A stretch of DNA of 64,000 nucleotides, from NCBI RefSeq assembly GCF_010500245.1, contig NZ_JAAGOX010000032.1, positions 248,001 through 312,000 of the forward strand. Reading direction: 5' to 3'. The position numbers and the translations under genes were made by a program. The notes under the pieces are model-generated. The model saw nothing but the letters and a program-made list of their open reading frames with translations, had not been told where the DNA came from and did not search any database. This document shows, one piece after another, positions 1 to 64,000 of the stretch. The number at the start of each line of letters is the position of its first letter. The stretch's first letter is position 1. Source of the stretch: Ruegeria sp. PrR005. GTDB taxonomy: Bacteria > Pseudomonadota > Alphaproteobacteria > Rhodobacterales > Rhodobacteraceae.

Positions 1-579
1 ATTGGCAAGGCGGTGGCGGCGGTGGGGCTGGGCCTGTTCGGCGGGTTCGTGGTGCGGGCGCTGTCGCGGGGCGGTGCGCTGGCCGATCCGCTGCGGGTTT
101 ACAAGCGGTCTGGTTGCTGCGGCTGCGGCACGCCCAAGCCGGTTGCGCCGGTGTGGCGGTTCTGGACCGAGGCGGAGCGGATCGCCGTGTTTCGCGAGGA
201 GTTTCTGAGCAACGCGCTGTTCCTGCTGAAATGGCTGGCGCTGGCCTATGTGATCGAGGCGCTGCTGGTTCAGTACGTTCCGGCCGAGGTGATCGCCGGG
301 CTGGTGGGCGGCGAGGGGCTGTTGCCGATCGTCATCGCGGCGCTGGTGGGCATGCCGGCCTATCTGAACTCGTATGTCGCGCCGCCGTTGCTGGCGGGGC
401 TGACCGAACAGGGGATGACGGCGGGTGCGGCGATGGCATTCATTGTGGCAGGCGCGGTCAGTTCGGTCCCCGCGATGGCGGCTGTCTGGTCGCTGGTCAA
501 GCCAAGGGTCTTTGCGCTGTATCTGGGGCTGGGGATCACCGGTGCGGTGATCGCCGGTGTCCTGTTCCAGATGATCTGA
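1..579 (+). CDS. Predicted permease, ArsP/UPF0718 family (C-terminal part, cut by window start)
   Basis: The reading frame is already open at base 1, so the gene starts outside the window and only its last 192 codons are seen. Several hydrophobic segments are visible, including a stretch rich in small residues around MPAYLNSYVAPPLLAGL, which resembles the repeated core of COG0701-type permeases. A short Cys-rich loop (CCGCG) lies between membrane segments and might bind metal or thiol. Family members include arsenic-compound exporters, but the substrate here is unknown. The stop lies 6 bases from the end of the convergent downstream gene. Confidence 0.7.
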   Translation: MGKAVAAVGLGLFGGFVVRALSRGGALADPLRVYKRSGCCGCGTPKPVAPVWRFWTEAERIAVFREEFLSNALFLLKWLALAYVIEALLVQYVPAEVIAGLVGGEGLLPIVIAALVGMPAYLNSYVAPPLLAGLTEQGMTAGAAMAFIVAGAVSSVPAMAAVWSLVKPRVFALYLGLGITGAVIAGVLFQMI

Positions 580-585
580 GCCCGG

Positions 586-978
586 TTACTGCCCTGCGCA
601 ATGCTGGGGCAGTTTCAGCCGGTACCGCGCCTCGCGACTGGTGACGTAGACCCGTTTTTCGACACAGGCAGTGGTGGTGATCGCGTTGGCAATCGGCCCA
701 TCGGTGGTAGAGATCGAGATGGCATTCCCATCGGGCAGCCGGACCGAGACCACGGCGCCCTTGTTCAGGTCACCATTGACAGCCACCGCCGACAGCACGT
801 CGAGGGTCAGGAACGCCTCGTGCTCGTGCTCTTCCTCGCCCTTGCCGAAGAAGAACAGCGTGAGCAGGATTGCCAGGATCAGAGCCGCCGCCGCCAATAC
901 GGCGCCGCGGGTCTGGAAGAAGGCATAGACCGATACCGCGCGGTGCGGGCCAAGCAGTTTGGACAGAATATCAAGCAT
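586..978 (-). CDS. Hypothetical single-pass membrane protein
   Basis: Encodes 130 residues. After about 25 polar residues comes one hydrophobic helix (residues about 27-48), then a charged Glu/His linker (EEEHEHE) and a soluble domain of mainly beta character with one Cys pair near the C-terminus. I do not recognise a named family. It lies just downstream of trcR on the same strand; the hairpin at 998-1017 between them may limit read-through. The function is unknown; an envelope location is inferred from the single helix. Confidence 0.65.
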   Translation of the reverse strand: MLDILSKLLGPHRAVSVYAFFQTRGAVLAAAALILAILLTLFFFGKGEEEHEHEAFLTLDVLSAVAVNGDLNKGAVVSVRLPDGNAISISTTDGPIANAITTTACVEKRVYVTSREARYRLKLPQHCAGQ

Positions 979-997
979 GGGATCTTACAAGCGAGAA

Positions 998-1017
998 CCC
1001 CGGCCAGTGGGCCGGGG
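998..1017 (-). terminator. Hairpin after trcR
   Basis: Perfect 8-bp stem CCCCGGCC/GGCCGGGG with a 4-base loop. It is followed on the minus strand by a modest pyrimidine run (ttctcgctt). It sits between trcR and the next minus-strand gene, whose ATG is 20 bases further on, so it is a terminator or attenuator rather than a clean operon end. Confidence 0.5.
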
Positions 1018-1026
1018 CATATCGGG

Positions 1027-1803
1027 TCAGTAGCGCGGATCGTCGTCTTCTTCTTCGTCGTGATCGCCGCCCTTGGGCAGGTTGAAGAAGCTGTCGGCAT
1101 CCACGATGGGGCCGTGATCGTCATCGTCGTCATCGCTGGTGTCGATCGGCTCGGAGAGCGAGAAGTTCTCCAGCCCTTCGATGGCGGTGGGGATGCGGGG
1201 CGAGGTTTCCATGCCCAGCGACTGTTCGGTCGAAACCAGCTTGCGGCGCTCGTCGTCGCTCATCACGCCGCCTTCGGCGGCCTTCTTGGCGGCGGCCTTT
1301 TGTACCACCGAGTCCAGTTCGGACTGGCGGCAAAGCCCCAGGGCAACCGGGTCGATGGGCTGCATGTTGGAGATGTTCCAGTGGGTCCGCTCGCGGATCG
1401 ACTGGATCGTCGGCTTGGTGGTGCCGACCAGCTTTGCGATCTGGCCGTCGGAAAGCTCCGGGTGGAACTTGACCAGCCACAGGATCGCGTTCGGGCGGTC
1501 CTGACGCTTGGACAGCGGGGTGTAGCGCGGGCCGCGGCGCTTTTCTTCGCCCGAGGCGGCAGGGTTGAACTTGAGCTTGAGCTTGTGCAGCGGGTTGTTC
1601 TGCGCCTTGTCGATCTCTTCCTGGGTCAGCTGGTTGTTGGCGATCGGGTCAAAGCCCTTGACGCCGACAGCCACGTCGCCATCGGCGATGCCCTGGATCT
1701 CCAGCTCGTGCATGCCGACGAAATCGGCGATCTGCTTGAAGCTGATCGTCGTGTTGTCAACCAGCCAGACGGCGGTCGCCTTGGCCATCAAAGGTTTTGC
1801 CAT
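1027..1803 (-). CDS. trcR: Cell-cycle transcriptional regulator TrcR (DUF1013)
   Basis: The 258-residue protein begins MAKPLMAKATAVWLVDN and matches the alphaproteobacterial DUF1013 family, now called TrcR, over its whole length. The family is known for a role in the CtrA/GcrA-linked cell-cycle network, acting with RNA polymerase. Visible features are an N-terminal region with a helix-turn-helix look (SFKQIADFVGMHELEIQGIA), a second possible helix-turn-helix (DGQIAKLVGTTKPTIQSI), and a strongly acidic tail with an Asp run. The start has a good ribosome site (aaggaga) 8 bases upstream. It is divergent from the ribonuclease gene. Confidence 0.85.
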   Translation of the reverse strand: MAKPLMAKATAVWLVDNTTISFKQIADFVGMHELEIQGIADGDVAVGVKGFDPIANNQLTQEEIDKAQNNPLHKLKLKFNPAASGEEKRRGPRYTPLSKRQDRPNAILWLVKFHPELSDGQIAKLVGTTKPTIQSIRERTHWNISNMQPIDPVALGLCRQSELDSVVQKAAAKKAAEGGVMSDDERRKLVSTEQSLGMETSPRIPTAIEGLENFSLSEPIDTSDDDDDDHGPIVDADSFFNLPKGGDHDEEEDDDPRY

Positions 1804-1931
1804 GGCTTGTCTCCTTGCGAATACATCTCTCCCGTCGCCGGAATTCGGCTGCCCCGGGGTCTTGGGGCGGTTTCCGTTGTCGGGGAACTCCGGCTGTATA
1901 TAGTCGGGCCGGGCAGATAAGGAAAGAGCGA

Positions 1932-2561
1932 ATGCGCTGGTTGATTCTGTGGGTTCTGAGCGCTGTTTCGGTGTTGGCCGATGGCGAGAAAGCGGGCCAG
2001 TTCGACTATTACGTGCTGTCGCTCAGCTGGTCGCCGAACTGGTGCGAGACCACGGGCGACGCGCGGGGCGAGGACCAGTGTAACCCGCGCCACGATTATG
2101 GCTGGATCCTGCACGGGTTGTGGCCGCAATACCAGTATGGCTGGCCCTCATACTGCCGCACCTCCGAGACGCCGCCCTCGCGCCGGATGACGGCGGAAAT
2201 GGCCGATATTCAGGGCAGTTCGGGCCTTGCCTGGCATCAGTGGAAGAAACACGGCACCTGTAGCGGGCTGAGCGCGCAGAACTACTTCGACCTGTCGCGC
2301 GAGGCCTATGACAGCGTGGTCCGGCCCGAGGTGTTCCGGCGGCTTGACCGGACGGTCCAACTGCCCGCGCGGGTGGTGGAAGAGGCGTTTCTGAAGGCCA
2401 ATCCGAACCTGGAACGCGACATGCTGACGGTGACCTGCAACGGGCGCTATATCGCCGAGGTGCGCATCTGCCTGTCAAACAGCCTGAAACCGGTTCCCTG
2501 TGGCCGCGACGTGGTGCGCGACTGCCGGACCGAGGACGCGCTGTTGCACGCGATTCGCTGA
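1932..2561 (+). CDS. Secreted ribonuclease T2 family protein
   Basis: Endoribonuclease of the RNase T2 family, probably periplasmic. It has 209 residues, with a short hydrophobic N-terminus (residues 1-16, signal-like). Both conserved catalytic boxes are visible: HGLWPQ with His61, and WHQWKKHGTC with His102 and His107. In the second box the residue usually given as the catalytic Glu is Gln103. Paired Cys residues suit the usual disulphides. The ATG at 1932 is chosen because ggaaagag lies just upstream and the signal-like segment follows directly; longer in-frame starts would add a non-signal extension. Its promoter region is shared with divergent trcR. Confidence 0.88.
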   Translation: MRWLILWVLSAVSVLADGEKAGQFDYYVLSLSWSPNWCETTGDARGEDQCNPRHDYGWILHGLWPQYQYGWPSYCRTSETPPSRRMTAEMADIQGSSGLAWHQWKKHGTCSGLSAQNYFDLSREAYDSVVRPEVFRRLDRTVQLPARVVEEAFLKANPNLERDMLTVTCNGRYIAEVRICLSNSLKPVPCGRDVVRDCRTEDALLHAIR

Positions 2562-2568
2562 AGCCGGA

Positions 2569-3057
2569 TCAGCCCTGTTCCTTTTGGCATTCGCGGGCAT
2601 ATTCCAGCGCCTTGGCGGTTCCCTTGAGGTCGATCGCCATGACCTGCTGCCCGTCCACGCCATAGACGGTCATCACCTTGCGCTGGGCGATGGCGTGCAC
2701 GAATTCGCGGTCGGTGAAGAACACGGTCGCGCCGCGCACCTTGCCCTGTTTCGCGCCAATGGCGGTGGCTTCGAACTTCTCTCCGTCCAGGTCGAAGGTG
2801 ACGGGATAGCTCTTGCCGTCTTCGATCTCGCCCCAGGCCTTGTTGTAGACGGTGAAATAGCCGCGATTGCCCGAGGCGTCATAGCCGAGGCGGACAATCG
2901 AGAGATCCTGATAGACGGTCTGGATCAGGCAGCCGTTGCCAAGGGCAGGGTCCACCATCAGGTTCCAGCCATGCACGAACCCCTTGTCGATCAGCTCTTG
3001 CGACCAGGCGGCGGTGGCGGTTGCGGCGGCGAGGGCAAGGGCGAGAATGCGGATCAT
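2569..3057 (-). CDS. Hypothetical exported protein
   Basis: The 162-residue protein has a clear signal peptide (MIRILALALAAATATAAWSQ, cleavage near AWS-QE). The mature domain is about 140 residues with two Cys, probably periplasmic. I do not recognise a named family; similar short exported proteins are common in roseobacters. It converges on the T2 ribonuclease gene with only 7 bases between the stops, and no operon partner is evident. The function is unknown. Confidence 0.65.
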   Translation of the reverse strand: MIRILALALAAATATAAWSQELIDKGFVHGWNLMVDPALGNGCLIQTVYQDLSIVRLGYDASGNRGYFTVYNKAWGEIEDGKSYPVTFDLDGEKFEATAIGAKQGKVRGATVFFTDREFVHAIAQRKVMTVYGVDGQQVMAIDLKGTAKALEYARECQKEQG

Positions 3058-3239
3058 CGGGACATCTCCGGGCGGTGAACGGTGCTTTATCCTTACCTAG
3101 CCGCAAAGCGCGTGGGACAAAAGGAAAACCCCGCCGGGCGATACCGATTTCGTGGGGCAGGTTTGGGGCGTGCCCCATGATATGGCCATCGGTTCGGCGC
3201 CGGGGAGTAACCCGGCAGGCCAAGGGTCGTCTGGCGCGG

Positions 3240-3935
3240 TCAGGCAAAGCCGAAGCGCATGGCGCCCGCCGCTGCGAGTTCGTCATTCAGCGTGCCGGAG
3301 GTCAGAAGGTCGAGAACGGCGGTGGCACCGCGGCCGGGTGAGGCGCTGAGGAAGATCGACATGTCGATGTCGGTGCCGAAGTCGCGGGGAAAGACCGCAG
3401 CGGGGGCGATGCCGGGGGTCGACAGAATCGTCGACAGTGGTGCCACGGCCAGTTCGGTGTCCCCTGCCGTGACCGAAGCGACCGGTTCGCCGCCGCCCAT
3501 CGGGCGGCTTTTCGGGCGCAGGGTGTCAGACAGCCCCAGCCGCGCAACCGCATCCAGGAAGATGCGGCCGCTGGTGCCCGCGCCGGTATAGGCGATGCTG
3601 TCCGCCCGCCGGAAAAGATCGGCGATTGCGAACGCGTCCCGGAGGGGCTCTGCCCTGGGACCCGCCCGGCAGCCGACCGCAAGCGGTACCCGGCCAAAGG
3701 GCCGGTGCGTGGCCGGGTCGACCTGGTCGCTGGCAATCAGGGCGGGGACATATTCGGGATTGGTCAGCCCGATGTCGAAGGCTTCGCCGGCTGCGATGCG
3801 TTCGGGTATCTTGGGGTTGAGATCGACAATCTGTGTGACCGGTCGGCCCGCTGCCGCGTCGAGGCGCGGGCCGAGGAGCGCCATTATGCCCCGGATCGCT
3901 GTGGGCACGAAGATGTGCAGAGTGGCTGTTGTCAT
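3240..3935 (-). CDS. Substrate-binding-protein-like (ModA-type) protein without signal peptide
   Basis: The 231-residue sequence has the pattern of periplasmic binding protein type II folds related to molybdate/sulfate binders: LHIFVPTAIRGIM at the N-terminus, then an IGLTNPEYV segment and a late TILSTPGI region. The ATG at 3935 is preferred because agaggg lies upstream; the longer start at 3971 adds 12 polar residues. Neither start gives a signal peptide, which is unusual for a transporter binding protein, and no permease or ATPase gene is adjacent. It may be a cytosolic ligand sensor or an orphan. The substrate is unknown. Confidence 0.6.
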   Translation of the reverse strand: MTTATLHIFVPTAIRGIMALLGPRLDAAAGRPVTQIVDLNPKIPERIAAGEAFDIGLTNPEYVPALIASDQVDPATHRPFGRVPLAVGCRAGPRAEPLRDAFAIADLFRRADSIAYTGAGTSGRIFLDAVARLGLSDTLRPKSRPMGGGEPVASVTAGDTELAVAPLSTILSTPGIAPAAVFPRDFGTDIDMSIFLSASPGRGATAVLDLLTSGTLNDELAAAGAMRFGFA

Positions 3936-3995
3936 GTCCCGGCCCTCTTGGCGACCTACCCTCTGGGTCAAAGTACTGGCCTTTTGGAAGCCGGG

Positions 3996-4592
3996 CTAGA
4001 GATCCTTGCGGGCGCGCATGGCGGCCGAGATGGTGCCGTCGTCGAGATAGTCGAGCTCGCCGCCAATGGGCACACCCTGTGCCAGCGAGGTCAGCCGCAC
4101 GCGGCCGCCCAGCTGGTCGGCGATGTAATGAGCCGTGGTCTGGCCGTCGATGGTCGCGTTGAGGGCCAGGATCACCTCGGTGATCGCTTCGGTCGTGATC
4201 CGGTCGGCCAGCCGCGGAATGCGCAATTCCTCGGGACCGACCCCATCGAGCGCCGACAGGGTGCCGCCTAGCACGTGATAGCGGCCCTTGAACACACCCG
4301 AGCGTTCCATCGCCCAGAGATCGGCCACATCCTCGACCACGCAGAGCTCGCCGGTGGCGCGGCGCTCGTCGGTGCAGATGTCGCAGACATCCGAGGTGCC
4401 GATATTGCCGCAATTGAGGCATTCGCGGGCGGTGGCGGCGACCCGTGTCATCAGGTCGGCTAGCGGGGTCAGGAGCAGGGCGCGCTTGCGGATCAGGTGC
4501 AGCACCGCGCGCCGGGCCGAGCGTGGCCCCAGCCCCGGCAGACGCGCCATCAACTCGATCAGCGCGTCGATATCCTTGGTCGATCCGGCCAT
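3996..4592 (-). CDS. recR: Recombination mediator RecR
   Basis: At 198 residues this is the usual length for RecR, which helps RecA load at gaps in the RecFOR pathway. In order are a helix-hairpin-helix segment near the N-terminus ([16 protein letters not shown]), a Cys4 zinc motif ([16 protein letters not shown]), and a Toprim domain ([14 protein letters not shown]). It follows ybaB on the same strand with a 76-base gap, the classic ybaB-recR order; the dnaX gene often found upstream is absent here. Confidence 0.96.
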
Positions 4593-4668
4593 GGTCCTGG
4601 GTCCTGCTCGCTGCCTGCTTTGCCGCGATGATGCACCGGCTTCACGGCAAAGGAAACGGCTGCCGTCG

Positions 4669-5013
4669 TCAGAACGGCAGCTTGATGTCCTTGGGCAGGC
4701 CCATGCTTTCGGTCAGGCGGGCCATTTCCTCTTGCGCCTTTTCGGCCGCCTTGGCCTGGGCGTCCTTGATCGCGGCCAGGATCAGGTCTTCGACCACTTC
4801 CTTGTCGTCGCCGTTGAAGATCGAGGGGTCGATGTTCAGCCCCTTGAGCTCGCCCTTGGCGGTGGCGGTGGCCTTGACCAGCCCGGCGCCGGATTCGCCG
4901 GTGACCAGGACAGTGTTCAGATCTTCCTGCATCTGGGCCATCTTGGTCTGCAATTCCTGCGCCGATTTCATCATCTTGGCCATGTCGCCGAGGCCGCCGA
5001 GTCCTTTGAACAT
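4669..5013 (-). CDS. ybaB: YbaB/EbfC family nucleoid-associated protein
   Basis: The 114-residue protein starts [16 protein letters not shown], the typical beginning of the family. A long amphipathic helix (residues 10-32), a beta region and a C-terminal helix follow; family proteins form dimers that bind DNA. The start at 5013 matches the family length, and longer in-frame extensions have no family resemblance. It is the first gene of a ybaB-recR unit and is divergent from the membrane protein gene at 5162. Confidence 0.93.
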
Positions 5014-5161
5014 TGGGTGTCTCCCGCAATTGAGGTTTGCGTCTAGATACGGGCGGCGGTCCTGCGGCACAAGCCTATCCGGGTGCGGGCGCGCAATCGG
5101 CTGTCTTTGGCCGCGTTCGATGCTAGGCTGACCGGAAACCGGATCGCGGGGGAGGGCGACC

Positions 5162-6385
5162 ATGTTCGCGGTTGCAGATACGGACAAGCTGGTTGACGAC
5201 GGGGTGATCGCCCCCGAGGCCGCGCGCGAGATCGAGGCGCGGTCGCGGCAGGCGATGGTGACACTGGGCATCAACACGGTCCTGTGCCTGGGCATCCTGT
5301 CGGCGACGGGCGGGCTGATCCTGTGGTTGCAGGATCCGCTGGCGGTGGCGGTGGTGGGGTTGATGCTGCTGGCGGGCGGGTTTGCCATTCTGTCGCGTGG
5401 CAGCGGGGAATTGCGGATGTTCGGCAATGCCGCGGCGCTGATCGGGGCCGGTATGCTGTGCGGCGGCGGTACGGTCGAGCTGGTGTCGAACCATCCGCAG
5501 ATCGCGGGCCAGATGCTGAGTGTTCTGGGCGGGCTGATCCTGGCCGGGGCGATGTTCGCCTTTGTCCGTGATCTGGCGCGAGCGCCGTTTGTCACCGGGG
5601 CGGTGGCCCTGATGGGGTTGGCGATGCATGTCGGCGGGCTGGGGTATCTGATTGCCGACAACGGGGTGTCGGGCCTGCTGGTGAGCCTGTTTTACTTCTA
5701 CACGGCGGGTTTGCTGGTGGCGGGGGGCTGGCTGCTGGACGTGCGGCTGATCACGGCGCTGGCCATCGTGCCCTTTGCCCAGATGCTGGATACCGGCACC
5801 TTTTACTTCCATGCGGCCTATGTTTTCTATTCGCCGGAATCGACGCTTTCGATCCTGCAAATGGCGGTGCTGCTGGCGGCCTGTCTCTGGGTGGTGGGGC
5901 GATATGGCGAGCGCACGGCGCGGCACGCGCGCATCCTGGCGATGCTGGGCTTTGTCGTGGCTAACCTCTGTGCGCTGGTTGGCTCGCTCTGGGGAGATGT
6001 GGTGGGCGAGACGATCTGGGGTCCGGCAGAGCCGCAGGTCTGGACCGAAGGCGCCTGGGATGCCTATTCCAAGGCGCGCGAAGCCTTTCGCGACACCGCC
6101 TTGGTCATTTCCGAGGGGGTCTATTCGGTGCTGTGGGCGGCGGCGCTGGTGGCGTTGCTGTTCTGGTCGGCGCATCGCGGCAACCGGGGGCTGTTCAACG
6201 CCTCGCTCGTGTTCGGGGTGATCCACGCCTATACCCAGATGTTCGAAAGCTTTGGCGAGGAGCCGCTGGCCTATGTCATCGGCGGTCTGGCTCTGATTCC
6301 GATCGCCTGGGGCATGTGGCGGTTTGATCGGTGGATCAAGGCACAGGCCTCGGCCGCTTCAGGCGTGCAGCACCCGGACGGCTGA
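5162..6385 (+). CDS. Polytopic membrane protein, DUF2157-like
   Basis: Encodes 407 residues with about ten hydrophobic helices after a short cytosolic N-terminus (LVDDGVIAPEAAREIEARS). That N-terminal helix pair before many membrane segments resembles DUF2157/DUF4401-type proteins of unknown role. A strong ribosome site (gggggaggg) precedes the ATG. The last 27 bases overlap the 3' end of the convergent dioxygenase gene. No catalytic motif was seen and the function is unknown. Confidence 0.75.
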   Translation: MFAVADTDKLVDDGVIAPEAAREIEARSRQAMVTLGINTVLCLGILSATGGLILWLQDPLAVAVVGLMLLAGGFAILSRGSGELRMFGNAAALIGAGMLCGGGTVELVSNHPQIAGQMLSVLGGLILAGAMFAFVRDLARAPFVTGAVALMGLAMHVGGLGYLIADNGVSGLLVSLFYFYTAGLLVAGGWLLDVRLITALAIVPFAQMLDTGTFYFHAAYVFYSPESTLSILQMAVLLAACLWVVGRYGERTARHARILAMLGFVVANLCALVGSLWGDVVGETIWGPAEPQVWTEGAWDAYSKAREAFRDTALVISEGVYSVLWAAALVALLFWSAHRGNRGLFNASLVFGVIHAYTQMFESFGEEPLAYVIGGLALIPIAWGMWRFDRWIKAQASAASGVQHPDG

Positions 6386-7234
6386 CAGCCCATCGGCCTC
6401 GGTCACCGAACAGCAGATCGAACGCAGGGTGCGTTCGTGGTCGTAATCCCAGGGGCGGCCCCGGTGCAGGGTGGCGCGTTCGTCCCAGATCAGCACGTCG
6501 CCCACCTGCCAGCGGTGAGAGTAGACGTATTCGGGGCGGGTGCAGAAGGCGATCGCCTCTTCCAGGATCTCCTGGCTTTCGGCATGGCCCAGCCCCTCGA
6601 TGGCAAAGGCATGTGAGGCGATGAACAGCGCCTCTTCGCCGGTGACCGGGTTGGGCCAGATCGCGCGCCAGGGCCGGTCGGGCCAGCGGGTCATTGTCGG
6701 CAGGCGGGCGAGCTCGGCCGAAAGCTTGGCACGGCTGTGCGACAGCCGATGCCAGATCACCGCATGTTTGAGCCGGTCGCGCAGATGCGCCGGCATCTCG
6801 GCCCAGGCTACGCGGGTCGAGGCGATCTCGGTCTCGCCGCCCGAGGGCGGCACCACCAGCGCGGTCAGGATGTTGATCAGCGCCGGGGTGGGCAGGAAGG
6901 TGCTGTCGGTATGCCAGAGCATGTTGGATTGCAGGTTCAGCATATGCAGGTCGTCCTGCGCCCGCAGCCCGTTCCTGGTCTGGTTGCTCAGCTCCGAGAC
7001 CTGGAACGCGACATCGCGTCCGGCGGCCATGGCATCGCGGTTTTCCAGCGGGCCGAACAGCGTGCCCAGCCGGGTGTGATCGGTGTCGGTGATCGACTGC
7101 GCCGGAAACAGCAGCGCCGAATGGGTTTCGAACAGCGCCCGGATCTCGGGGTAGAGGTGACCGGCGGTCACCTCGCGCAGGTCGATGTCATGGACGATAC
7201 GCCCGAAACTCGGGTGAAGCGCGCTGGTCTGCAT
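6359..7234 (-). CDS. TauD/TfdA family Fe(II)/2-oxoglutarate dioxygenase
   Basis: The 291-residue protein carries the metal facial triad expected for the family: His108 and Asp110 in WHTDSTF, and a distal His257 in ATLHRG. Arginines follow near 268-271 that would hold 2-oxoglutarate. Family enzymes hydroxylate substrates such as taurine, 2,4-D or alkyl sulfates, often releasing sulfite or an aldehyde. No sulfur transport genes are next to it, so the substrate cannot be assigned. The start at 7234 begins MQTSALHPSFG, the normal N-terminus of the fold. Its end overlaps the preceding convergent gene. Confidence 0.88.
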   Translation of the reverse strand: MQTSALHPSFGRIVHDIDLREVTAGHLYPEIRALFETHSALLFPAQSITDTDHTRLGTLFGPLENRDAMAAGRDVAFQVSELSNQTRNGLRAQDDLHMLNLQSNMLWHTDSTFLPTPALINILTALVVPPSGGETEIASTRVAWAEMPAHLRDRLKHAVIWHRLSHSRAKLSAELARLPTMTRWPDRPWRAIWPNPVTGEEALFIASHAFAIEGLGHAESQEILEEAIAFCTRPEYVYSHRWQVGDVLIWDERATLHRGRPWDYDHERTLRSICCSVTEADGLSAVRVLHA

Positions 7235-7314
7235 TCCGGCCTCCTGTTGCCTGCTAGGGTCAGGCTGGCGCGGGTTTGACCGCCGCGCTTGCCGGTTTGC
7301 GACACATTTTCGGT

Positions 7315-7857
7315 TTAGCGTTGTGCTTCGATGCGCAGCTTGTCCATCAGCTGTTGCAGGGTGGCGGCATATTGATCGCTGATCAGGCGACCCTGGTCGT
7401 CGAACTGGTTGGAACTGTCGGCCAGATGCACCCCCGGGCCGGACAGCAGCCGGGGCTGGAATGGCACAAGGAAGCCGCGCAGCGTTGCCTGCGCGCGCTC
7501 GCCACCGGCCCGGCCACCCGCCGCCGACATCACCGCCACCGGCTTGTCAGCCCAGGGGCTGCCCTTGGTGCGGCTGACCCAGTCGAGCGCATTCTTGAGC
7601 ACGCCGGATGGCCCCTTGTTGTATTCCGGCGTCGAGATCACCACGGCATCCGCGGCGGCGATCTGGTCGGCGAGCGCCTGGACCGATGCGGGGATGCCCT
7701 CTGCCTGTTCGTTGTCGCCGTCATAGAGCGGCAGATTGAGGTCAGCCACGATGAATCGGGCGGGCGCGAAAAGCCGCGCGGCCTCGTGCATCAGTTTGCG
7801 GTTGGTGGCCTCGCGACGCAGCGAGCCGCTGATACCCAGCAAGGTAAGATCGGTCAT
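7315..7857 (-). CDS. NAD(P)H-dependent FMN reductase family protein
   Basis: This 180-residue flavodoxin-fold protein starts LLGISGSLRREATNRKL, a phosphate-binding loop for FMN. The family-typical TPEYNKGPSGVLKNALDW segment (residues about 95-115), which contacts the flavin, comes next. Relatives (ChrR, azoreductase and quinone reductase types) reduce quinones, chromate or azo dyes at the expense of NAD(P)H in the cytosol. An AGGAGA ribosome site precedes the ATG. It appears monocistronic, and a hairpin-rich spacer separates it from the OmpA-like gene. Confidence 0.9.
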   Translation of the reverse strand: MTDLTLLGISGSLRREATNRKLMHEAARLFAPARFIVADLNLPLYDGDNEQAEGIPASVQALADQIAAADAVVISTPEYNKGPSGVLKNALDWVSRTKGSPWADKPVAVMSAAGGRAGGERAQATLRGFLVPFQPRLLSGPGVHLADSSNQFDDQGRLISDQYAATLQQLMDKLRIEAQR

Positions 7858-7920
7858 GTCGGTCTCCTGAACGTGTTGGGTTCAACCTAGCCCGCGATGC
7901 CCGGGCGCCAAACCCCTGCC

Positions 7921-8081
7921 GTCGCGCAATCCCTGTGTGAAAATGCGCGACAATGGGAGGGGGCGTGCCGATGCCACGCAGCGCGACTCAGACTTTTGAA
8001 AAAAGTCTGTGGACAAATCCTCTGCGAGGATTTGGTGTCGCGCAGCGACGGTGAAAGCACCGCTGGTGCCGCTGGTTCAGC
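7921..8081. repeat. Cluster of short inverted repeats (hairpin cluster)
   Basis: This spacer of just over 200 bases holds about eight short perfect inverted repeats in a row. They include GTCGCGCA/TGCGCGAC (7921-7951), GCGTG/CACGC (7963-7979), AGACTTTT/AAAAGTCT with loop gaa (7988-8006), CAAATCCTC/GAGGATTTG with loop tgc (8012-8032) and GTCGC/GCGAC (8035-8047). Overlapping GGTG/CACC, GCACC/GGTGC and CCGCTG/CAGCGG repeats reach into the end of the OmpA-like gene. Not all can fold together. Some may serve as the terminator of that gene. Confidence 0.75.
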
Positions 8082-8745
8082 GGTTCTTGGGGACGATGAC
8101 GATCTCGACCCGGCGGTTCTGGGCCTTGCCTTCGGCCGTCAGGTTCGACGCGATCGGATTGTTTTCGCCCATGCCGATGGTCGAGATCCGGTCATAGGTC
8201 ACCCCGCCCGATTGCAGGATGTCGGCCACCGCGTTGGCGCGGCGTTCGGACAGGCCCTGGTTGTAGGCGGCATCGCCGTCGCTGTCGGTATGGCCGATGA
8301 CCTGCACGTTCGACTTGGGATAGCGCACGAGATGGGCCGCGACCTTGCGCAGGTCGGATTGCAGCGCCGGTCGCACGGTATAGCTGTCGGTGTCGAAGGT
8401 GATGTCGTTCGGGACGGTCACAATCAGCCGATCGCCGGTGTTGATGATTGAGATACCGTCATTGGCCAGTTCCTGGCGCAGTTCGGCCGCTTGTTGGTCG
8501 AGCTGCTTGCCGATCAGCCCGCCGCCGGCGGCGCCAATGGCCGCACCGGCCAGCGCGCCCAGCGCCGGGTTCGAATCGTTGGCGATCGCGCCGACACCGG
8601 CGCCCAGGATGGCGCCCGCGATGGCGCCGGTCTTGGTGTTCTTGTTCGGGTCGGCATTGGTGCTGAGCGAGGCCGGATCGGTACAGGCGCCCAGCGTCAG
8701 AACGGCCACCAGCCCGGCCGCAAGGAAATGTTTGTTCGAAGTCAT
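8077..8745 (-). CDS. OmpA-family outer membrane lipoprotein
   Basis: Encodes 222 residues. A lipoprotein signal peptide ends TLGAC, so Cys20 would be lipidated. A glycine-rich segment (residues about 38-82, glycine-zipper-like, GAIAGAILGAGVGAIA) follows. The C-terminal OmpA domain (VIGHTDSDGDAAYNQGLSERR) binds peptidoglycan. The start at 8745 is chosen because aaggtg lies 6-7 bases upstream and the signal peptide begins directly; the longer frame adds nine residues without a ribosome site. It probably links the outer membrane to the wall. Confidence 0.92.
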   Translation of the reverse strand: MTSNKHFLAAGLVAVLTLGACTDPASLSTNADPNKNTKTGAIAGAILGAGVGAIANDSNPALGALAGAAIGAAGGGLIGKQLDQQAAELRQELANDGISIINTGDRLIVTVPNDITFDTDSYTVRPALQSDLRKVAAHLVRYPKSNVQVIGHTDSDGDAAYNQGLSERRANAVADILQSGGVTYDRISTIGMGENNPIASNLTAEGKAQNRRVEIVIVPKNR

Positions 8746-8873
8746 GGATTCACCTTCTGCTCCTGCGCTCACTTAACGCGGCACTTGTTGCTTTGTTCCA
8801 GTATATCACAGCCCGAGCTGGTGCGAACAAGCGACAAAGCGGTGAAATAGGCGATTCCCTGCCCATCCGGCGA

Positions 8874-9566
8874 TCAATTCGGGGTGGCGGCCTCGTCCCA
8901 GCGGCTTTGATCCTGCCAGAGCTGGCGCAGGGCCGCTGCCTGCGGGGCAAAGCTGTCGGACAGCAGGTCGCAGGCCCAGATCCGGTCGGTGCGGAAATGG
9001 CGAAAGCCCTGCCGCAATTCGCACCAGGCCGCCAGCATGGTGCAGTCGAGGTGATAGATCAGCCCGACCGGGCGCAACACGCGCATCGTCTGGACGTCAT
9101 TCACGCTGCGATATTCGACGCTGAGCTTGCGCGCCTCGCGCACGGCCTGACGCAACAATGCGATGGGGGTGCAGCCCTGCCCGGGATCGTCGGCGGGCGC
9201 GCCCCAGGGCGCCACTCGCAGCCAGTCGGCCGGATCGTGCAGCGCGTCGATCTTGGCGCAGACCCGTTCTGCGGCCTGTTGCAGGGCGCTGTCGCCGGTG
9301 CGCACGAGCATCGAGAGGCCGACGCGCAGCGCCTCGACCTCTTCCTGATCGAAGTTGAGCGGCGGCAGGTCATAGCCGCCGCGCATGACGTAACCCAGGC
9401 CCGCCGCGCCCTCGATCGGGGTGCGCATGGCCTGAAGCGCGGCGATATCGCGATAGACGGTGCGGGCCGAGATCTCGAGCCGCGCGGCGAGATCCTCGGC
9501 GGTGATGGGCGCGGTGGCCGCGCGCAGGATCTGGATGATTTCGAACAGTCGGGTGGAGCGGCGCAT
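8874..9566 (-). CDS. YafY-type helix-turn-helix/WYL domain transcriptional regulator
   Basis: Encodes 230 residues. The N-terminal HTH (residues about 1-60, ITAEDLAARLEISARTVYRDI) is of the HTH_11 type. A WYL-like domain begins near residue 140 (REARKLSVEYRSVNDVQTMRVLRPVGLIYH) and usually senses a ligand or nucleic acid. It is divergent from a 54-residue basic ORF, and the 108-base gap between them holds CTGACA-type inverted repeats that are good candidates for its own operator. The inducer is unknown. Confidence 0.88.
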   Translation of the reverse strand: MRRSTRLFEIIQILRAATAPITAEDLAARLEISARTVYRDIAALQAMRTPIEGAAGLGYVMRGGYDLPPLNFDQEEVEALRVGLSMLVRTGDSALQQAAERVCAKIDALHDPADWLRVAPWGAPADDPGQGCTPIALLRQAVREARKLSVEYRSVNDVQTMRVLRPVGLIYHLDCTMLAAWCELRQGFRHFRTDRIWACDLLSDSFAPQAAALRQLWQDQSRWDEAATPN

Positions 9567-9582
9567 GGGATCCTCGGGCGTA

Positions 9583-9627
9583 CTGCTGACACCCTATCAC
9601 ATGCCCCTGACAACGGGGTGTCAGCAG
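9583..9627. promoter_or_regulatory. Probable WYL-regulator operator
   Basis: An 18-base palindrome CTGACA-N6-TGTCAG lies at 9607-9624. A further half-site CTGACACCC (9586-9594) makes a 12-base perfect arm, CTGCTGACACCC (9583-9594), complementary to 9616-9627. The site is centred between the divergent regulator (ATG 9566) and the small ORF (ATG 9675), placed to control both. Assignment to the regulator is by position only. Confidence 0.65.
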
Positions 9628-9674
9628 GCTTGGGGTCTGATGGCCGTCGCATCGACAGCCGAAGGAGACCGAAC

Positions 9675-9839
9675 ATGCCAAGCCGCGACCACCATGTGTT
9701 AATGGCCCGCAAGCTGGAGCGCTGGAGCGTGCCCCAAACCCTGCGCAACTGGGAAATCGAGAGAGAGCTTGCCGCCCGCCGCGAGGCGCGGCCAAGGCGG
9801 CTGCATCTGCTGCGCTGGATGGCGGCGCGCTGGCGCTAG
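9675..9839 (+). CDS. Small basic protein of unknown function
   Basis: Encodes 54 residues, very rich in Arg and Trp (ends RRLHLLRWMAARWR). A near-ideal ribosome site (gaaggaga) precedes the ATG by 6-7 bases, which argues that this is a real gene although short. It lies across the CTGACA inverted repeats from the WYL regulator, so it is the likely regulated target. The last 4 bases overlap the convergent alkyltransferase gene. I do not recognise a family. A basic amphipathic nucleic-acid- or membrane-binding peptide is a guess. Confidence 0.55.
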   Translation: MPSRDHHVLMARKLERWSVPQTLRNWEIERELAARREARPRRLHLLRWMAARWR

Positions 9840-10687
9840 GCCTCGCTGCGGGCCGCTTCCCAGGCCAGCATGGCGCGTTTCACCGGCAGGCCCCAGTGAT
9901 AGCCGCCCAGGCCGCCCGATTTGCGCAGGGCCCGGTGGCAGGGTATCAGCCAGCTGACCGGGTTGCGCCCCACCGCCGTGCCCACGGCGCGTACCGCGCG
10001 CGGCTGCCCGATGGACTGGGCCAACTCGCCATAGGTGGTGACCTGGCCCGAGGGGATGCGCAAGAGCGCCTCCCAGACCTTGATCTGCAAGGGTGCGCCG
10101 ATCAGGTAGAGCGGCACCGGCTCCAGCCGGTCGCTGGCGGCGCCAAAGGCGCTGAGTGCCCAGGGGCGCAGGCGCATCGGATCCTCGACGAAGGTGGCCT
10201 GTGGCCAGCGCGACAGCAGATCCTGCATCGTGGCCTCGGCGCCCGCCTCGGCGGCAAAGCCGATGCCGCAGATGCCGCGCTCGGTTCCCATTACCAGTGC
10301 CGGGCCAAAGGGGCTTTCGAACCAGCCCCAGTAGATGGTCAGGTCCGCGCCCTTGCGGGCATAGTCGCCGGGGCTCATCGCCTCCCACCGGACGAAGAGG
10401 TCGTGAAGGCGCCCGGTGCCCGAGAGACCGACATTCTGGGCTGCTTCAAGCAGGGTGAACCGGTCCTCCAGCAGCGCCTTGGCATGGCCCAGTGTCAGGT
10501 ATTGCTGGTACTTCTTGGGCGACACTCCGACCCAGCGCGAAAAGATGCGCTGGAAATGCGCGGGGCTCATATTCATCTGCGTCGCCAGATCATCCAGCGA
10601 CATGCTCTCGCCGCCCGCGTCGATCAGCTCGATCGCGCGGCGGATGACGCCATAGTGATAGCCCTCTTCCGTGGTCTGAACGTTCAT
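9836..10687 (-). CDS. AraC-HTH / methylated-DNA-[protein]-cysteine S-methyltransferase fusion (Ada-like)
   Basis: The 283-residue protein combines an AraC-type DNA-binding domain (residues about 10-110, MSPAHFQRIFSRWVGVSP) with an O6-alkylguanine transferase domain. The transferase active site is IPCHR with Cys250. It repairs alkylated guanine by moving the alkyl group to that Cys. The N-terminal zinc domain of full Ada, which senses methylphosphotriesters, is missing, so how its regulatory half is switched is unclear. It is divergent from a MarR gene with a 120-base gap. Confidence 0.92.
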   Translation of the reverse strand: MNVQTTEEGYHYGVIRRAIELIDAGGESMSLDDLATQMNMSPAHFQRIFSRWVGVSPKKYQQYLTLGHAKALLEDRFTLLEAAQNVGLSGTGRLHDLFVRWEAMSPGDYARKGADLTIYWGWFESPFGPALVMGTERGICGIGFAAEAGAEATMQDLLSRWPQATFVEDPMRLRPWALSAFGAASDRLEPVPLYLIGAPLQIKVWEALLRIPSGQVTTYGELAQSIGQPRAVRAVGTAVGRNPVSWLIPCHRALRKSGGLGGYHWGLPVKRAMLAWEAARSEA

Positions 10688-10761
10688 GTCGCACCTCTTT
10701 GTCTGATCTGAACGTAGCGCGCAGCGCCCGTCGCCGCGACCCGGAACCTGTGCAAATATTT

Positions 10762-10777
10762 GTCAACTGAGTTGACG
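10762..10777. promoter_or_regulatory. Inverted repeat overlapping a -35-like box, MarR operator candidate
   Basis: GTCAAC-tga-GTTGAC is a perfect 6-3-6 inverted repeat in the gap between the Ada-like and MarR genes. The right arm runs into TTGACG (10772-10777), a good -35 for the MarR gene. A regulator bound here would block that promoter, which fits autoregulation by MarR. Confidence 0.5.
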
Positions 10778-10807
10778 AATCGTGCCGTTCGGTCCAGTAC
10801 TGCGGGT

Positions 10808-11257
10808 ATGACACATGAATCCGATCAGCTTTATCAGGCGGTACAGGCCACGCGGCCCCTGTTGCGCAATATCACGGCGGCGGTGGAGCGCGGGAGTTTG
10901 CGCGAGGGTGTAACCGTGGGGCAGCGCGCGATCCTTGAAGGGCTGTCGGTAGACCCGGGAGCAACGGCGCCGAAACTGGGCGCCGCGTTGCAGATGAAGC
11001 GGCAATATATCTCGCGCATCCTGCAAGAGGTGCAGCGCGCCGGGCTGATCGAGCGGAGGGCCAATCCCGAGCATGCGCGGTCCCACCGCTATTGGCTGAC
11101 CCCGAAGGGCGAGGCCATCATCACCGCGATCCGGGCGGATGAAATGGAGAAGCTGGCGCTTTTCTCCGAGGGGTTCTCACCCGCCGAGCTTGCCGCCTAT
11201 CACAAGGTGCAGCTTGCGCTGACCCGGTTCTTTGCAGACTTGGCCAAGGAGGCCTGA
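10808..11257 (+). CDS. MarR family transcriptional regulator
   Basis: The 149-residue protein has a winged-helix core: LGAALQMKRQYISRILQEVQRAGLIERRANPEHARSHR with the typical wing, then TPKGEAII. The ATG at 10808 is chosen because the longer frame reads through the inverted repeat and promoter. It is followed immediately by the cysteine hydrolase gene, whose ATG lies 1 base after its stop and whose ribosome site (aaggagg) sits inside this gene, so the two are cotranscribed. It probably represses its own unit in response to a small molecule. Confidence 0.88.
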   Translation: MTHESDQLYQAVQATRPLLRNITAAVERGSLREGVTVGQRAILEGLSVDPGATAPKLGAALQMKRQYISRILQEVQRAGLIERRANPEHARSHRYWLTPKGEAIITAIRADEMEKLALFSEGFSPAELAAYHKVQLALTRFFADLAKEA

Positions 11258-11258
11258 C

Positions 11259-11903
11259 ATGTCCGTTCTCTGGATTATTGCGGCTGGACTGATGGTTGCG
11301 GTTCTCTATGTCCTGCTGGAGATCCGCAGGATCGGCACTCCGACGAAGGGCCCGGTTATCGACCGCGCCGCCCGATCCGGAACGGCGCTGGTGGTGATCG
11401 ACATGCAGAGCGATTTCACCTCACTGCCGGTCTGGGAGACCGCTCAACTGGAAACCGCGATGGAGAAAATCAGAACGTCGGCGGACGCGGCACGACGGGC
11501 GGGGATGCCGGTGATCGCGGTCCGGCAGGTGTATCGGGCCGGGCTGGCCCGGCTGCTTAACGGCTGGTTCAATCAGGGGCGTGGCAATGCTGGGTCGGCA
11601 GGTATCGGGCTGGACCCGCGCCTGGGACTGGTGCCCGATATCGAGGTCGAGAAATCCATGGGCGATGCGTTTTCCGAACCTGCGTTGGAGCGATACCTGG
11701 AGGAAAACCGGATCGGCACCCTGATCCTGACGGGCTTGGATGGTTGTCACTGCGTCAAGAACACCGCGTTTGGCGCGCTGAACCGGAGATATGCGGTGCG
11801 GATCGACCCCAAGGCGGTGCTGGCGGCCAATGACGCTGGATGGTCAAAGGTGAAGCGGAACCTGACGGCAGCCGGGGCGGAAATGGGCGCGACGGCGGCC
11901 TAG
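11259..11903 (+). CDS. Membrane-anchored cysteine hydrolase (isochorismatase-like)
   Basis: Encodes 214 residues. One hydrophobic helix (SVLWIIAAGLMVAVLYVLL) occupies residues 2-20, and an isochorismatase-fold hydrolase domain follows. The catalytic Asp is in VVIDMQSDF and the nucleophile Cys in GLDGCHCVKN. The family hydrolyses amides, ureides or isochorismate; the substrate here is unknown. A membrane anchor is unusual for the fold. It is translationally coupled to the upstream MarR gene, which suggests a detoxification or signal-degrading role. Confidence 0.82.
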   Translation: MSVLWIIAAGLMVAVLYVLLEIRRIGTPTKGPVIDRAARSGTALVVIDMQSDFTSLPVWETAQLETAMEKIRTSADAARRAGMPVIAVRQVYRAGLARLLNGWFNQGRGNAGSAGIGLDPRLGLVPDIEVEKSMGDAFSEPALERYLEENRIGTLILTGLDGCHCVKNTAFGALNRRYAVRIDPKAVLAANDAGWSKVKRNLTAAGAEMGATAA

Positions 11904-11954
11904 TCGCTGCCTTTTCAATTGCGGGGGCTTGTCTGTCAGGGCATTAAGGCCCGG

Positions 11955-12599
11955 ATGGCAAAGCAACTCGATTACCACACGATCCGCGAGATCTTTACCC
12001 GGTTCCAGGCCGCCGATCCCGAACCCAAGGGCGAGCTGGAGCATGTCAACGCCTACACGCTGGTGGTGGCGGTGGCGCTGAGCGCGCAGGCCACCGATGC
12101 GGGCGTGAACAAGGCCACCCGCGAATTGTTCAAGATCGCCGACACGCCGGAAAAGATGCTGGCGCTGGGCGAAGAAGGCGTGACCGAGCATATCAAGACC
12201 ATTGGCCTGTTCCGGCAGAAGGCCAAGAACGTGATCAAGCTGAGCCGCATCCTGGTGGAGGAATATGGCGGCGAGGTGCCGAATTCGCGCGCCGCGCTGC
12301 AATCGCTGCCCGGTGTCGGGCGCAAGACCGCCAATGTGGTGCTGAACATGTGGTGGCGCATCCCGGCGCAGGCGGTGGACACCCATATCTTTCGTGTCGG
12401 CAACCGTACCGGTATCTGTCCGGGCAAGGATGTGGACGCGGTCGAGCGTGCCATCGAGGACAATATCCCGGCCGATTTCCAGCAACATGCGCATCACTGG
12501 CTGATCCTGCACGGCCGTTACCATTGCAAAGCCAGAAAGCCGATGTGCGGCACCTGCCTCATCCGCGATCTGTGCCAATTCGAGGACAAGACCCTATGA
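11955..12599 (+). CDS. nth: Endonuclease III
   Basis: DNA glycosylase/AP lyase that removes oxidised pyrimidines in base excision repair. Its 214 residues carry the helix-hairpin-helix LPGVGRKTANVV with the catalytic Lys, the catalytic Asp in VDTHIFR, and a C-terminal 4Fe-4S site with the expected C-x6-C-x2-C-x5-C spacing (CKARKPMCGTC...C). ATG 11955 gives the usual start MAKQLDYHTI. Its stop overlaps the next ATG (ATGA), so it is coupled to the sugar kinase. Confidence 0.96.
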   Translation: MAKQLDYHTIREIFTRFQAADPEPKGELEHVNAYTLVVAVALSAQATDAGVNKATRELFKIADTPEKMLALGEEGVTEHIKTIGLFRQKAKNVIKLSRILVEEYGGEVPNSRAALQSLPGVGRKTANVVLNMWWRIPAQAVDTHIFRVGNRTGICPGKDVDAVERAIEDNIPADFQQHAHHWLILHGRYHCKARKPMCGTCLIRDLCQFEDKTL

Positions 12600-13582
12600 A
12601 GACCTACGATGTCGTTGGCATCGGCAATGCCGTTGTCGATGTGATCTCGCAAGCCGATGACAGCTTTCTCGACCTGATGGGAATCGAGAAAGGCATCATG
12701 CAGCTGATCGAGCAGGAGCGCGGCGAGGTGCTGTATGCCTCGATGAAGGAGCGGGTGCAGACGCCGGGCGGTTCGGTTGCCAACACCATCGCGGGCGCGG
12801 GCGCGCTGGGTCTGGATACGGCGTTTATCGGGCGGGTGCGCGACGATGCGCTGGGCCATTTCTATGCTGATGCGATGAACGAGGGCGGTATCGACTTCGT
12901 CAATCCGCCGGTGGCGGGCGATCTGGCGACCTCGCGTTCGATGATCTTTGTCTCGCCCGATGGTGAGCGGTCGATGAACACCTATCTGGGCATCTCGACC
13001 ACGCTGAGTTCGGCGGACGTGCCGCAAGCGGTGACAGGCAATGCGAAACTGATGTTTCTGGAAGGCTATCTGTTCGACCATGACGCCGGCAAATCCGCGT
13101 TCCGCGAGGCGGCGCGGGCGACCCGCGCGGCGGGCGGCAAGGCGGGGATCGCGATTTCCGATCCCTTCTGTGTCGACCGGCACCGCGCCGATTTCCTGTC
13201 ACTGATCCAGCACGATCTGGATTTTGTGATCGGCAACGAGGCCGAGATCCAGTCGTTGTTCGAGACCGACCATCTGGACGATGCGCTGATGCTGACCTCG
13301 GGCATCTGCCCGCTGGTGGTCTGCACGCGCTCGGGCGACGGGGTGACGGTGATGGACGGCACGGTCCGCATCGACGTGCCGGTGGAAAAGGTGGTGCCGG
13401 TGGACGCCACCGGCGCGGGCGACCAGTTTGCCGCGGGCTTTCTGTTTGGCATGGCCACGGGCCGCGATTACGAGACCTGCGCCCGGATCGGCAATATCTG
13501 CGCCCGCGAGGTGATCAGCCATATCGGCCCGCGCCCCGAGACGAACATGGTCGAGCTGCTGAAGGAAAACGGGCTGCTCTGA
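12596..13582 (+). CDS. PfkB family carbohydrate kinase (adenosine kinase type)
   Basis: The 328-residue protein has both PfkB signatures: GGSVANTIAGAGALG near residue 59 and the ATP/catalytic DATGAGDQFAAGFL near residue 265, with the catalytic Asp in GAGD. Alphaproteobacterial proteins of this subgroup are annotated as adenosine kinases; ribokinase-like sugar specificity is possible. The start overlaps the nth stop (ATGA). Two hairpins of the repeated intergenic element follow the stop and probably end transcription. Confidence 0.9.
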   Translation: MKTYDVVGIGNAVVDVISQADDSFLDLMGIEKGIMQLIEQERGEVLYASMKERVQTPGGSVANTIAGAGALGLDTAFIGRVRDDALGHFYADAMNEGGIDFVNPPVAGDLATSRSMIFVSPDGERSMNTYLGISTTLSSADVPQAVTGNAKLMFLEGYLFDHDAGKSAFREAARATRAAGGKAGIAISDPFCVDRHRADFLSLIQHDLDFVIGNEAEIQSLFETDHLDDALMLTSGICPLVVCTRSGDGVTVMDGTVRIDVPVEKVVPVDATGAGDQFAAGFLFGMATGRDYETCARIGNICAREVISHIGPRPETNMVELLKENGLL

Positions 13583-13590
13583 TCCCGGGG

Positions 13591-13665
13591 TGGGGAGGGG
13601 CGCTGCCCCTCTTGCCCTGCGGGCAATTCACCCCGGAGTATTTGCGACCAGAAAGAAGCAGGGGT
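13591..13665. repeat. Repeated intergenic element, copy A
   Basis: Two tandem hairpins with 3-base loops, AGGGGC-gct-GCCCCT (13596-13610) and TTGCCC-tgc-GGGCAA (13612-13626). They are followed by a conserved tail GGAGTATTTGCGACCAGAAAG and a purine-rich end. The same layout recurs at 17851-17915 and 37652-37708. It lies directly after the sugar kinase stop and may act as a terminator. Confidence 0.7.
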
Positions 13666-13730
13666 TGGGTGCGGCCCCTTCCTTGTGATGTGCGTGTTCA
13701 GGTTGGGCCGTCCGGCGCCTGATTGTTGGG

Positions 13731-14240
13731 CTACGCTTGATCAGCGTGGCCGTTCGCGATCTCGGCGCTGTGCAGCGCCTTGGCCAGCAGGGTGGACAGC
13801 GCCGCTTGTTCCTCTGTCGTCAGTCCCTCGAGGAGCTGCGCCTGCGTCGCCACATGGGCGGCCATCATCTCGTTGATCAGGGTCAGCCCCTTGGGCGTGA
13901 GCGCGATGATCACGCTGCGGCTGTCCTCGGGGTTCTTGCGGCGTTCGACCAACCCGTCCTGTTCCAGCCGGTCGATCCGGTTGGTCATGGTGCCGGAGGC
14001 GACCATGGTCGTATCGAGCAGCGCGCCGGGTGACAGCGCATAGGGCGGGCCCGAGCGCAGGAGCGTGGCCAGCACGTCGAACTTGGCCGGGTTCAGCCCG
14101 TATCGGGCAAAGGTTCTCTGCATCCCCTGGGTACAGGCCACGGACAGCCGCGCCACCCGACCAATCACCGCCATGGCCCGCGTGTCGAGATCGGGGCGCT
14201 CGGCCGCCCATTGCCGGGTGATAAGGTCTACATGATCCAT
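13731..14240 (-). CDS. MarR family transcriptional regulator
   Basis: Encodes 169 residues with a winged-helix domain of the MarR fold (NPAKFDVLATLLRSGPP, GTMTNRIDRLEQDGLVER, then the wing NPEDSRSV). It is divergent from an EamA exporter gene. The 83-base gap contains two perfect 20-base palindromes, the nearer one starting 22 bases before its ATG, so it very probably represses both itself and the exporter. The ligand is unknown, probably the exported compound. Confidence 0.92.
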   Translation of the reverse strand: MDHVDLITRQWAAERPDLDTRAMAVIGRVARLSVACTQGMQRTFARYGLNPAKFDVLATLLRSGPPYALSPGALLDTTMVASGTMTNRIDRLEQDGLVERRKNPEDSRSVIIALTPKGLTLINEMMAAHVATQAQLLEGLTTEEQAALSTLLAKALHSAEIANGHADQA

Positions 14241-14261
14241 GATCCGGGTTATTTCGGCGAT

Positions 14262-14281
14262 TTATCTTGACGTCAAGATAA
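14262..14281. promoter_or_regulatory. MarR operator 1
   Basis: Perfect 20-base palindrome, half-site TTATCTTGAC. It lies in the marR/EamA intergenic gap, 26 bases centre to centre from a near-identical palindrome, which puts the two sites on almost the same face of the DNA. Confidence 0.85.
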
Positions 14282-14287
14282 ACAATG

Positions 14288-14307
14288 TTATCTCGACGTC
14301 GAGATAA
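14288..14307. promoter_or_regulatory. MarR operator 2
   Basis: Perfect 20-base palindrome, half-site TTATCTCGAC, differing from operator 1 by one base per half. It ends 16 bases before the exporter ATG (14324), so bound repressor would cover the exporter promoter or leader. Confidence 0.85.
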
Positions 14308-14323
14308 TTAGATGAGGTCCCCT

Positions 14324-15232
14324 ATGTCACGGACAACGGATATCGCCCTGACGGCAATCGCCCCGGCCATCTGGGGCAGTTCCTATATCGTCACGACCCA
14401 GTTCCTGCCCGCGCATTCGCCTTTTGTGGTGGCGCTGCTGCGGGCACTGCCGGCCGGGTTGCTTTTGATGCTGTTGGTGCGTCAGCTGCCGCCGCGCGGC
14501 TGGATCGGGCGGTTGCTGATCCTGGGGGCGCTTAACTTTTCCGTGTTCTGGTCGTTGCTCTTTGTTGCCGCCTATCGCCTGCCGGGCGGGGTGGCGGCGA
14601 CGGTGGGTGCGGTACAGCCGCTGATCGTCGTGTTCCTGTCAGCGGTGGCGCTGGGCACACAGATCCGGCTGGGCGCGGTGCTGTCGGCGTTGGCGGGGAT
14701 CGTCGGCGTGGCACTGTTGCTGCTGGGGCCCGAGGCGCGGCTGGATACGGTAGGTGTACTGGCCGGGCTGGGCGGCGCGCTGTCGATGGCGGTTGGCGTG
14801 GTGCTGACCCGCAAATGGCGACCCGATGTGCCGCTGGTCACCTTTACCGCCTGGCAGCTGACCGCCGGTGGTCTCTTGATGATCCCGGTGGCCTGGCTGG
14901 CCGCGCCTGACTGGCCCGGCCTGAGCCTGACCAATCTGGCGGCACTTGCCTGGCTCAGCCTGATCGGCGGCGCGCTGACCTATATCCTGTGGTTTCGCGG
15001 TCTGGCCCGGATCGAACCGGCGGCGGTGTCGCTTTTGGGTATCCTCAGCCCGCTGACGGCGGTGATCCTGGGCTGGCTAGCCCTGGGCGAGGCGCTGAAC
15101 CCGGTTCAGGGGCTGGGTGCGGTCATCGTGCTGGGCGCGGTGTGGATTGGGCAGCGCCCGCCGGGCGCGCCCCGGCGGCTGCGGTTTGCTCAGCCCAGAT
15201 GCGGGGCAAAGGCCGCAACGACGCGCTCGTAG
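14324..15232 (+). CDS. EamA/DMT family transporter
   Basis: Encodes 302 residues with about ten hydrophobic helices and the two EamA repeats (first from [12 protein letters not shown], second from [17 protein letters not shown]). Family members export metabolites or amino acids across the inner membrane. ATG 14324 is preferred to 14312 because gaggt is correctly spaced before it. Expression is probably controlled by the divergent MarR protein through the two palindromes. The last 43 bases overlap the 3' end of the convergent rppH. Confidence 0.9.
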
Positions 15233-15675
15233 ACGTCACGCTTGAATGGTACGATCTCGGCCACCAGCCGGGCGGGATCCTGCCATTTCCAGCGGCTGAA
15301 TTCGGGGTGGTCGGTTTCCAGGTCAATCTGATCGTCGCGGCCCAGAAAGCGGAACAGGTACCATTTCTGTTCCTGACCGCGATAGCGCCCCTTCCAGATG
15401 CGCGGGACAAGATCGTGCGGCAGGTCATAGGGCAGCCAGCCCTCGGTCTCGGCCACCATCTCGACCAGATCCGCTGTCACGCCGGTCTCTTCCCAGAGCT
15501 CGCGCAGGGCGGCCTCAAAGGGATCTTCGTCCTCGTCCACGCCACCCTGCGGCATCTGCCAGGCGTCGGTGTTCTGGTCCATGCGCTGGCCGACAAAGAC
15601 GAACCCCTCGCCATTCATCAGGACCACACCCACGCAGGGGCGATAGGGGAGCGCGGCAATCTCTTCGGGTGTCAT
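15190..15675 (-). CDS. rppH: RNA pyrophosphohydrolase RppH
   Basis: The 161-residue Nudix hydrolase has a complete Nudix box, [20 protein letters not shown], and the RppH-like start [21 protein letters not shown]. It removes pyrophosphate from 5'-triphosphate RNA to start decay, or cleaves dinucleoside polyphosphates. ATG 15675 is chosen because aaaggaaag lies about 8 bases upstream. It is tail-to-tail with the EamA gene with a coding overlap. Confidence 0.93.
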
Positions 15676-15771
15676 CGGCTGTCTTTCCTTTGGGTTGGCC
15701 CTGTCTAGCAAGCGACGTTACGGCGGCAAAGGGGGTGACGTCAGGTTTCGCGTGACAGGGGCGTGGGCTAG

Positions 15772-17838
<2,067 letters not shown>

Positions 17839-17850
17839 TCCGGGCGGGGG

Positions 17851-17915
17851 GGGGGAGATTTTTCGCCGAAAAATCTCTGCCTCCGGCGGGAGTATTTGGG
17901 GCGAGATGAAGGGGC
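17851..17915. repeat. Repeated intergenic element, copy B
   Basis: A 10-bp hairpin GAGATTTTTC-gcc-GAAAAATCTC (17855-17877), then the conserved tail GGGAGTATTTG and CGAGATGAAGGGG. The arms differ entirely from copies A and C, but the 3-base loop and the tail are kept. It follows the FadH-like gene and may terminate it. Confidence 0.7.
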
Positions 17916-17976
17916 AAAGCGTTTGGGCCTTGGGTGGGTTTTGTGATAGTGTTCAGCCATTGGTTGCAAGGATTGA

Positions 17977-18612
17977 ATGCTCATGTCGGAAAAAGCGCTT
18001 TATGAACCCCTCTCTGCCGGTGACCCGCTGTTTTCGGGCTATCGGTTTCGCACCGGCGATCCCGGCGGTCCGCAGACCGAAGGGCTGGGTCTTGGCCTGG
18101 GCGGCGAAAACGGGCTGCAACCGGGTGATCCAGTTGCGCTCGATCAGCATTATGTGCGCGCGGTGGCCTTTACCCGCGAGGCCAGCGGCAAGGTCAGCTG
18201 GTTTAACAGCCTGTTCAGCGCCCAAGCCAGCGGCAAGTCGGTGGGCGTGTTGCAAGAGGCGAAATCGTTCATGGTGGGGACGGTCGATGGCCAGCAGGTG
18301 GAAATCGGCGTTGCGGTTCTGTTGAAGATCGAGGCCACCAGTTTCAAATCGGAGGCTCAGGTTTCGGTGGCCAATATCGCCGCCGAGGCGCAGCTGGGCC
18401 TGTCGCGGGCCGAGATGGAGATCAGCGTGCGCGGCTATACCGGGGCGCTGGGCGACATGCTGCCCGCGCCCAGCGAAGTCGATCTGACCTCGTACACGAC
18501 CTATCTGAACGCCTTCGAGCGCATTCAGAAACATGTGTTCGGGCCGGGCGGTGCGGCGCAGTATTCGCCCGTTGTTCTGGGCAAGCTGCGGGCCGGTGCC
18601 GGGGGCGATTGA
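17977..18612 (+). CDS. Hypothetical protein
   Basis: The 211-residue soluble protein has no signal peptide or membrane helix. It is rich in Gly and Ala with even beta content. I do not recognise a family or catalytic motif. A weak ribosome site (aagga) precedes ATG 17977; a second ATG two codons later (17983) is equally possible. It stands alone between the FadH-like gene and a convergent monooxygenase-like gene. GC content and codon style match the neighbours, so it does not look recently acquired. Confidence 0.65.
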   Translation: MLMSEKALYEPLSAGDPLFSGYRFRTGDPGGPQTEGLGLGLGGENGLQPGDPVALDQHYVRAVAFTREASGKVSWFNSLFSAQASGKSVGVLQEAKSFMVGTVDGQQVEIGVAVLLKIEATSFKSEAQVSVANIAAEAQLGLSRAEMEISVRGYTGALGDMLPAPSEVDLTSYTTYLNAFERIQKHVFGPGGAAQYSPVVLGKLRAGAGGD

Positions 18613-18671
18613 CCGCCACACGGATTGGGCCGTGCCCCTTGTAGGTTGAAACGCCTGTTGCGCTGGTTGGT

Positions 18672-19016
18672 CTAGCCGTGGCTTGCCCGGCTGTCCTCGG
18701 GGGCCTGATCGCGGTCGGTCATGCCGTAGTCGCGGATCACGCCCGCCACGCGCAGGCGGTAATCGGCGAAGAGCGCCTCTCGCCCGCGGGTCTGGGCGCC
18801 GCGATGGGCGGCAAGCTGGCGCCAGCGGGCGACGGCCTCTTCATCCTCCCAGAACGACAGCGACAAGAGCTTGCCGGGATTGGTGAGGCTCTGGAACCGT
18901 TCGACCGAGATGAAGCCCGGCATATCGTCAAGCAGGGCGCGCATCCGGCCTGCGAGATCGAGATAGGCGCCCTGTTGCCCGGGGGCGGGTTCGACTTCGA
19001 ATATGATGGCGATCAT
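18672..19016 (-). CDS. Antibiotic biosynthesis monooxygenase (ABM) domain protein
   Basis: The 114-residue dimeric alpha-beta barrel protein has the ABM pattern: MIAIIFEVEPAPGQQ, then MPGFISVERF and LLSLSFWEDEEAVARWR. Such proteins act as small monooxygenases or as stress or sensor proteins. ATG 19016 is chosen for its ggaga ribosome site and for matching the start of the fold. It overlaps the upstream NIPSNAP stop by 4 bases, so the two are translated together, and both folds belong to the same superfamily. Confidence 0.85.
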   Translation of the reverse strand: MIAIIFEVEPAPGQQGAYLDLAGRMRALLDDMPGFISVERFQSLTNPGKLLSLSFWEDEEAVARWRQLAAHRGAQTRGREALFADYRLRVAGVIRDYGMTDRDQAPEDSRASHG

Positions 19017-19336
19017 GTCGGCTCTCCATGCGGGGTGGAGACCAGTTTGAGCCATGTGCGGTCCTCGCGCAAAATGAACTTTTCGGACTGGGCCAAGTCG
19101 TAGTTCTGTCGCCCCAGAGGATCGGCGGCAAGGCGGGTTCGATAGGCCTCGTATTCGGCCAGGCTGGGGATGTTGTAGATGCCGTAGGCGAGAGTCGATG
19201 AGCCTTCGTGCGGGGCGTAGTAGCCGATCAGGTCGGCGCCGCAGCGCGGGATCGCCTGTCCCCAGGTGCGGGCGTAGCGTTCGAACTGGGCCCGTTTGGT
19301 CGGGTCGATGTGATAGCGGATGATGCAGGTCAGCAT
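19013..19336 (-). CDS. NIPSNAP family protein
   Basis: The 107-residue dimeric alpha-beta barrel protein begins MLTCIIRYHIDPTKRAQFERYARTW, a NIPSNAP-type pattern. The cellular role of this family in bacteria is unclear. Its Shine-Dalgarno (aaagga) lies inside an 8-bp GC-rich hairpin that ends at the base before the ATG, so translation is probably restrained by RNA structure. It is cotranscribed with the ABM-domain gene downstream. Confidence 0.82.
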   Translation of the reverse strand: MLTCIIRYHIDPTKRAQFERYARTWGQAIPRCGADLIGYYAPHEGSSTLAYGIYNIPSLAEYEAYRTRLAADPLGRQNYDLAQSEKFILREDRTWLKLVSTPHGEPT

Positions 19337-19360
19337 GGGGGTCCTTTCGTCTGGACCCCC
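19337..19360 (-). promoter_or_regulatory. Hairpin burying the NIPSNAP ribosome binding site
   Basis: On the minus strand GGGGGTCC-(agacgaaa)-GGACCCCC is directly followed by ATG at 19336. The GGA of the Shine-Dalgarno pairs in the stem; the preceding AAA is in the loop. The perfect 8-bp stem would mask the ribosome site unless it is melted or displaced. Confidence 0.65.
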
Positions 19361-19414
19361 GTCTTAGGGCAAGGATCGCGGGCGAGGGTTCGCCCGCGGC
19401 CGAAGTCTCGGCCC

Positions 19415-19855
19415 TTACTTCACCTCGATGGTGATCACCTCGGACACGATCGGGGTGCTGTGGGGCACATGGGTATAGTCGCCCATCACCAGTTGCAGCG
19501 TGTGCTTGCCGGGCGCGAGGTCGAGCGTGACCTCGGTCTGGCCCTTGCCGAAATGGCGGTGGTTGTCATCGGCGGGAAGGGCGTATGTCAGCTCTTCGGC
19601 CCCGTCTTCGCCCTGACCCATCGGGGGGCGGTCGACCAGCAGGTGGTGGTGGCCGGTATTCTCGGTCTCGGTCCCGGCGGGAGCGACGCCCATGCCGCTG
19701 AGCCCGAAGATCACCGTGACCGGAGAGGCCACGTTATCGCCATCGGCGAGATTGGCGAAGTAGACGCGCGCCTCGGGGTTGGCGGGAGTATCGCCGCCCG
19801 CCAGGGCGGCGGTTGCCAGAAGGCCGATGCCAAGTGCTGCAAGATAACTTTTCAA
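19415..19855 (-). CDS. DUF4399 exported protein (TTG start)
   Basis: Encodes 146 residues with a signal peptide (residues 1-20, LGIGLLATAALAGGD). The DUF4399 body has the family's HHHLLVD and GKHTLQLVMGDYTHVPH segments, whose His residues could bind metal. No ATG fits the signal peptide; TTG 19853-19855 does, with gaggatc at the right distance upstream. An upstream in-frame ATG would add nearly 50 non-signal residues. Probably periplasmic, with unknown function. Confidence 0.82.
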   Translation of the reverse strand: MKSYLAALGIGLLATAALAGGDTPANPEARVYFANLADGDNVASPVTVIFGLSGMGVAPAGTETENTGHHHLLVDRPPMGQGEDGAEELTYALPADDNHRHFGKGQTEVTLDLAPGKHTLQLVMGDYTHVPHSTPIVSEVITIEVK

Positions 19856-19998
19856 AACCAGATCCTCGTTGTTGGAACACTGGCGGTATCCTATGCGATG
19901 CCGGGCCGGGAATCGAACAGCCATTTCGAACACACGGACTTGTGTAACGGCCAGCAGAGACGCAAGGTCGGGCGCAATGGCCGGGCAGCGGGGCAAGC

Positions 19999-20907
19999 AT
20001 GATCACGACAATCCTGATGGGGCTGGTGCCAAGCTTTCTTATGGTCGGGCTGGGCGGCGCGGTTCGGGACCGGCTGACGCCTGCGGCCTGGCAGGGGCTG
20101 GACAAGCTGAACTTCGAGGTCCTGTTTCCGGCCTTGCTGTTTTTTGCCGCCAGCAACCGGCCGATTGCGGTGCAGGATGTGATCCGTATCGGGCCAGCCG
20201 TCTGGGCGGTGATGGGGCTGGCGCTGATGCTGGGATATCTGGCGCGCCGATTCGGGCCAGAGCGGTTTCTCGATTTTGCCGGGGCCTGGCAGACCACCTG
20301 GAGATTCAACACCGCCATGGCCTTTGTCGCGGTACCAACGCTTTATCTGGCCGATGTCGGCCAGATGGCGGTGGCCATCGGTATGGCGGTTCCGGTGGCC
20401 AATCTGCTGGCGGTCTCGGCGCTGTCGCGGGGTGGCAACCTGACCTTGCGGGCCACGGTGCGAAAGGTTGCGCTTAACCCCTTTCTGCTGGCCTCGGTCG
20501 CCGGGGTGGGTGTGGGTCTGTCGGGCTACAAGATCCCGGACCCGATCCTGGCCCCGGCGCAGATGCTGGCGCAAGCGGCCATTCCGATCGCCCTGCTGTC
20601 GATCGGCGCCACCATGGACTGGCGCGCCCTGACCCGGTTGGACCTGTTCAACGGCTATCTCTGTGCGGTGCGGCTGCTGCTGACCCCGGCGCTGGTCTGG
20701 CTGACTTGCCGGCTGCTGGGGGCCGAGCCCGGTCTGGCTGCGGTGGTGATCCTGTTCGCGGCCTTGCCCACGGCATCGGCGGCGCATGTGCTGGCGTCGG
20801 GCTTTGGCGCTGACCGCAAACTGGTCGCCACGCTGATTGCCCAATCCACCCTGCTGAGCGCCGCGACCCTGCCCCTGTGGATCTATGTGATTGGCCTTAG
20901 TTTCTGA
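19999..20907 (+). CDS. AEC family transporter (auxin efflux carrier type)
   Basis: The 302-residue membrane protein has about ten helices in two inverted bundles, with the broken-helix pattern NFEVLFPALLFFAASNRP in the first half. Bacterial AEC proteins carry malate, malonate or other organic acids. It is divergent from the DUF4399 gene and followed by a LysR regulator gene on the same strand, so regulation by that protein is possible but unproven. Confidence 0.88.
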   Translation: MITTILMGLVPSFLMVGLGGAVRDRLTPAAWQGLDKLNFEVLFPALLFFAASNRPIAVQDVIRIGPAVWAVMGLALMLGYLARRFGPERFLDFAGAWQTTWRFNTAMAFVAVPTLYLADVGQMAVAIGMAVPVANLLAVSALSRGGNLTLRATVRKVALNPFLLASVAGVGVGLSGYKIPDPILAPAQMLAQAAIPIALLSIGATMDWRALTRLDLFNGYLCAVRLLLTPALVWLTCRLLGAEPGLAAVVILFAALPTASAAHVLASGFGADRKLVATLIAQSTLLSAATLPLWIYVIGLSF

Positions 20908-21024
20908 AAGCGGAAGCGGATTTTCGGATTGTTTCCGTGTTTCCCTGTCGCAAACGATCCGCGACAAAACCCTGATATTATCCCAGCTCTGCCCCGTTCT
21001 CGCCCAGATTGCCGCCGATAACCG

Positions 21025-21037
21025 GTTCCTGAGGAAC
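21025..21037. promoter_or_regulatory. Inverted repeat before the LysR gene
   Basis: GTTCC-tga-GGAAC, a perfect 5-3-5 repeat 23 bases before the LysR ATG, with another ggaacc nearby. It is a possible autoregulatory site, suggested only by position and symmetry. Confidence 0.3.
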
Positions 21038-21060
21038 AGCAATCAGCCGAGGAACCAGGA

Positions 21061-21966
21061 ATGGACCGACTGACAGAAATGGAAGCTTTTGCCAACGTCG
21101 TGGACCAGGGCGGCTTCACCGATGCGGCCAAGAAGATGGGAATCTCGAAGTCGGCCGTGTCCAAGCATGTGTCCAGCCTGGAGGCCCGGTTGGGTGCCCG
21201 GCTGCTGAATCGCACGACGCGCCGGGTGTCGCCGACAGAGATCGGGCTTGCCTATTATGATCGGGCCCGCCGGGTGCTGAACGATGCCGGAGAGGCTGAC
21301 GCGCTGGTCACGTCGATGCAATCGGCACCTTCGGGGCTGCTGAGAATCTCGGTCGCAACCGATTTCGGGGTCAATCACCTGTCGCCGGTCTTGTCGGATT
21401 TCCTAGCGGAATTCCCGGACATTACCGTGAACATGGTTCTGAACAACCGGTATGTGGAACTGATTTCCGAAGGGTTCGACATGGCGGTGCGGATCGGTGA
21501 GCTGGAGGACAGCACGCTGCGCGCCCGCAAGTTGACCGAGACCACCAAGCGGATGATCGCCAGCCCGAAGTATTTCGAGAAATATGGCCGCCCGCAGAAG
21601 ATCGACGACCTGAACGAGCACAAGCTCTTGCACTATTCCAGCCAGTCCTCGGGCAACGTGTGGAAACTGACCGCGCCCTCGGGCGAAAAGCGGCAGGTGC
21701 GCACCGCTGGATGGCTGAGCGTGAACGACGGTCAGTCGCTGCTGAATGCTGCGATTTCGGGCTTGGGGATCGCTTATCTGCCCTGTTACCTGTTCGCCGA
21801 GGCGATGGAAAAGGGGCTGGTCGAGGATGCGATGCCGTCGCTGCCCGACGAGGTGCAAGGCATCTATGCCGTCTATCCGCCGGGCCGGTTTACCCAGCCC
21901 AAGGTCCGCGCATTCATCGATTTCCTGGTTCACGCCTTTGACGACAAAGGTCCGATGAACTGGTAA
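21061..21966 (+). CDS. LysR family transcriptional regulator
   Basis: Encodes 301 residues. The N-terminal HTH (MEAFANVVDQGGFTDAAKKM, then GISKSAVSKHVSSLEARLG) is typical of the CrgA/DhcR-like subgroup, followed by a substrate-binding domain (residues 90-295). No divergent target gene is present; the upstream AEC carrier on the same strand is the nearest candidate. A strong terminator follows 35 bases after the stop. Confidence 0.92.
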   Translation: MDRLTEMEAFANVVDQGGFTDAAKKMGISKSAVSKHVSSLEARLGARLLNRTTRRVSPTEIGLAYYDRARRVLNDAGEADALVTSMQSAPSGLLRISVATDFGVNHLSPVLSDFLAEFPDITVNMVLNNRYVELISEGFDMAVRIGELEDSTLRARKLTETTKRMIASPKYFEKYGRPQKIDDLNEHKLLHYSSQSSGNVWKLTAPSGEKRQVRTAGWLSVNDGQSLLNAAISGLGIAYLPCYLFAEAMEKGLVEDAMPSLPDEVQGIYAVYPPGRFTQPKVRAFIDFLVHAFDDKGPMNW

Positions 21967-22000
21967 CGTCTCCCGCTTGCTTCCCTTGGCAAGACAAACT

Positions 22001-22026
22001 GCCCCGCGCGCGTCGCGGGGCTTTTC
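22001..22026 (+). terminator. Rho-independent terminator after the LysR gene
   Basis: Stem GCCCCGC/GCGGGGC with a 7-base loop, followed by ctttt. Placed 35 bases after the LysR stop. Confidence 0.85.
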
Positions 22027-22144
22027 TGTTGCGCGGAAAGGCTTGTGAGCGCGTGTCGGATACAGGTCTGTTGGAAACCGCGAACGGCCGCAATCAGGTG
22101 CTATCCTCCGCAAGGAGGTTGCGCGCAATCCATCGGCTGAGGGA

Positions 22145-22244
22145 GGGTGAGAGGCTGGACATCGACCCAAGCGGGACTCGTTGTGGCTGCTTCCTTCCGG
22201 ACCTGACCAGGTTGGCGAGGCGCTCGCCCGCGCCAACCTCTCGG
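22145..22244 (-). ncRNA. ffs: Signal recognition particle 4.5S RNA
   Basis: The minus strand contains the near-universal SRP domain IV core, CAGGTCCGGAAGGAAGCAG (about 22189-22207). The 5' arm gagaggttgg (22233-22242) can pair with the 3' arm ccagcctctc (22149-22158), giving the long hairpin of about 100 bases. The ends are estimated from that pairing and from a promoter just upstream. The RNA binds Ffh to target membrane proteins. Confidence 0.93.
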
Positions 22245-22249
22245 GGGTC

Positions 22250-22278
22250 GATATAGGCGCGGGGCCTGAAAATGGCAA
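22250..22278 (-). promoter_or_regulatory. Promoter of the SRP RNA gene
   Basis: On the minus strand, -35 TTGCCA (22273-22278), an exact 17-base spacer and -10 TATATC (22250-22255) place the start near 22243-22244, where the RNA pairing begins. It lies immediately after the phosphoesterase stop. Confidence 0.7.
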
Positions 22279-22282
22279 GACG

Positions 22283-24160
22283 CTACAGACCCAAAAGCAG
22301 GCAGAGGTATCCCGCGTCGTCCAGCCCCAGTTCGGTGATGTCGCGGCCTGCCAGCTGGGCCAGGTGCGCGCGGGCCTGCGGGCCAGTGCGCAGAATGGCC
22401 TTTCCGCCGGGCAAGGGCGCGAACCGCCAAGGCGCTGGTGTGTCTTCGATCGGGTCGCGGGGCAGCTTGTCGGACAGGTAATCGCGCAGGACGGTACGAA
22501 TGGGGAGGGTCGGGAGGTTGATCCGGGGCGCGGCGTCCAGCATGTGAAACCCGCCGCCGCCGTTGGCCCTGTAGTTGTTCAGCGCCACGATGAACCGCTG
22601 ATCGGCCACCACTGGCACGCCGTTGCAGGTGAGGTCACGGATTCTGTGGGCTTTGGCATTGATCACCTTGCCATGGGTGTCAAACCGGGGTGGTACCGAC
22701 AGGTCGATGGCGTAGCTGAGCCCGTAGAGTACATCGAAATTGTGGCCGGGGATGGTGGGGTCCAGCAGGTGTCCGGCGGGGCCCGAAGCAGTGATCGTGC
22801 AGAAGAGGCCCACCGCCATTTCGAGCCAGTCGCGCAGGATTTCGCCGTTTGCCACGATCGCCCGGAGTTCGTTTGGAAACATGTGCAGATCGGCAATGTG
22901 CCGCATCAGCAGCGGACCCGGGGGAACGTCGGTATAGTGCTGTGGGCCTGCGCGCCCGCCTGCCTTCAGCGGCGATGCCGCCGAGAGCAGGGGAAGGGCG
23001 CTTTCGGGGCTGCCATGCAGGAACGGACGCAGGGCGGCCGCTTGGGCGGCGGCGACCTTTGCCAGCGCCAGATCGGGGGCGACGAAGGAAAAGTAACTGT
23101 GCAGGGCCTGGGCCGAGAACCCGGCCGGTGTGTTTGCCGCTGCACGGGTTTGTGCATGTACAGGCGAAAGCCGTTTTGCAAGACCGTCGGACACCGAGAC
23201 ATCGGCATCCGCCGCCCTGAGGGTGGCGCGTGACCCAAGCACGTGCCATTGGCCATGCGAATCCAAATGCAGATCGAGGTCCAGCACGCCCAGATGGGTG
23301 CCGTATTGTCCGGGCATCACCACGGGTTTGCCATGGACGAGGCCGCGCGCCGCATCCACCTGTGGCCTGGGGTCCGGTGTCGGGCTGGGCAGGTGCAGAT
23401 GGGTATGACCGGCGACGATGGCGTCGATGGCCTCGATCTCGGCCAGCGGGATAACGGCATTCTCTTGTCCCGGCGCCGAATGGACCTCTCCCAGCCCGGA
23501 ATGGGCCAGGACCAGGATCACGTGACACCCTCTTGCCTTGAGGTGCCGGGCGCGGGTGTGGGCGGTGTCTACGATATCCGCGATTTCGACCCGGCCGAGC
23601 AGGTGATGGGCGTCCCATTGCACCGATTGGGGCGGCAAGACCGAGATGATCCCGATGTCCAGCGGCACGTTTGTGCCGGAAGCCTTCAGATCACGCCGGA
23701 GCACCAGGTCGTTGACCCAGGACGCGGGGCCATCCAGCCGGTGCGCGTTGCTGCATACCACCGGGCAGGGCGATTGACAAAGCGTATGATCGAGAACCTC
23801 TAGCCCATAGTTGAAATCGTGGTTTCCAAGCCCGATGGCGTCATATCCGAGATAGTCGAAAGCCTGCATCAGGGGGTGCGGCCGACAGGGGTGTTCGACG
23901 CACAGATCGGCCATGGGCGTACCTTGGAGGCTGTCGCCGTTGTCGACCAGAAGGGTCAGATCCAGGCCGGGTTCTGCGCGAGCCGCGTCGATCAGGGTGG
24001 CGAGCCGGGTAAGTCCTCCGGCCGGTTCGGGCCGGTCGGCGTAATAATCGAACCCGGTTAGTTGCATATGCAGGTCCGACGTTGCGAGGATGCGGAGTTT
24101 TCGGAACGGCCTCTCCCGGCCTTGTGAGCCTGTCGTCGTGTCCTGGGCGCTGAGTGTCAT
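22283..24160 (-). CDS. Bifunctional 2',3'-cyclic-nucleotide phosphodiesterase/5'-nucleotidase-like protein (CpdB type)
   Basis: Encodes 625 residues. The N-terminal metallophosphatase domain shows ATSDLHMQL, DNGDSLQGTP, GNHDFNYG and AGHTHLHLP, the metal ligands of the fold. A 5'-nucleotidase C-terminal domain (about residues 350-600) carries the substrate motif NNYRANGGGGF. ATG 24160 is chosen for its ggaga site. Unlike typical CpdB or UshA enzymes, no signal peptide is seen at either possible start, so it may be cytosolic or use another route. The SRP RNA gene follows directly. Confidence 0.88.
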   Translation of the reverse strand: MTLSAQDTTTGSQGRERPFRKLRILATSDLHMQLTGFDYYADRPEPAGGLTRLATLIDAARAEPGLDLTLLVDNGDSLQGTPMADLCVEHPCRPHPLMQAFDYLGYDAIGLGNHDFNYGLEVLDHTLCQSPCPVVCSNAHRLDGPASWVNDLVLRRDLKASGTNVPLDIGIISVLPPQSVQWDAHHLLGRVEIADIVDTAHTRARHLKARGCHVILVLAHSGLGEVHSAPGQENAVIPLAEIEAIDAIVAGHTHLHLPSPTPDPRPQVDAARGLVHGKPVVMPGQYGTHLGVLDLDLHLDSHGQWHVLGSRATLRAADADVSVSDGLAKRLSPVHAQTRAAANTPAGFSAQALHSYFSFVAPDLALAKVAAAQAAALRPFLHGSPESALPLLSAASPLKAGGRAGPQHYTDVPPGPLLMRHIADLHMFPNELRAIVANGEILRDWLEMAVGLFCTITASGPAGHLLDPTIPGHNFDVLYGLSYAIDLSVPPRFDTHGKVINAKAHRIRDLTCNGVPVVADQRFIVALNNYRANGGGGFHMLDAAPRINLPTLPIRTVLRDYLSDKLPRDPIEDTPAPWRFAPLPGGKAILRTGPQARAHLAQLAGRDITELGLDDAGYLCLLLGL

Positions 24161-24370
24161 TGGGTCTCCGGGGGTTGCGCCAGGCAAGATGCTCTCTCTT
24201 GGGTTGGGTTAACCAATTAGGGCACAGAAAAACTGACGAAATACAAGGGTTTGGTTGGGCCGGTTTTGTGTCAGACCTGTATCGCAATCGCGTCATGCGA
24301 AGAGTTCGCGATTGAAATGGTCCGCCGCCCATGGCAGCAGTCGGCGGTGAGGGCAAAGGGAGAGCGTGAC

Positions 24371-25354
24371 GTGAAACGGGCGGAACAGGTGACTTTTGGC
24401 GGCAGCGGGCTGAACAGGGCCGCTCATCTTAGAGGCGACGCGGCAGCAATGGCGCAGGCGACGGCCCATCTTTCGGCCCGGTGTCTGTTGGTCTGGCGCG
24501 GCAAGCTGTTGTTGCATGTGGATGGTCTGGACCGTCTGGCCTGGGTGCCCATTGACCATCCGCTGGTCACGGACGGGCCGGGCGGAGAGTCTGACATACC
24601 GATCTTTCTGGGGCTGGATGATACGGGCGCGGCGCTGTTCGCGCATGACATTTCGGGCTGGACCGCCAAGGGGTTGGATACCAGCACCGTTGGCGCCTTT
24701 GTCGACAAGTCCGAGCAACAGCATCCAGACCTGCCGGAAGGTCAGGTGTTTGCCGAGTTGCGCCGGGTGATGACGCGGCTGAGCCCGCGCGACGCCGAGC
24801 TGGCCGCCACCGCCAAGGCGGTCATCGGGTGGCATTCGACGCACAAGTTCTGTGCCCGCTGCGGCGCGGCCAGCGACATGGTCCAGAGCGGCTGGCAACG
24901 CAGTTGCCCGGCCTGCGGCGGACAGCATTTCCCGCGCACCGATCCGGTGGTGATCATGCTGATCACCCATGGCAACGACGTTCTGATGGGCCGGTCGCCG
25001 GGCTGGCCCGAGGGGATGTACTCGCTTCTCGCCGGTTTCGTCGAACCCGGAGAGACGCTGGAGGCGGCAGTGCGCCGCGAGGTACTGGAAGAGGCGGGCA
25101 TACCGGTGGGGCGGGTCGGCTATCTGGCAAGTCAGCCCTGGCCGTTTCCCGCCTCCCTGATGTTCGGCTGCGAGGGCGAGGCGCTGGCGCGCGACATCAA
25201 GGTCGATCCTGTCGAACTGGAGGATGCGATCTGGGTGGGGCGCAGCGAGATGATGCAGGTGTTTGCCGGCGATCATCCCACCATCCTGCCCGCCCGCAAG
25301 GGCGCCATCGCGCATTTCCTGTTGCAGAACTGGCTTGCGGATACGCTGGATTAA
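24371..25354 (+). CDS. nudC: NAD(+) diphosphatase / RNA deNADding enzyme NudC
   Basis: The 327-residue protein has the NudC signature: a zinc ribbon (FCARCG and CPACGG pairs), the Nudix box GFVEPGETLEAAVRREVLEE, and the NudC-specific SQPWPFPASLM motif. It hydrolyses NAD(H) and removes NAD caps from RNA. The start is taken as GTG 24371 (VKRAEQVTFGGSGLNR), with gggagag upstream and agreement with the family N-terminus; an ATG at 24317 would add an unrelated extension. Confidence 0.94.
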   Translation: MKRAEQVTFGGSGLNRAAHLRGDAAAMAQATAHLSARCLLVWRGKLLLHVDGLDRLAWVPIDHPLVTDGPGGESDIPIFLGLDDTGAALFAHDISGWTAKGLDTSTVGAFVDKSEQQHPDLPEGQVFAELRRVMTRLSPRDAELAATAKAVIGWHSTHKFCARCGAASDMVQSGWQRSCPACGGQHFPRTDPVVIMLITHGNDVLMGRSPGWPEGMYSLLAGFVEPGETLEAAVRREVLEEAGIPVGRVGYLASQPWPFPASLMFGCEGEALARDIKVDPVELEDAIWVGRSEMMQVFAGDHPTILPARKGAIAHFLLQNWLADTLD

Positions 25355-25393
25355 GGGGACATTCGGGCAAGAGCAGAACAAGTCAGGGTTGTC

Positions 25394-25855
25394 ATGCAAT
25401 TCGTCAGCAAAGAAGATATCGAAGCGCCGGTCGCGAACGTGTTCGCCATTCTGTCGGAGTTCGAGAGTTTCGAGCGTTCTGCCATTCGACGGGGAATCGA
25501 GGTTCAGCGCGTTGATCCGGGGGCGGCGATTGGTGCTGGCATGGCCTGGGACGCACGGTTCAACCTGCGGGGCAGGCCGCGCGAAATGCATGTTGTGCTG
25601 AAACAGTTCGAACCGCCGCAGCTGATGCGGTTCGAAGGGCATAGCAAGGGCATCACCTCGATCGTGAATATCGAATTGCTGGCGCTTTCGCCGCGTCGGA
25701 CGCGGTTGAGCTTTGACATCGCACTGGGCGCCAAGACGCTGTCGGCGCGCCTGTTCCTGCAATCGCTGAAACTGGCCCGCAAGAATCTGGCGCGCCGGTT
25801 CAAGCTGCGGATTGCGGAATTCGCCAAGGATGTCGAAGACCGCTGCGCCCGCTGA
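25394..25855 (+). CDS. SRPBCC family protein
   Basis: The 153-residue protein has a START/Bet v1-like pattern: an initial strand (FVSKEDIEAPVANVFAILSEFESFERSA), a central beta sheet and a long C-terminal helix (residues 118-150). Such proteins hold hydrophobic ligands or act as lyases or cyclases. It follows nudC by 39 bases and may be cotranscribed. Its stop is 15 bases from the convergent pheA. The ligand is unknown. Confidence 0.8.
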   Translation: MQFVSKEDIEAPVANVFAILSEFESFERSAIRRGIEVQRVDPGAAIGAGMAWDARFNLRGRPREMHVVLKQFEPPQLMRFEGHSKGITSIVNIELLALSPRRTRLSFDIALGAKTLSARLFLQSLKLARKNLARRFKLRIAEFAKDVEDRCAR

Positions 25856-25870
25856 CGGGCGCGGGGCAGG

Positions 25871-26704
25871 TCACGACCGGGGGCGCGCCGCCGGATAGAC
25901 GCCCAGGATTTCCACATTCGTCGTGAAGTGGTTGAGCTCGTCCATCGCCAACGCGACGTTGGGATCCTCGGGGTGGCCCACGATGTCGGCATAGAACTGG
26001 GTGGCCGAGAACGAACCGTCCAGCATGTAGCTTTCCAGTTTGGTCATGTTGACGCCATTTGTCGCGAATCCGCCGAGTGCCTTGTAGAGCGCGGCCGGGA
26101 TGCTGCGCACTTCGAAGACGAAACTGGTGATCATGCCGAAATCGCCGCGCCGCGATTCGTCGGCCTCGCGCGACATAACCAGGAACCGGGTGGTGTTGTT
26201 GTCGGTATCCTCGACATGGCGGGCAAGCACGTTCAGGCCATAGATTTCTCCGGCCAGTTCGCTGGCCAGCGCGGCATGGCTCTTGTCGCCGCGTTCGGCC
26301 ACTTCGCGGGCGGCGCGGGCATTGTCGGGGCTGACCCGGCCGGTGATTGCGTGCTTTTTTAGAAAGCCCGCGCATTGTGGCAGCAGCACCAGATGCGAAT
26401 GCGCCTCGCGGATATCTTGGAGTTTCGCGCCCGGCACCCCCAAGAGGTTGATGTGAACCCGCACAAAAGCCTCGTCGATGATATGCAGGCCGCTGTGCGG
26501 CAGCAGGCGGTGGATATCTGCGACCCGGCCGTATGTCGTGTTCTCGACCGGCAGCATCGCAAGCTCGGCCTCGCCCGAACGGACCGCCTGGATCACGTCT
26601 TCGAAGGTGCGGCAGGGCAGGGCCTCCATCTCGGGGCGGGCGTTGCGGCAGGCCTCGTGACTGTAGGCGCCGGGCTCTCCCTGGAAGGCGATGCGATGGG
26701 TCAT
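25871..26704 (-). CDS. pheA: Prephenate dehydratase
   Basis: The 277-residue monofunctional enzyme converts prephenate to phenylpyruvate in phenylalanine synthesis. The N-terminal catalytic domain (IAFQGEPGAYSHEA; the diagnostic NNTTRFLVMS near residue 165) is followed by an ACT domain (FEVRSIPAALYKALGGFATNGVNMTKLESYM) that binds Phe for feedback control. No chorismate mutase domain is present. ATG 26704 gives the standard N-terminus; a longer frame adds 40 unrelated residues. It is divergent from the cytochrome gene. Confidence 0.95.
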   Translation of the reverse strand: MTHRIAFQGEPGAYSHEACRNARPEMEALPCRTFEDVIQAVRSGEAELAMLPVENTTYGRVADIHRLLPHSGLHIIDEAFVRVHINLLGVPGAKLQDIREAHSHLVLLPQCAGFLKKHAITGRVSPDNARAAREVAERGDKSHAALASELAGEIYGLNVLARHVEDTDNNTTRFLVMSREADESRRGDFGMITSFVFEVRSIPAALYKALGGFATNGVNMTKLESYMLDGSFSATQFYADIVGHPEDPNVALAMDELNHFTTNVEILGVYPAARPRS

Positions 26705-26823
26705 AGGGTCGTTTCCGTGCAACAAGTTACATTTTGGGCGTTTGGTCGCGGTGTCTATACCTTGCCTCTTGCGAGGGGAAGCCTTAGACAGCCGCCCAGA
26801 CAGCTGAAATGGACTCGCGATCA

Positions 26824-27330
26824 ATGTTCGACACGATGACAGTTACCAAGGCCGCTGCCGGCCTGTTCGGCGCTTTCCTGGCGCTTCTTCTCGCCAAGTG
26901 GGCGGCCGAAACGGTCTATCATGTTGGTGGCCACGGCGACGAGCCGGCCTATGCAATCGAAGCCGCCGAAGCCGAAGAGTCGGCCGGTGAGGCAGAAACC
27001 GTGAGCTTCGAAGAGCTGCTGGCCTCGGCTGATGCCGAAAAAGGCGAGAAGGTCTTCAAGAAATGTGCCGCCTGCCACAAGGTGAACGGCGAGGATGCCA
27101 CTGGCCCGCACCTGAACGGTGTGGTTGGCCGCGCGGTCGCCTCGGTTGCCGGTTTCGGCTACTCGGGCGCCATGCAGAGCCATGGCGGCGACTGGACCCC
27201 GGAAGCGCTGGACGCATTCCTGACCAAGCCGTCGGCGGCCGTTCCCGGCACTTCGATGAGCTTCTCGGGCCTGGGCAAGATTGGCGACCGGGTCAACCTG
27301 ATCGCCTATCTGCAAAGCACCGGCGGCTGA
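26824..27330 (+). CDS. Membrane-anchored cytochrome c552 (CycM type)
   Basis: Encodes 168 residues with an N-terminal membrane anchor ([21 protein letters not shown]), an Ala/Glu-rich linker (residues 40-58) and a class I cytochrome c domain. The domain has CAACH haem attachment, [10 protein letters not shown] and the distal Met ligand in PGTSMSF. In related bacteria this protein carries electrons from the bc1 complex to aa3-type oxidase. A strong terminator follows, so it is monocistronic. Confidence 0.92.
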
Positions 27331-27358
27331 GCCGGACGCATAACCCTGACAGATCAAG

Positions 27359-27387
27359 GGCCGCTGCCGGAGCGCAGCGGCCTTTTT
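27359..27387 (+). terminator. Rho-independent terminator after cytochrome c552
   Basis: Perfect 9-bp stem GGCCGCTGC/GCAGCGGCC with a 6-base loop, followed by five T. Confidence 0.93.
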
Positions 27388-27511
27388 CGTTTGGCGGGGC
27401 TGACTTCACGAACGGTTCACCTAATCTAAACTTGCAAGTCCCCTTGCGGGGCCATTAGCTATCGGAAACAAGATTGGCAGCCGTGCCAACCCAACCCGGA
27501 GGAAGAGCCCG

Positions 27512-29413
27512 ATGAAATCCCCCCGCGCCGCGACGCGTGCCCGAGCATTGGATATCCGGCCAGGCGTGATGATGCTGATTGCAGGGATCGTTCTGTTGGC
27601 GCTGGCCGGTCTGGTCCGCGCCGAAGAGACGATCATCAAGAGCTATGGGTTTTCAGAATTCGGCGATCTCAAGTATCCCGAGGGATTTGCGCATTTCGAT
27701 TACGTCAATCCCGATGCGCCCAAGGGTGGCGAGCTGAGCTATGCCGCGATCGGGACATTCGATAACCTGAACCCTTTCACCCGTAAGGGGCGCGCGGCGG
27801 CGCGCTCGGCGGATCAGTACGAATCCCTGCTGACGCCGTCTTATGATGAACCGGCGTCGTATTATGGGCTGGTGGCCGAAAGCCTGGAATACCCCGAAAG
27901 TCAGGATTGGGTGATCTTCAACATCCGGCCCGAGGCGCGGTTCTCCGATGGCACACCGATCACCGCCGAGGATGTGGTGTTCAGCCACGAGATCCTGCTG
28001 GAACAGGGACTGAAATCTTATGCCGAGGCAGTCAGGAAACGCATTCCCAAGGCCGAGGCGTTGGACACGTATCGGGTGAAATTCTATTTCGCCCCCGACA
28101 TCCCGCGCCGGGCGCTGATCACCCAGGTCGGCGGAACGCCGATCTTTTCCAAGGCCTGGTTCATGGCCGATCCCGAGAAACGCCGCCTGGACGAGCCGCG
28201 GCTTGAGCAGGGGATCGGCTCGGCGCCCTATGTGCTGGAGAGCTTCGACATCAACCGGCGCGTCATCTATCGCCGCAATCCCGATTACTGGGGCGCGCAT
28301 CTGAACGTGAATGTCGGGCGCAACAATTACGACAGTATCCGGGTCGAGTATTACACCGACACAATCGCCGCGATGGAGGGGTTCAAGGCGGGCAACTATA
28401 CCCTGCGGCAGGAAAACAACTCGAAAAGCTGGGCCACCGCCTATGACTTTCCGGCCATCGAAAAGGGCCATGTGGTCAAGGCAGAGCTGTTTGATGGCGA
28501 CGTTCCCAGTGCCAGCGGCTTTGTGATCAACATGGACCGGCCTCAGTTCCAGGATATCCGTGTGCGCGCGGCGGTGCAGCTGGCGTTCAACTTCGAATGG
28601 ACCAACGACAGCCTGCAATATGGTCTGTTCCAGCAGCGGCATTCCTTCTGGCAAGGCACGCCGCTGGAGGCGACCGGGCTGCCCGAGGGCCGCGAGCGCG
28701 AGGTGCTGGAGGCGCTGGGCGATGCGCTGGATCCCGCGGTGCTGACCGAAGAGCCGGTAAGCGCCCACAGCTCCAGCCCCGACCGCCAGAACGACCGCAA
28801 GAACCTGCGCCGTGCGATGAAGCTGCTGGACGAGGCGGGGTGGGCCGTCGGCGGTGATGGCATCCGGCGCAATGCGGCGGGTGAAACGCTGAAGATCGAG
28901 TTCCTGTCCGACGAGCCGACGTTGGACCGGATCATTCAGCCGTTTGTCGACAACCTCAAGGTCATGGGTATCGACGCCCGCTATAACCGGGTGGATGACG
29001 CGCAATTCACGCTGCGCCGGCGCGACAGGGACTTCGACATGATCATGGGTGGCTACCCGATGTCGCTGCAACCGTCGACCGGGCTTTACCAGCAGTTCGG
29101 CGCCGAGGCGGCGGCCTATTCCGTGTTCAACCCCTCGGGCGTGCACGGGCCGGATATCGAGCCGCTGATCGACGGGATTGTCGCGGCCAAGACCACCGAA
29201 GAGTTGCAGGCCAACGTGCGGGCGCTGGACCGGGTTCTGCGGGCCAAGCGGATCATGGTGCCGACCTGGTACCTGGGCAAATACTGGGTAGCCTATTGGG
29301 ACATGTATTCCTACCCCGAGAACCTGCCGCCCTATGCGCTGGGCATCGAGGACCTGTGGTGGGTCGACGCCGACCGTGCGGCAGCGCTGAAATCCTCGGG
29401 CGCGTTGAGGTAA
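27512..29413 (+). CDS. yejA: Peptide/microcin C ABC transporter substrate-binding protein (YejA-like)
   Basis: This 633-residue periplasmic SBP family 5 protein has a signal peptide (cleavage near GLVRA-EE) and the family start SYGFSEFGDLKYPEGFAHFDYVNP found in YejA-type binders. First of a four-gene unit with two permeases and a double ATPase, all on the + strand with spacings of 10, 3 and -4 bases. YejABEF systems import oligopeptides and peptide-nucleotide antibiotics such as microcin C. A ggagga ribosome site precedes the ATG. Confidence 0.92.
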   Translation: MKSPRAATRARALDIRPGVMMLIAGIVLLALAGLVRAEETIIKSYGFSEFGDLKYPEGFAHFDYVNPDAPKGGELSYAAIGTFDNLNPFTRKGRAAARSADQYESLLTPSYDEPASYYGLVAESLEYPESQDWVIFNIRPEARFSDGTPITAEDVVFSHEILLEQGLKSYAEAVRKRIPKAEALDTYRVKFYFAPDIPRRALITQVGGTPIFSKAWFMADPEKRRLDEPRLEQGIGSAPYVLESFDINRRVIYRRNPDYWGAHLNVNVGRNNYDSIRVEYYTDTIAAMEGFKAGNYTLRQENNSKSWATAYDFPAIEKGHVVKAELFDGDVPSASGFVINMDRPQFQDIRVRAAVQLAFNFEWTNDSLQYGLFQQRHSFWQGTPLEATGLPEGREREVLEALGDALDPAVLTEEPVSAHSSSPDRQNDRKNLRRAMKLLDEAGWAVGGDGIRRNAAGETLKIEFLSDEPTLDRIIQPFVDNLKVMGIDARYNRVDDAQFTLRRRDRDFDMIMGGYPMSLQPSTGLYQQFGAEAAAYSVFNPSGVHGPDIEPLIDGIVAAKTTEELQANVRALDRVLRAKRIMVPTWYLGKYWVAYWDMYSYPENLPPYALGIEDLWWVDADRAAALKSSGALR

Positions 29414-29422
29414 GCAGGCTTT

Positions 29423-30514
29423 ATGGGCGCCTATATCCTCAGACGATTGCTGCTGGTGATCCCGACATTGCTTGGGATCATGCTGGTGAATTTCGTGCTG
29501 GTGCAGTTTGTGCCGGGTGGTCCGGTGGATCAGGCCATTGCGCAATTGCAGGGCGGCGGCGACGTGTTCGAAAGCTTTGCCGGGCAGGGCAACGATGCGC
29601 AGCTGAACACCCAGACCAACGCGGTCAACGACCGCTATATCGGCGCGCGGGGCCTGCCGCCCGAGTTCATCAAGGAATTGGAAGAGCTATACGGTCTCGA
29701 CAAGCCGGCGCATGAACGGTTCCTGCTGATGCTTTGGAACTATCTGAACCTCGATTTCGGCGAGAGCTATTTCCGCAAGATCGACGTTGTCGATCTGGTG
29801 CTGGAGAAGATGCCGGTGTCGATCACGCTGGGCCTGTGGTCGACGCTCATTGCCTATGCCATCTCGATCCCGCTGGGCATCCGCAAGGCGGTGCGCGACG
29901 GGTCACGGTTTGATACTTGGACCAGCGGGCTGATCATCGCGGCCTATGCGATCCCGGGGTTCCTGTTCGCCATTCTGCTGTTGGTGCTGTTCGCCGGTGG
30001 CAGTTACTGGCAGATCTTCCCGCTGCGCGGCCTGACATCCGACGATTTCGCCGACCTGTCGCTGATCGGCAAGGTGCTGGACTACCTCTGGCACATCGCG
30101 TTGCCGCTGACCGCCTATACCATCGGCGCCTTTACCACGCTGACCCTGCTGACCAAGAACAGCTTTCTCGACGAGATCAAGAAGCAATACGTGATCACCG
30201 CCCGCGCCAAGGGGCTGAGCGAAAGCCGGGTGCTGTATGGCCACGTGTTCCGCAACGCGATGCTGATCGTGATCTCGGGCTTTCCGGCGGTGTTCCTGTC
30301 GGTGTTCCTGGGTGGTTCGCTGATCATCGAGACGATCTTTTCGCTCGACGGTCTGGGGCGGCTGGGGTTCGAGGCAACGGTGGCGCGCGATTATCCGGTG
30401 ATGTTCGGCACGCTCTTTGTCTTTGGCCTGATCGGCCTGTTGATTGGCATCCTTTCGGACCTGACCTATGTGTTGGTCGATCCCCGGATCGACTTTGAGC
30501 GGCGGGAGGGCTGA
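29423..30514 (+). CDS. yejB: Microcin C/peptide ABC transporter permease (YejB-like)
   Basis: The 363-residue inner membrane permease begins [24 protein letters not shown], the standard first helix of DppB-type permeases. Residues 38-95 form a periplasmic insertion with a Gln/Asn-rich region. The EAA loop is visible ([21 protein letters not shown]). It pairs with YejE to form the channel. The gene starts 9 bases after the yejA stop. Confidence 0.93.
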
Positions 30515-30517
30515 GCC

Positions 30518-31624
30518 ATGCGCCTGTCGCCCCTGAACCAGCGCCGCTGGAACAACTTTTGCCGGAACCGCCGCGCCTTCTGGTCGCTGATCCTGTTTTC
30601 GATCTTGTTCGGGGTCTCGCTGTTTGCCGAGTTCCTGGCCAATGACAAACCGATTCTCGTCAGCTATCGCGGCGAGTTGCGGATGCCGATCTTTTCCTTC
30701 TATCCCGAAACCGCCTTTGGCGGCGATTTCGAGACCGAGGCGATCTATCGCGATCCAGAGGTGCAGTGCCTGATTGTCAGCGGCGGTACAGATGCGTGTT
30801 TCGACGATCCCGAAGGTATCATCGAAGAGATCGAGGCGGGTACCTATCAGGCCGAGGATTTCCACCAGGGCTGGGCGATATGGCCGCCGATCCCCTATTC
30901 CTATCGCACCACGGTGGACCGGCCCGGCGCGGCACCGCTGCCGCCCAACGGGCAGAACTGGCTGGGCACCGATGACACCAAGCGGGACGTCGTGGCGCGG
31001 GTGATCTACGGATTCCGCCTGTCGATCCTGTTCGCACTGATCGTTACCGCCGCCTCCAGCATCATCGGGGTGATTGCGGGGGCGATGCAGGGGTTCTTTG
31101 GCGGCAAGCTGGATCTGGTGATGCAGCGGGTGATCGAGATCTGGGGGGCCACGCCGGGACTATACGTGATCATCATCATGTTCTCGATATTCCAGCGCAG
31201 TTTCTGGATGCTGGTGATCATCTCGATCATCTTTGGCTGGACCGCGCTGGTGGGGGTTGTGCGGGCCGAGTTTCTGCGCGCCCGGAACCTGGAATATGTG
31301 CGCGCGGCGCGGGCCCTGGGCGTCAGTGACTGGACCATCATGTTCCGCCACATGCTGCCCAACGCGATGGTGGCCACCGTCACCATCCTGCCGTTCCTGG
31401 TCACCGGGTCGATCGGCGGGCTGGCCTCGCTCGACTTTCTGGGCTTTGGCCTTCCGTCCTCGGCCCCGTCGCTCGGTGAGTTGACTTTGCAGGCGAAACA
31501 GAACCTGCAAGCGCCCTGGCTGGCCTTCACTGCGTTTTTCACCTTTGCCATCATGCTGTCGCTCTTGGTCTTCATCTTCGAAGGCGTGCGCGATGCCTTT
31601 GACCCCAGAAAGACCTTTTCATGA
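30518..31624 (+). CDS. yejE: Microcin C/peptide ABC transporter permease (YejE-like)
   Basis: The 368-residue DppC-type permease has a long periplasmic domain between helix 1 and helix 2 (about residues 45-150, including a likely Cys pair CLIVSGGTDACF), as in YejE. The EAA loop is at VRAARALGVSDWTIMFRHML. A strong ribosome site (gggagg) lies at the end of yejB, and the stop overlaps the yejF start (ATGA). Confidence 0.93.
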   Translation: MRLSPLNQRRWNNFCRNRRAFWSLILFSILFGVSLFAEFLANDKPILVSYRGELRMPIFSFYPETAFGGDFETEAIYRDPEVQCLIVSGGTDACFDDPEGIIEEIEAGTYQAEDFHQGWAIWPPIPYSYRTTVDRPGAAPLPPNGQNWLGTDDTKRDVVARVIYGFRLSILFALIVTAASSIIGVIAGAMQGFFGGKLDLVMQRVIEIWGATPGLYVIIIMFSIFQRSFWMLVIISIIFGWTALVGVVRAEFLRARNLEYVRAARALGVSDWTIMFRHMLPNAMVATVTILPFLVTGSIGGLASLDFLGFGLPSSAPSLGELTLQAKQNLQAPWLAFTAFFTFAIMLSLLVFIFEGVRDAFDPRKTFS

Positions 31625-33201
31625 GCGCGCTTCTGGAGGTCAAAGGGCTGAAAGTGTCGTTCCGGCAGGATGGCCGGATCAGCCAGGCGGTGCGCGGGGT
31701 GTCGTTCTCGGTCAACCGCGGCGAGACAGTGGCGCTGGTGGGCGAAAGCGGCTCGGGCAAGTCGGTGTCGGCGCTCTCGACCGTGTCGCTGTTGGGCGAC
31801 AGCGCGATTGTCGAAGGCTCGGTCAAGTATGACGGGAAGGAGATGATCGGCGCCAGCGAACAGCGGTTGATGGATGTGCGCGGCAACGATATCAGCTTTA
31901 TCTTCCAGGAGCCGATGACCTCGCTCAACCCGCTGCACACGATCCAGAAGCAGATGGCGGAATCGCTGGCGCTGCATCAGGGGCTGGCGGGTGAGGCGGC
32001 GCGGGCGCGTATTCTAGAGCTGCTGGTCAAGGTCGGGATCCGCGATCCCGAAACCCGACTGGATGCCTATCCGCATCAATTGAGCGGCGGGCAGCGGCAG
32101 CGGGTTATGATCGCCATGGCGCTGGCCAACAAGCCTGACATCCTGATCGCGGACGAGCCGACCACGGCGCTGGATGTCACCATTCAGGCGCAGATCCTGG
32201 AACTGCTGGCGGATTTGCAGAAATCCGAGAACATGGGGATGCTGTTCATCACCCATGATCTGGGTATCGTGCGGCGGATTGCCGACCGGGTCTGTGTGAT
32301 GAAAGCGGGCGAGATCGTGGAAACCGGTCCGACCGCCGAGATATTCGCGAACCCCCGGCACCCCTACACCCGCAAGCTCTTGGCGGCAGAGCCTTCGGGC
32401 AGGCCCGATCCGGTGTCCGATCGGGCCGAAGAGATCGTGCAGACCCGGAGCCTGCGTGTCTGGTTCCCGATCCAGCGCGGGTTCCTGAAACGGACCGTGG
32501 GACATGTAAAGGCGGTGAACGACGCCACTATTTCGGTCCGCGCCGGTGAGACGCTGGGGATCGTGGGCGAAAGCGGGTCGGGAAAGACCACGCTGGCGCT
32601 GGCCATCATGCGGTTGATCGGGTCCGAGGGGGGGATCACCTTTCGCGGTGAGGATGTGCGCGGCTGGTCCACGCGCGAACTGCGCCGTCTGCGCAAGGAC
32701 ATGCAGATCGTGTTCCAGGATCCGTTCGGCAGTCTGAGCCCGCGCATGACCTGTGCCCAGATCATTTCCGAGGGGCTGGCGATTCACAAGGTGGACCCGC
32801 AGCGCGCGCCGCGCGAACTGGTGACCGAGGTGATGCGCGAAGTGGGGCTGGACCCGGCGTCGATGGACCGCTATCCGCACGAGTTTTCCGGCGGCCAGCG
32901 CCAGCGGATCGCCATCGCGCGGGCAATGGTGCTGCGGCCCAAGCTCTTGGTGCTGGACGAACCGACCAGTGCGCTGGATATGACGGTGCAGGTGCAGATC
33001 GTGGAGTTGCTGCGCGCGTTGCAGCGCAAGTACGGGCTGGCCTATCTGTTCATTAGCCATGACCTGAAAGTCGTGCGGGCGATGTCGCACAAGGTTGTAG
33101 TCATGCGACAGGGCGATGTGATCGAAACCGGCGAGACCGAGGCTTTGTTCGAGAACGCCCAGACCGAGTACACCCGCACCTTGATCGCGGCGGCGGGCTG
33201 A
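31621..33201 (+). CDS. yejF: Microcin C/peptide ABC transporter double ATPase (YejF-like)
   Basis: This 526-residue fusion has two complete ABC ATPase domains, each with Walker A (GESGSGKS), a signature ([15 protein letters not shown] and [15 protein letters not shown]) and Walker B ([11 protein letters not shown] and [11 protein letters not shown]). It powers the YejB-YejE channel from the cytosol. Last gene of the unit; a symmetrical terminator separates it from the convergent EF-G-like gene. Confidence 0.94.
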
Positions 33202-33207
33202 CGGCCG

Positions 33208-33234
33208 AAAGGCTCGGAAGGTTTCCGAGCCTTT
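33208..33234. terminator. Bidirectional terminator between yejF and the EF-G-like gene
   Basis: 12-bp perfect stem AAAGGCTCGGAA/TTCCGAGCCTTT with a 3-base loop, A-rich on the left and T-rich on the right, between two convergent genes. Confidence 0.82.
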
Positions 33235-33248
33235 GCAACTGTTTCACG

Positions 33249-35177
33249 TCATCCGGCGGCGGCGCGTTCCTTTGCCGATTTCGGCATCGGGCCCCGCAAT
33301 TCCTCATAATGGTCAAAGCCCAGTTTCACCCAGGCGGTGCCACGGGTGGAACTGGCCAGCGAGCGATGCAGCTCGTCCTCGGCCACTGCTGGCAGCAGCG
33401 CGTTGAAGACCTCCCACCCGGCGGCGCTGGGATGCGCTTCGAACCCGAGAACCTGGCCCTGAAGCGAACTGATCGTTGGCACCAGATCACCGACAAAGGT
33501 GGACGGCAGGTGGATCTCGGCGCGCAGGACAGGTTGCAGCACCACCGGTTTCGCCATCGGCAGCGCCTCGCGCACGGCCGCCTTGCCCGCCGTGCGGAAG
33601 GCATAGTCGGAACTGTCCACCGCGTGGTGCTTGCCGTCTTTCAGCGTCACCTTCACATCGACAACCTTGAACCCTTCGGGACCCTGGGCCAGCGCGTCTT
33701 CGGCCCCTTGCGCCACGGAAGGGATATAGTTCTTGGGAACCGCGCCGCCCTTGACCACCTCGTCGAACTGGAACCCGCTGCCGCGCGGCAGCGGTTCGAC
33801 CGAGATCTGGACATCGGCAAACTGGCCCGCCCCGCCCGATTGCTTGCGGTGCCGGTGATGGTGATCCACCGGTTTCTGGATCGTTTCGCGATAGGCGGTC
33901 TCGACCGGTTCGGCGATGATCTCGACCCCGAAATCCTCGGCCAGCTTGGCCGATACGCGGCGCAGATGCTGCGGCCCTTGGCAGCCCAGAATGGAATGTC
34001 CGGTCGCCTCGTCGATGCTGAGGTGCAGGCCGGGGTCGATCTCGTCCATTCGCGCCAGCGCCGAAGACAGGCGGGCATCGTCGCGCTCGTGCGCGGGGGT
34101 GATGAGCTGCCGGTGGCTTGGCGGGTGGCTGCGTGCCCAATGCGGCAACTCGGTCGCGGCGGCGCTGTCATAGATATTGCCCGGTGACAGGTGATCGGAC
34201 TTCACGGCAAGACCGATCTGCCCGGCCTCCAGCGCGCCAATCTGGGTGCGCGCGTCCAGATCGGTGAGGCTGCCGATGGTTTCCCCTCCCAAAAGCTCGT
34301 GGGCCTTGACGCCGTCTCCGAGGCCGCGCAGCACCACGATCTTGCCGATATGTTTCTTGACATCGGCAAAGCCCGCGATGGCGCGGGCCTTTTCGCCGGC
34401 CTCGTCCCGCCCGGCGGCGATGTCGAACTGCGGTGCTTCATGGCGGAGCGCCTTCATCACTCGGGTCAGCCCGTTGCCGTGACTGGCCGCCCCAAGGTAG
34501 GCGGGGATCAGCTGGTGATTTTGCAGGACCTTGGCGGCCAGATCGTAGATTTCGGCGCTGGGCGGCTGCTTGTCCTCGATCAGTTGTTCAAGCAGGTGAT
34601 CGTCGTAATCCGACAGCGCCTCGAGCAGTTCGGCGCGCGCCTCCTGTTCCCGTTCAACGGCCGAGCCGGGCATTTCGATCAGGGCAGAGGGCTGGCCCTC
34701 GCGGTATTGCCAGGCGCGTTCCGAGATCAGATCCACCGCGCCCACGATCTGGTCGCCCTCGCGGATGGGCACCTGGCGCAGGGTGATGTGATGGCTGCAA
34801 TAGCCTTGCAATGCCGCCACGATATCGCGGATCCGTCCATTGGGGTTGTCCATCCGGTTGATGAACAGGATCGCGGGAATGCCGGCCTCTTCGACCAGTC
34901 GCAGGTAGGGCGCGCAGAGCACAGCGGCATCCGGATCGGGCGGCACCACGATCACCGCAGCATCGGAAATTGCCATGGCGGGGCCGACAAAGGCCAGCGC
35001 ATCGCCGCCCCCGTCCACTTCAATCGCGCACCAGGGCTCATCCAGGTAAGAAAAACCGTGCAAGTGCACGGTCCCGGATACATCGAAAGTTGTGGGGCGG
35101 CTGTCGAGGCGACTGATGGCCTCGACCAGGGTGGACTTGCCCGATTGGGTGGGTCCGAGAACGGTGAAAACGCGCAT
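33249..35177 (-). CDS. Elongation factor G paralogue (EF-G-like protein)
   Basis: The 642-residue protein has the domain order of EF-G, with late domains well preserved: the domain IV-like KQSGGAGQFADVQISVEP segment and the C-terminal SLQGQVLGFEAHP. It is about 50 residues shorter than true EF-G, and the GTPase part is altered. The P-loop is GPTQSGKST, switch I is almost absent, the usual DTPG/DxxGH element is replaced near EVDGGGDA, and NKxD reads NRMD. It is therefore not the housekeeping translocase; a ribosome-associated or recycling role is possible. It converges on yejF and stands alone. Confidence 0.85.
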   Translation of the reverse strand: MRVFTVLGPTQSGKSTLVEAISRLDSRPTTFDVSGTVHLHGFSYLDEPWCAIEVDGGGDALAFVGPAMAISDAAVIVVPPDPDAAVLCAPYLRLVEEAGIPAILFINRMDNPNGRIRDIVAALQGYCSHHITLRQVPIREGDQIVGAVDLISERAWQYREGQPSALIEMPGSAVEREQEARAELLEALSDYDDHLLEQLIEDKQPPSAEIYDLAAKVLQNHQLIPAYLGAASHGNGLTRVMKALRHEAPQFDIAAGRDEAGEKARAIAGFADVKKHIGKIVVLRGLGDGVKAHELLGGETIGSLTDLDARTQIGALEAGQIGLAVKSDHLSPGNIYDSAAATELPHWARSHPPSHRQLITPAHERDDARLSSALARMDEIDPGLHLSIDEATGHSILGCQGPQHLRRVSAKLAEDFGVEIIAEPVETAYRETIQKPVDHHHRHRKQSGGAGQFADVQISVEPLPRGSGFQFDEVVKGGAVPKNYIPSVAQGAEDALAQGPEGFKVVDVKVTLKDGKHHAVDSSDYAFRTAGKAAVREALPMAKPVVLQPVLRAEIHLPSTFVGDLVPTISSLQGQVLGFEAHPSAAGWEVFNALLPAVAEDELHRSLASSTRGTAWVKLGFDHYEELRGPMPKSAKERAAAG

Positions 35178-35389
35178 TGGGGCTGTCCCTTTTCTTGCTG
35201 CAATACTGTCTGCTGCGGAAACAAGGCTATGGCGAACGATGCTACGTCCGCTTGCCTGTATCGGGTGTCGCCTGCCTCACGGCGAGATCCCTTCAGCGCA
35301 TCTGCGTGACCGCATCGCCAGGGTTTCCCGCCTTGGTACGAGTGTGGGAAATCAGGGCTTTGTACGTCAAGTCCCTTGGTGAAAATGGA

Positions 35390-35482
35390 GGCGGGATCTT
35401 GCAAGACCCCGCCCGCTCTGACCCGGCTCCCCCTCCGGGGTCAGAGCAGTTTTCGAATAAACCGGATCGGATCGAAAACGCT
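35390..35482. repeat. Structured intergenic region between the EF-G-like gene and hemN
   Basis: Three inverted repeats sit at the hemN end of this 305-base gap. They are GGCGGG/CCCGCC with inner TCTT/AAGA (35390-35413), GCTCTGACCC/GGGTCAGAGC (35415-35447), and TTTTCGA/TCGAAAA (35451-35479 approx.). They probably act as the hemN terminator on the minus strand and as RNA stabilisers. I see nothing coding in the rest of the gap (35178-35389). Confidence 0.6.
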
Positions 35483-36838
35483 TTAGATGGCCGAACTGTG
35501 TCCGGCTTTACTGAGGTCGTAGTCGTCGAAACAGCGGGCCACCATCCGGGTGAGTGGCCTGGCTTCCGGCGGAATGAACAGACCGTCCTCGGTGATGCGC
35601 AAAAGACCTTCGAAATTCTCGTTGGCCTGATGGTACATGCGCTGCAACTCGCTGGCCGAGATGTCGTGGTCGCGCAGAATCTCGGACGTGTTGATCCGGA
35701 AATCGCACATCAGCGCCTCGATCAGCCGCGCACGCAGAATGTCCTGACCCTTGAACTGGTGGCCCCGCGAGGTCGAGAAATTTCCGGCGCGGATGGCGCC
35801 CGTGTGGGCCGAGGTCGCCGGGGCGTTCTGGGCAAAACCTTGCGGGAACTTTGAAATCGCGCTGGCGCCGACCCCGATCAGAACGTCGGCTTGATCGTCG
35901 GTATAACCCTGGAAGTTTCGTTTCAGCTTGCCGGCATCCAGTGCCCGCGTCAGCCCGTCTTCGCGCGTGGCGAAATGGTCGATTCCGATTTCGGCATAGT
36001 TGTCCCACAGGAACAACCGGCGGGCGGTATCGAACAGGTCGAGCCGTTCCTCGGGTGTCGGCAGCGCATCCGAGGGGATCAGTTGCTGGCGCTTGGCCAT
36101 CCATGGAACATGCGCATAACCGTAGAGCGCGACCCGGTCGGGGTTGAGCGACAACAGCTTTTGCACGCTTTCGGTCATGCGGGCGCGGGTCTGGTGCGGC
36201 AGGCCATAGAGGATATCGGCGTTCAGGCTGTAAATTCCGCGGGCGCGGATCATATCCACCGCTTTGCGGGTGATGTCATACCCCTGAATGCGCCCGATCG
36301 TCTTCTGAATCTCGCTGTCGAAATCCTGAATGCCGATGGAGGCGCGGTTCATGCCAGCCTCGGCAAGGGCATCCAGACGGGCGTCGTCGATCTCGTTGGG
36401 GTCGATTTCCACCGAGAACTCGGCGTTGGGGCCGAGCGGCACCACGTCGAAGATCGACTTTGCCAGGTCGCGCATCAGATCGGGGTTCAGCAGGGTCGGC
36501 GTGCCGCCGCCCCAATGCAGCCGGGAAAGGCGCACACCTTCGGGCAGACGGCTGGCCAGCAGAGCGAGTTCGGCCTTGAGCGTTTCCACATAGGCGATGA
36601 CCGGATTGTCGGTCTGGGTGCCCTGGGTCCGGCAGGCGCAGAACCAGCACAGCCTGCGGCAGAATGGCACATGCACATACAGCGAAACCTCGCTGTGCGG
36701 CGGAATTGCCCCGATCCAGTTGCCAAAATCACTTGCGCCCACGTCATTGCTGAAGTGGGGCGCGGTTGGGTAGCTCGTATATCTCGGCACTTTCGCGTCA
36801 AAAAGTCCGAGTCGGGCCAATTGAGGTTTCGCTTTCAT
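35483..36838 (-). CDS. hemN: Oxygen-independent coproporphyrinogen III oxidase
   Basis: The 451-residue radical SAM enzyme decarboxylates coproporphyrinogen III without oxygen. The cluster motif is C60-x3-C64-x2-C67 with the HemN-typical fourth Cys69. The N-terminus PRYTSYPTAPHFS matches true HemN rather than HemW. No Shine-Dalgarno lies before ATG 36838, and an FNR box centred 42 bases upstream suggests anaerobic activation from a nearly leaderless transcript. It is divergent from fnrL. Confidence 0.94.
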   Translation of the reverse strand: MKAKPQLARLGLFDAKVPRYTSYPTAPHFSNDVGASDFGNWIGAIPPHSEVSLYVHVPFCRRLCWFCACRTQGTQTDNPVIAYVETLKAELALLASRLPEGVRLSRLHWGGGTPTLLNPDLMRDLAKSIFDVVPLGPNAEFSVEIDPNEIDDARLDALAEAGMNRASIGIQDFDSEIQKTIGRIQGYDITRKAVDMIRARGIYSLNADILYGLPHQTRARMTESVQKLLSLNPDRVALYGYAHVPWMAKRQQLIPSDALPTPEERLDLFDTARRLFLWDNYAEIGIDHFATREDGLTRALDAGKLKRNFQGYTDDQADVLIGVGASAISKFPQGFAQNAPATSAHTGAIRAGNFSTSRGHQFKGQDILRARLIEALMCDFRINTSEILRDHDISASELQRMYHQANENFEGLLRITEDGLFIPPEARPLTRMVARCFDDYDLSKAGHSSAI

Positions 36839-36873
36839 GCAAGTACGCTTATGTGAGCCTTTCGAAATGGACC

Positions 36874-36887
36874 TTGACCCAGATCAA
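36874..36887. promoter_or_regulatory. FNR box between hemN and fnrL
   Basis: TTGACCCAGATCAA, the FNR consensus half-sites with a 4-base spacer. Centred 42 bases from the hemN ATG (activation) and 23 bases from the fnrL ATG, where it would overlap the fnrL promoter (likely autorepression). Confidence 0.88.
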
Positions 36888-36903
36888 GTAGGACCGGGAA
36901 CAA

Positions 36904-37647
36904 ATGAGCAGCCACCCCCAACTTTGCCATTCCGATTGCGACGATTGTCCGATCAGACACCGTGCAGTGTGCGCCCACTGCGACACGAGCGAGTTGGAAG
37001 AGCTGGAGCAGATCAAGTATTACCGCAGCTTCGAGGCCGGGCAGACCGTGATCTGGTCCGGCGACCAGATGAGTTTTGTGGGATCGGTCGTGTCCGGTAT
37101 CGCCTCGCTGACCCAGACGATGGAGGACGGGCGGACCCAGATGGTGGGGCTGCTGCTTCCGTCGGATTTTGTTGGACGCCCGGGGCGCGACGGTGCGCCT
37201 TATGACGTGGTGGCGACCACCGATCTGGTCATGTGCTGTTTCCGCAAGAAACCGTTCGAGGAGCTAATGGCGCGCACCCCGCATATCGCGCACCGGCTGC
37301 TGGAAATGACACTGGACGAGCTGGATGCAGCGCGCGAATGGATGCTGGTGCTGGGTCGCAAGACCGCGCGTGAAAAGATCGCCAGCCTTCTGTCGATCAT
37401 CGCCCGTCGCGATGCCTCGCTGACCAAGCGCGGCATGAGCGGGCCGATGGTGTTCGACCTGCCTCTGACCCGCGAGGCGATGGCCGATTACCTGGGCCTG
37501 ACACTGGAAACGGTGAGCCGCCAGATCTCGGCCCTGAAAAAGGACGGGGTGATTCACCTGGAAGGCAAGCGCCACGTCACCATCCCGGATATGGGCCGGT
37601 TGATGGAGGAAGCGGGCGACGATACCGATGGCGGTTTCCTGGTCTGA
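36904..37647 (+). CDS. fnrL: Oxygen-sensing transcriptional regulator FnrL (Crp/Fnr family)
   Basis: Encodes 247 residues. N-terminal Cys residues (C12-x2-C15-x7-C23) and a central Cys111/Cys112 provide the ligands for an oxygen-labile 4Fe-4S cluster. A cyclic-nucleotide-binding-like domain and the C-terminal HTH LPLTREAMADYLGLTLETVSR complete it; the Glu and Arg in ETVSR match FNR-type DNA recognition of TTGAT-N4-ATCAA. FNR boxes next to hemN, ccoN and ccoG in this window identify its local targets. Confidence 0.95.
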   Translation: MSSHPQLCHSDCDDCPIRHRAVCAHCDTSELEELEQIKYYRSFEAGQTVIWSGDQMSFVGSVVSGIASLTQTMEDGRTQMVGLLLPSDFVGRPGRDGAPYDVVATTDLVMCCFRKKPFEELMARTPHIAHRLLEMTLDELDAAREWMLVLGRKTAREKIASLLSIIARRDASLTKRGMSGPMVFDLPLTREAMADYLGLTLETVSRQISALKKDGVIHLEGKRHVTIPDMGRLMEEAGDDTDGGFLV

Positions 37648-37651
37648 GACC

Positions 37652-37708
37652 GGGGGAAGCGAGGCGCTGCCTCGCGCTCCTGCGTATTTGCAGCGAAATG
37701 AAGGGGTG
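37652..37708. repeat. Repeated intergenic element, copy C
   Basis: A 7-bp hairpin GCGAGGC-gct-GCCTCGC (37659-37675), followed by TGCGTATTTG and CGAAATGAAGGGG. The loop gct is shared with copy A and the tail with copies A and B. It lies just after the fnrL stop and may be its terminator. Confidence 0.7.
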
Positions 37709-37719
37709 CGGGCCGGGGT

Positions 37720-38592
37720 TCAACTCTGGCGCCGTAGCCAGTCGGCCACGCGCCGGGCGGCAGAGCCCGGTGGCAATGGGCGCGGCGCCCAGAGCCGCAA
37801 GGCGCGCGGCAGGGTGACCCGCGTGGAAAAAGGCGCCACCAGTTGGCCGCGCGCCAGATACGGGGCGATCAGCGCCTCGTGTCCCATCAGCACCCCGGCG
37901 CCGTTCACCGTTTCCTCGACCGCCAGCGCATAGAGCGAGAATTCGGGTCCGCGCGGCACAAAGGTCTGACCGGGCAGGGCAGCGGACATCCAGTGCGACC
38001 AGTCAGCGTGCCAGGTGGTGTCGATCAGACAGGGCAGGTGGCGCAGATCCTCGGGCCGGTGCAACCGATCCGCCAGTACGGGTGCGCAGACGGGTGTGAT
38101 CGTATCTGCGGCCAGCGCCTCGCCTGGCCCGTCGCCGAAGAACAAGCACAGATCGAAGGGCGCGCGTTTGAGGTCGGGCGGCTGCTCCATCGCGGTGACC
38201 GAAATCTCGATCTCGGGCGCTGCGGCGCGCAGGCCGGGCAAACGGGGAGACAGCCAGAGCTGGGCAACCGAGGGGAGCGCGGCCACATGCACCACCTGCG
38301 GTTTGGCACCGGTGCGCAGGCCATGGCTGACCTTGGCCAGCCGGTCGAAGGCGACGGTCAGGTCCGGCAGGACATCGACCGCAAGCGCGGTCAGATTGAC
38401 GCCTCGGGCACCGCGTTCGAACAGCGGTGCGCCCAGCATGTCCTCAAGCTGCTTGATCTGGGCCGAGACCGCGCCGGGGCTGACGCCCAATTCCTCGGCG
38501 GCGGCGGCAAATCCGCCCAGTCGTGCGGCAGCCTCGAACGCGCGCAGGGCGTTCAGCGGCAAGGGGCGGGGGCGGGGCGGGGCGACGGGCAT
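37720..38592 (-). CDS. LysR family transcriptional regulator (GcvA-like)
   Basis: The 290-residue protein begins with LPLNALRAFEAAARLGGFAAAAEELGVSPGAVSAQIKQLE, the GcvA-type HTH, followed by the ligand-binding domain. Divergent from an SHMT-like gene with a 98-base gap that contains TCAGA-ttt-TCTGA, so it probably controls that gene. An amino acid or one-carbon ligand is likely by analogy with GcvA; the true inducer is unknown. Confidence 0.92.
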   Translation of the reverse strand: MPVAPPRPRPLPLNALRAFEAAARLGGFAAAAEELGVSPGAVSAQIKQLEDMLGAPLFERGARGVNLTALAVDVLPDLTVAFDRLAKVSHGLRTGAKPQVVHVAALPSVAQLWLSPRLPGLRAAAPEIEISVTAMEQPPDLKRAPFDLCLFFGDGPGEALAADTITPVCAPVLADRLHRPEDLRHLPCLIDTTWHADWSHWMSAALPGQTFVPRGPEFSLYALAVEETVNGAGVLMGHEALIAPYLARGQLVAPFSTRVTLPRALRLWAPRPLPPGSAARRVADWLRRQS

Positions 38593-38601
38593 GGGATAGC
38601 C

Positions 38602-38614
38602 TCAGATTTTCTGA
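38602..38614. promoter_or_regulatory. Inverted repeat in the LysR/SHMT-like gap
   Basis: TCAGA-ttt-TCTGA, 10 bases from the LysR start codon. A candidate regulator site by symmetry and position only. Confidence 0.35.
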
Positions 38615-38690
38615 CCCTAGTTTTTCGGGAAACTGATTTGCGCGCAAGAGGCGGTTTGGTGATCCTGAGGACACAGATACGGAGGATGCC

Positions 38691-40013
38691 ATGCCACAGC
38701 TTGCCGCCCGCCCCTGGGTGCCCGCCCTTTGCGAGACCCGCGTTCAGCAGATCGCCGAGGCCACGGCCCGCGCCGACAGCAATGCCATCGATGCCCGCCT
38801 GGAGGCGCTGATCGAGGAAAACCGGGTCATCCATGACACGGAGTGTTTCAACCTGAATCCCGCGACCAATGTGATGAACCCGCGTGCCGAGGCGGCGCTG
38901 GCGCGGGGATTGGGCAGCCGTCCCTCGCTGGGCTATCCCGGCGACAAATACGAGATGGGGCTGGAGGCGATCGAAGAGATCGAGGTCATCGCCGCCGAGC
39001 TGGCGGCACGGGTGTTCAACGCACGCTACGCCGAGATCCGGGTTGGCTCGGGCGCGCTGGCAAATCTGTATGGGTTCATGGCGTTGACCCGACCCGGTGA
39101 CACGATCATCGCGCCACCGGCCAGCATCGGCGGCCATGTGACCCATCACAAGGCGGGCTGTGCGGGGCTTTACGGTCTGAGCACAATCGAGGCGCCGGTG
39201 GATGCGGATGGCTACAGCCTGGACCTGACGGCGCTGGCCGAACTGGCCGAGCGGCACCGGCCCAAGCTGATTACCGTGGGCGGCTCGCTGAACCTGTTTC
39301 CGCATCCGGTGGCGGCCGTGCGCGAGATTGCCGACCGGGTCGGTGCCAAGGTTCTGTTCGACGCGGCGCATCAATGCGGGATCATCGCGGGCGGCGTCTG
39401 GGCCAACCCGTTGGACGAGGGCGCGCATCTGATGACGATGAGCACCTACAAGAGCCTGGGCGGTCCTGCGGGCGGGCTGATCGTGACCAATGATGCCGAG
39501 ATTGCCGAACAACTGGACGCCATCGCCTTTCCCGGCATGACCGCCAATTTCGACGCGGCGAAATCGGCGGCGCTGGCAATCTCGCTGTTGGACTGGGTCG
39601 ATCACGGCGCGGCCTATGGTCAGGCGATGGTCGATCTGGCGCAGGCGCTGGCCGCCGAGTTGGAGGCGCTGGGCCTGCCGGTGTTTCATGGCGCGGGCGG
39701 AGCCACCGCCTCGCACCAGTTCGCGGTTGAGGCGGCGCGGTTCGGCGGCGGTCAGGCTGCGTCGAAGGTGCTGCGCCGGGCCGGGTTCCTGGCCTGCGGT
39801 ATCGGCCTGCCCGTGGCCCCGGTTGCGGGGGATATGAACGGCCTCCGGATCGGCACGCCGGAGCTGGTGCGGCGCGGGGTAACGCCCGACCATGCGGCGG
39901 AACTGGCCTGGCTGATCACGCAAGGTCTCACCGGCAACGACCCCGAGGCGGTGGCGCTGCGCACCCGCGAAATGCGGGCGCGGTTTCAGGGGATGCAATA
40001 CATCAGGTCGTGA
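38691..40013 (+). CDS. Serine hydroxymethyltransferase-like PLP enzyme
   Basis: This 440-residue fold-type I PLP enzyme shows the SHMT pattern: Asp224 in FDAAHQCGIIAGG (pyridine nitrogen) and the Schiff-base Lys254 in STYKSLGGPAGG. The motif of true GlyA is THKTLRGPRGG, so this is a divergent paralogue, perhaps acting on another beta-hydroxy amino acid or alpha-methylserine. It is divergent from a GcvA-like LysR gene, which suggests induction by an amino acid substrate. The N-terminus is about normal for the family. Confidence 0.85.
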   Translation: MPQLAARPWVPALCETRVQQIAEATARADSNAIDARLEALIEENRVIHDTECFNLNPATNVMNPRAEAALARGLGSRPSLGYPGDKYEMGLEAIEEIEVIAAELAARVFNARYAEIRVGSGALANLYGFMALTRPGDTIIAPPASIGGHVTHHKAGCAGLYGLSTIEAPVDADGYSLDLTALAELAERHRPKLITVGGSLNLFPHPVAAVREIADRVGAKVLFDAAHQCGIIAGGVWANPLDEGAHLMTMSTYKSLGGPAGGLIVTNDAEIAEQLDAIAFPGMTANFDAAKSAALAISLLDWVDHGAAYGQAMVDLAQALAAELEALGLPVFHGAGGATASHQFAVEAARFGGGQAASKVLRRAGFLACGIGLPVAPVAGDMNGLRIGTPELVRRGVTPDHAAELAWLITQGLTGNDPEAVALRTREMRARFQGMQYIRS

Positions 40014-40073
40014 CCGGTCCGGCGATCCGTGATCTACTTCCCAAAGGAAATCAGATTTTGGGAGACGCGGATC

Positions 40074-40328
40074 ATGCAGTTCGAAAGCCTGTTCGTGATG
40101 CTTATCGTTGGTATTCTGGCCGGGTGGCTTTCCGGCCGTATCATGGCCGGGCGCGGGTTCGGCCTGATCGGCAACATCATCGTCGGTATTGTTGGTGCAT
40201 TCCTTGCCGGGTTGATCTTTCCCGCCCTTGGCTTTGCTGTCGGCGGCGGCTTTATCGCATCGGTAATCCATGCCACCATCGGTGCTGTGATCCTGCTGTT
40301 CCTGATTGGATTGGTCCGCAAGGCATGA
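40074..40328 (+). CDS. GlsB/YeaQ/YmgE family stress response membrane protein
   Basis: The 84-residue small membrane protein has three hydrophobic helices and the glycine-rich family pattern GWLSGRIMAGRGFGLIGNIIVGIVGA. ATG 40074 has gggaga upstream. The family is linked to general stress and envelope conditions, but its action is unknown. It is followed after 31 bases by the cyclase gene on the same strand and may be cotranscribed with it. Confidence 0.9.
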   Translation: MQFESLFVMLIVGILAGWLSGRIMAGRGFGLIGNIIVGIVGAFLAGLIFPALGFAVGGGFIASVIHATIGAVILLFLIGLVRKA

Positions 40329-40359
40329 TGCGCCTGCCTTGAAGCGGGGAAACCGCCTT

Positions 40360-42099
40360 ATGGAGAGACGGTTGGCGGCCGTGCTGGTCGCGGATTTTGC
40401 AGGCTATAGCTCCCATGTCGGCCGCAACGAGGAACTCGCGGTCCGTGCGGCGCGTGGGCATCTGGATGCCATCGAACTGGTCATCGGCCTGCACCGGGGG
40501 CGTGTGGTAAAAACCATGGGGGACGGGTTGCTGGCCGAGTTTGCCTCGTCCCGGGATGCGGTCGGCTGCGCGGCTGCCATCCAGCACAGGATGATGGAAC
40601 GCAATGCGCCTCTGGAGGCCTCTGAGCAGATGCTCTTGCGGGTTGGCGTTCACTCGGGCGAGATCCTGTCGGAGAGTGGTGATATCTTTGGCGATGATGT
40701 GAACATCGCAGCCCGCATCGAGGCCCATGCGCCGACAGGCGGTGTTGCCGTCTCAGAGTGTGTCCGTGACGAAGTGGCGGGCCGGTTGGATATCGCTTTT
40801 CGGGATGCCGGTTCGCCTGCGTTGAAGAACATATCGCGCAGCATCCGTCTGTTCGATTGGATGCCGTTGCGACAGGCGGATGCGCCCGCAGCGCGCCCGA
40901 AAGCGGTTGCCGATAAACCCTCGCTGGCGGTTCTTCCCTTGACGAACTGGTCGGCAAGTCCCCAGACCGAGTACATCGCCGATGGATTGACCGAAGATAT
41001 CATTTCCGCCCTTGCGCGGGTTCCGTGGCTTTTCGTGATCGCCCGGAACTCTTCCTTTGCCTACAAAGGCACCCCGATGGACGTACGGCAGATCGGCAGG
41101 GACCTGGGTGTCAGATATGTTCTGGAAGGCAGCATGCGCATCCAGGGCAACCGGATCCGGGTCAGTGGCCAACTTGCCGACACGGCATCCGGCGCGCAGG
41201 TCTGGTCAGAGCGGTTCGATGGCACCGACGAGGACATATTCGATTTGCAGGACAAGGTGACCGCAGCCGTGGTTGCCGCCGTGGCGCCCACCGTGCAGAT
41301 GGCAGAGATGGAGCGCGCGGCGCAGAGCGCGCCGGGCAATGCCAGCGCCTATGATTACTATCTGCAAGGGCTGGCGGCGCTGAACCGGGCGCAGGTGGCC
41401 AAGGCTGCCGATTTGCTCGACGCCGCGATCGACGCGTCTCCGGGTTACGCCAAGGCCATGGCGCTCAGGGCCTGGTGCCACACGCTCAATGTTGCGTGGC
41501 GGGTCGGCTATGCGCAGGATACGGATCGCGCGCGGGGAGGCGAACTTGCGAAGGCGGCGCTTGATCTTGCCCCCGGCGATCTCGAAGTGGCGGCCTATGC
41601 CGGGTATACCCTGGCCTTCTTCGGTCTTGAAATAGAGCGGGGAATGGGGCTGGTCCGGCAGGCCTGCGACGGCTGTCCAAGCTTTGCCTGGGCCTGGACA
41701 TCGCTGGCGATGCTGGAAGCGTTGCAGGGCGACAGCGACAAGGTTCTGGACCTTGCGGGTCGGGCGCGACAACTGAACCCCAAAGATCCCTTGTGGTTTC
41801 GTGCGCTGGTCGCCATTGCCGCCGTTCACCGCGACGCGGGGCGGTTCGACGAGGCGCTTCAGGCCGCACAAGAGGGGTTGCAGCTCAATCCCAATGTCGT
41901 GGTTCTGTATGTCCATTTGATCTGCGCGCTCTGCGAACTGGACAGGATGGACGAGGCGCGGACAATGGCGAGCAGGCTTCTGGACCTGTCTCCGGAATTC
42001 TCGGTGTCCCGGTTTCAGGACCACCACAAGTATTTCCGCGCGGCACTGCATACCGCGCAGAACACACGCTGGCTTACGGCTGTGGGGCTACCGGAGTAG
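40360..42099 (+). CDS. Class III adenylate/guanylate cyclase with TolB-like and TPR regions
   Basis: Encodes 579 residues. The N-terminal cyclase catalytic domain has metal-binding Asp12 (LVADFAGYS) and Asp55 (MGDGLLAEF). A TolB-N-like domain follows (residues about 185-310, LAVLPLTNWSASPQTEYIADGLTEDI), then helical repeats of TPR type to the end (from about 330). No membrane helix is seen. It probably makes cAMP or cGMP under control of protein contacts. ATG 40360 is chosen because the catalytic strand starts at once. The purine specificity is not decided. Confidence 0.88.
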   Translation: MERRLAAVLVADFAGYSSHVGRNEELAVRAARGHLDAIELVIGLHRGRVVKTMGDGLLAEFASSRDAVGCAAAIQHRMMERNAPLEASEQMLLRVGVHSGEILSESGDIFGDDVNIAARIEAHAPTGGVAVSECVRDEVAGRLDIAFRDAGSPALKNISRSIRLFDWMPLRQADAPAARPKAVADKPSLAVLPLTNWSASPQTEYIADGLTEDIISALARVPWLFVIARNSSFAYKGTPMDVRQIGRDLGVRYVLEGSMRIQGNRIRVSGQLADTASGAQVWSERFDGTDEDIFDLQDKVTAAVVAAVAPTVQMAEMERAAQSAPGNASAYDYYLQGLAALNRAQVAKAADLLDAAIDASPGYAKAMALRAWCHTLNVAWRVGYAQDTDRARGGELAKAALDLAPGDLEVAAYAGYTLAFFGLEIERGMGLVRQACDGCPSFAWAWTSLAMLEALQGDSDKVLDLAGRARQLNPKDPLWFRALVAIAAVHRDAGRFDEALQAAQEGLQLNPNVVVLYVHLICALCELDRMDEARTMASRLLDLSPEFSVSRFQDHHKYFRAALHTAQNTRWLTAVGLPE

Positions 42100-42111
42100 C
42101 CCCTTGCCTGT

Positions 42112-42951
42112 TCAATGCGCCATGAAGATGGGAACGGTTGCCTTCTCCAGCATGTTGCGTGTCGCGCCGCCAAGGATCGCTTCGCGGAAACGGGAGTGAC
42201 CGTAGGCCCCCATCACGATCATGTCGGCATCGGTATCCGAGGCATGACGGTTGAGGATGTCCGACACCCGGGTCATCGTCTTGCTCAGAACGTCGATTTC
42301 GACCTTTACACCATGGCGGGACAGCATCTGGCTAAGCAATCCGCCGGGATCCGACCGGTCCGGGCCGTGTTGCGGCGGGTCGATCACCACGATGCGAACC
42401 AGTTCCGCCGCCCTCAGGAACGGCATCGCAAGACGGATCGCCCGCATGGCTTCGACGCTTTCGTTCCAGCCGATCAGGACCGTGCGCGGTTGCTTGATCG
42501 GTGCCCGATCATCGGGAACCACCAGAACCGGGGCATGGCCTTCGAACATGGCGGCTTCAATGATCGGCTCTGCCTCTGCGCCCCGGTTTTCCCCATAGGG
42601 ACGCGGTAGCACGACAAGATCCGAGAAACGGGCGCGGTGAGCGACATGCCGTCCCAGATCTGCAATCTGGGCAACACCGCTTTCCGCCGACCAGCGCACG
42701 CCAGCCTTGGACAGGTGATCCTTGGCCAAAGTCAGCACTTCCTCGGCTTCCGCATTCGCCCGGCTCAGGGTTTCTTGCAGGATCAAGGCATTCGCCCCGG
42801 CGTAATAATACCCGGTCTGGCTGCGGTCGACGCCAAGGCACAGAGCCTCGGCATGGGCATCCTGAGCATCCGCCAGAGCAACCAGCTGATCCAGCGTCGT
42901 TTTCGACTGTTTGGGATCCGTCAGGACCGTCAACAAGGATTTGTAGGTCAT
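42112..42951 (-). CDS. Universal stress protein (UspA family)
   Basis: The 279-residue protein has the C-terminal USP nucleotide-binding motif G-2x-G-9x-G (MGAYGHSRFREAILGGATRNM). An N-terminal half of similar length is probably a degenerate second USP domain. The start is 84 bases from the FNR box that also serves divergent ccoN, so it is probably induced by low oxygen with the oxidase. Its end comes 12 bases after the cyclase stop (convergent). Confidence 0.9.
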   Translation of the reverse strand: MTYKSLLTVLTDPKQSKTTLDQLVALADAQDAHAEALCLGVDRSQTGYYYAGANALILQETLSRANAEAEEVLTLAKDHLSKAGVRWSAESGVAQIADLGRHVAHRARFSDLVVLPRPYGENRGAEAEPIIEAAMFEGHAPVLVVPDDRAPIKQPRTVLIGWNESVEAMRAIRLAMPFLRAAELVRIVVIDPPQHGPDRSDPGGLLSQMLSRHGVKVEIDVLSKTMTRVSDILNRHASDTDADMIVMGAYGHSRFREAILGGATRNMLEKATVPIFMAH

Positions 42952-43034
42952 CTCAACCTCGTGTGAGCATCAAGCCCCGACCAGCGGGGGCGTTACTATT
43001 GGCTAATGCCTGTCACACATTTCACGTGTATGTC

Positions 43035-43048
43035 TTGATGCAGATCAA
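43035..43048. promoter_or_regulatory. FNR box between the usp gene and ccoN
   Basis: TTGATGCAGATCAA, a perfect FNR consensus with a 4-base spacer. The centre is about 100 bases before the ccoN ATG; a start 41.5 bases downstream of the centre would give a leader of about 59 bases. The site may also drive the divergent stress protein gene. Confidence 0.92.
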
Positions 43049-43141
43049 AGCAGATATATGCGCAATTCTCCAATTAAGCGCCCAGTCTAATCCGTCTGGC
43101 GTGACATTAGAATCGCGCGGGACAAGGCAAAGGGACGCAAA

Positions 43142-44749
43142 ATGTCGAATTATATCAAGCTCATCGCGCTTGGTCTCATCGCGCTGTTCGCCGCGATGGG
43201 GATAAATTATGCGCGCGACGTGGCTTACATGGTGCATGCAGTCATCGTATTGCTTGTATCGGGTGGGCTTTTCATCTGGACTCTTCGCAACACCGGCGAG
43301 CCCGACATCCTGACCGACCGTTCGGGCGAGTACATGGATGACGTGGTCCGTTATGGTGTCATCGCAACCGCATTCTGGGGCGTCGTCGGCTTTCTGGCCG
43401 GGACGTTCATTGCCTTTCAGCTTGCCTTTCCGGAGCTGAACTTTGAATGGGCCCAGGGTTATGCAAATTTCGGTCGTCTGCGTCCGCTGCACACCTCGGC
43501 GGTGATTTTCGCCTTTGGTGGTAACGCCCTGATCGCAACCTCGTTCTATGTGGTTCAACGCACCAGCGCCGCGCGGCTCTGGGGCGGCAACCTGGCGTGG
43601 TTCGTGTTCTGGGGCTATCAACTGTTCATCGTGCTGGCGGCAACCGGCTATCTGCTGGGCGGCACCCAGTCCAAGGAATATGCCGAGCCGGAATGGTACG
43701 TTGACCTGTGGCTGACCGTCGTCTGGGTGGCCTATCTGGCCGTGTTCCTGGGCACGATCGTCAAGCGCAAGGAACCCCACATCTATGTGGCCAACTGGTT
43801 CTATCTGTCGTTCATCGTCACTGTCGCCATGCTGCATGTGGTCAACAACATGACCATCCCGGTCAGCATCTGGGGCTCGAAATCGGTTATCGTCTGGTCC
43901 GGTGTGCAGGATGCCATGGTACAGTGGTGGTACGGCCACAACGCCGTGGGCTTCTTCCTGACGGCGGGCTTCCTGGGCATGATGTACTATTTCATCCCGA
44001 AACAGGCCGAACGTCCGGTGTTCAGCTACAAGCTGTCGATCATCCACTTCTGGGCGCTGATCTTTATCTATATCTGGGCCGGTCCGCACCACCTGCACTA
44101 TACCGCGCTTCCTGACTGGGCCTCGACGCTAGGCATGGTGTTCTCGGTTGTGCTGTGGATGCCGTCCTGGGGTGGCATGATCAACGGCCTGATGACGCTC
44201 TCGGGCGCGTGGGACAAGCTGCGTACCGACCCTGTGATCCGCATGATGGTGATCTCGGTCGGTTTCTACGGCATGTCGACCTTCGAAGGCCCGATGATGT
44301 CGATCCGCGCGGTCAACTCGCTGAGCCACTACACTGACTGGACCATCGGCCACGTGCACTCTGGCGCGCTGGGCTGGAATGGCATGATCACCTTCGGCGC
44401 GCTTTACTTCCTGGTGCCGGTTCTGTGGAAGCGGGATCGCCTCTACTCGCTGAAACTGGTGAACTACCATTTCTGGCTCGCCACCATCGGGATCGTGCTC
44501 TACGCCGCCTCGATGTGGGTGACCGGGATCATGGAAGGCCTGATGTGGCGTGAAGTGGATGCAAACGGCTTCCTCGTGAACTCGTTCGCCGAAACCGTTG
44601 CCGCCAAGTTCCCGATGTATGTGGTGCGTGCTCTGGGCGGGGTCATGTACCTCACCGGTGCCATCATCATGTGCTACAACCTGTGGATGACCGTTCGGAA
44701 AGCGCCGGCCAAAGAGGCCAGCCTGTCCGTCGCGGTCCCGGCTGAATAA
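43142..44749 (+). CDS. ccoN: Cytochrome c oxidase cbb3 subunit I
   Basis: The 535-residue catalytic membrane subunit of the high-affinity cbb3 oxidase has about 12 to 14 helices and conserved His ligands for haems b, b3 and CuB, for example in [20 protein letters not shown] and the [10 protein letters not shown] segment. First of ccoNOQP; aaaggga precedes the ATG. Reduces oxygen to water with electrons from the c-type subunits and pumps protons. Controlled by FnrL through the box at 43035. Confidence 0.97.
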
Positions 44750-44763
44750 GGAGGGCCGGAGCA

Positions 44764-45492
44764 ATGGCTATTCTCGAAAAACACAAGATCCTCGAGACCA
44801 ACGCGACCCTCCTGCTGATCTTCAGCTTTCTGGTCGTGACCATTGGTGGCATCGTGCAGATCGCACCACTGTTCTATCTGGAAAACACCATCGAGAAAGT
44901 GGAGGGCATGCGGCCCTACACCCCTCTCGAAATGGCGGGGCGTGAAATCTACATCCGCGAAGGCTGCTATGTCTGCCACAGCCAGATGATCCGCCCGATG
45001 CGGGACGAGGTCGAACGCTATGGCCACTACTCGCTGGCGGCGGAGTCGATGTACGACCACCCGTTCCAGTGGGGGTCCAAGCGGACCGGGCCGGACCTGG
45101 CCCGCGTGGGCGGTCGCTACTCGGACGACTGGCACGTGGATCACATGCGTGACCCGCAGTCGGTGGTGCCGGAATCGGTGATGCCAAAATATGGCTACCT
45201 GGAACGCACCATGATCGACGGCAAGTACATCGGTGACATCATGGCCACCAACGCGATCGTCGGCGTGCCCTACACGGACGAGATGATCGAGGCCGCACAA
45301 GCCGACTTCGCCGCTCAGGCCGATCCCGACAGCGACTATGACGGGCTGCTGGAGCGCTATGGCGATAAGGTGAACGTGCGCAACTTCGACGGTCAGCCGG
45401 GTGTCTCGGAAGCCGATGCGTTGATCGCATATCTGCAAATGCTGGGCACGTTGGTCGATTTCTCGACCTTCACGCCGGACGCGAGCCGCTGA
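44764..45492 (+). CDS. ccoO: Cytochrome c oxidase cbb3 subunit II (mono-haem c)
   Basis: The 242-residue protein has an N-terminal membrane anchor (residues 14-36) and one c-type haem site, CYVCHSQM. It hands electrons to CcoN. It starts 14 bases after ccoN in the same operon with an aggagg-like ribosome site. Length and motif are normal for the family. Confidence 0.97.
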
Positions 45493-45502
45493 GGAGGGAG
45501 AT

Positions 45503-45688
45503 ATGGAAGAGTATACCCTTTTACGGCAGTTCGCGGACAGCTGGATGCTGTTGGCCCTGTTCGCCTTCTTTATCGGAGTGGTCATCTGGGTGTTCCGCCC
45601 CGGGTCGGGCAAGACCTATGGCGACACGGCAAACATCCCCTTCCGGCACCAGGATAAACCCGCCACACACAAGGAGGCGCGGCAATGA
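45503..45688 (+). CDS. ccoQ: Cytochrome c oxidase cbb3 subunit CcoQ
   Basis: The 61-residue single-helix protein (residues 12-31, [18 protein letters not shown]) is the small subunit that stabilises CcoP in the complex. A strong gaggaggg ribosome site is present, and the last 4 bases overlap the ccoP ATG. Confidence 0.93.
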
Positions 45689-46554
45689 GCAAGAAACCCG
45701 AATTGAAAAAGGGCGATCCGGAAACCACAGGCCACAGCTGGGACGGGATCGAAGAGTTCAACAACCCGCTGCCGCGCTGGTGGCTGTGGACCTTCTACCT
45801 CTGCATCGTCTGGGCCATCGGCTATACCATCGCCTATCCTGCCTGGCCGATGATCAACTCGGCCACGGCCGGGGTGATGGGCTGGTCGACCCGCGCCAAC
45901 GTTGCAGCGGCGATCACCGACGTCGAAGAGGCGAACGCGCCGATCAATGCCAAACTGGAAGCAGCCGAGCTGACCGCAATCTCTTCGGATGCGGAGCTTA
46001 ACTCCTACGCCGTTTCGGCGGGTAGCGCTGTGTTCAAGACCTGGTGCGCCCAATGTCACGGTTCGGGTGCCGCCGGTGCTGTGGGCTATCCCAACCTGCT
46101 GGACGACGACTGGCTCTGGGGCGGCTCGATCGAGGACATCCACCAGACCGTCACCGCCGGTATCCGCAACACGGAAAACGACGATGCGCGGTACTCCGAG
46201 ATGCCCGCCTTTGGCCGCGACGAGTTGCTGGAAGCCGCCGAGATCGACCAGGTGGTCAACTATGTGATGTCGCTGTCGGGTGAGCCGCAGGATGCATCGC
46301 AGGTGGCCGCCGGCGCGGTGGTCTTTGCGGATAACTGCGCGTCCTGCCATGCCGAGGACGCCACTGGCGACCGCACGCAAGGTGCGCCCAACCTGTCGGA
46401 TGCCATCTGGCTCTTTGGTGGCGACTATGCCGCGATTTCCGAGTCGGTGAACAACGCCCGGTTCGGCGTGATGCCCGCCTGGAACACCCGACTGACCGAA
46501 GCGCAGATCCGCGCGGTCTCGGCCTATGTCCACCAGCTGGGCGGCGGCGAATAA
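45685..46554 (+). CDS. ccoP: Cytochrome c oxidase cbb3 subunit III (di-haem c)
   Basis: The 289-residue protein has a membrane helix at about residues 34-56 and two cytochrome c domains with CAQCH and CASCH haem sites. It accepts electrons from soluble or membrane cytochrome c and passes them to CcoO. Last gene of ccoNOQP; three hairpins follow in the next 145 bases. Confidence 0.97.
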
Positions 46555-46563
46555 CACGAGAAT

Positions 46564-46642
46564 ACCTCCGGGCGGCGTTTGCGGCCCGGAGGTTGGCGTC
46601 GGCTGTTCGATCTGTTCGCGCGTTTCCTGAACAGCCGGCGCC
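46564..46642 (+). promoter_or_regulatory. Two RNA hairpins downstream of ccoP
   Basis: ACCTCCGGGC/GCCCGGAGGT (46564-46593), then a 14-bp stem GGCGTCGGCTGTTC/GAACAGCCGGCGCC with one G-U pair (46595-46642). Neither is followed by a long T run. They may protect the oxidase mRNA 3' end or belong to a small RNA ending at 46698. Confidence 0.6.
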
Positions 46643-46662
46643 TTTAGTCATAGTGGCAAAGC

Positions 46663-46698
46663 ATCCGCCGACCAATCCGGTCGGCGGATCTTTTTTTT
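46663..46698 (+). terminator. Rho-independent terminator of ccoNOQP
   Basis: Perfect 11-bp stem ATCCGCCGACC/GGTCGGCGGAT with a 5-base loop and eight T. The rest of the gap to ccoG (46699-46939) holds the FNR box at 46863 and no coding signal. Confidence 0.93.
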
Positions 46699-46862
46699 AA
46701 ATCGCTCCCTGGGATGGAATGCAACTCTTTGACGTAATTCACAAAATCGTGAGGAAGTCCCTCACTACTCAGGTTAAAGGCCCTTTTTTCCCGATCCGGG
46801 CGCCCTGCGACCAAACGACTTTTGCAATTGCAGCATTGAAAGCTGCGTCACAGATACGCTTT

Positions 46863-46876
46863 TTGACCCATGTCAA
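46863..46876. promoter_or_regulatory. FNR box upstream of ccoG
   Basis: TTGACCCATGTCAA, FNR-type half-sites with a 4-base spacer, centred 70 bases before the ccoG start codon. TAGAAT at 46913-46918 is a possible -10. Confidence 0.88.
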
Positions 46877-46939
46877 AGTGTGCGCAGCGTGTATCTGGAA
46901 GAAGTCGCGCTGTAGAATAGCCAGAACCGGAGTGAGTTC

Positions 46940-48367
46940 GTGAGCGAGTCGACCCCAGAACCTAGCCTTTACGCCGCGCGAGAGCCGATCTTTCCCCGAC
47001 GGGTTTCCGGAAAGTTCCGTAATCTCAAGTGGATCATCATGGCGGTCACGCTGGGGATCTACTATCTGACGCCCTGGATTCGCTGGGATCGCGGCCCCAG
47101 CCTGCCGGATCAGGCGGTGCTGCTCGATATGGCCAACCGCCGGTTCTACTTCTTCTGGATCGAAATCTGGCCGCATGAGTTCTATTTTGTCGCCGGCCTG
47201 CTGATCATGGCCGGTTTGGGCCTGTTCCTGTTTACTTCGGCACTGGGCCGGGTCTGGTGCGGTTATGCCTGCCCGCAGACCGTCTGGACTGACCTGTTCA
47301 TCCTGGTCGAACGCTGGATTGAGGGCGACCGGAACGCGCGCCTGCGGCTGCATCGGCAACAAAAGCTGGATTTCCGTAAGGCTCGGCTGCGGTTGACGAA
47401 ATGGACCGTCTGGCTGCTGATCGGACTCGCCACCGGCGGGGCCTGGATTTTCTACTTCGCCGATGCTCCGACGTTGCTGCGCGATCTGGTAACCCTCAAC
47501 GCGCATCCGATCGCCTATACGACAATGGCGGTGCTGACCTTTACCACCTTCTTTTTCGGTGGTTTCGCGCGGGAACAGATCTGTATCTATGCCTGCCCCT
47601 GGCCGCGCATTCAGGCCGCGATGATGGACGAGGATACGCTGGTTGTGGGCTACCGCGAATGGCGGGGTGAGCCGCGTGGCAAGGGCAAACGCACTGAGGA
47701 TTCCGAACTGGGCGACTGCATCGACTGCATGGCCTGCGTCAACGTCTGCCCGGTGGGCATCGACATTCGGGACGGCCAGCAGTTGGAGTGCATCACCTGT
47801 GCGCTGTGTATCGACGCCTGCGACGACATGATGGAAAAGATCGGCAAGCCACGCGGGCTGATCGACTATATGGCGCTCAAGGACGAAGAGGCCGAGCGCG
47901 CCGGCCAACCGCCCAAGAGCGTCTGGAAGCACATCCTGCGGCCGCGCACGATCATGTATACCAGCCTGTGGTCGCTGGTCGGTTTCGCGTTGCTGTTCGC
48001 GCTGTTCATCCGGTCCGACATCGACCTGACAGTGGCCCCGGTTCGCAACCCGACTTATGTCACCTTGTCCGACGGGTCGATCCGCAACACCTATGACGTG
48101 CGCCTGCGCAACAAGCATGGCGAGGATCGCCGGTTCCGCCTGTCCGTGGTCGGAGATCCGACGATGCGGATCGAGCTGGAAGGCACACCGTATGAGTCCG
48201 TAATCGTTTCGGCTGACACGGCTCAGTTGCAACGTGTATACATCGTCGCACCAAAGGATGCCGCGCCGTCGAATGCCGCAAGCACGGATGTGCGCATCTG
48301 GGTCGAGGATCTTGGCAATGGCGAGCGTGCCTACAAGGACACGACGTTCAATGGACGGGGGAACTGA
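46940..48367 (+). CDS. ccoG: Cytochrome c oxidase accessory protein CcoG (RdxB/FixG)
   Basis: The 475-residue membrane protein has about five helices and two ferredoxin-like cluster motifs (CIDCMACVNVCP, CITCALCIDAC). Further Cys pairs lie in membrane-facing loops (CGYACPQT, CIYACPWPR). It works as a cupric reductase for the CuB centre during cbb3 assembly. The start is GTG 46940 with ggag upstream. First gene of ccoGHIS, with an FNR box in front. Confidence 0.95.
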   Translation: MSESTPEPSLYAAREPIFPRRVSGKFRNLKWIIMAVTLGIYYLTPWIRWDRGPSLPDQAVLLDMANRRFYFFWIEIWPHEFYFVAGLLIMAGLGLFLFTSALGRVWCGYACPQTVWTDLFILVERWIEGDRNARLRLHRQQKLDFRKARLRLTKWTVWLLIGLATGGAWIFYFADAPTLLRDLVTLNAHPIAYTTMAVLTFTTFFFGGFAREQICIYACPWPRIQAAMMDEDTLVVGYREWRGEPRGKGKRTEDSELGDCIDCMACVNVCPVGIDIRDGQQLECITCALCIDACDDMMEKIGKPRGLIDYMALKDEEAERAGQPPKSVWKHILRPRTIMYTSLWSLVGFALLFALFIRSDIDLTVAPVRNPTYVTLSDGSIRNTYDVRLRNKHGEDRRFRLSVVGDPTMRIELEGTPYESVIVSADTAQLQRVYIVAPKDAAPSNAASTDVRIWVEDLGNGERAYKDTTFNGRGN

Positions 48368-48369
48368 GC

Positions 48370-48828
48370 ATGAGCGAACGCAAGTTCACCGGAAAACATG
48401 CGGCGGCTGTGTTCATCGGCGCCTTTGGCGTGATCATCGGGGTCAACATCCTGCTGGCCGTCAGCGCGATCAAGACCTTTCCGGGGCTGGAGGTAAAGAA
48501 CTCCTACGTCGCCAGCCAGGAATTCAACACCCGGCTGCATGAGCAAGAGGCACTGGGATGGTCGGTGCGCGCGGACGCTGCGGGTGGCCTTGTCACCCTG
48601 TCGATCACCGATCAGGCGGGCCAGCCGGTCGAAGTGGCCGACCTGAAGGCGGTGGTTGGGCGGGCGACCCATGTGAAGGAAGATATCGAGCCCGTTTTCA
48701 CCTTTGATGGCACCGCCTATGTGGCCAAGGCCGAATTGGGGGATGGCAACTGGAACATCCGCATGGTGGCGCGCGCCGAAGATGGCACCGAGTTCACCCA
48801 GCGCGTCGTTTTGCATGTGAAAGGGTGA
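48370..48828 (+). CDS. ccoH: CcoH/FixH family oxidase assembly protein
   Basis: The 152-residue protein has an N-terminal membrane helix (residues 9-31, AAVFIGAFGVIIGVNILLAV) and a periplasmic beta-rich domain (FixH family). Needed for stable assembly of the cbb3 complex. It starts 2 bases after the ccoG stop, coupled in the operon. Confidence 0.92.
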   Translation: MSERKFTGKHAAAVFIGAFGVIIGVNILLAVSAIKTFPGLEVKNSYVASQEFNTRLHEQEALGWSVRADAAGGLVTLSITDQAGQPVEVADLKAVVGRATHVKEDIEPVFTFDGTAYVAKAELGDGNWNIRMVARAEDGTEFTQRVVLHVKG

Positions 48829-48832
48829 TGGC

Positions 48833-51010
48833 GTGACAGCGCAACTTCGCCCTTCGCTTGCGGCCTGCCCGGCCTGCGTGGCCGCCCCGCTGGAACCGGC
48901 CAGACCGGTGCCCGAGGATGTGCAGATTGCCCTGTCCCTGCCCGGCATCCATTGTTCTGCCTGCATCTCGACCGTTGAACGTACCTTGGCCGCATATCCG
49001 GGGGTCGAGGATGCACGAGTCAACCTGACCCTCAAACGGGCGCTGATCAAGGCAGCGCCCGACCTGCGCGCGGCCGACCTGATCCCGGTGCTGGAGCGCG
49101 CGGGATATGAGGCGCATGAGCTGGATCCGGGCGCATTGAGTGCGACCCAGACGGACCGGGCCGGTCGTGACCTGCTGATGCGTCTGGCGGTAGCAGGGTT
49201 CGCGTCGATGAACGTCATGCTGCTGTCAGTGTCGGTCTGGTCAGGGGCGTCGGATGCGACACGCGACATGTTCCACTGGATTTCGGCGGCCATCGCGATG
49301 CCAGCCATCGCCTTTTCGGCGCAGCCTTTCTTTGTCAGTGCCTGGAGCGCGTTGAAGGTCAAGCGCCTGAATATGGATGTGCCCATCGTGCTGGCTATCG
49401 TGCTGGCGCTGGTGACATCCTTGTGGGAAACCTCGCTGTCGGGGGAAGACGCCTATTTCGATGCAGCGCTGACACTCACATTCTTCCTGCTGGCGGGCCG
49501 TTACCTTGATTACCGGACAAGGGCGGTCGCGCGATCCGCGGCCGAGGAACTGGCCGCGCTGGAAGTGCCCCGCGCGATCCGGCTGGAGGATGGCCGGGAG
49601 ACAGAGATTCCGGTCGCGCAACTGGCGGTCGGCGATCTCATCCTGGTACGGCCGGGCGGGCGGATGCCCGTCGATGGCGAGATTGTCGAGGGGCGCTCGG
49701 AGCTCGACCGGTCGCTGCTGACCGGCGAGACGCTGCCGGTCTTTGCCGAGCCCGGACGTGCCGTCAGCGCCGGAGAGGTCAACCTGACCGGGCCGCTGGT
49801 GATCCGGGCCAGCGCCGTGGGGCAGGAAACCTCGCTGCACCGCATGGCTGACCTTGTCGCCATCGCCGAAAGCGGTCGGTCGCGCTATACCTCGCTGGCC
49901 GACAGTGCAGCAAAGCTTTATGCGCCAGGCGTTCACATCCTGTCGGTCCTCAGTTTCCTGGGCTGGTTGGTTTATTCGGGCGATGTGCGCACCGCGCTGA
50001 ACATCGCCGCGGCCGTTCTGATCATCACGTGTCCTTGTGCACTGGGCCTTGCGGTGCCGGCGGTGACCACGGCCGCCTCGGGGAGGCTTTTCAAGAAGGG
50101 CATGCTGATCAAGCACGCGACTGCGCTGGAACGCCTGGCCGAGGTCGATACCGTTGTGTTCGACAAGACCGGCACGTTGACCGCCGGCACGCCGGAACTG
50201 ACCAATCTGGGTGAAATCCTGCGCGATGATCTGTCGGTGGCGCTGGCATTGGCGCAGGCATCCTCGCACCCGCTTTCGGTATCCTTGACCCGCGCGGCGC
50301 GTTCGGCTGGCGCCGAACCAGCGGCGGTCGAGGATGTGCGCGAGATTCCGGGCTATGGCACCGAAGGTGTCTGGCAGGGCATGCGTGTGCGGCTTGGCCG
50401 CGCGGCTTGGGTCGGTGCGGCGCATGGTGGACAGACATCGGCCTGGCTGGCCGTGGGCGACCGGGCACCTGTTGGCTTTCTGTTCACGGACGCGCTGCGT
50501 CCCGGGGCCGAAGAAACGGTTGCGGCGCTGAAGGCATCGGGCAAGCAGGTCATGCTGATGTCCGGCGATACCACCGGCGCGGTCGAGGCGCTGGCAAACC
50601 GCCTGGGGATCGCCAACTGGATGGCCGAGGCGCTGCCACAGGACAAGGTGGCGCGGGTGCAGGCACTGGCCGGGCAAGGCAAGCGAATTCTGATGGTGGG
50701 CGACGGGCTGAACGATACCGCCGCCCTGGTCGCCGCCCATGTCTCGATCTCTCCCGCATCGGCGCTGGATGCGGCGCGGGTGGCATCGGACATCGTGCTG
50801 CTGGGCACCGACCTAAGCCCGATTGCCAGGGCCTGCGACACGGCCAAGAAGGCGACCCGCCGGATCCGCGAGAATTTCCAGATCGCGACCGTCTACAACG
50901 TCATCGCGGTACCCCTGGCGGTTGCCGGCCTGTGTTCACCGCTGATTGCGGCCTTGGCCATGTCGACGTCGTCCATTACCGTATCACTGAACGCGCTGCG
51001 GCTGAGGTGA
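48833..51010 (+). CDS. ccoI: Copper-translocating P-type ATPase CcoI/FixI
   Basis: The 725-residue P1B ATPase has an N-terminal CPAC pair (Cys12/15) and an HMA-like GIHCSAC (Cys41/44). It also carries the phosphatase loop LTGETLPV, the membrane metal site CPC in TCPCALGLAVP, the phosphorylation site DKTGTLT and GDGLNDTAAL. It moves copper for the CuB centre of cbb3 oxidase. The start is GTG 48833, 4 bases after ccoH, with aaaggg upstream. No ATG is available in frame. Confidence 0.95.
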   Translation: MTAQLRPSLAACPACVAAPLEPARPVPEDVQIALSLPGIHCSACISTVERTLAAYPGVEDARVNLTLKRALIKAAPDLRAADLIPVLERAGYEAHELDPGALSATQTDRAGRDLLMRLAVAGFASMNVMLLSVSVWSGASDATRDMFHWISAAIAMPAIAFSAQPFFVSAWSALKVKRLNMDVPIVLAIVLALVTSLWETSLSGEDAYFDAALTLTFFLLAGRYLDYRTRAVARSAAEELAALEVPRAIRLEDGRETEIPVAQLAVGDLILVRPGGRMPVDGEIVEGRSELDRSLLTGETLPVFAEPGRAVSAGEVNLTGPLVIRASAVGQETSLHRMADLVAIAESGRSRYTSLADSAAKLYAPGVHILSVLSFLGWLVYSGDVRTALNIAAAVLIITCPCALGLAVPAVTTAASGRLFKKGMLIKHATALERLAEVDTVVFDKTGTLTAGTPELTNLGEILRDDLSVALALAQASSHPLSVSLTRAARSAGAEPAAVEDVREIPGYGTEGVWQGMRVRLGRAAWVGAAHGGQTSAWLAVGDRAPVGFLFTDALRPGAEETVAALKASGKQVMLMSGDTTGAVEALANRLGIANWMAEALPQDKVARVQALAGQGKRILMVGDGLNDTAALVAAHVSISPASALDAARVASDIVLLGTDLSPIARACDTAKKATRRIRENFQIATVYNVIAVPLAVAGLCSPLIAALAMSTSSITVSLNALRLR

Positions 51011-51014
51011 GCTT

Positions 51015-51173
51015 ATGGAAGTCCTTTCCTATCTGATTCCAATCTCCCTGATCCTGGGCGCGATCGGGCTGCTGGCCTTTGTCTATACCGTGCGGTCCAA
51101 CCAGTACGATGACCCCGAAGGCGACGCCCGCCGCATCCTGTCAAATGACTGGGACGACCGGCCAAAGCCTTGA
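51015..51173 (+). CDS. ccoS: Cbb3 oxidase maturation protein CcoS
   Basis: The 52-residue protein begins MEVLSYLIPISLILGAIGL, one membrane helix followed by the family-typical QYDDPEGDARRIL tail. It is needed for cofactor insertion in cbb3 oxidase. It starts 4 bases after the ccoI stop, the last gene of ccoGHIS. Identified directly from the sequence after ccoI. Confidence 0.93.
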   Translation: MEVLSYLIPISLILGAIGLLAFVYTVRSNQYDDPEGDARRILSNDWDDRPKP

Positions 51174-51220
51174 CGCTTTGCCCGTTTGCGCCAGACTGAC
51201 GGGAACAGGGGAGAGTCCGA

Positions 51221-51625
51221 ATGGAGATATTCGCAAGCGGAAGCCGGCCGACCCGGCGCGCGAACGAGGAATGGTTTACCGGTACGGTCTGGCAGGATCC
51301 GGTGATCGAAGCACCGGAACCGGCGCGCGTGCGCGCCTTGCGCGTGGGGTTCGAGCCGGGGGCGAGAACCGCTTGGCATACCCATCCACTGGGCCAGACG
51401 CTGCATGTGCTGTCCGGCGTGGGATTGGTCGGCACCCGGACTGCCGCGCCACGTCTGATCCGCGCGGGCGACACGGTCTGGATCCCGCCGGGCGAGGAAC
51501 ACTGGCACGGTGCGGCGCCCTACACAGGCATGGTTCACCTGGCCATTCAGGAGGCGCAGGACGGGCAGGTGGCCAACTGGCTGGAAAAGGTCGCTGATGC
51601 CGACTATCTGACCGTCCCGACCTGA
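51221..51625 (+). CDS. Cupin domain protein
   Basis: The 134-residue small cupin has a first motif GARTAWHTHPLGQTLHVLSG (His residues of the metal site) and a second motif PPGEEHWHGAAP. Such single-domain cupins include quercetinase-like and carboxymuconolactone-related proteins; the reaction here is unknown. It follows ccoS by 47 bases on the same strand but has its own ribosome site (gggagag), so membership of the ccoGHIS operon is uncertain. Confidence 0.88.
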   Translation: MEIFASGSRPTRRANEEWFTGTVWQDPVIEAPEPARVRALRVGFEPGARTAWHTHPLGQTLHVLSGVGLVGTRTAAPRLIRAGDTVWIPPGEEHWHGAAPYTGMVHLAIQEAQDGQVANWLEKVADADYLTVPT

Positions 51626-51652
51626 ACCGGCGTCCGGGAAATTGAACCGGCC

Positions 51653-51681
51653 TTGAATTCGGCACCCGGTCCGGCTATGTG
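51653..51681 (+). promoter_or_regulatory. Candidate promoter of secE-nusG
   Basis: TTGAAT (51653-51658), 17-base spacer, TATGTG (51676-51681), about 33 bases before the secE ATG. The match is moderate. Confidence 0.4.
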
Positions 51682-51714
51682 CCCTTAATCCGCAAGCAGA
51701 GAGAAGTCAGGCAG

Positions 51715-51912
51715 ATGGCCACCAGCAACCCGATCCAGTTCATCCAGCAGGTCCGTGCAGAAGTATCCAAAGTCGTCTGGCCGACCCGCCGCGAGGTTCT
51801 GCTGACCACGGTCATGGTCTTTATCATGGCAGCCCTGACAGCCGTTTTCTTTGCCTTGGTCGATCTGTCGATCCGGGGCGGTTTGCAGTTGCTTTTGGGG
51901 ATGTTCAACTGA
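51715..51912 (+). CDS. secE: Preprotein translocase subunit SecE
   Basis: The 65-residue single-helix subunit of the SecYEG channel has the conserved cytoplasmic motif VRAEVSKVVWPTRREVLLTT and the membrane helix at residues 30-55. ATG 51715 follows gagagaag. It lies ahead of nusG in the usual order. The tRNA-Trp gene often found upstream in bacteria is not present here. Confidence 0.95.
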   Translation: MATSNPIQFIQQVRAEVSKVVWPTRREVLLTTVMVFIMAALTAVFFALVDLSIRGGLQLLLGMFN

Positions 51913-51995
51913 CCAGCCACGGGCCGGGCGAACAATCCGGCCTTGCACATCGGCGGTTCAGGGGCTAGTTCACGCGGAACCTTTGGGATAGGCGT

Positions 51996-52024
51996 GCGGC
52001 GATTCGAGCTGCGCGCCGCTTTTT
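51996..52024 (+). terminator. Terminator-like hairpin between secE and nusG
   Basis: Stem GCGGCG/CGCCGC with a 12-base loop followed by five T. It lies inside the 206-base secE-nusG gap, so it would reduce, not end, transcription into nusG, or nusG has its own start downstream. Confidence 0.45.
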
Positions 52025-52118
52025 GTTCCGGAGAGCGCGGCTTTGCCGCCGCACAAATCGACACATATGCCGGGGTGCCTCGAGTGACCTGGCAAGAAAA
52101 GACAAGGACGACAGGTTC

Positions 52119-52652
52119 ATGGCGAAACGGTGGTACTCGGTCAGCGTTCTTTCGAACTTCGAAAAGAAGGTTGCAGAGCAGATCCGTTCCTCGGTCGCCG
52201 AAAATGGCCTTGAGGACCAGATCGACGAAGTCCTGGTGCCGACCGAAGAGGTCATCGAGGTGCGCCGGGGCAAGAAGGTCACCACCGAGCGTCGCTTTAT
52301 GCCCGGTTACGTTCTGGTGCACATGGAAATGTCCGATCGGGGTTATCACCTGATCAACTCGATCAACCGGGTCACCGGTTTCCTGGGCCCACAGGGCCGC
52401 CCGATGCCGATGCGCGATGCCGAGGTCAACCAGATCCTCAACCGCGTGCAGGAAGGCGAAGAGGCACCGCGCACCCTGATCTCGTTCGAGATCGGCGAGC
52501 GGGTCAAGGTCAATGACGGCCCGTTCGAAGGTTTCGACGGCATGGTCGAGGGCGTGGACGACGACAGCCAGAAGCTGCGCGTGTCGGTGTCGATCTTCGG
52601 CCGGGAAACCCCGGTCGAGCTGGATTTCACACAGGTTGCCAAGCAGGCCTGA
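52119..52652 (+). CDS. nusG: Transcription termination/antitermination protein NusG
   Basis: The 177-residue protein has an N-terminal NGN domain (AKRWYSVSVLSNFEKKVAEQI) that binds the RNA polymerase clamp. The C-terminal KOW domain (GERVKVNDGPFEGFDGMVEG) contacts Rho or ribosomal S10. ATG 52119 gives the standard start. It precedes rplK in the conserved cluster. Confidence 0.96.
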   Translation: MAKRWYSVSVLSNFEKKVAEQIRSSVAENGLEDQIDEVLVPTEEVIEVRRGKKVTTERRFMPGYVLVHMEMSDRGYHLINSINRVTGFLGPQGRPMPMRDAEVNQILNRVQEGEEAPRTLISFEIGERVKVNDGPFEGFDGMVEGVDDDSQKLRVSVSIFGRETPVELDFTQVAKQA

Positions 52653-52760
52653 GGTGAATGCACTGTGGGAGGTTCAGGGTGACGCGTCATCCGGTGCCGG
52701 ACCACACAACATGAGAACCCGAGGGGCGCGCCCCGAAGGTGTTGAAAAAGGAGAAGGCCA

Positions 52761-53186
52761 ATGGCCAAGAAACTGATCGGCACGCTGAAGCTTCAGGTGC
52801 CTGCAGGCAAGGCGAACCCGTCGCCGCCAGTTGGTCCGGCGCTGGGTCAGCGCGGCATCAACATCATGGAATTCTGCAAGGCGTTCAACGCCAAGACCGC
52901 AGACATGGAAGTGGGCGCACCTTGCCCGACCGTGATTTCCTATTACCAGGACAAATCCTTCACCATGGAAATCAAGACGCCGCCCGCGTCCTATTTCCTG
53001 AAGAAGGCCGCCAAGATCCAGTCGGGTTCAAAGACCCCCTCGCGCGCGACCGCCGGCACCGTCACCGTTGCCCAGGTCCGCGAAATCGCCGAGGCAAAGA
53101 TGAAGGATCTGAACGCCAACGATATCGAAGGCGCAATGCAGATCATCCTGGGCTCGGCCCGGTCCATGGGCATCGAGGTGAAGTAA
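52761..53186 (+). CDS. rplK: Ribosomal protein L11
   Basis: At 141 residues this is the usual length. The N-terminal domain shows [22 protein letters not shown] and the C-terminal domain [19 protein letters not shown], which binds 23S rRNA at the GTPase centre. A strong ribosome site (aaaggagaa) is present. Followed after 1 base by rplA. Confidence 0.97.
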
Positions 53187-53187
53187 G

Positions 53188-53886
53188 ATGGCAAAGCTTG
53201 GAAAACGCACCCGCGCAGCCCGCGAAGCCTTTGTCGGCAAGGAAAACCTGTCGGTCGAAGAAGCTGTTGCCCTGATCAAGTCGTCGGCCTCGGCAAAGTT
53301 CGACGAGACCGTCGAGATCGCGATGAACCTGGGCGTTGACCCGCGTCACGCCGACCAGATGGTCCGTGGTGTTGTCGGCCTGCCGAACGGCACCGGCAAG
53401 ACTGTGCGCGTCGCGGTCTTTGCCCGTGGCCCCAAGGCTGAAGAGGCACAGGCCGCCGGCGCGGATATCGTCGGTGCCGAGGACTTGATGGAAACCATCC
53501 AGTCCGGCAAGATCGAATTCGATCGCTGCATCGCGACCCCGGACATGATGCCGGTTGTCGGTCGCCTGGGTAAAATCCTCGGCCCGCGCAACCTGATGCC
53601 GAACCCCAAGGTCGGCACCGTGACCATGGACGTCGCCCAGGCCGTGCAGAACGCCAAGGGCGGTGAAGTCCAGTTCAAGGTCGAAAAGGCCGGTGTCATC
53701 CATGCCGGCGTCGGCAAGGTGTCGTTCGACGAGGCCAAACTGGCCGAAAACGTCCGCGCCTTTGTGGATGCAGTCGCCAAGGCCAAACCGGCAGGCGCCA
53801 AGGGCACCTACCTGAAAAAGATCGCTCTCAGCTCGACCATGGGCCCGGGCGTGTCGGTTGACGTGGCCAGCGCCTCGGGCAACTAA
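53188..53886 (+). CDS. rplA: Ribosomal protein L1
   Basis: The 232-residue L1-stalk protein starts [15 protein letters not shown] and has the conserved [18 protein letters not shown] signature. In many bacteria L1 also represses its own rplKA mRNA. It starts 1 base after rplK. A strong terminator 39 bases after the stop separates it from the glycosyltransferase. Confidence 0.97.
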
Positions 53887-53925
53887 GAAACAAGGGACGC
53901 GACCCTGGTCGCGGCCCAGAGTTGA

Positions 53926-53965
53926 AACCCGGTATCGCCACTGGCGGTGCCGGGTTTTTCTTTTT
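53926..53965 (+). terminator. Rho-independent terminator after rplA
   Basis: 14-bp stem with two G-U pairs (AACCCGGTATCGCC/GGCGGTGCCGGGTT), loop act, followed by a TTTTTCTTTTT run. It ends the rplKA unit. Confidence 0.93.
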
Positions 53966-54104
53966 CGGGGTAGGAGGCCATCGTTTTGGCCTGGCCCGTC
54001 AACTCAACGCTGTTTTGACTTGGCTGCGGCCTTCGGTGTACGGTCGCCCCGAAAAACGTCCAGCGATGACAGAGGCGGGCAGCAATGACGAAGAAGGGTG
54101 AGGC

Positions 54105-55028
54105 ATGACCTCGCAATGGCGTGTCGGTGCCATCCTGAACGAGCCGCTGGCCGACACGCTGCGGTTTGCCGCCTGGTATCTTGACGCCGGCGCGTCGGGT
54201 CTGACCTTGTTGTTCGATAATCCCGAAGATCCGGCGCTAGAGGTGCTTGCCAGTCATCCGTCGGTAACCTGTATTCCCTGCACCGCCGAATTCTGGGCCG
54301 ATCTGGGTCTGACGCCCGACACGCGGTTCACCAAGCGGCAGAACATGGCGCTCAGCTGGGTCTATCGGTCGATGCCGGACGGATGGCTGTTGAATGTCGA
54401 TGCAGACGAGTTCCTGCATGTCATAAACGGGGCCGTGTCCAGTTTTCTGGCCGCCATGCCCGCTGAAACAGAAGCGGTGCGGGTGGAAACTGCCGAAATC
54501 GTTGTAGGTCCGGCAGGAGCGACAGAAAACATCTATCGCCTGCCGATGGAGCGGGACGTTGCCCGCCGGGTCTATGGTGACAGCGCGGCGCTGTTCGGTC
54601 CTCGCAGAAAAGGGCTGATCGGCCACCCGCAGGGGAAATCCTTTGTCCGTTGCGGTCTGCCGGGCGTCAGCCTGCGTCAGCATTGGGCGCAGCGCGCCGA
54701 CGGCAGCGAGATCGCTGAACGATACGTGCCGGTTCGCGAGGGCGCGGCGCTGCTTCATCACATCGGGCTGGACTATGCCGTTTGGCGGGCCAAGCTCGAC
54801 TGGCGGCTCGTCTCCAGTGGGTTTACCGTTCCCCTGACCGAGCGGATTCGCGCCATGCTCGACTTGCCCGACGCCGAGGAGAGGTTGCGGACCCTGCATG
54901 CCGACTTGCACGGTGTGGATGCTGAACGGCTGGACCGGCTGCGCGCCGAAGGTGTGAGCCTAGAGCTTCCCATTGACCTGGATGGAATAACCGCCCGGAG
55001 GTTCGGGAAAGGTCATGGAGCGGCCTGA
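54105..55028 (+). CDS. Glycosyltransferase family 2 protein
   Basis: Encodes 307 residues. The N-terminus resembles the Glyco_tranf_2_4 type (ILNEPLADTLRFAAWYLDAGASGLTLLFDN), and NVDADEFL provides the DxD metal motif at about residue 102. It may act on a surface polysaccharide; the donor and acceptor are unknown. Its position between rplKA and rplJL is unusual, with a strong terminator before it and the rplJ promoter after it, so it is an independent unit. Base composition is like the neighbours. Confidence 0.85.
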   Translation: MTSQWRVGAILNEPLADTLRFAAWYLDAGASGLTLLFDNPEDPALEVLASHPSVTCIPCTAEFWADLGLTPDTRFTKRQNMALSWVYRSMPDGWLLNVDADEFLHVINGAVSSFLAAMPAETEAVRVETAEIVVGPAGATENIYRLPMERDVARRVYGDSAALFGPRRKGLIGHPQGKSFVRCGLPGVSLRQHWAQRADGSEIAERYVPVREGAALLHHIGLDYAVWRAKLDWRLVSSGFTVPLTERIRAMLDLPDAEERLRTLHADLHGVDAERLDRLRAEGVSLELPIDLDGITARRFGKGHGAA

Positions 55029-55053
55029 TCGCGCCGATCGGTCGTTTTACCCC

Positions 55054-55082
55054 TTGGAAACCCCGCCACTCTGTCCTAAGTA
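55054..55082 (+). promoter_or_regulatory. Candidate rplJL promoter
   Basis: TTGGAA (55054-55059), 17-base spacer, TAAGTA (55077-55082), placing a start near 55090 just before the UUCG hairpin. Confidence 0.4.
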
Positions 55083-55092
55083 AGTCTGCGAG

Positions 55093-55120
55093 TAAAGCGT
55101 GCGATTCGTCGTGCGCTTTA
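55093..55120 (+). terminator. UUCG-loop hairpin at the start of the rplJ leader
   Basis: 12-bp stem with two G-U pairs and a TTCG loop, TAAAGCGTGCGA/TCGTGCGCTTTA, followed by tttcgtttcg. It is either the glycosyltransferase terminator or a 5' stabilising/attenuating structure of the rplJ mRNA. Confidence 0.6.
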
Positions 55121-55198
55121 TTTCGTTTCGTCCAAGACGGTGGGTGGCCACATTCGTAGCCTTAATTTCCTGCCTGAGACGGGAAGGACCAAAGAGAT

Positions 55199-55317
55199 CG
55201 AGGGCTCGACCCTCGGGCGATTATTTGGCTCAGCCCCGTAATGCGGACATGAACGCCGGGTGCGAGCCCGGCAAATATGAGCCGGGACGCCTCAACGTCC
55301 CAAACTTGGAGAGAACT
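55199..55317 (+). promoter_or_regulatory. Ribosomal L10 leader
   Basis: Three successive hairpins, CGAGGG/CCCTCG (55199-55215), GCCGGG/CCCGGC (55255-55272) and GGGACG/CGTCCC (55284-55301), end just before the rplJ ribosome site. The position and multi-hairpin form fit the autoregulatory L10 leader to which the L10-(L7/L12) complex binds. Confidence 0.65.
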
Positions 55318-55836
55318 GTGGATAGAGCCCAGAAAGAGAAAGTGGTCGAGGAACTCGGCCAGATCTTCGAAAGCTCTGGCGTCGTGGTGGTTGCTCACTA
55401 CGCCGGTCTGACAGTTGCCGAGATGCAAGACCTGCGCGCCCGTGCACGCGAAGCGGGTGGGTCTGTGCGTGTTGCCAAGAACAGGCTCGCCAAAATCGCC
55501 CTTGAGGGAAAGCCGTGTGCAAGCATGGCCGACCTGCTGACGGGTATGACCGTTCTGACCTATTCCGAGGACCCCGTGGCAGCAGCCAAGGTGGCCGAGG
55601 GCTTCGCCAAGGATAACAAGAAATTTGAGATCCTCGGCGGTGCAATGGGCGGAGCGGCTCTGGACCGTGCCGGCGTCGAAGCCGTGTCGAAAATGCCGTC
55701 GCGCGAAGAGCTTATCGCTCAGATCGTGTCCTGCATTGGCGCACCTGCTTCGAACATCGCTGGCGCGATTGGCGCACCTGCAAGCAACATCGCTGGCATC
55801 CTTTCCACCATCATCGAGAAGGCGGAAGCTGCGTAA
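55318..55836 (+). CDS. rplJ: Ribosomal protein L10
   Basis: At 172 residues this is the usual length. It forms the base of the L7/L12 stalk. It starts at GTG 55318 ([17 protein letters not shown]) with ttggagaga upstream; no ATG fits. It has the conserved [15 protein letters not shown] segment. The C-terminal L12-binding helix contains a tandem repeat of [10 protein letters not shown] (33-base period at 55735 and 55768). Confidence 0.95.
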
Positions 55837-55917
55837 GCGGTTGGCACTGAATGATCTGCGTGGGGCATGTGCCCCGACGTTGGAACACACACACTGTAAA
55901 CGGAAAGAGCTGATAAA

Positions 55918-56295
55918 ATGGCTGATCTGAAAGCACTCGCAGAAAGCATCGTGGGTCTGACCCTGCTGGAAGCACAGGAACTGAAAAACATCCTGAAGGA
56001 CGAATACGGCATCGAGCCCGCAGCTGGCGGCGCCGTGATGGTTGCAGCAGCTGGCGACGCCGGCGGCGCAGCTGCCGAAGAAGAAAAGACCGAATTCGAC
56101 GTCGTTCTGAAGAACGCCGGCGCTTCGAAAATCAACGTGATCAAAGAAGTTCGCGGCATCACCGGTCTGGGCCTGAAAGAAGCCAAGGACCTGGTCGAAG
56201 CCGGCGGCAAGATCAAAGAAGGCATTGCAAAGGCAGAAGCAGAAGAGATCAAGGCAAAGCTGGAAGCAGCTGGCGCCGAGGTCGAACTGGCCTAA
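55918..56295 (+). CDS. rplL: Ribosomal protein L7/L12
   Basis: Encodes 125 residues. The N-terminal dimerisation domain ([22 protein letters not shown]) is followed by an Ala/Gly hinge (residues 36-55) and the C-terminal factor-binding domain ([32 protein letters not shown]). It recruits elongation factors to the ribosome. It lies 81 bases after rplJ in the same unit. Confidence 0.97.
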
Positions 56296-56333
56296 GCACT
56301 GTTACAGGTGCGTCGCAGACGCATCGTAGTGTT

Positions 56334-56409
56334 GGCTGGGCCCGGAAAACTCCGGGTCCAGCCGAACCTGTCTTAGAAAGGGCCTCAGGCAGAGGGGCGT
56401 TTTCTAAGA
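56334..56409 (+). promoter_or_regulatory. Double hairpin in the rplL-rpoB spacer
   Basis: A 13-bp stem GGCTGGGCCCGGA/TCCGGGTCCAGCC with loop aaac (56334-56363), followed by TCTTAGAAA/TTTCTAAGA (56371-56409) with inner CCTC/GAGG. Neither has a terminal T run. The position matches the attenuator/RNase III processing region between rplL and rpoB known in other bacteria. Confidence 0.65.
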
Positions 56410-56545
56410 CGCGGTTCGCGAATCGGGAGGCCGCCACTCGGGACGGTGGCCATGAATTGATCCGAACGTGTCGTCTCGAATGGTCAAGACGCTGGGGCCC
56501 GGCGGCGTCCTTGACCGGTGAGAAAATAAAAAGGTGACATCTGAC

Positions 56546-60682
<4,137 letters not shown>

Positions 60683-60735
60683 GGGCCGCGCGCCCTTACC
60701 CCATCATCCCTTCCGCACGAATTTGAGGAAAACAA

Positions 60736-64000
<3,265 letters not shown>

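What the first reader, a model, noticed from the sequence alone, without database searches (positions are those of the whole stretch)
19337..19360. Perfect GC hairpin buries the ribosome site of the NIPSNAP-ABM pair
The minus-strand leader ends in GGGGGTCC-agacgaaa-GGACCCCC immediately followed by the ATG. The GGA of the Shine-Dalgarno is in the stem. An 8-bp, mostly G-C stem touching the start codon should strongly block initiation, so the pair may be switched by temperature, a small RNA, a protein or ongoing transcription.
Basis: partly seen in the sequence, partly recalled or inferred. Interest (0 to 1): 0.55.

Follow-up and report, generated by a model that had tools for sequence, protein, structure and literature searches.

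The report
Hairpin hiding a gene's start signal
A strong RNA hairpin covers the ribosome site of a small two-gene operon in a marine bacterium, but the gene's own promoter seems to start inside it, so it probably silences only messages that run in from the gene upstream, a trick known from phage T4.

Summary
The hairpin is real: GGGGGTCC-agacgaaa-GGACCCCC, minus strand, abutting the NIPSNAP ATG. The proposed thermal, sRNA or protein switch is not supported. In 93 of 95 related leaders an operator (TTCG-N8-CGAA) lies 64-82 nt upstream of the ATG. At a fixed distance after it sits a -10-like TA: A in 93 of 93 and 41 of 41 further loci. That places transcription start at the end of the hairpin's 5' arm. 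RNA from the operon's own promoter would lack the stem; only transcripts reading through from the upstream DUF4399 gene would carry it. Computed cost of opening the start region: about 5 kcal/mol (own) versus 13 (read-through).

Same-register stems occur in 11 of 18 loci with DUF4399 upstream, 3 of 104 with a divergent ArsR-type gene, 3 of 11 others. Arm sequences differ between lineages while pairing persists. But only two supported independent contrasts exist, four DUF4399 loci lack the stem, and no start site is mapped. Best reading: a promoter-selective translational insulator, working like the phage T4 I-TevI hairpin. Known principle, apparently new instance.

The parts
19337..19360 (-). 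Hairpin GGGGGUCC-AGACGAAA-GGACCCCC; 3' arm holds GGA of the SD and abuts the AUG
   Evidence: same-register stems in relatives
19342..19348 (-). Shine-Dalgarno GAAAGGA (half in loop, half in stem)
   Evidence: sequence; similar motifs before ATG in many relatives, (by eye)
19352..19356 (-). Predicted transcription start region (operator position 50, i.e. 19354, give or take 2)
   Evidence: inferred from the fixed -10 position; not mapped experimentally
19361..19366 (-). -10 element TAAGAC (T38 A39 relative to the operator start)
   Evidence: A39 93 of 93 and T38 84 of 93; A39 41 of 41 and T38 33 of 41 in further loci (counted by eye from the table)
19389..19404 (-). Operator core TTCG-GCCGCGGG-CGAA of the ancestral ArsR-type regulator (outer bases decayed here)
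   Evidence: pattern in 93 of 95 leaders; logo
19377..19398 (-). Second stem CGCGGGCGA-ACCC-TCGCCCGCG, overlapping the right half of the operator
19013..19336 (-). NIPSNAP-family protein, 107 aa
   Evidence: Pfam PF07978, E 9.4e-26
18672..19016 (-). ABM-domain protein, start overlaps the NIPSNAP stop (ATGA), so probably coupled
   Evidence: Pfam PF03992, E 1.6e-17, (given without its first Met); overlap read
19415..19855 (-). DUF4399 protein, same strand, stop 78 nt upstream of the NIPSNAP ATG: presumed source of read-through
   Evidence: Pfam PF14347, E 6.7e-36; TTG start taken from the alignment with relatives

Best explanation
A promoter-selective translational insulator. The NIPSNAP-ABM operon has its own promoter (operator core at 19389-19404, -10 at 19361-19366) whose start site falls at the end of the hairpin's 5' arm. 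Transcripts begun there have a leader of about 16-18 nt with a free GAAAGGA ribosome site and are translated. Transcripts that run in from DUF4399, 78 nt upstream on the same strand, contain both arms, fold the -17 kcal/mol stem over the ribosome site and are translated poorly; ABM, whose start overlaps the NIPSNAP stop, would follow. Expression is thus kept under the operon's own promoter. Shown from sequence: the hairpin, the conserved operator and TA, the register, the association with DUF4399. Inferred: that TA is the -10, the exact start site, read-through, the block of translation, the benefit.
For: Operator-anchored conservation puts the -10 at a fixed place (A39 93 of 93; 41 of 41), so the 5' arm (positions 44-51) spans promoter -6 to +2. 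Opening the start region costs 4.8 kcal/mol in the predicted own transcript and 13.2 in read-through for the window; medians 5.8 versus 13.1 for 14 stem-group leaders (chosen for the stem, so partly circular) and 4.8 versus 6.6 for 68 ArsR-divergent leaders. Register stems of score 9 or more: 11 of 18 DUF4399-upstream loci, 3 of 104 ArsR-divergent loci, 3 of 11 others; 12 or more: 8 of 18, 0 of 104 and 1 of 11. In 54 loci fetched after the idea was formed, both DUF4399 loci have such a stem, with other sequences (GAGGTTCC/GGGACCTC; CGGGGGCGT/ACGCCCCTG), against 0 of 35 ArsR-divergent loci with an operator match. Two pairs change on both sides (A-U to G-C, U-A to C-G). The loop varies (8, 10, 11, 15) while the 5' arm stays in register. 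Order DUF4399 - convergent ArsR - NIPSNAP in four relatives (L033, L052, L084, L102) suggests that loss of ArsR exposed the operon to read-through. The lack of a conserved -7T fits alphaproteobacterial promoters (PMC8407463, passages seen).
Against: No start site is mapped and no transcript data were available; the window's -35 is not recognisable and a consensus scan found no promoter. Four DUF4399-upstream loci forming one clade (L021, L057, L068, L080) have no stem. DUF4399 context and stem are phylogenetically clustered: only two supported independent contrasts, not significant, and one origin of the stem is not ruled out. Covariation is modest: 2 pairs with changes on both sides, reached by 197 of 500 shuffles, and a one-column slide scores nearly as well (0.233 versus 0.246). 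The outer pair is lost in L013. The loop limit was widened from 14 to 18 after L167 was seen; with the earlier scoring 1 of 2 DUF4399 loci and 2 of 46 ArsR-divergent loci scored 11 or more. L092, L041 and L084 have stems of score 9-11 beside ArsR. L194's stem is reached by 59 of 3000 shuffles.
Confidence: 0.52

Rival explanations
1. By-product: a G-rich promoter discriminator and a C-rich spacer behind the ribosome site happen to be complementary; the stem has no selected role and persists by common descent.
For: Positions 44-47 are G-rich across the family (45-55 of 93 each); perfect 8-bp stems are common in this DNA (38 in the window); few independent contrasts; a one-column slide pairs nearly as well in covariation.
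Against: Pairing includes the UCC/GGA core, not only G-run against C-run; unlike arm sequences pair at the same register in separate loci (L011, L049, L194, L167); the G-rich discriminators of ArsR-divergent loci rarely pair with the ribosome site (3 of 104).
Confidence: 0.27
2. The hairpin is in the operon's normal mRNA and works as a regulated ribosome-site switch (sRNA, protein, temperature or coupling to transcription).
For: Very stable stem touching the AUG; transcription might start further upstream than predicted.
Against: The conserved -10 would start RNA at the end of the 5' arm; the stem keeps -10.7 kcal/mol at 60 C; no Rfam match at E up to 1; most relatives with the same gene lack it.
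Confidence: 0.12
3. The inverted repeat is a DNA operator for a transcription factor (for instance the distant ArsR-type homologue), overlapping about -6 to +18.
For: Half-site spacing N8 equals that of the conserved operator; L163, L172 and L190 carry a second TTCG-N8-CGAA copy overlapping this region (read); the ArsR-type homologue L142 is kept in four genus members and missing in G003, which lost this promoter.
Against: Sequence and spacing of the repeat differ between relatives (loops of 8, 10, 11 and 15), which a dimer would hardly tolerate; the separate operator core is retained upstream; the repeat is not a TTCG-N8-CGAA site; no second exact GGGGTCC-N8-GGACCCC elsewhere in the genome.
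Confidence: 0.07

Closest known systems
Phage T4 I-TevI (and I-TevII, I-TevIII, segB, Aeh1 mobE) translational hairpins; also T4 soc and e
   Same: Stable hairpin sequesters the ribosome site only on long transcripts from upstream promoters; the gene's own promoter is placed so that its transcripts do not include enough sequence to form it (PMC2988022, passages of section 12).
   Different: T4 uses it for timing between early, middle and late transcription, with mapped starts for some; here it is chromosomal, the promoter is bacterial and carries an ArsR-type operator, and nothing is mapped.
IS10/IS50 transposase protection from impinging transcription (recalled; not found in the passages searched)
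   Same: Read-through RNA from outside folds over the transposase start; RNA from the own promoter does not (recalled).
   Different: A transposon's protection; here an ordinary two-gene operon behind a same-strand gene.
RNA thermometers and riboswitches (general knowledge)
   Same: Structured leader covering the ribosome site.
   Different: Too stable to melt at living temperatures, no Rfam match, and the own mRNA probably lacks the structure.

Membership tests
Promoter-selective ribosome-site sequestration (T4 I-TevI type) | Stem covering the SD or start codon in long RNA | tested here: met
   by sequence and predicted fold
Promoter-selective ribosome-site sequestration (T4 I-TevI type) | Own promoter starts inside the hairpin so that short RNA cannot fold it | tested here: inconclusive
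   Conserved -10 predicts it; no mapped 5' end
Promoter-selective ribosome-site sequestration (T4 I-TevI type) | Upstream same-strand transcription running through the gene | not testable with these tools
   DUF4399 on the same strand, 78 nt upstream; no RNA data
Promoter-selective ribosome-site sequestration (T4 I-TevI type) | Loss of the stem raises translation of the long RNA | not testable with these tools
   needs a reporter
RNA thermometer | Stem melts within the growth temperature range | tested here: not met
   predicted -10.7 kcal/mol at 60 C, -3.8 at 85 C
Known Rfam cis-regulator | Covariance-model match | tested here: not met
   0 matches at E up to 1 for 19250-19500
ArsR-type operator dyad | TTCG-N8-CGAA sequence | tested here: not met
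   The 24-bp repeat is GGGGGTCC-N8-GGACCCCC; the TTCG-N8-CGAA core is separate at 19389-19404

The most novel reading that the evidence does not exclude
Loss of the divergent ArsR-type gene left this operon exposed to read-through from DUF4399, more than once, and translation-blocking hairpins then arose at the same promoter register, from unlike sequences, as insulators. Bacterial chromosomes may use start sites placed inside hairpins as a general way to keep an operon deaf to its upstream neighbour.
Probability: 0.33. Interest if true: 0.62.

Novelty: new member of a known kind. Interest (0 to 1): 0.45.

Why it matters
If true, it is a bacterial chromosomal case of a rule described for phage T4: whether an mRNA is translated depends on which promoter made it. 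It would warn against reading operon structure as co-expression, and it gives a simple sequence signature (inverted repeat spanning -6 to +2 and the ribosome site) that can be sought genome-wide wherever start sites are mapped.

Tried and rejected
Thermosensor: rejected on predicted stability. Known RNA family: none. Intrinsic terminator: no T-run follows the stem and the scan found no minus-strand site in 18000-20500. Dispersed repeat: the exact GGGGTCC-N8-GGACCCC occurs at one place in the genome. Strong covariation proof: not obtained. Phylogenetic independence: not obtained. Terminators between DUF4399 and the stem-less leaders (L021, L057, L068, L080): some predicted hairpins but no T-runs seen, so not claimed. 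Distant ArsR-type homologue as trans regulator: suggestive, not proven; its upstream site resembles the window operator only in part, and that script found a start in only 4 of the 13 loci it was given. Literature: NIPSNAP with ArsR (2 papers, both on lung cancer), NIPSNAP with antibiotic biosynthesis monooxygenase (none); hairpin and read-through term searches (listings only, apart from the passages read). They cover only the held open-access library.

Rows dropped: L015 (no start) and 17 duplicate loci before the 95. Of the matches that were not yet held, 54 (62% identity and up, near full length) were fetched; weaker and fragmentary matches were left out. In one search L199 (start mis-assigned) was dropped, leaving 148 loci; 15 of these had no exact operator match and were left out of the counts, leaving 133.

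Full report
Observation. It folds as a clean stem of -17.1 kcal/mol at 37 C. The gene is a NIPSNAP-family protein (PF07978), the next an ABM-domain protein (PF03992) whose ATG overlaps the NIPSNAP stop, and the gene upstream on the same strand is a DUF4399 protein whose stop lies 78 nt before the ATG.

Relatives. The protein has matches in 99 of 394 genomes drawn from the family. From 112 loci (L015 without a start left out) I took 95 unique leaders. In 93 of 95 a TTCG-N8-CGAA palindrome lies upstream, 64 to 82 nt before the ATG. In 69 of 95 a divergent ArsR-type gene lies next to it (Pfam HTH_20 and HTH_5 for the one tested, from L017). Anchored on that palindrome, T19 is 93 of 93, C17 91 of 93, A-4 90 of 93, and 38-39 nt after its start come T (84 of 93) and A (93 of 93). 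These positions were not part of the search pattern. In 54 further loci, 41 with an operator match, A39 is 41 of 41 and T38 33 of 41 (my count from the table). I read this as the -10 element of the NIPSNAP promoter. The absence of a conserved T at -7 is usual in alphaproteobacteria (PMC8407463, passages seen). A -10 for the divergent gene is less likely, because the TA also persists in 14 of 14 stem-group leaders, none of which has an adjacent ArsR gene.

Where RNA starts. With -12 at position 38, +1 falls near position 50, which is 19354 in the window. The 5' arm is positions 44-51, that is promoter -6 to +2. The operon's own RNA would begin at the last bases of the 5' arm and could not form the stem. 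Computed cost of opening about -12 to +3: window 4.8 kcal/mol for the own RNA, 13.2 for RNA from 100 nt upstream. The 14 stem-group leaders have medians 5.8 and 13.1 (chosen for the stem, so partly circular); 68 ArsR-divergent leaders have 4.8 and 6.6.

Association. Of 148 loci (95 plus 53), 133 have an exact operator match. A register-anchored stem of score 9 or more occurs in 11 of 18 DUF4399-upstream loci, 3 of 104 ArsR-divergent loci (L092, L041, L084) and 3 of 11 others (L122, L018, L188); score 12 or more in 8 of 18, 0 of 104 and 1 of 11. The 54 later loci were fetched after the idea was formed. They hold two DUF4399 loci, and both have such stems, of unlike sequence: L194 GAGGTTCC/GGGACCTC and L167 CGGGGGCGT/ACGCCCCTG, against 0 of 35 ArsR-divergent loci with an operator match (one-sided Fisher p 0.0015). 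Caveat: the loop limit was widened from 14 to 18 after L167 was seen; with the earlier scoring the count is 1 of 2 and 2 of 46 at score 11 or more. Per-leader shuffles: window 15 of 3000, L167 2 of 3000, L194 59 of 3000.

Structure or chance. In an alignment of 14 leaders (12 distinct) of the window's genus and the Leisingera group, 86.5% of 96 cells pair, two pairs change on both sides (A-U to G-C; U-A to C-G) and the covariation score is reached by 5 of 500 shuffles; but the count of such pairs is reached by 197 of 500, and sliding the partner by one column gives 0.233 against 0.246. Within the genus the stem is 8, 8, 7 and 8 bp; L013 loses the outer pair. Loop length differs between lineages (8, 10, 11, 15) with the 5' arm fixed in register, which speaks for RNA and against a protein-binding dyad.

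History. In L033, L052, L084 and L102 DUF4399 lies further upstream with the ArsR-type gene between, pointing back at it (a partial DUF4399 match in L041 may be a fifth). The window's arrangement is therefore probably what remains after loss of that gene. Of 16 genomes searched for the ArsR-type protein of L017, two have it next to NIPSNAP (G206, the query's own genome, 100%; G231, 62%); 13 have only a distant homologue of 36-41%; G003 has neither. The distant homologue (L142) is 89-100% identical in four of five genus members and missing from G003, the one member that has also lost the operator, promoter, hairpin and 5' part of NIPSNAP. This is a lead that the homologue controls the operon in trans; it is a single co-loss.

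Against. No start site is mapped. The -35 is not evident and the consensus scan found no promoter. A clade of four DUF4399-upstream loci (L021, L057, L068, L080) has no stem. On the gene tree only two supported independent contrasts exist, too few for significance, and one origin of the stem is not ruled out. L092 has a stem of score 11 beside an ArsR gene.

Mechanism and standing. Best reading: a translational insulator that silences read-through RNA and spares RNA from the operon's own promoter. The same principle is described for phage T4 I-TevI and others (PMC2988022, passages of section 12). I recall similar protection for IS10 and IS50, but the passages read do not state it. Membership is not claimed as proven: the defining internal start and the effect on translation are untested. 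No paper on this operon's leader turned up under the terms used.

Noticed in passing
L015 (G003:C30, same genus as the window): A deletion after the DUF4399 stop has removed operator, promoter, hairpin and about the first two thirds of NIPSNAP while ABM stays open; the same genome lacks the distant ArsR-type homologue kept by the other four genus genomes.
   Followed up: partly
L163, L172, L190 (leaders): A second TTCG-N8-CGAA operator copy overlaps the ribosome-site region, so the regulator may bind twice there.
   Followed up: no
L142, about 2152-2225, minus strand: Upstream of the distant ArsR-type homologue lies TCAGGCCGCGGGCGAA, 14 of 16 like the window operator TTCGGCCGCGGGCGAA; the sister genome (L154) has TCAGATGGCGGGCGAA.
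   Followed up: partly
L113 and L122, upstream of the NIPSNAP start: DUF4399 is not recognised by tblastn at E 1e-3, though its end seems to remain, yet the hairpin is kept (L122 8 bp; L113 with one mismatch).
   Followed up: no
window 21061-21966 (+) and 19999-20907 (+): A regulator that looks LysR-type (MDRLTEMEAFANVVDQ..., label recalled, not searched) and a Mem_trans-family transporter lie near DUF4399; the same regulator type lies near NIPSNAP in relatives (L022, L040; L160, L167, L182).
   Followed up: no
G000 genome, e.g. G000:C4:82326, C35:2902 and C11:353419: A recurring GGGGCGCTGCCCCCCGGACCCC inverted repeat occurs at several places in the genome; possibly a terminator-like or repetitive element.
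   Followed up: no
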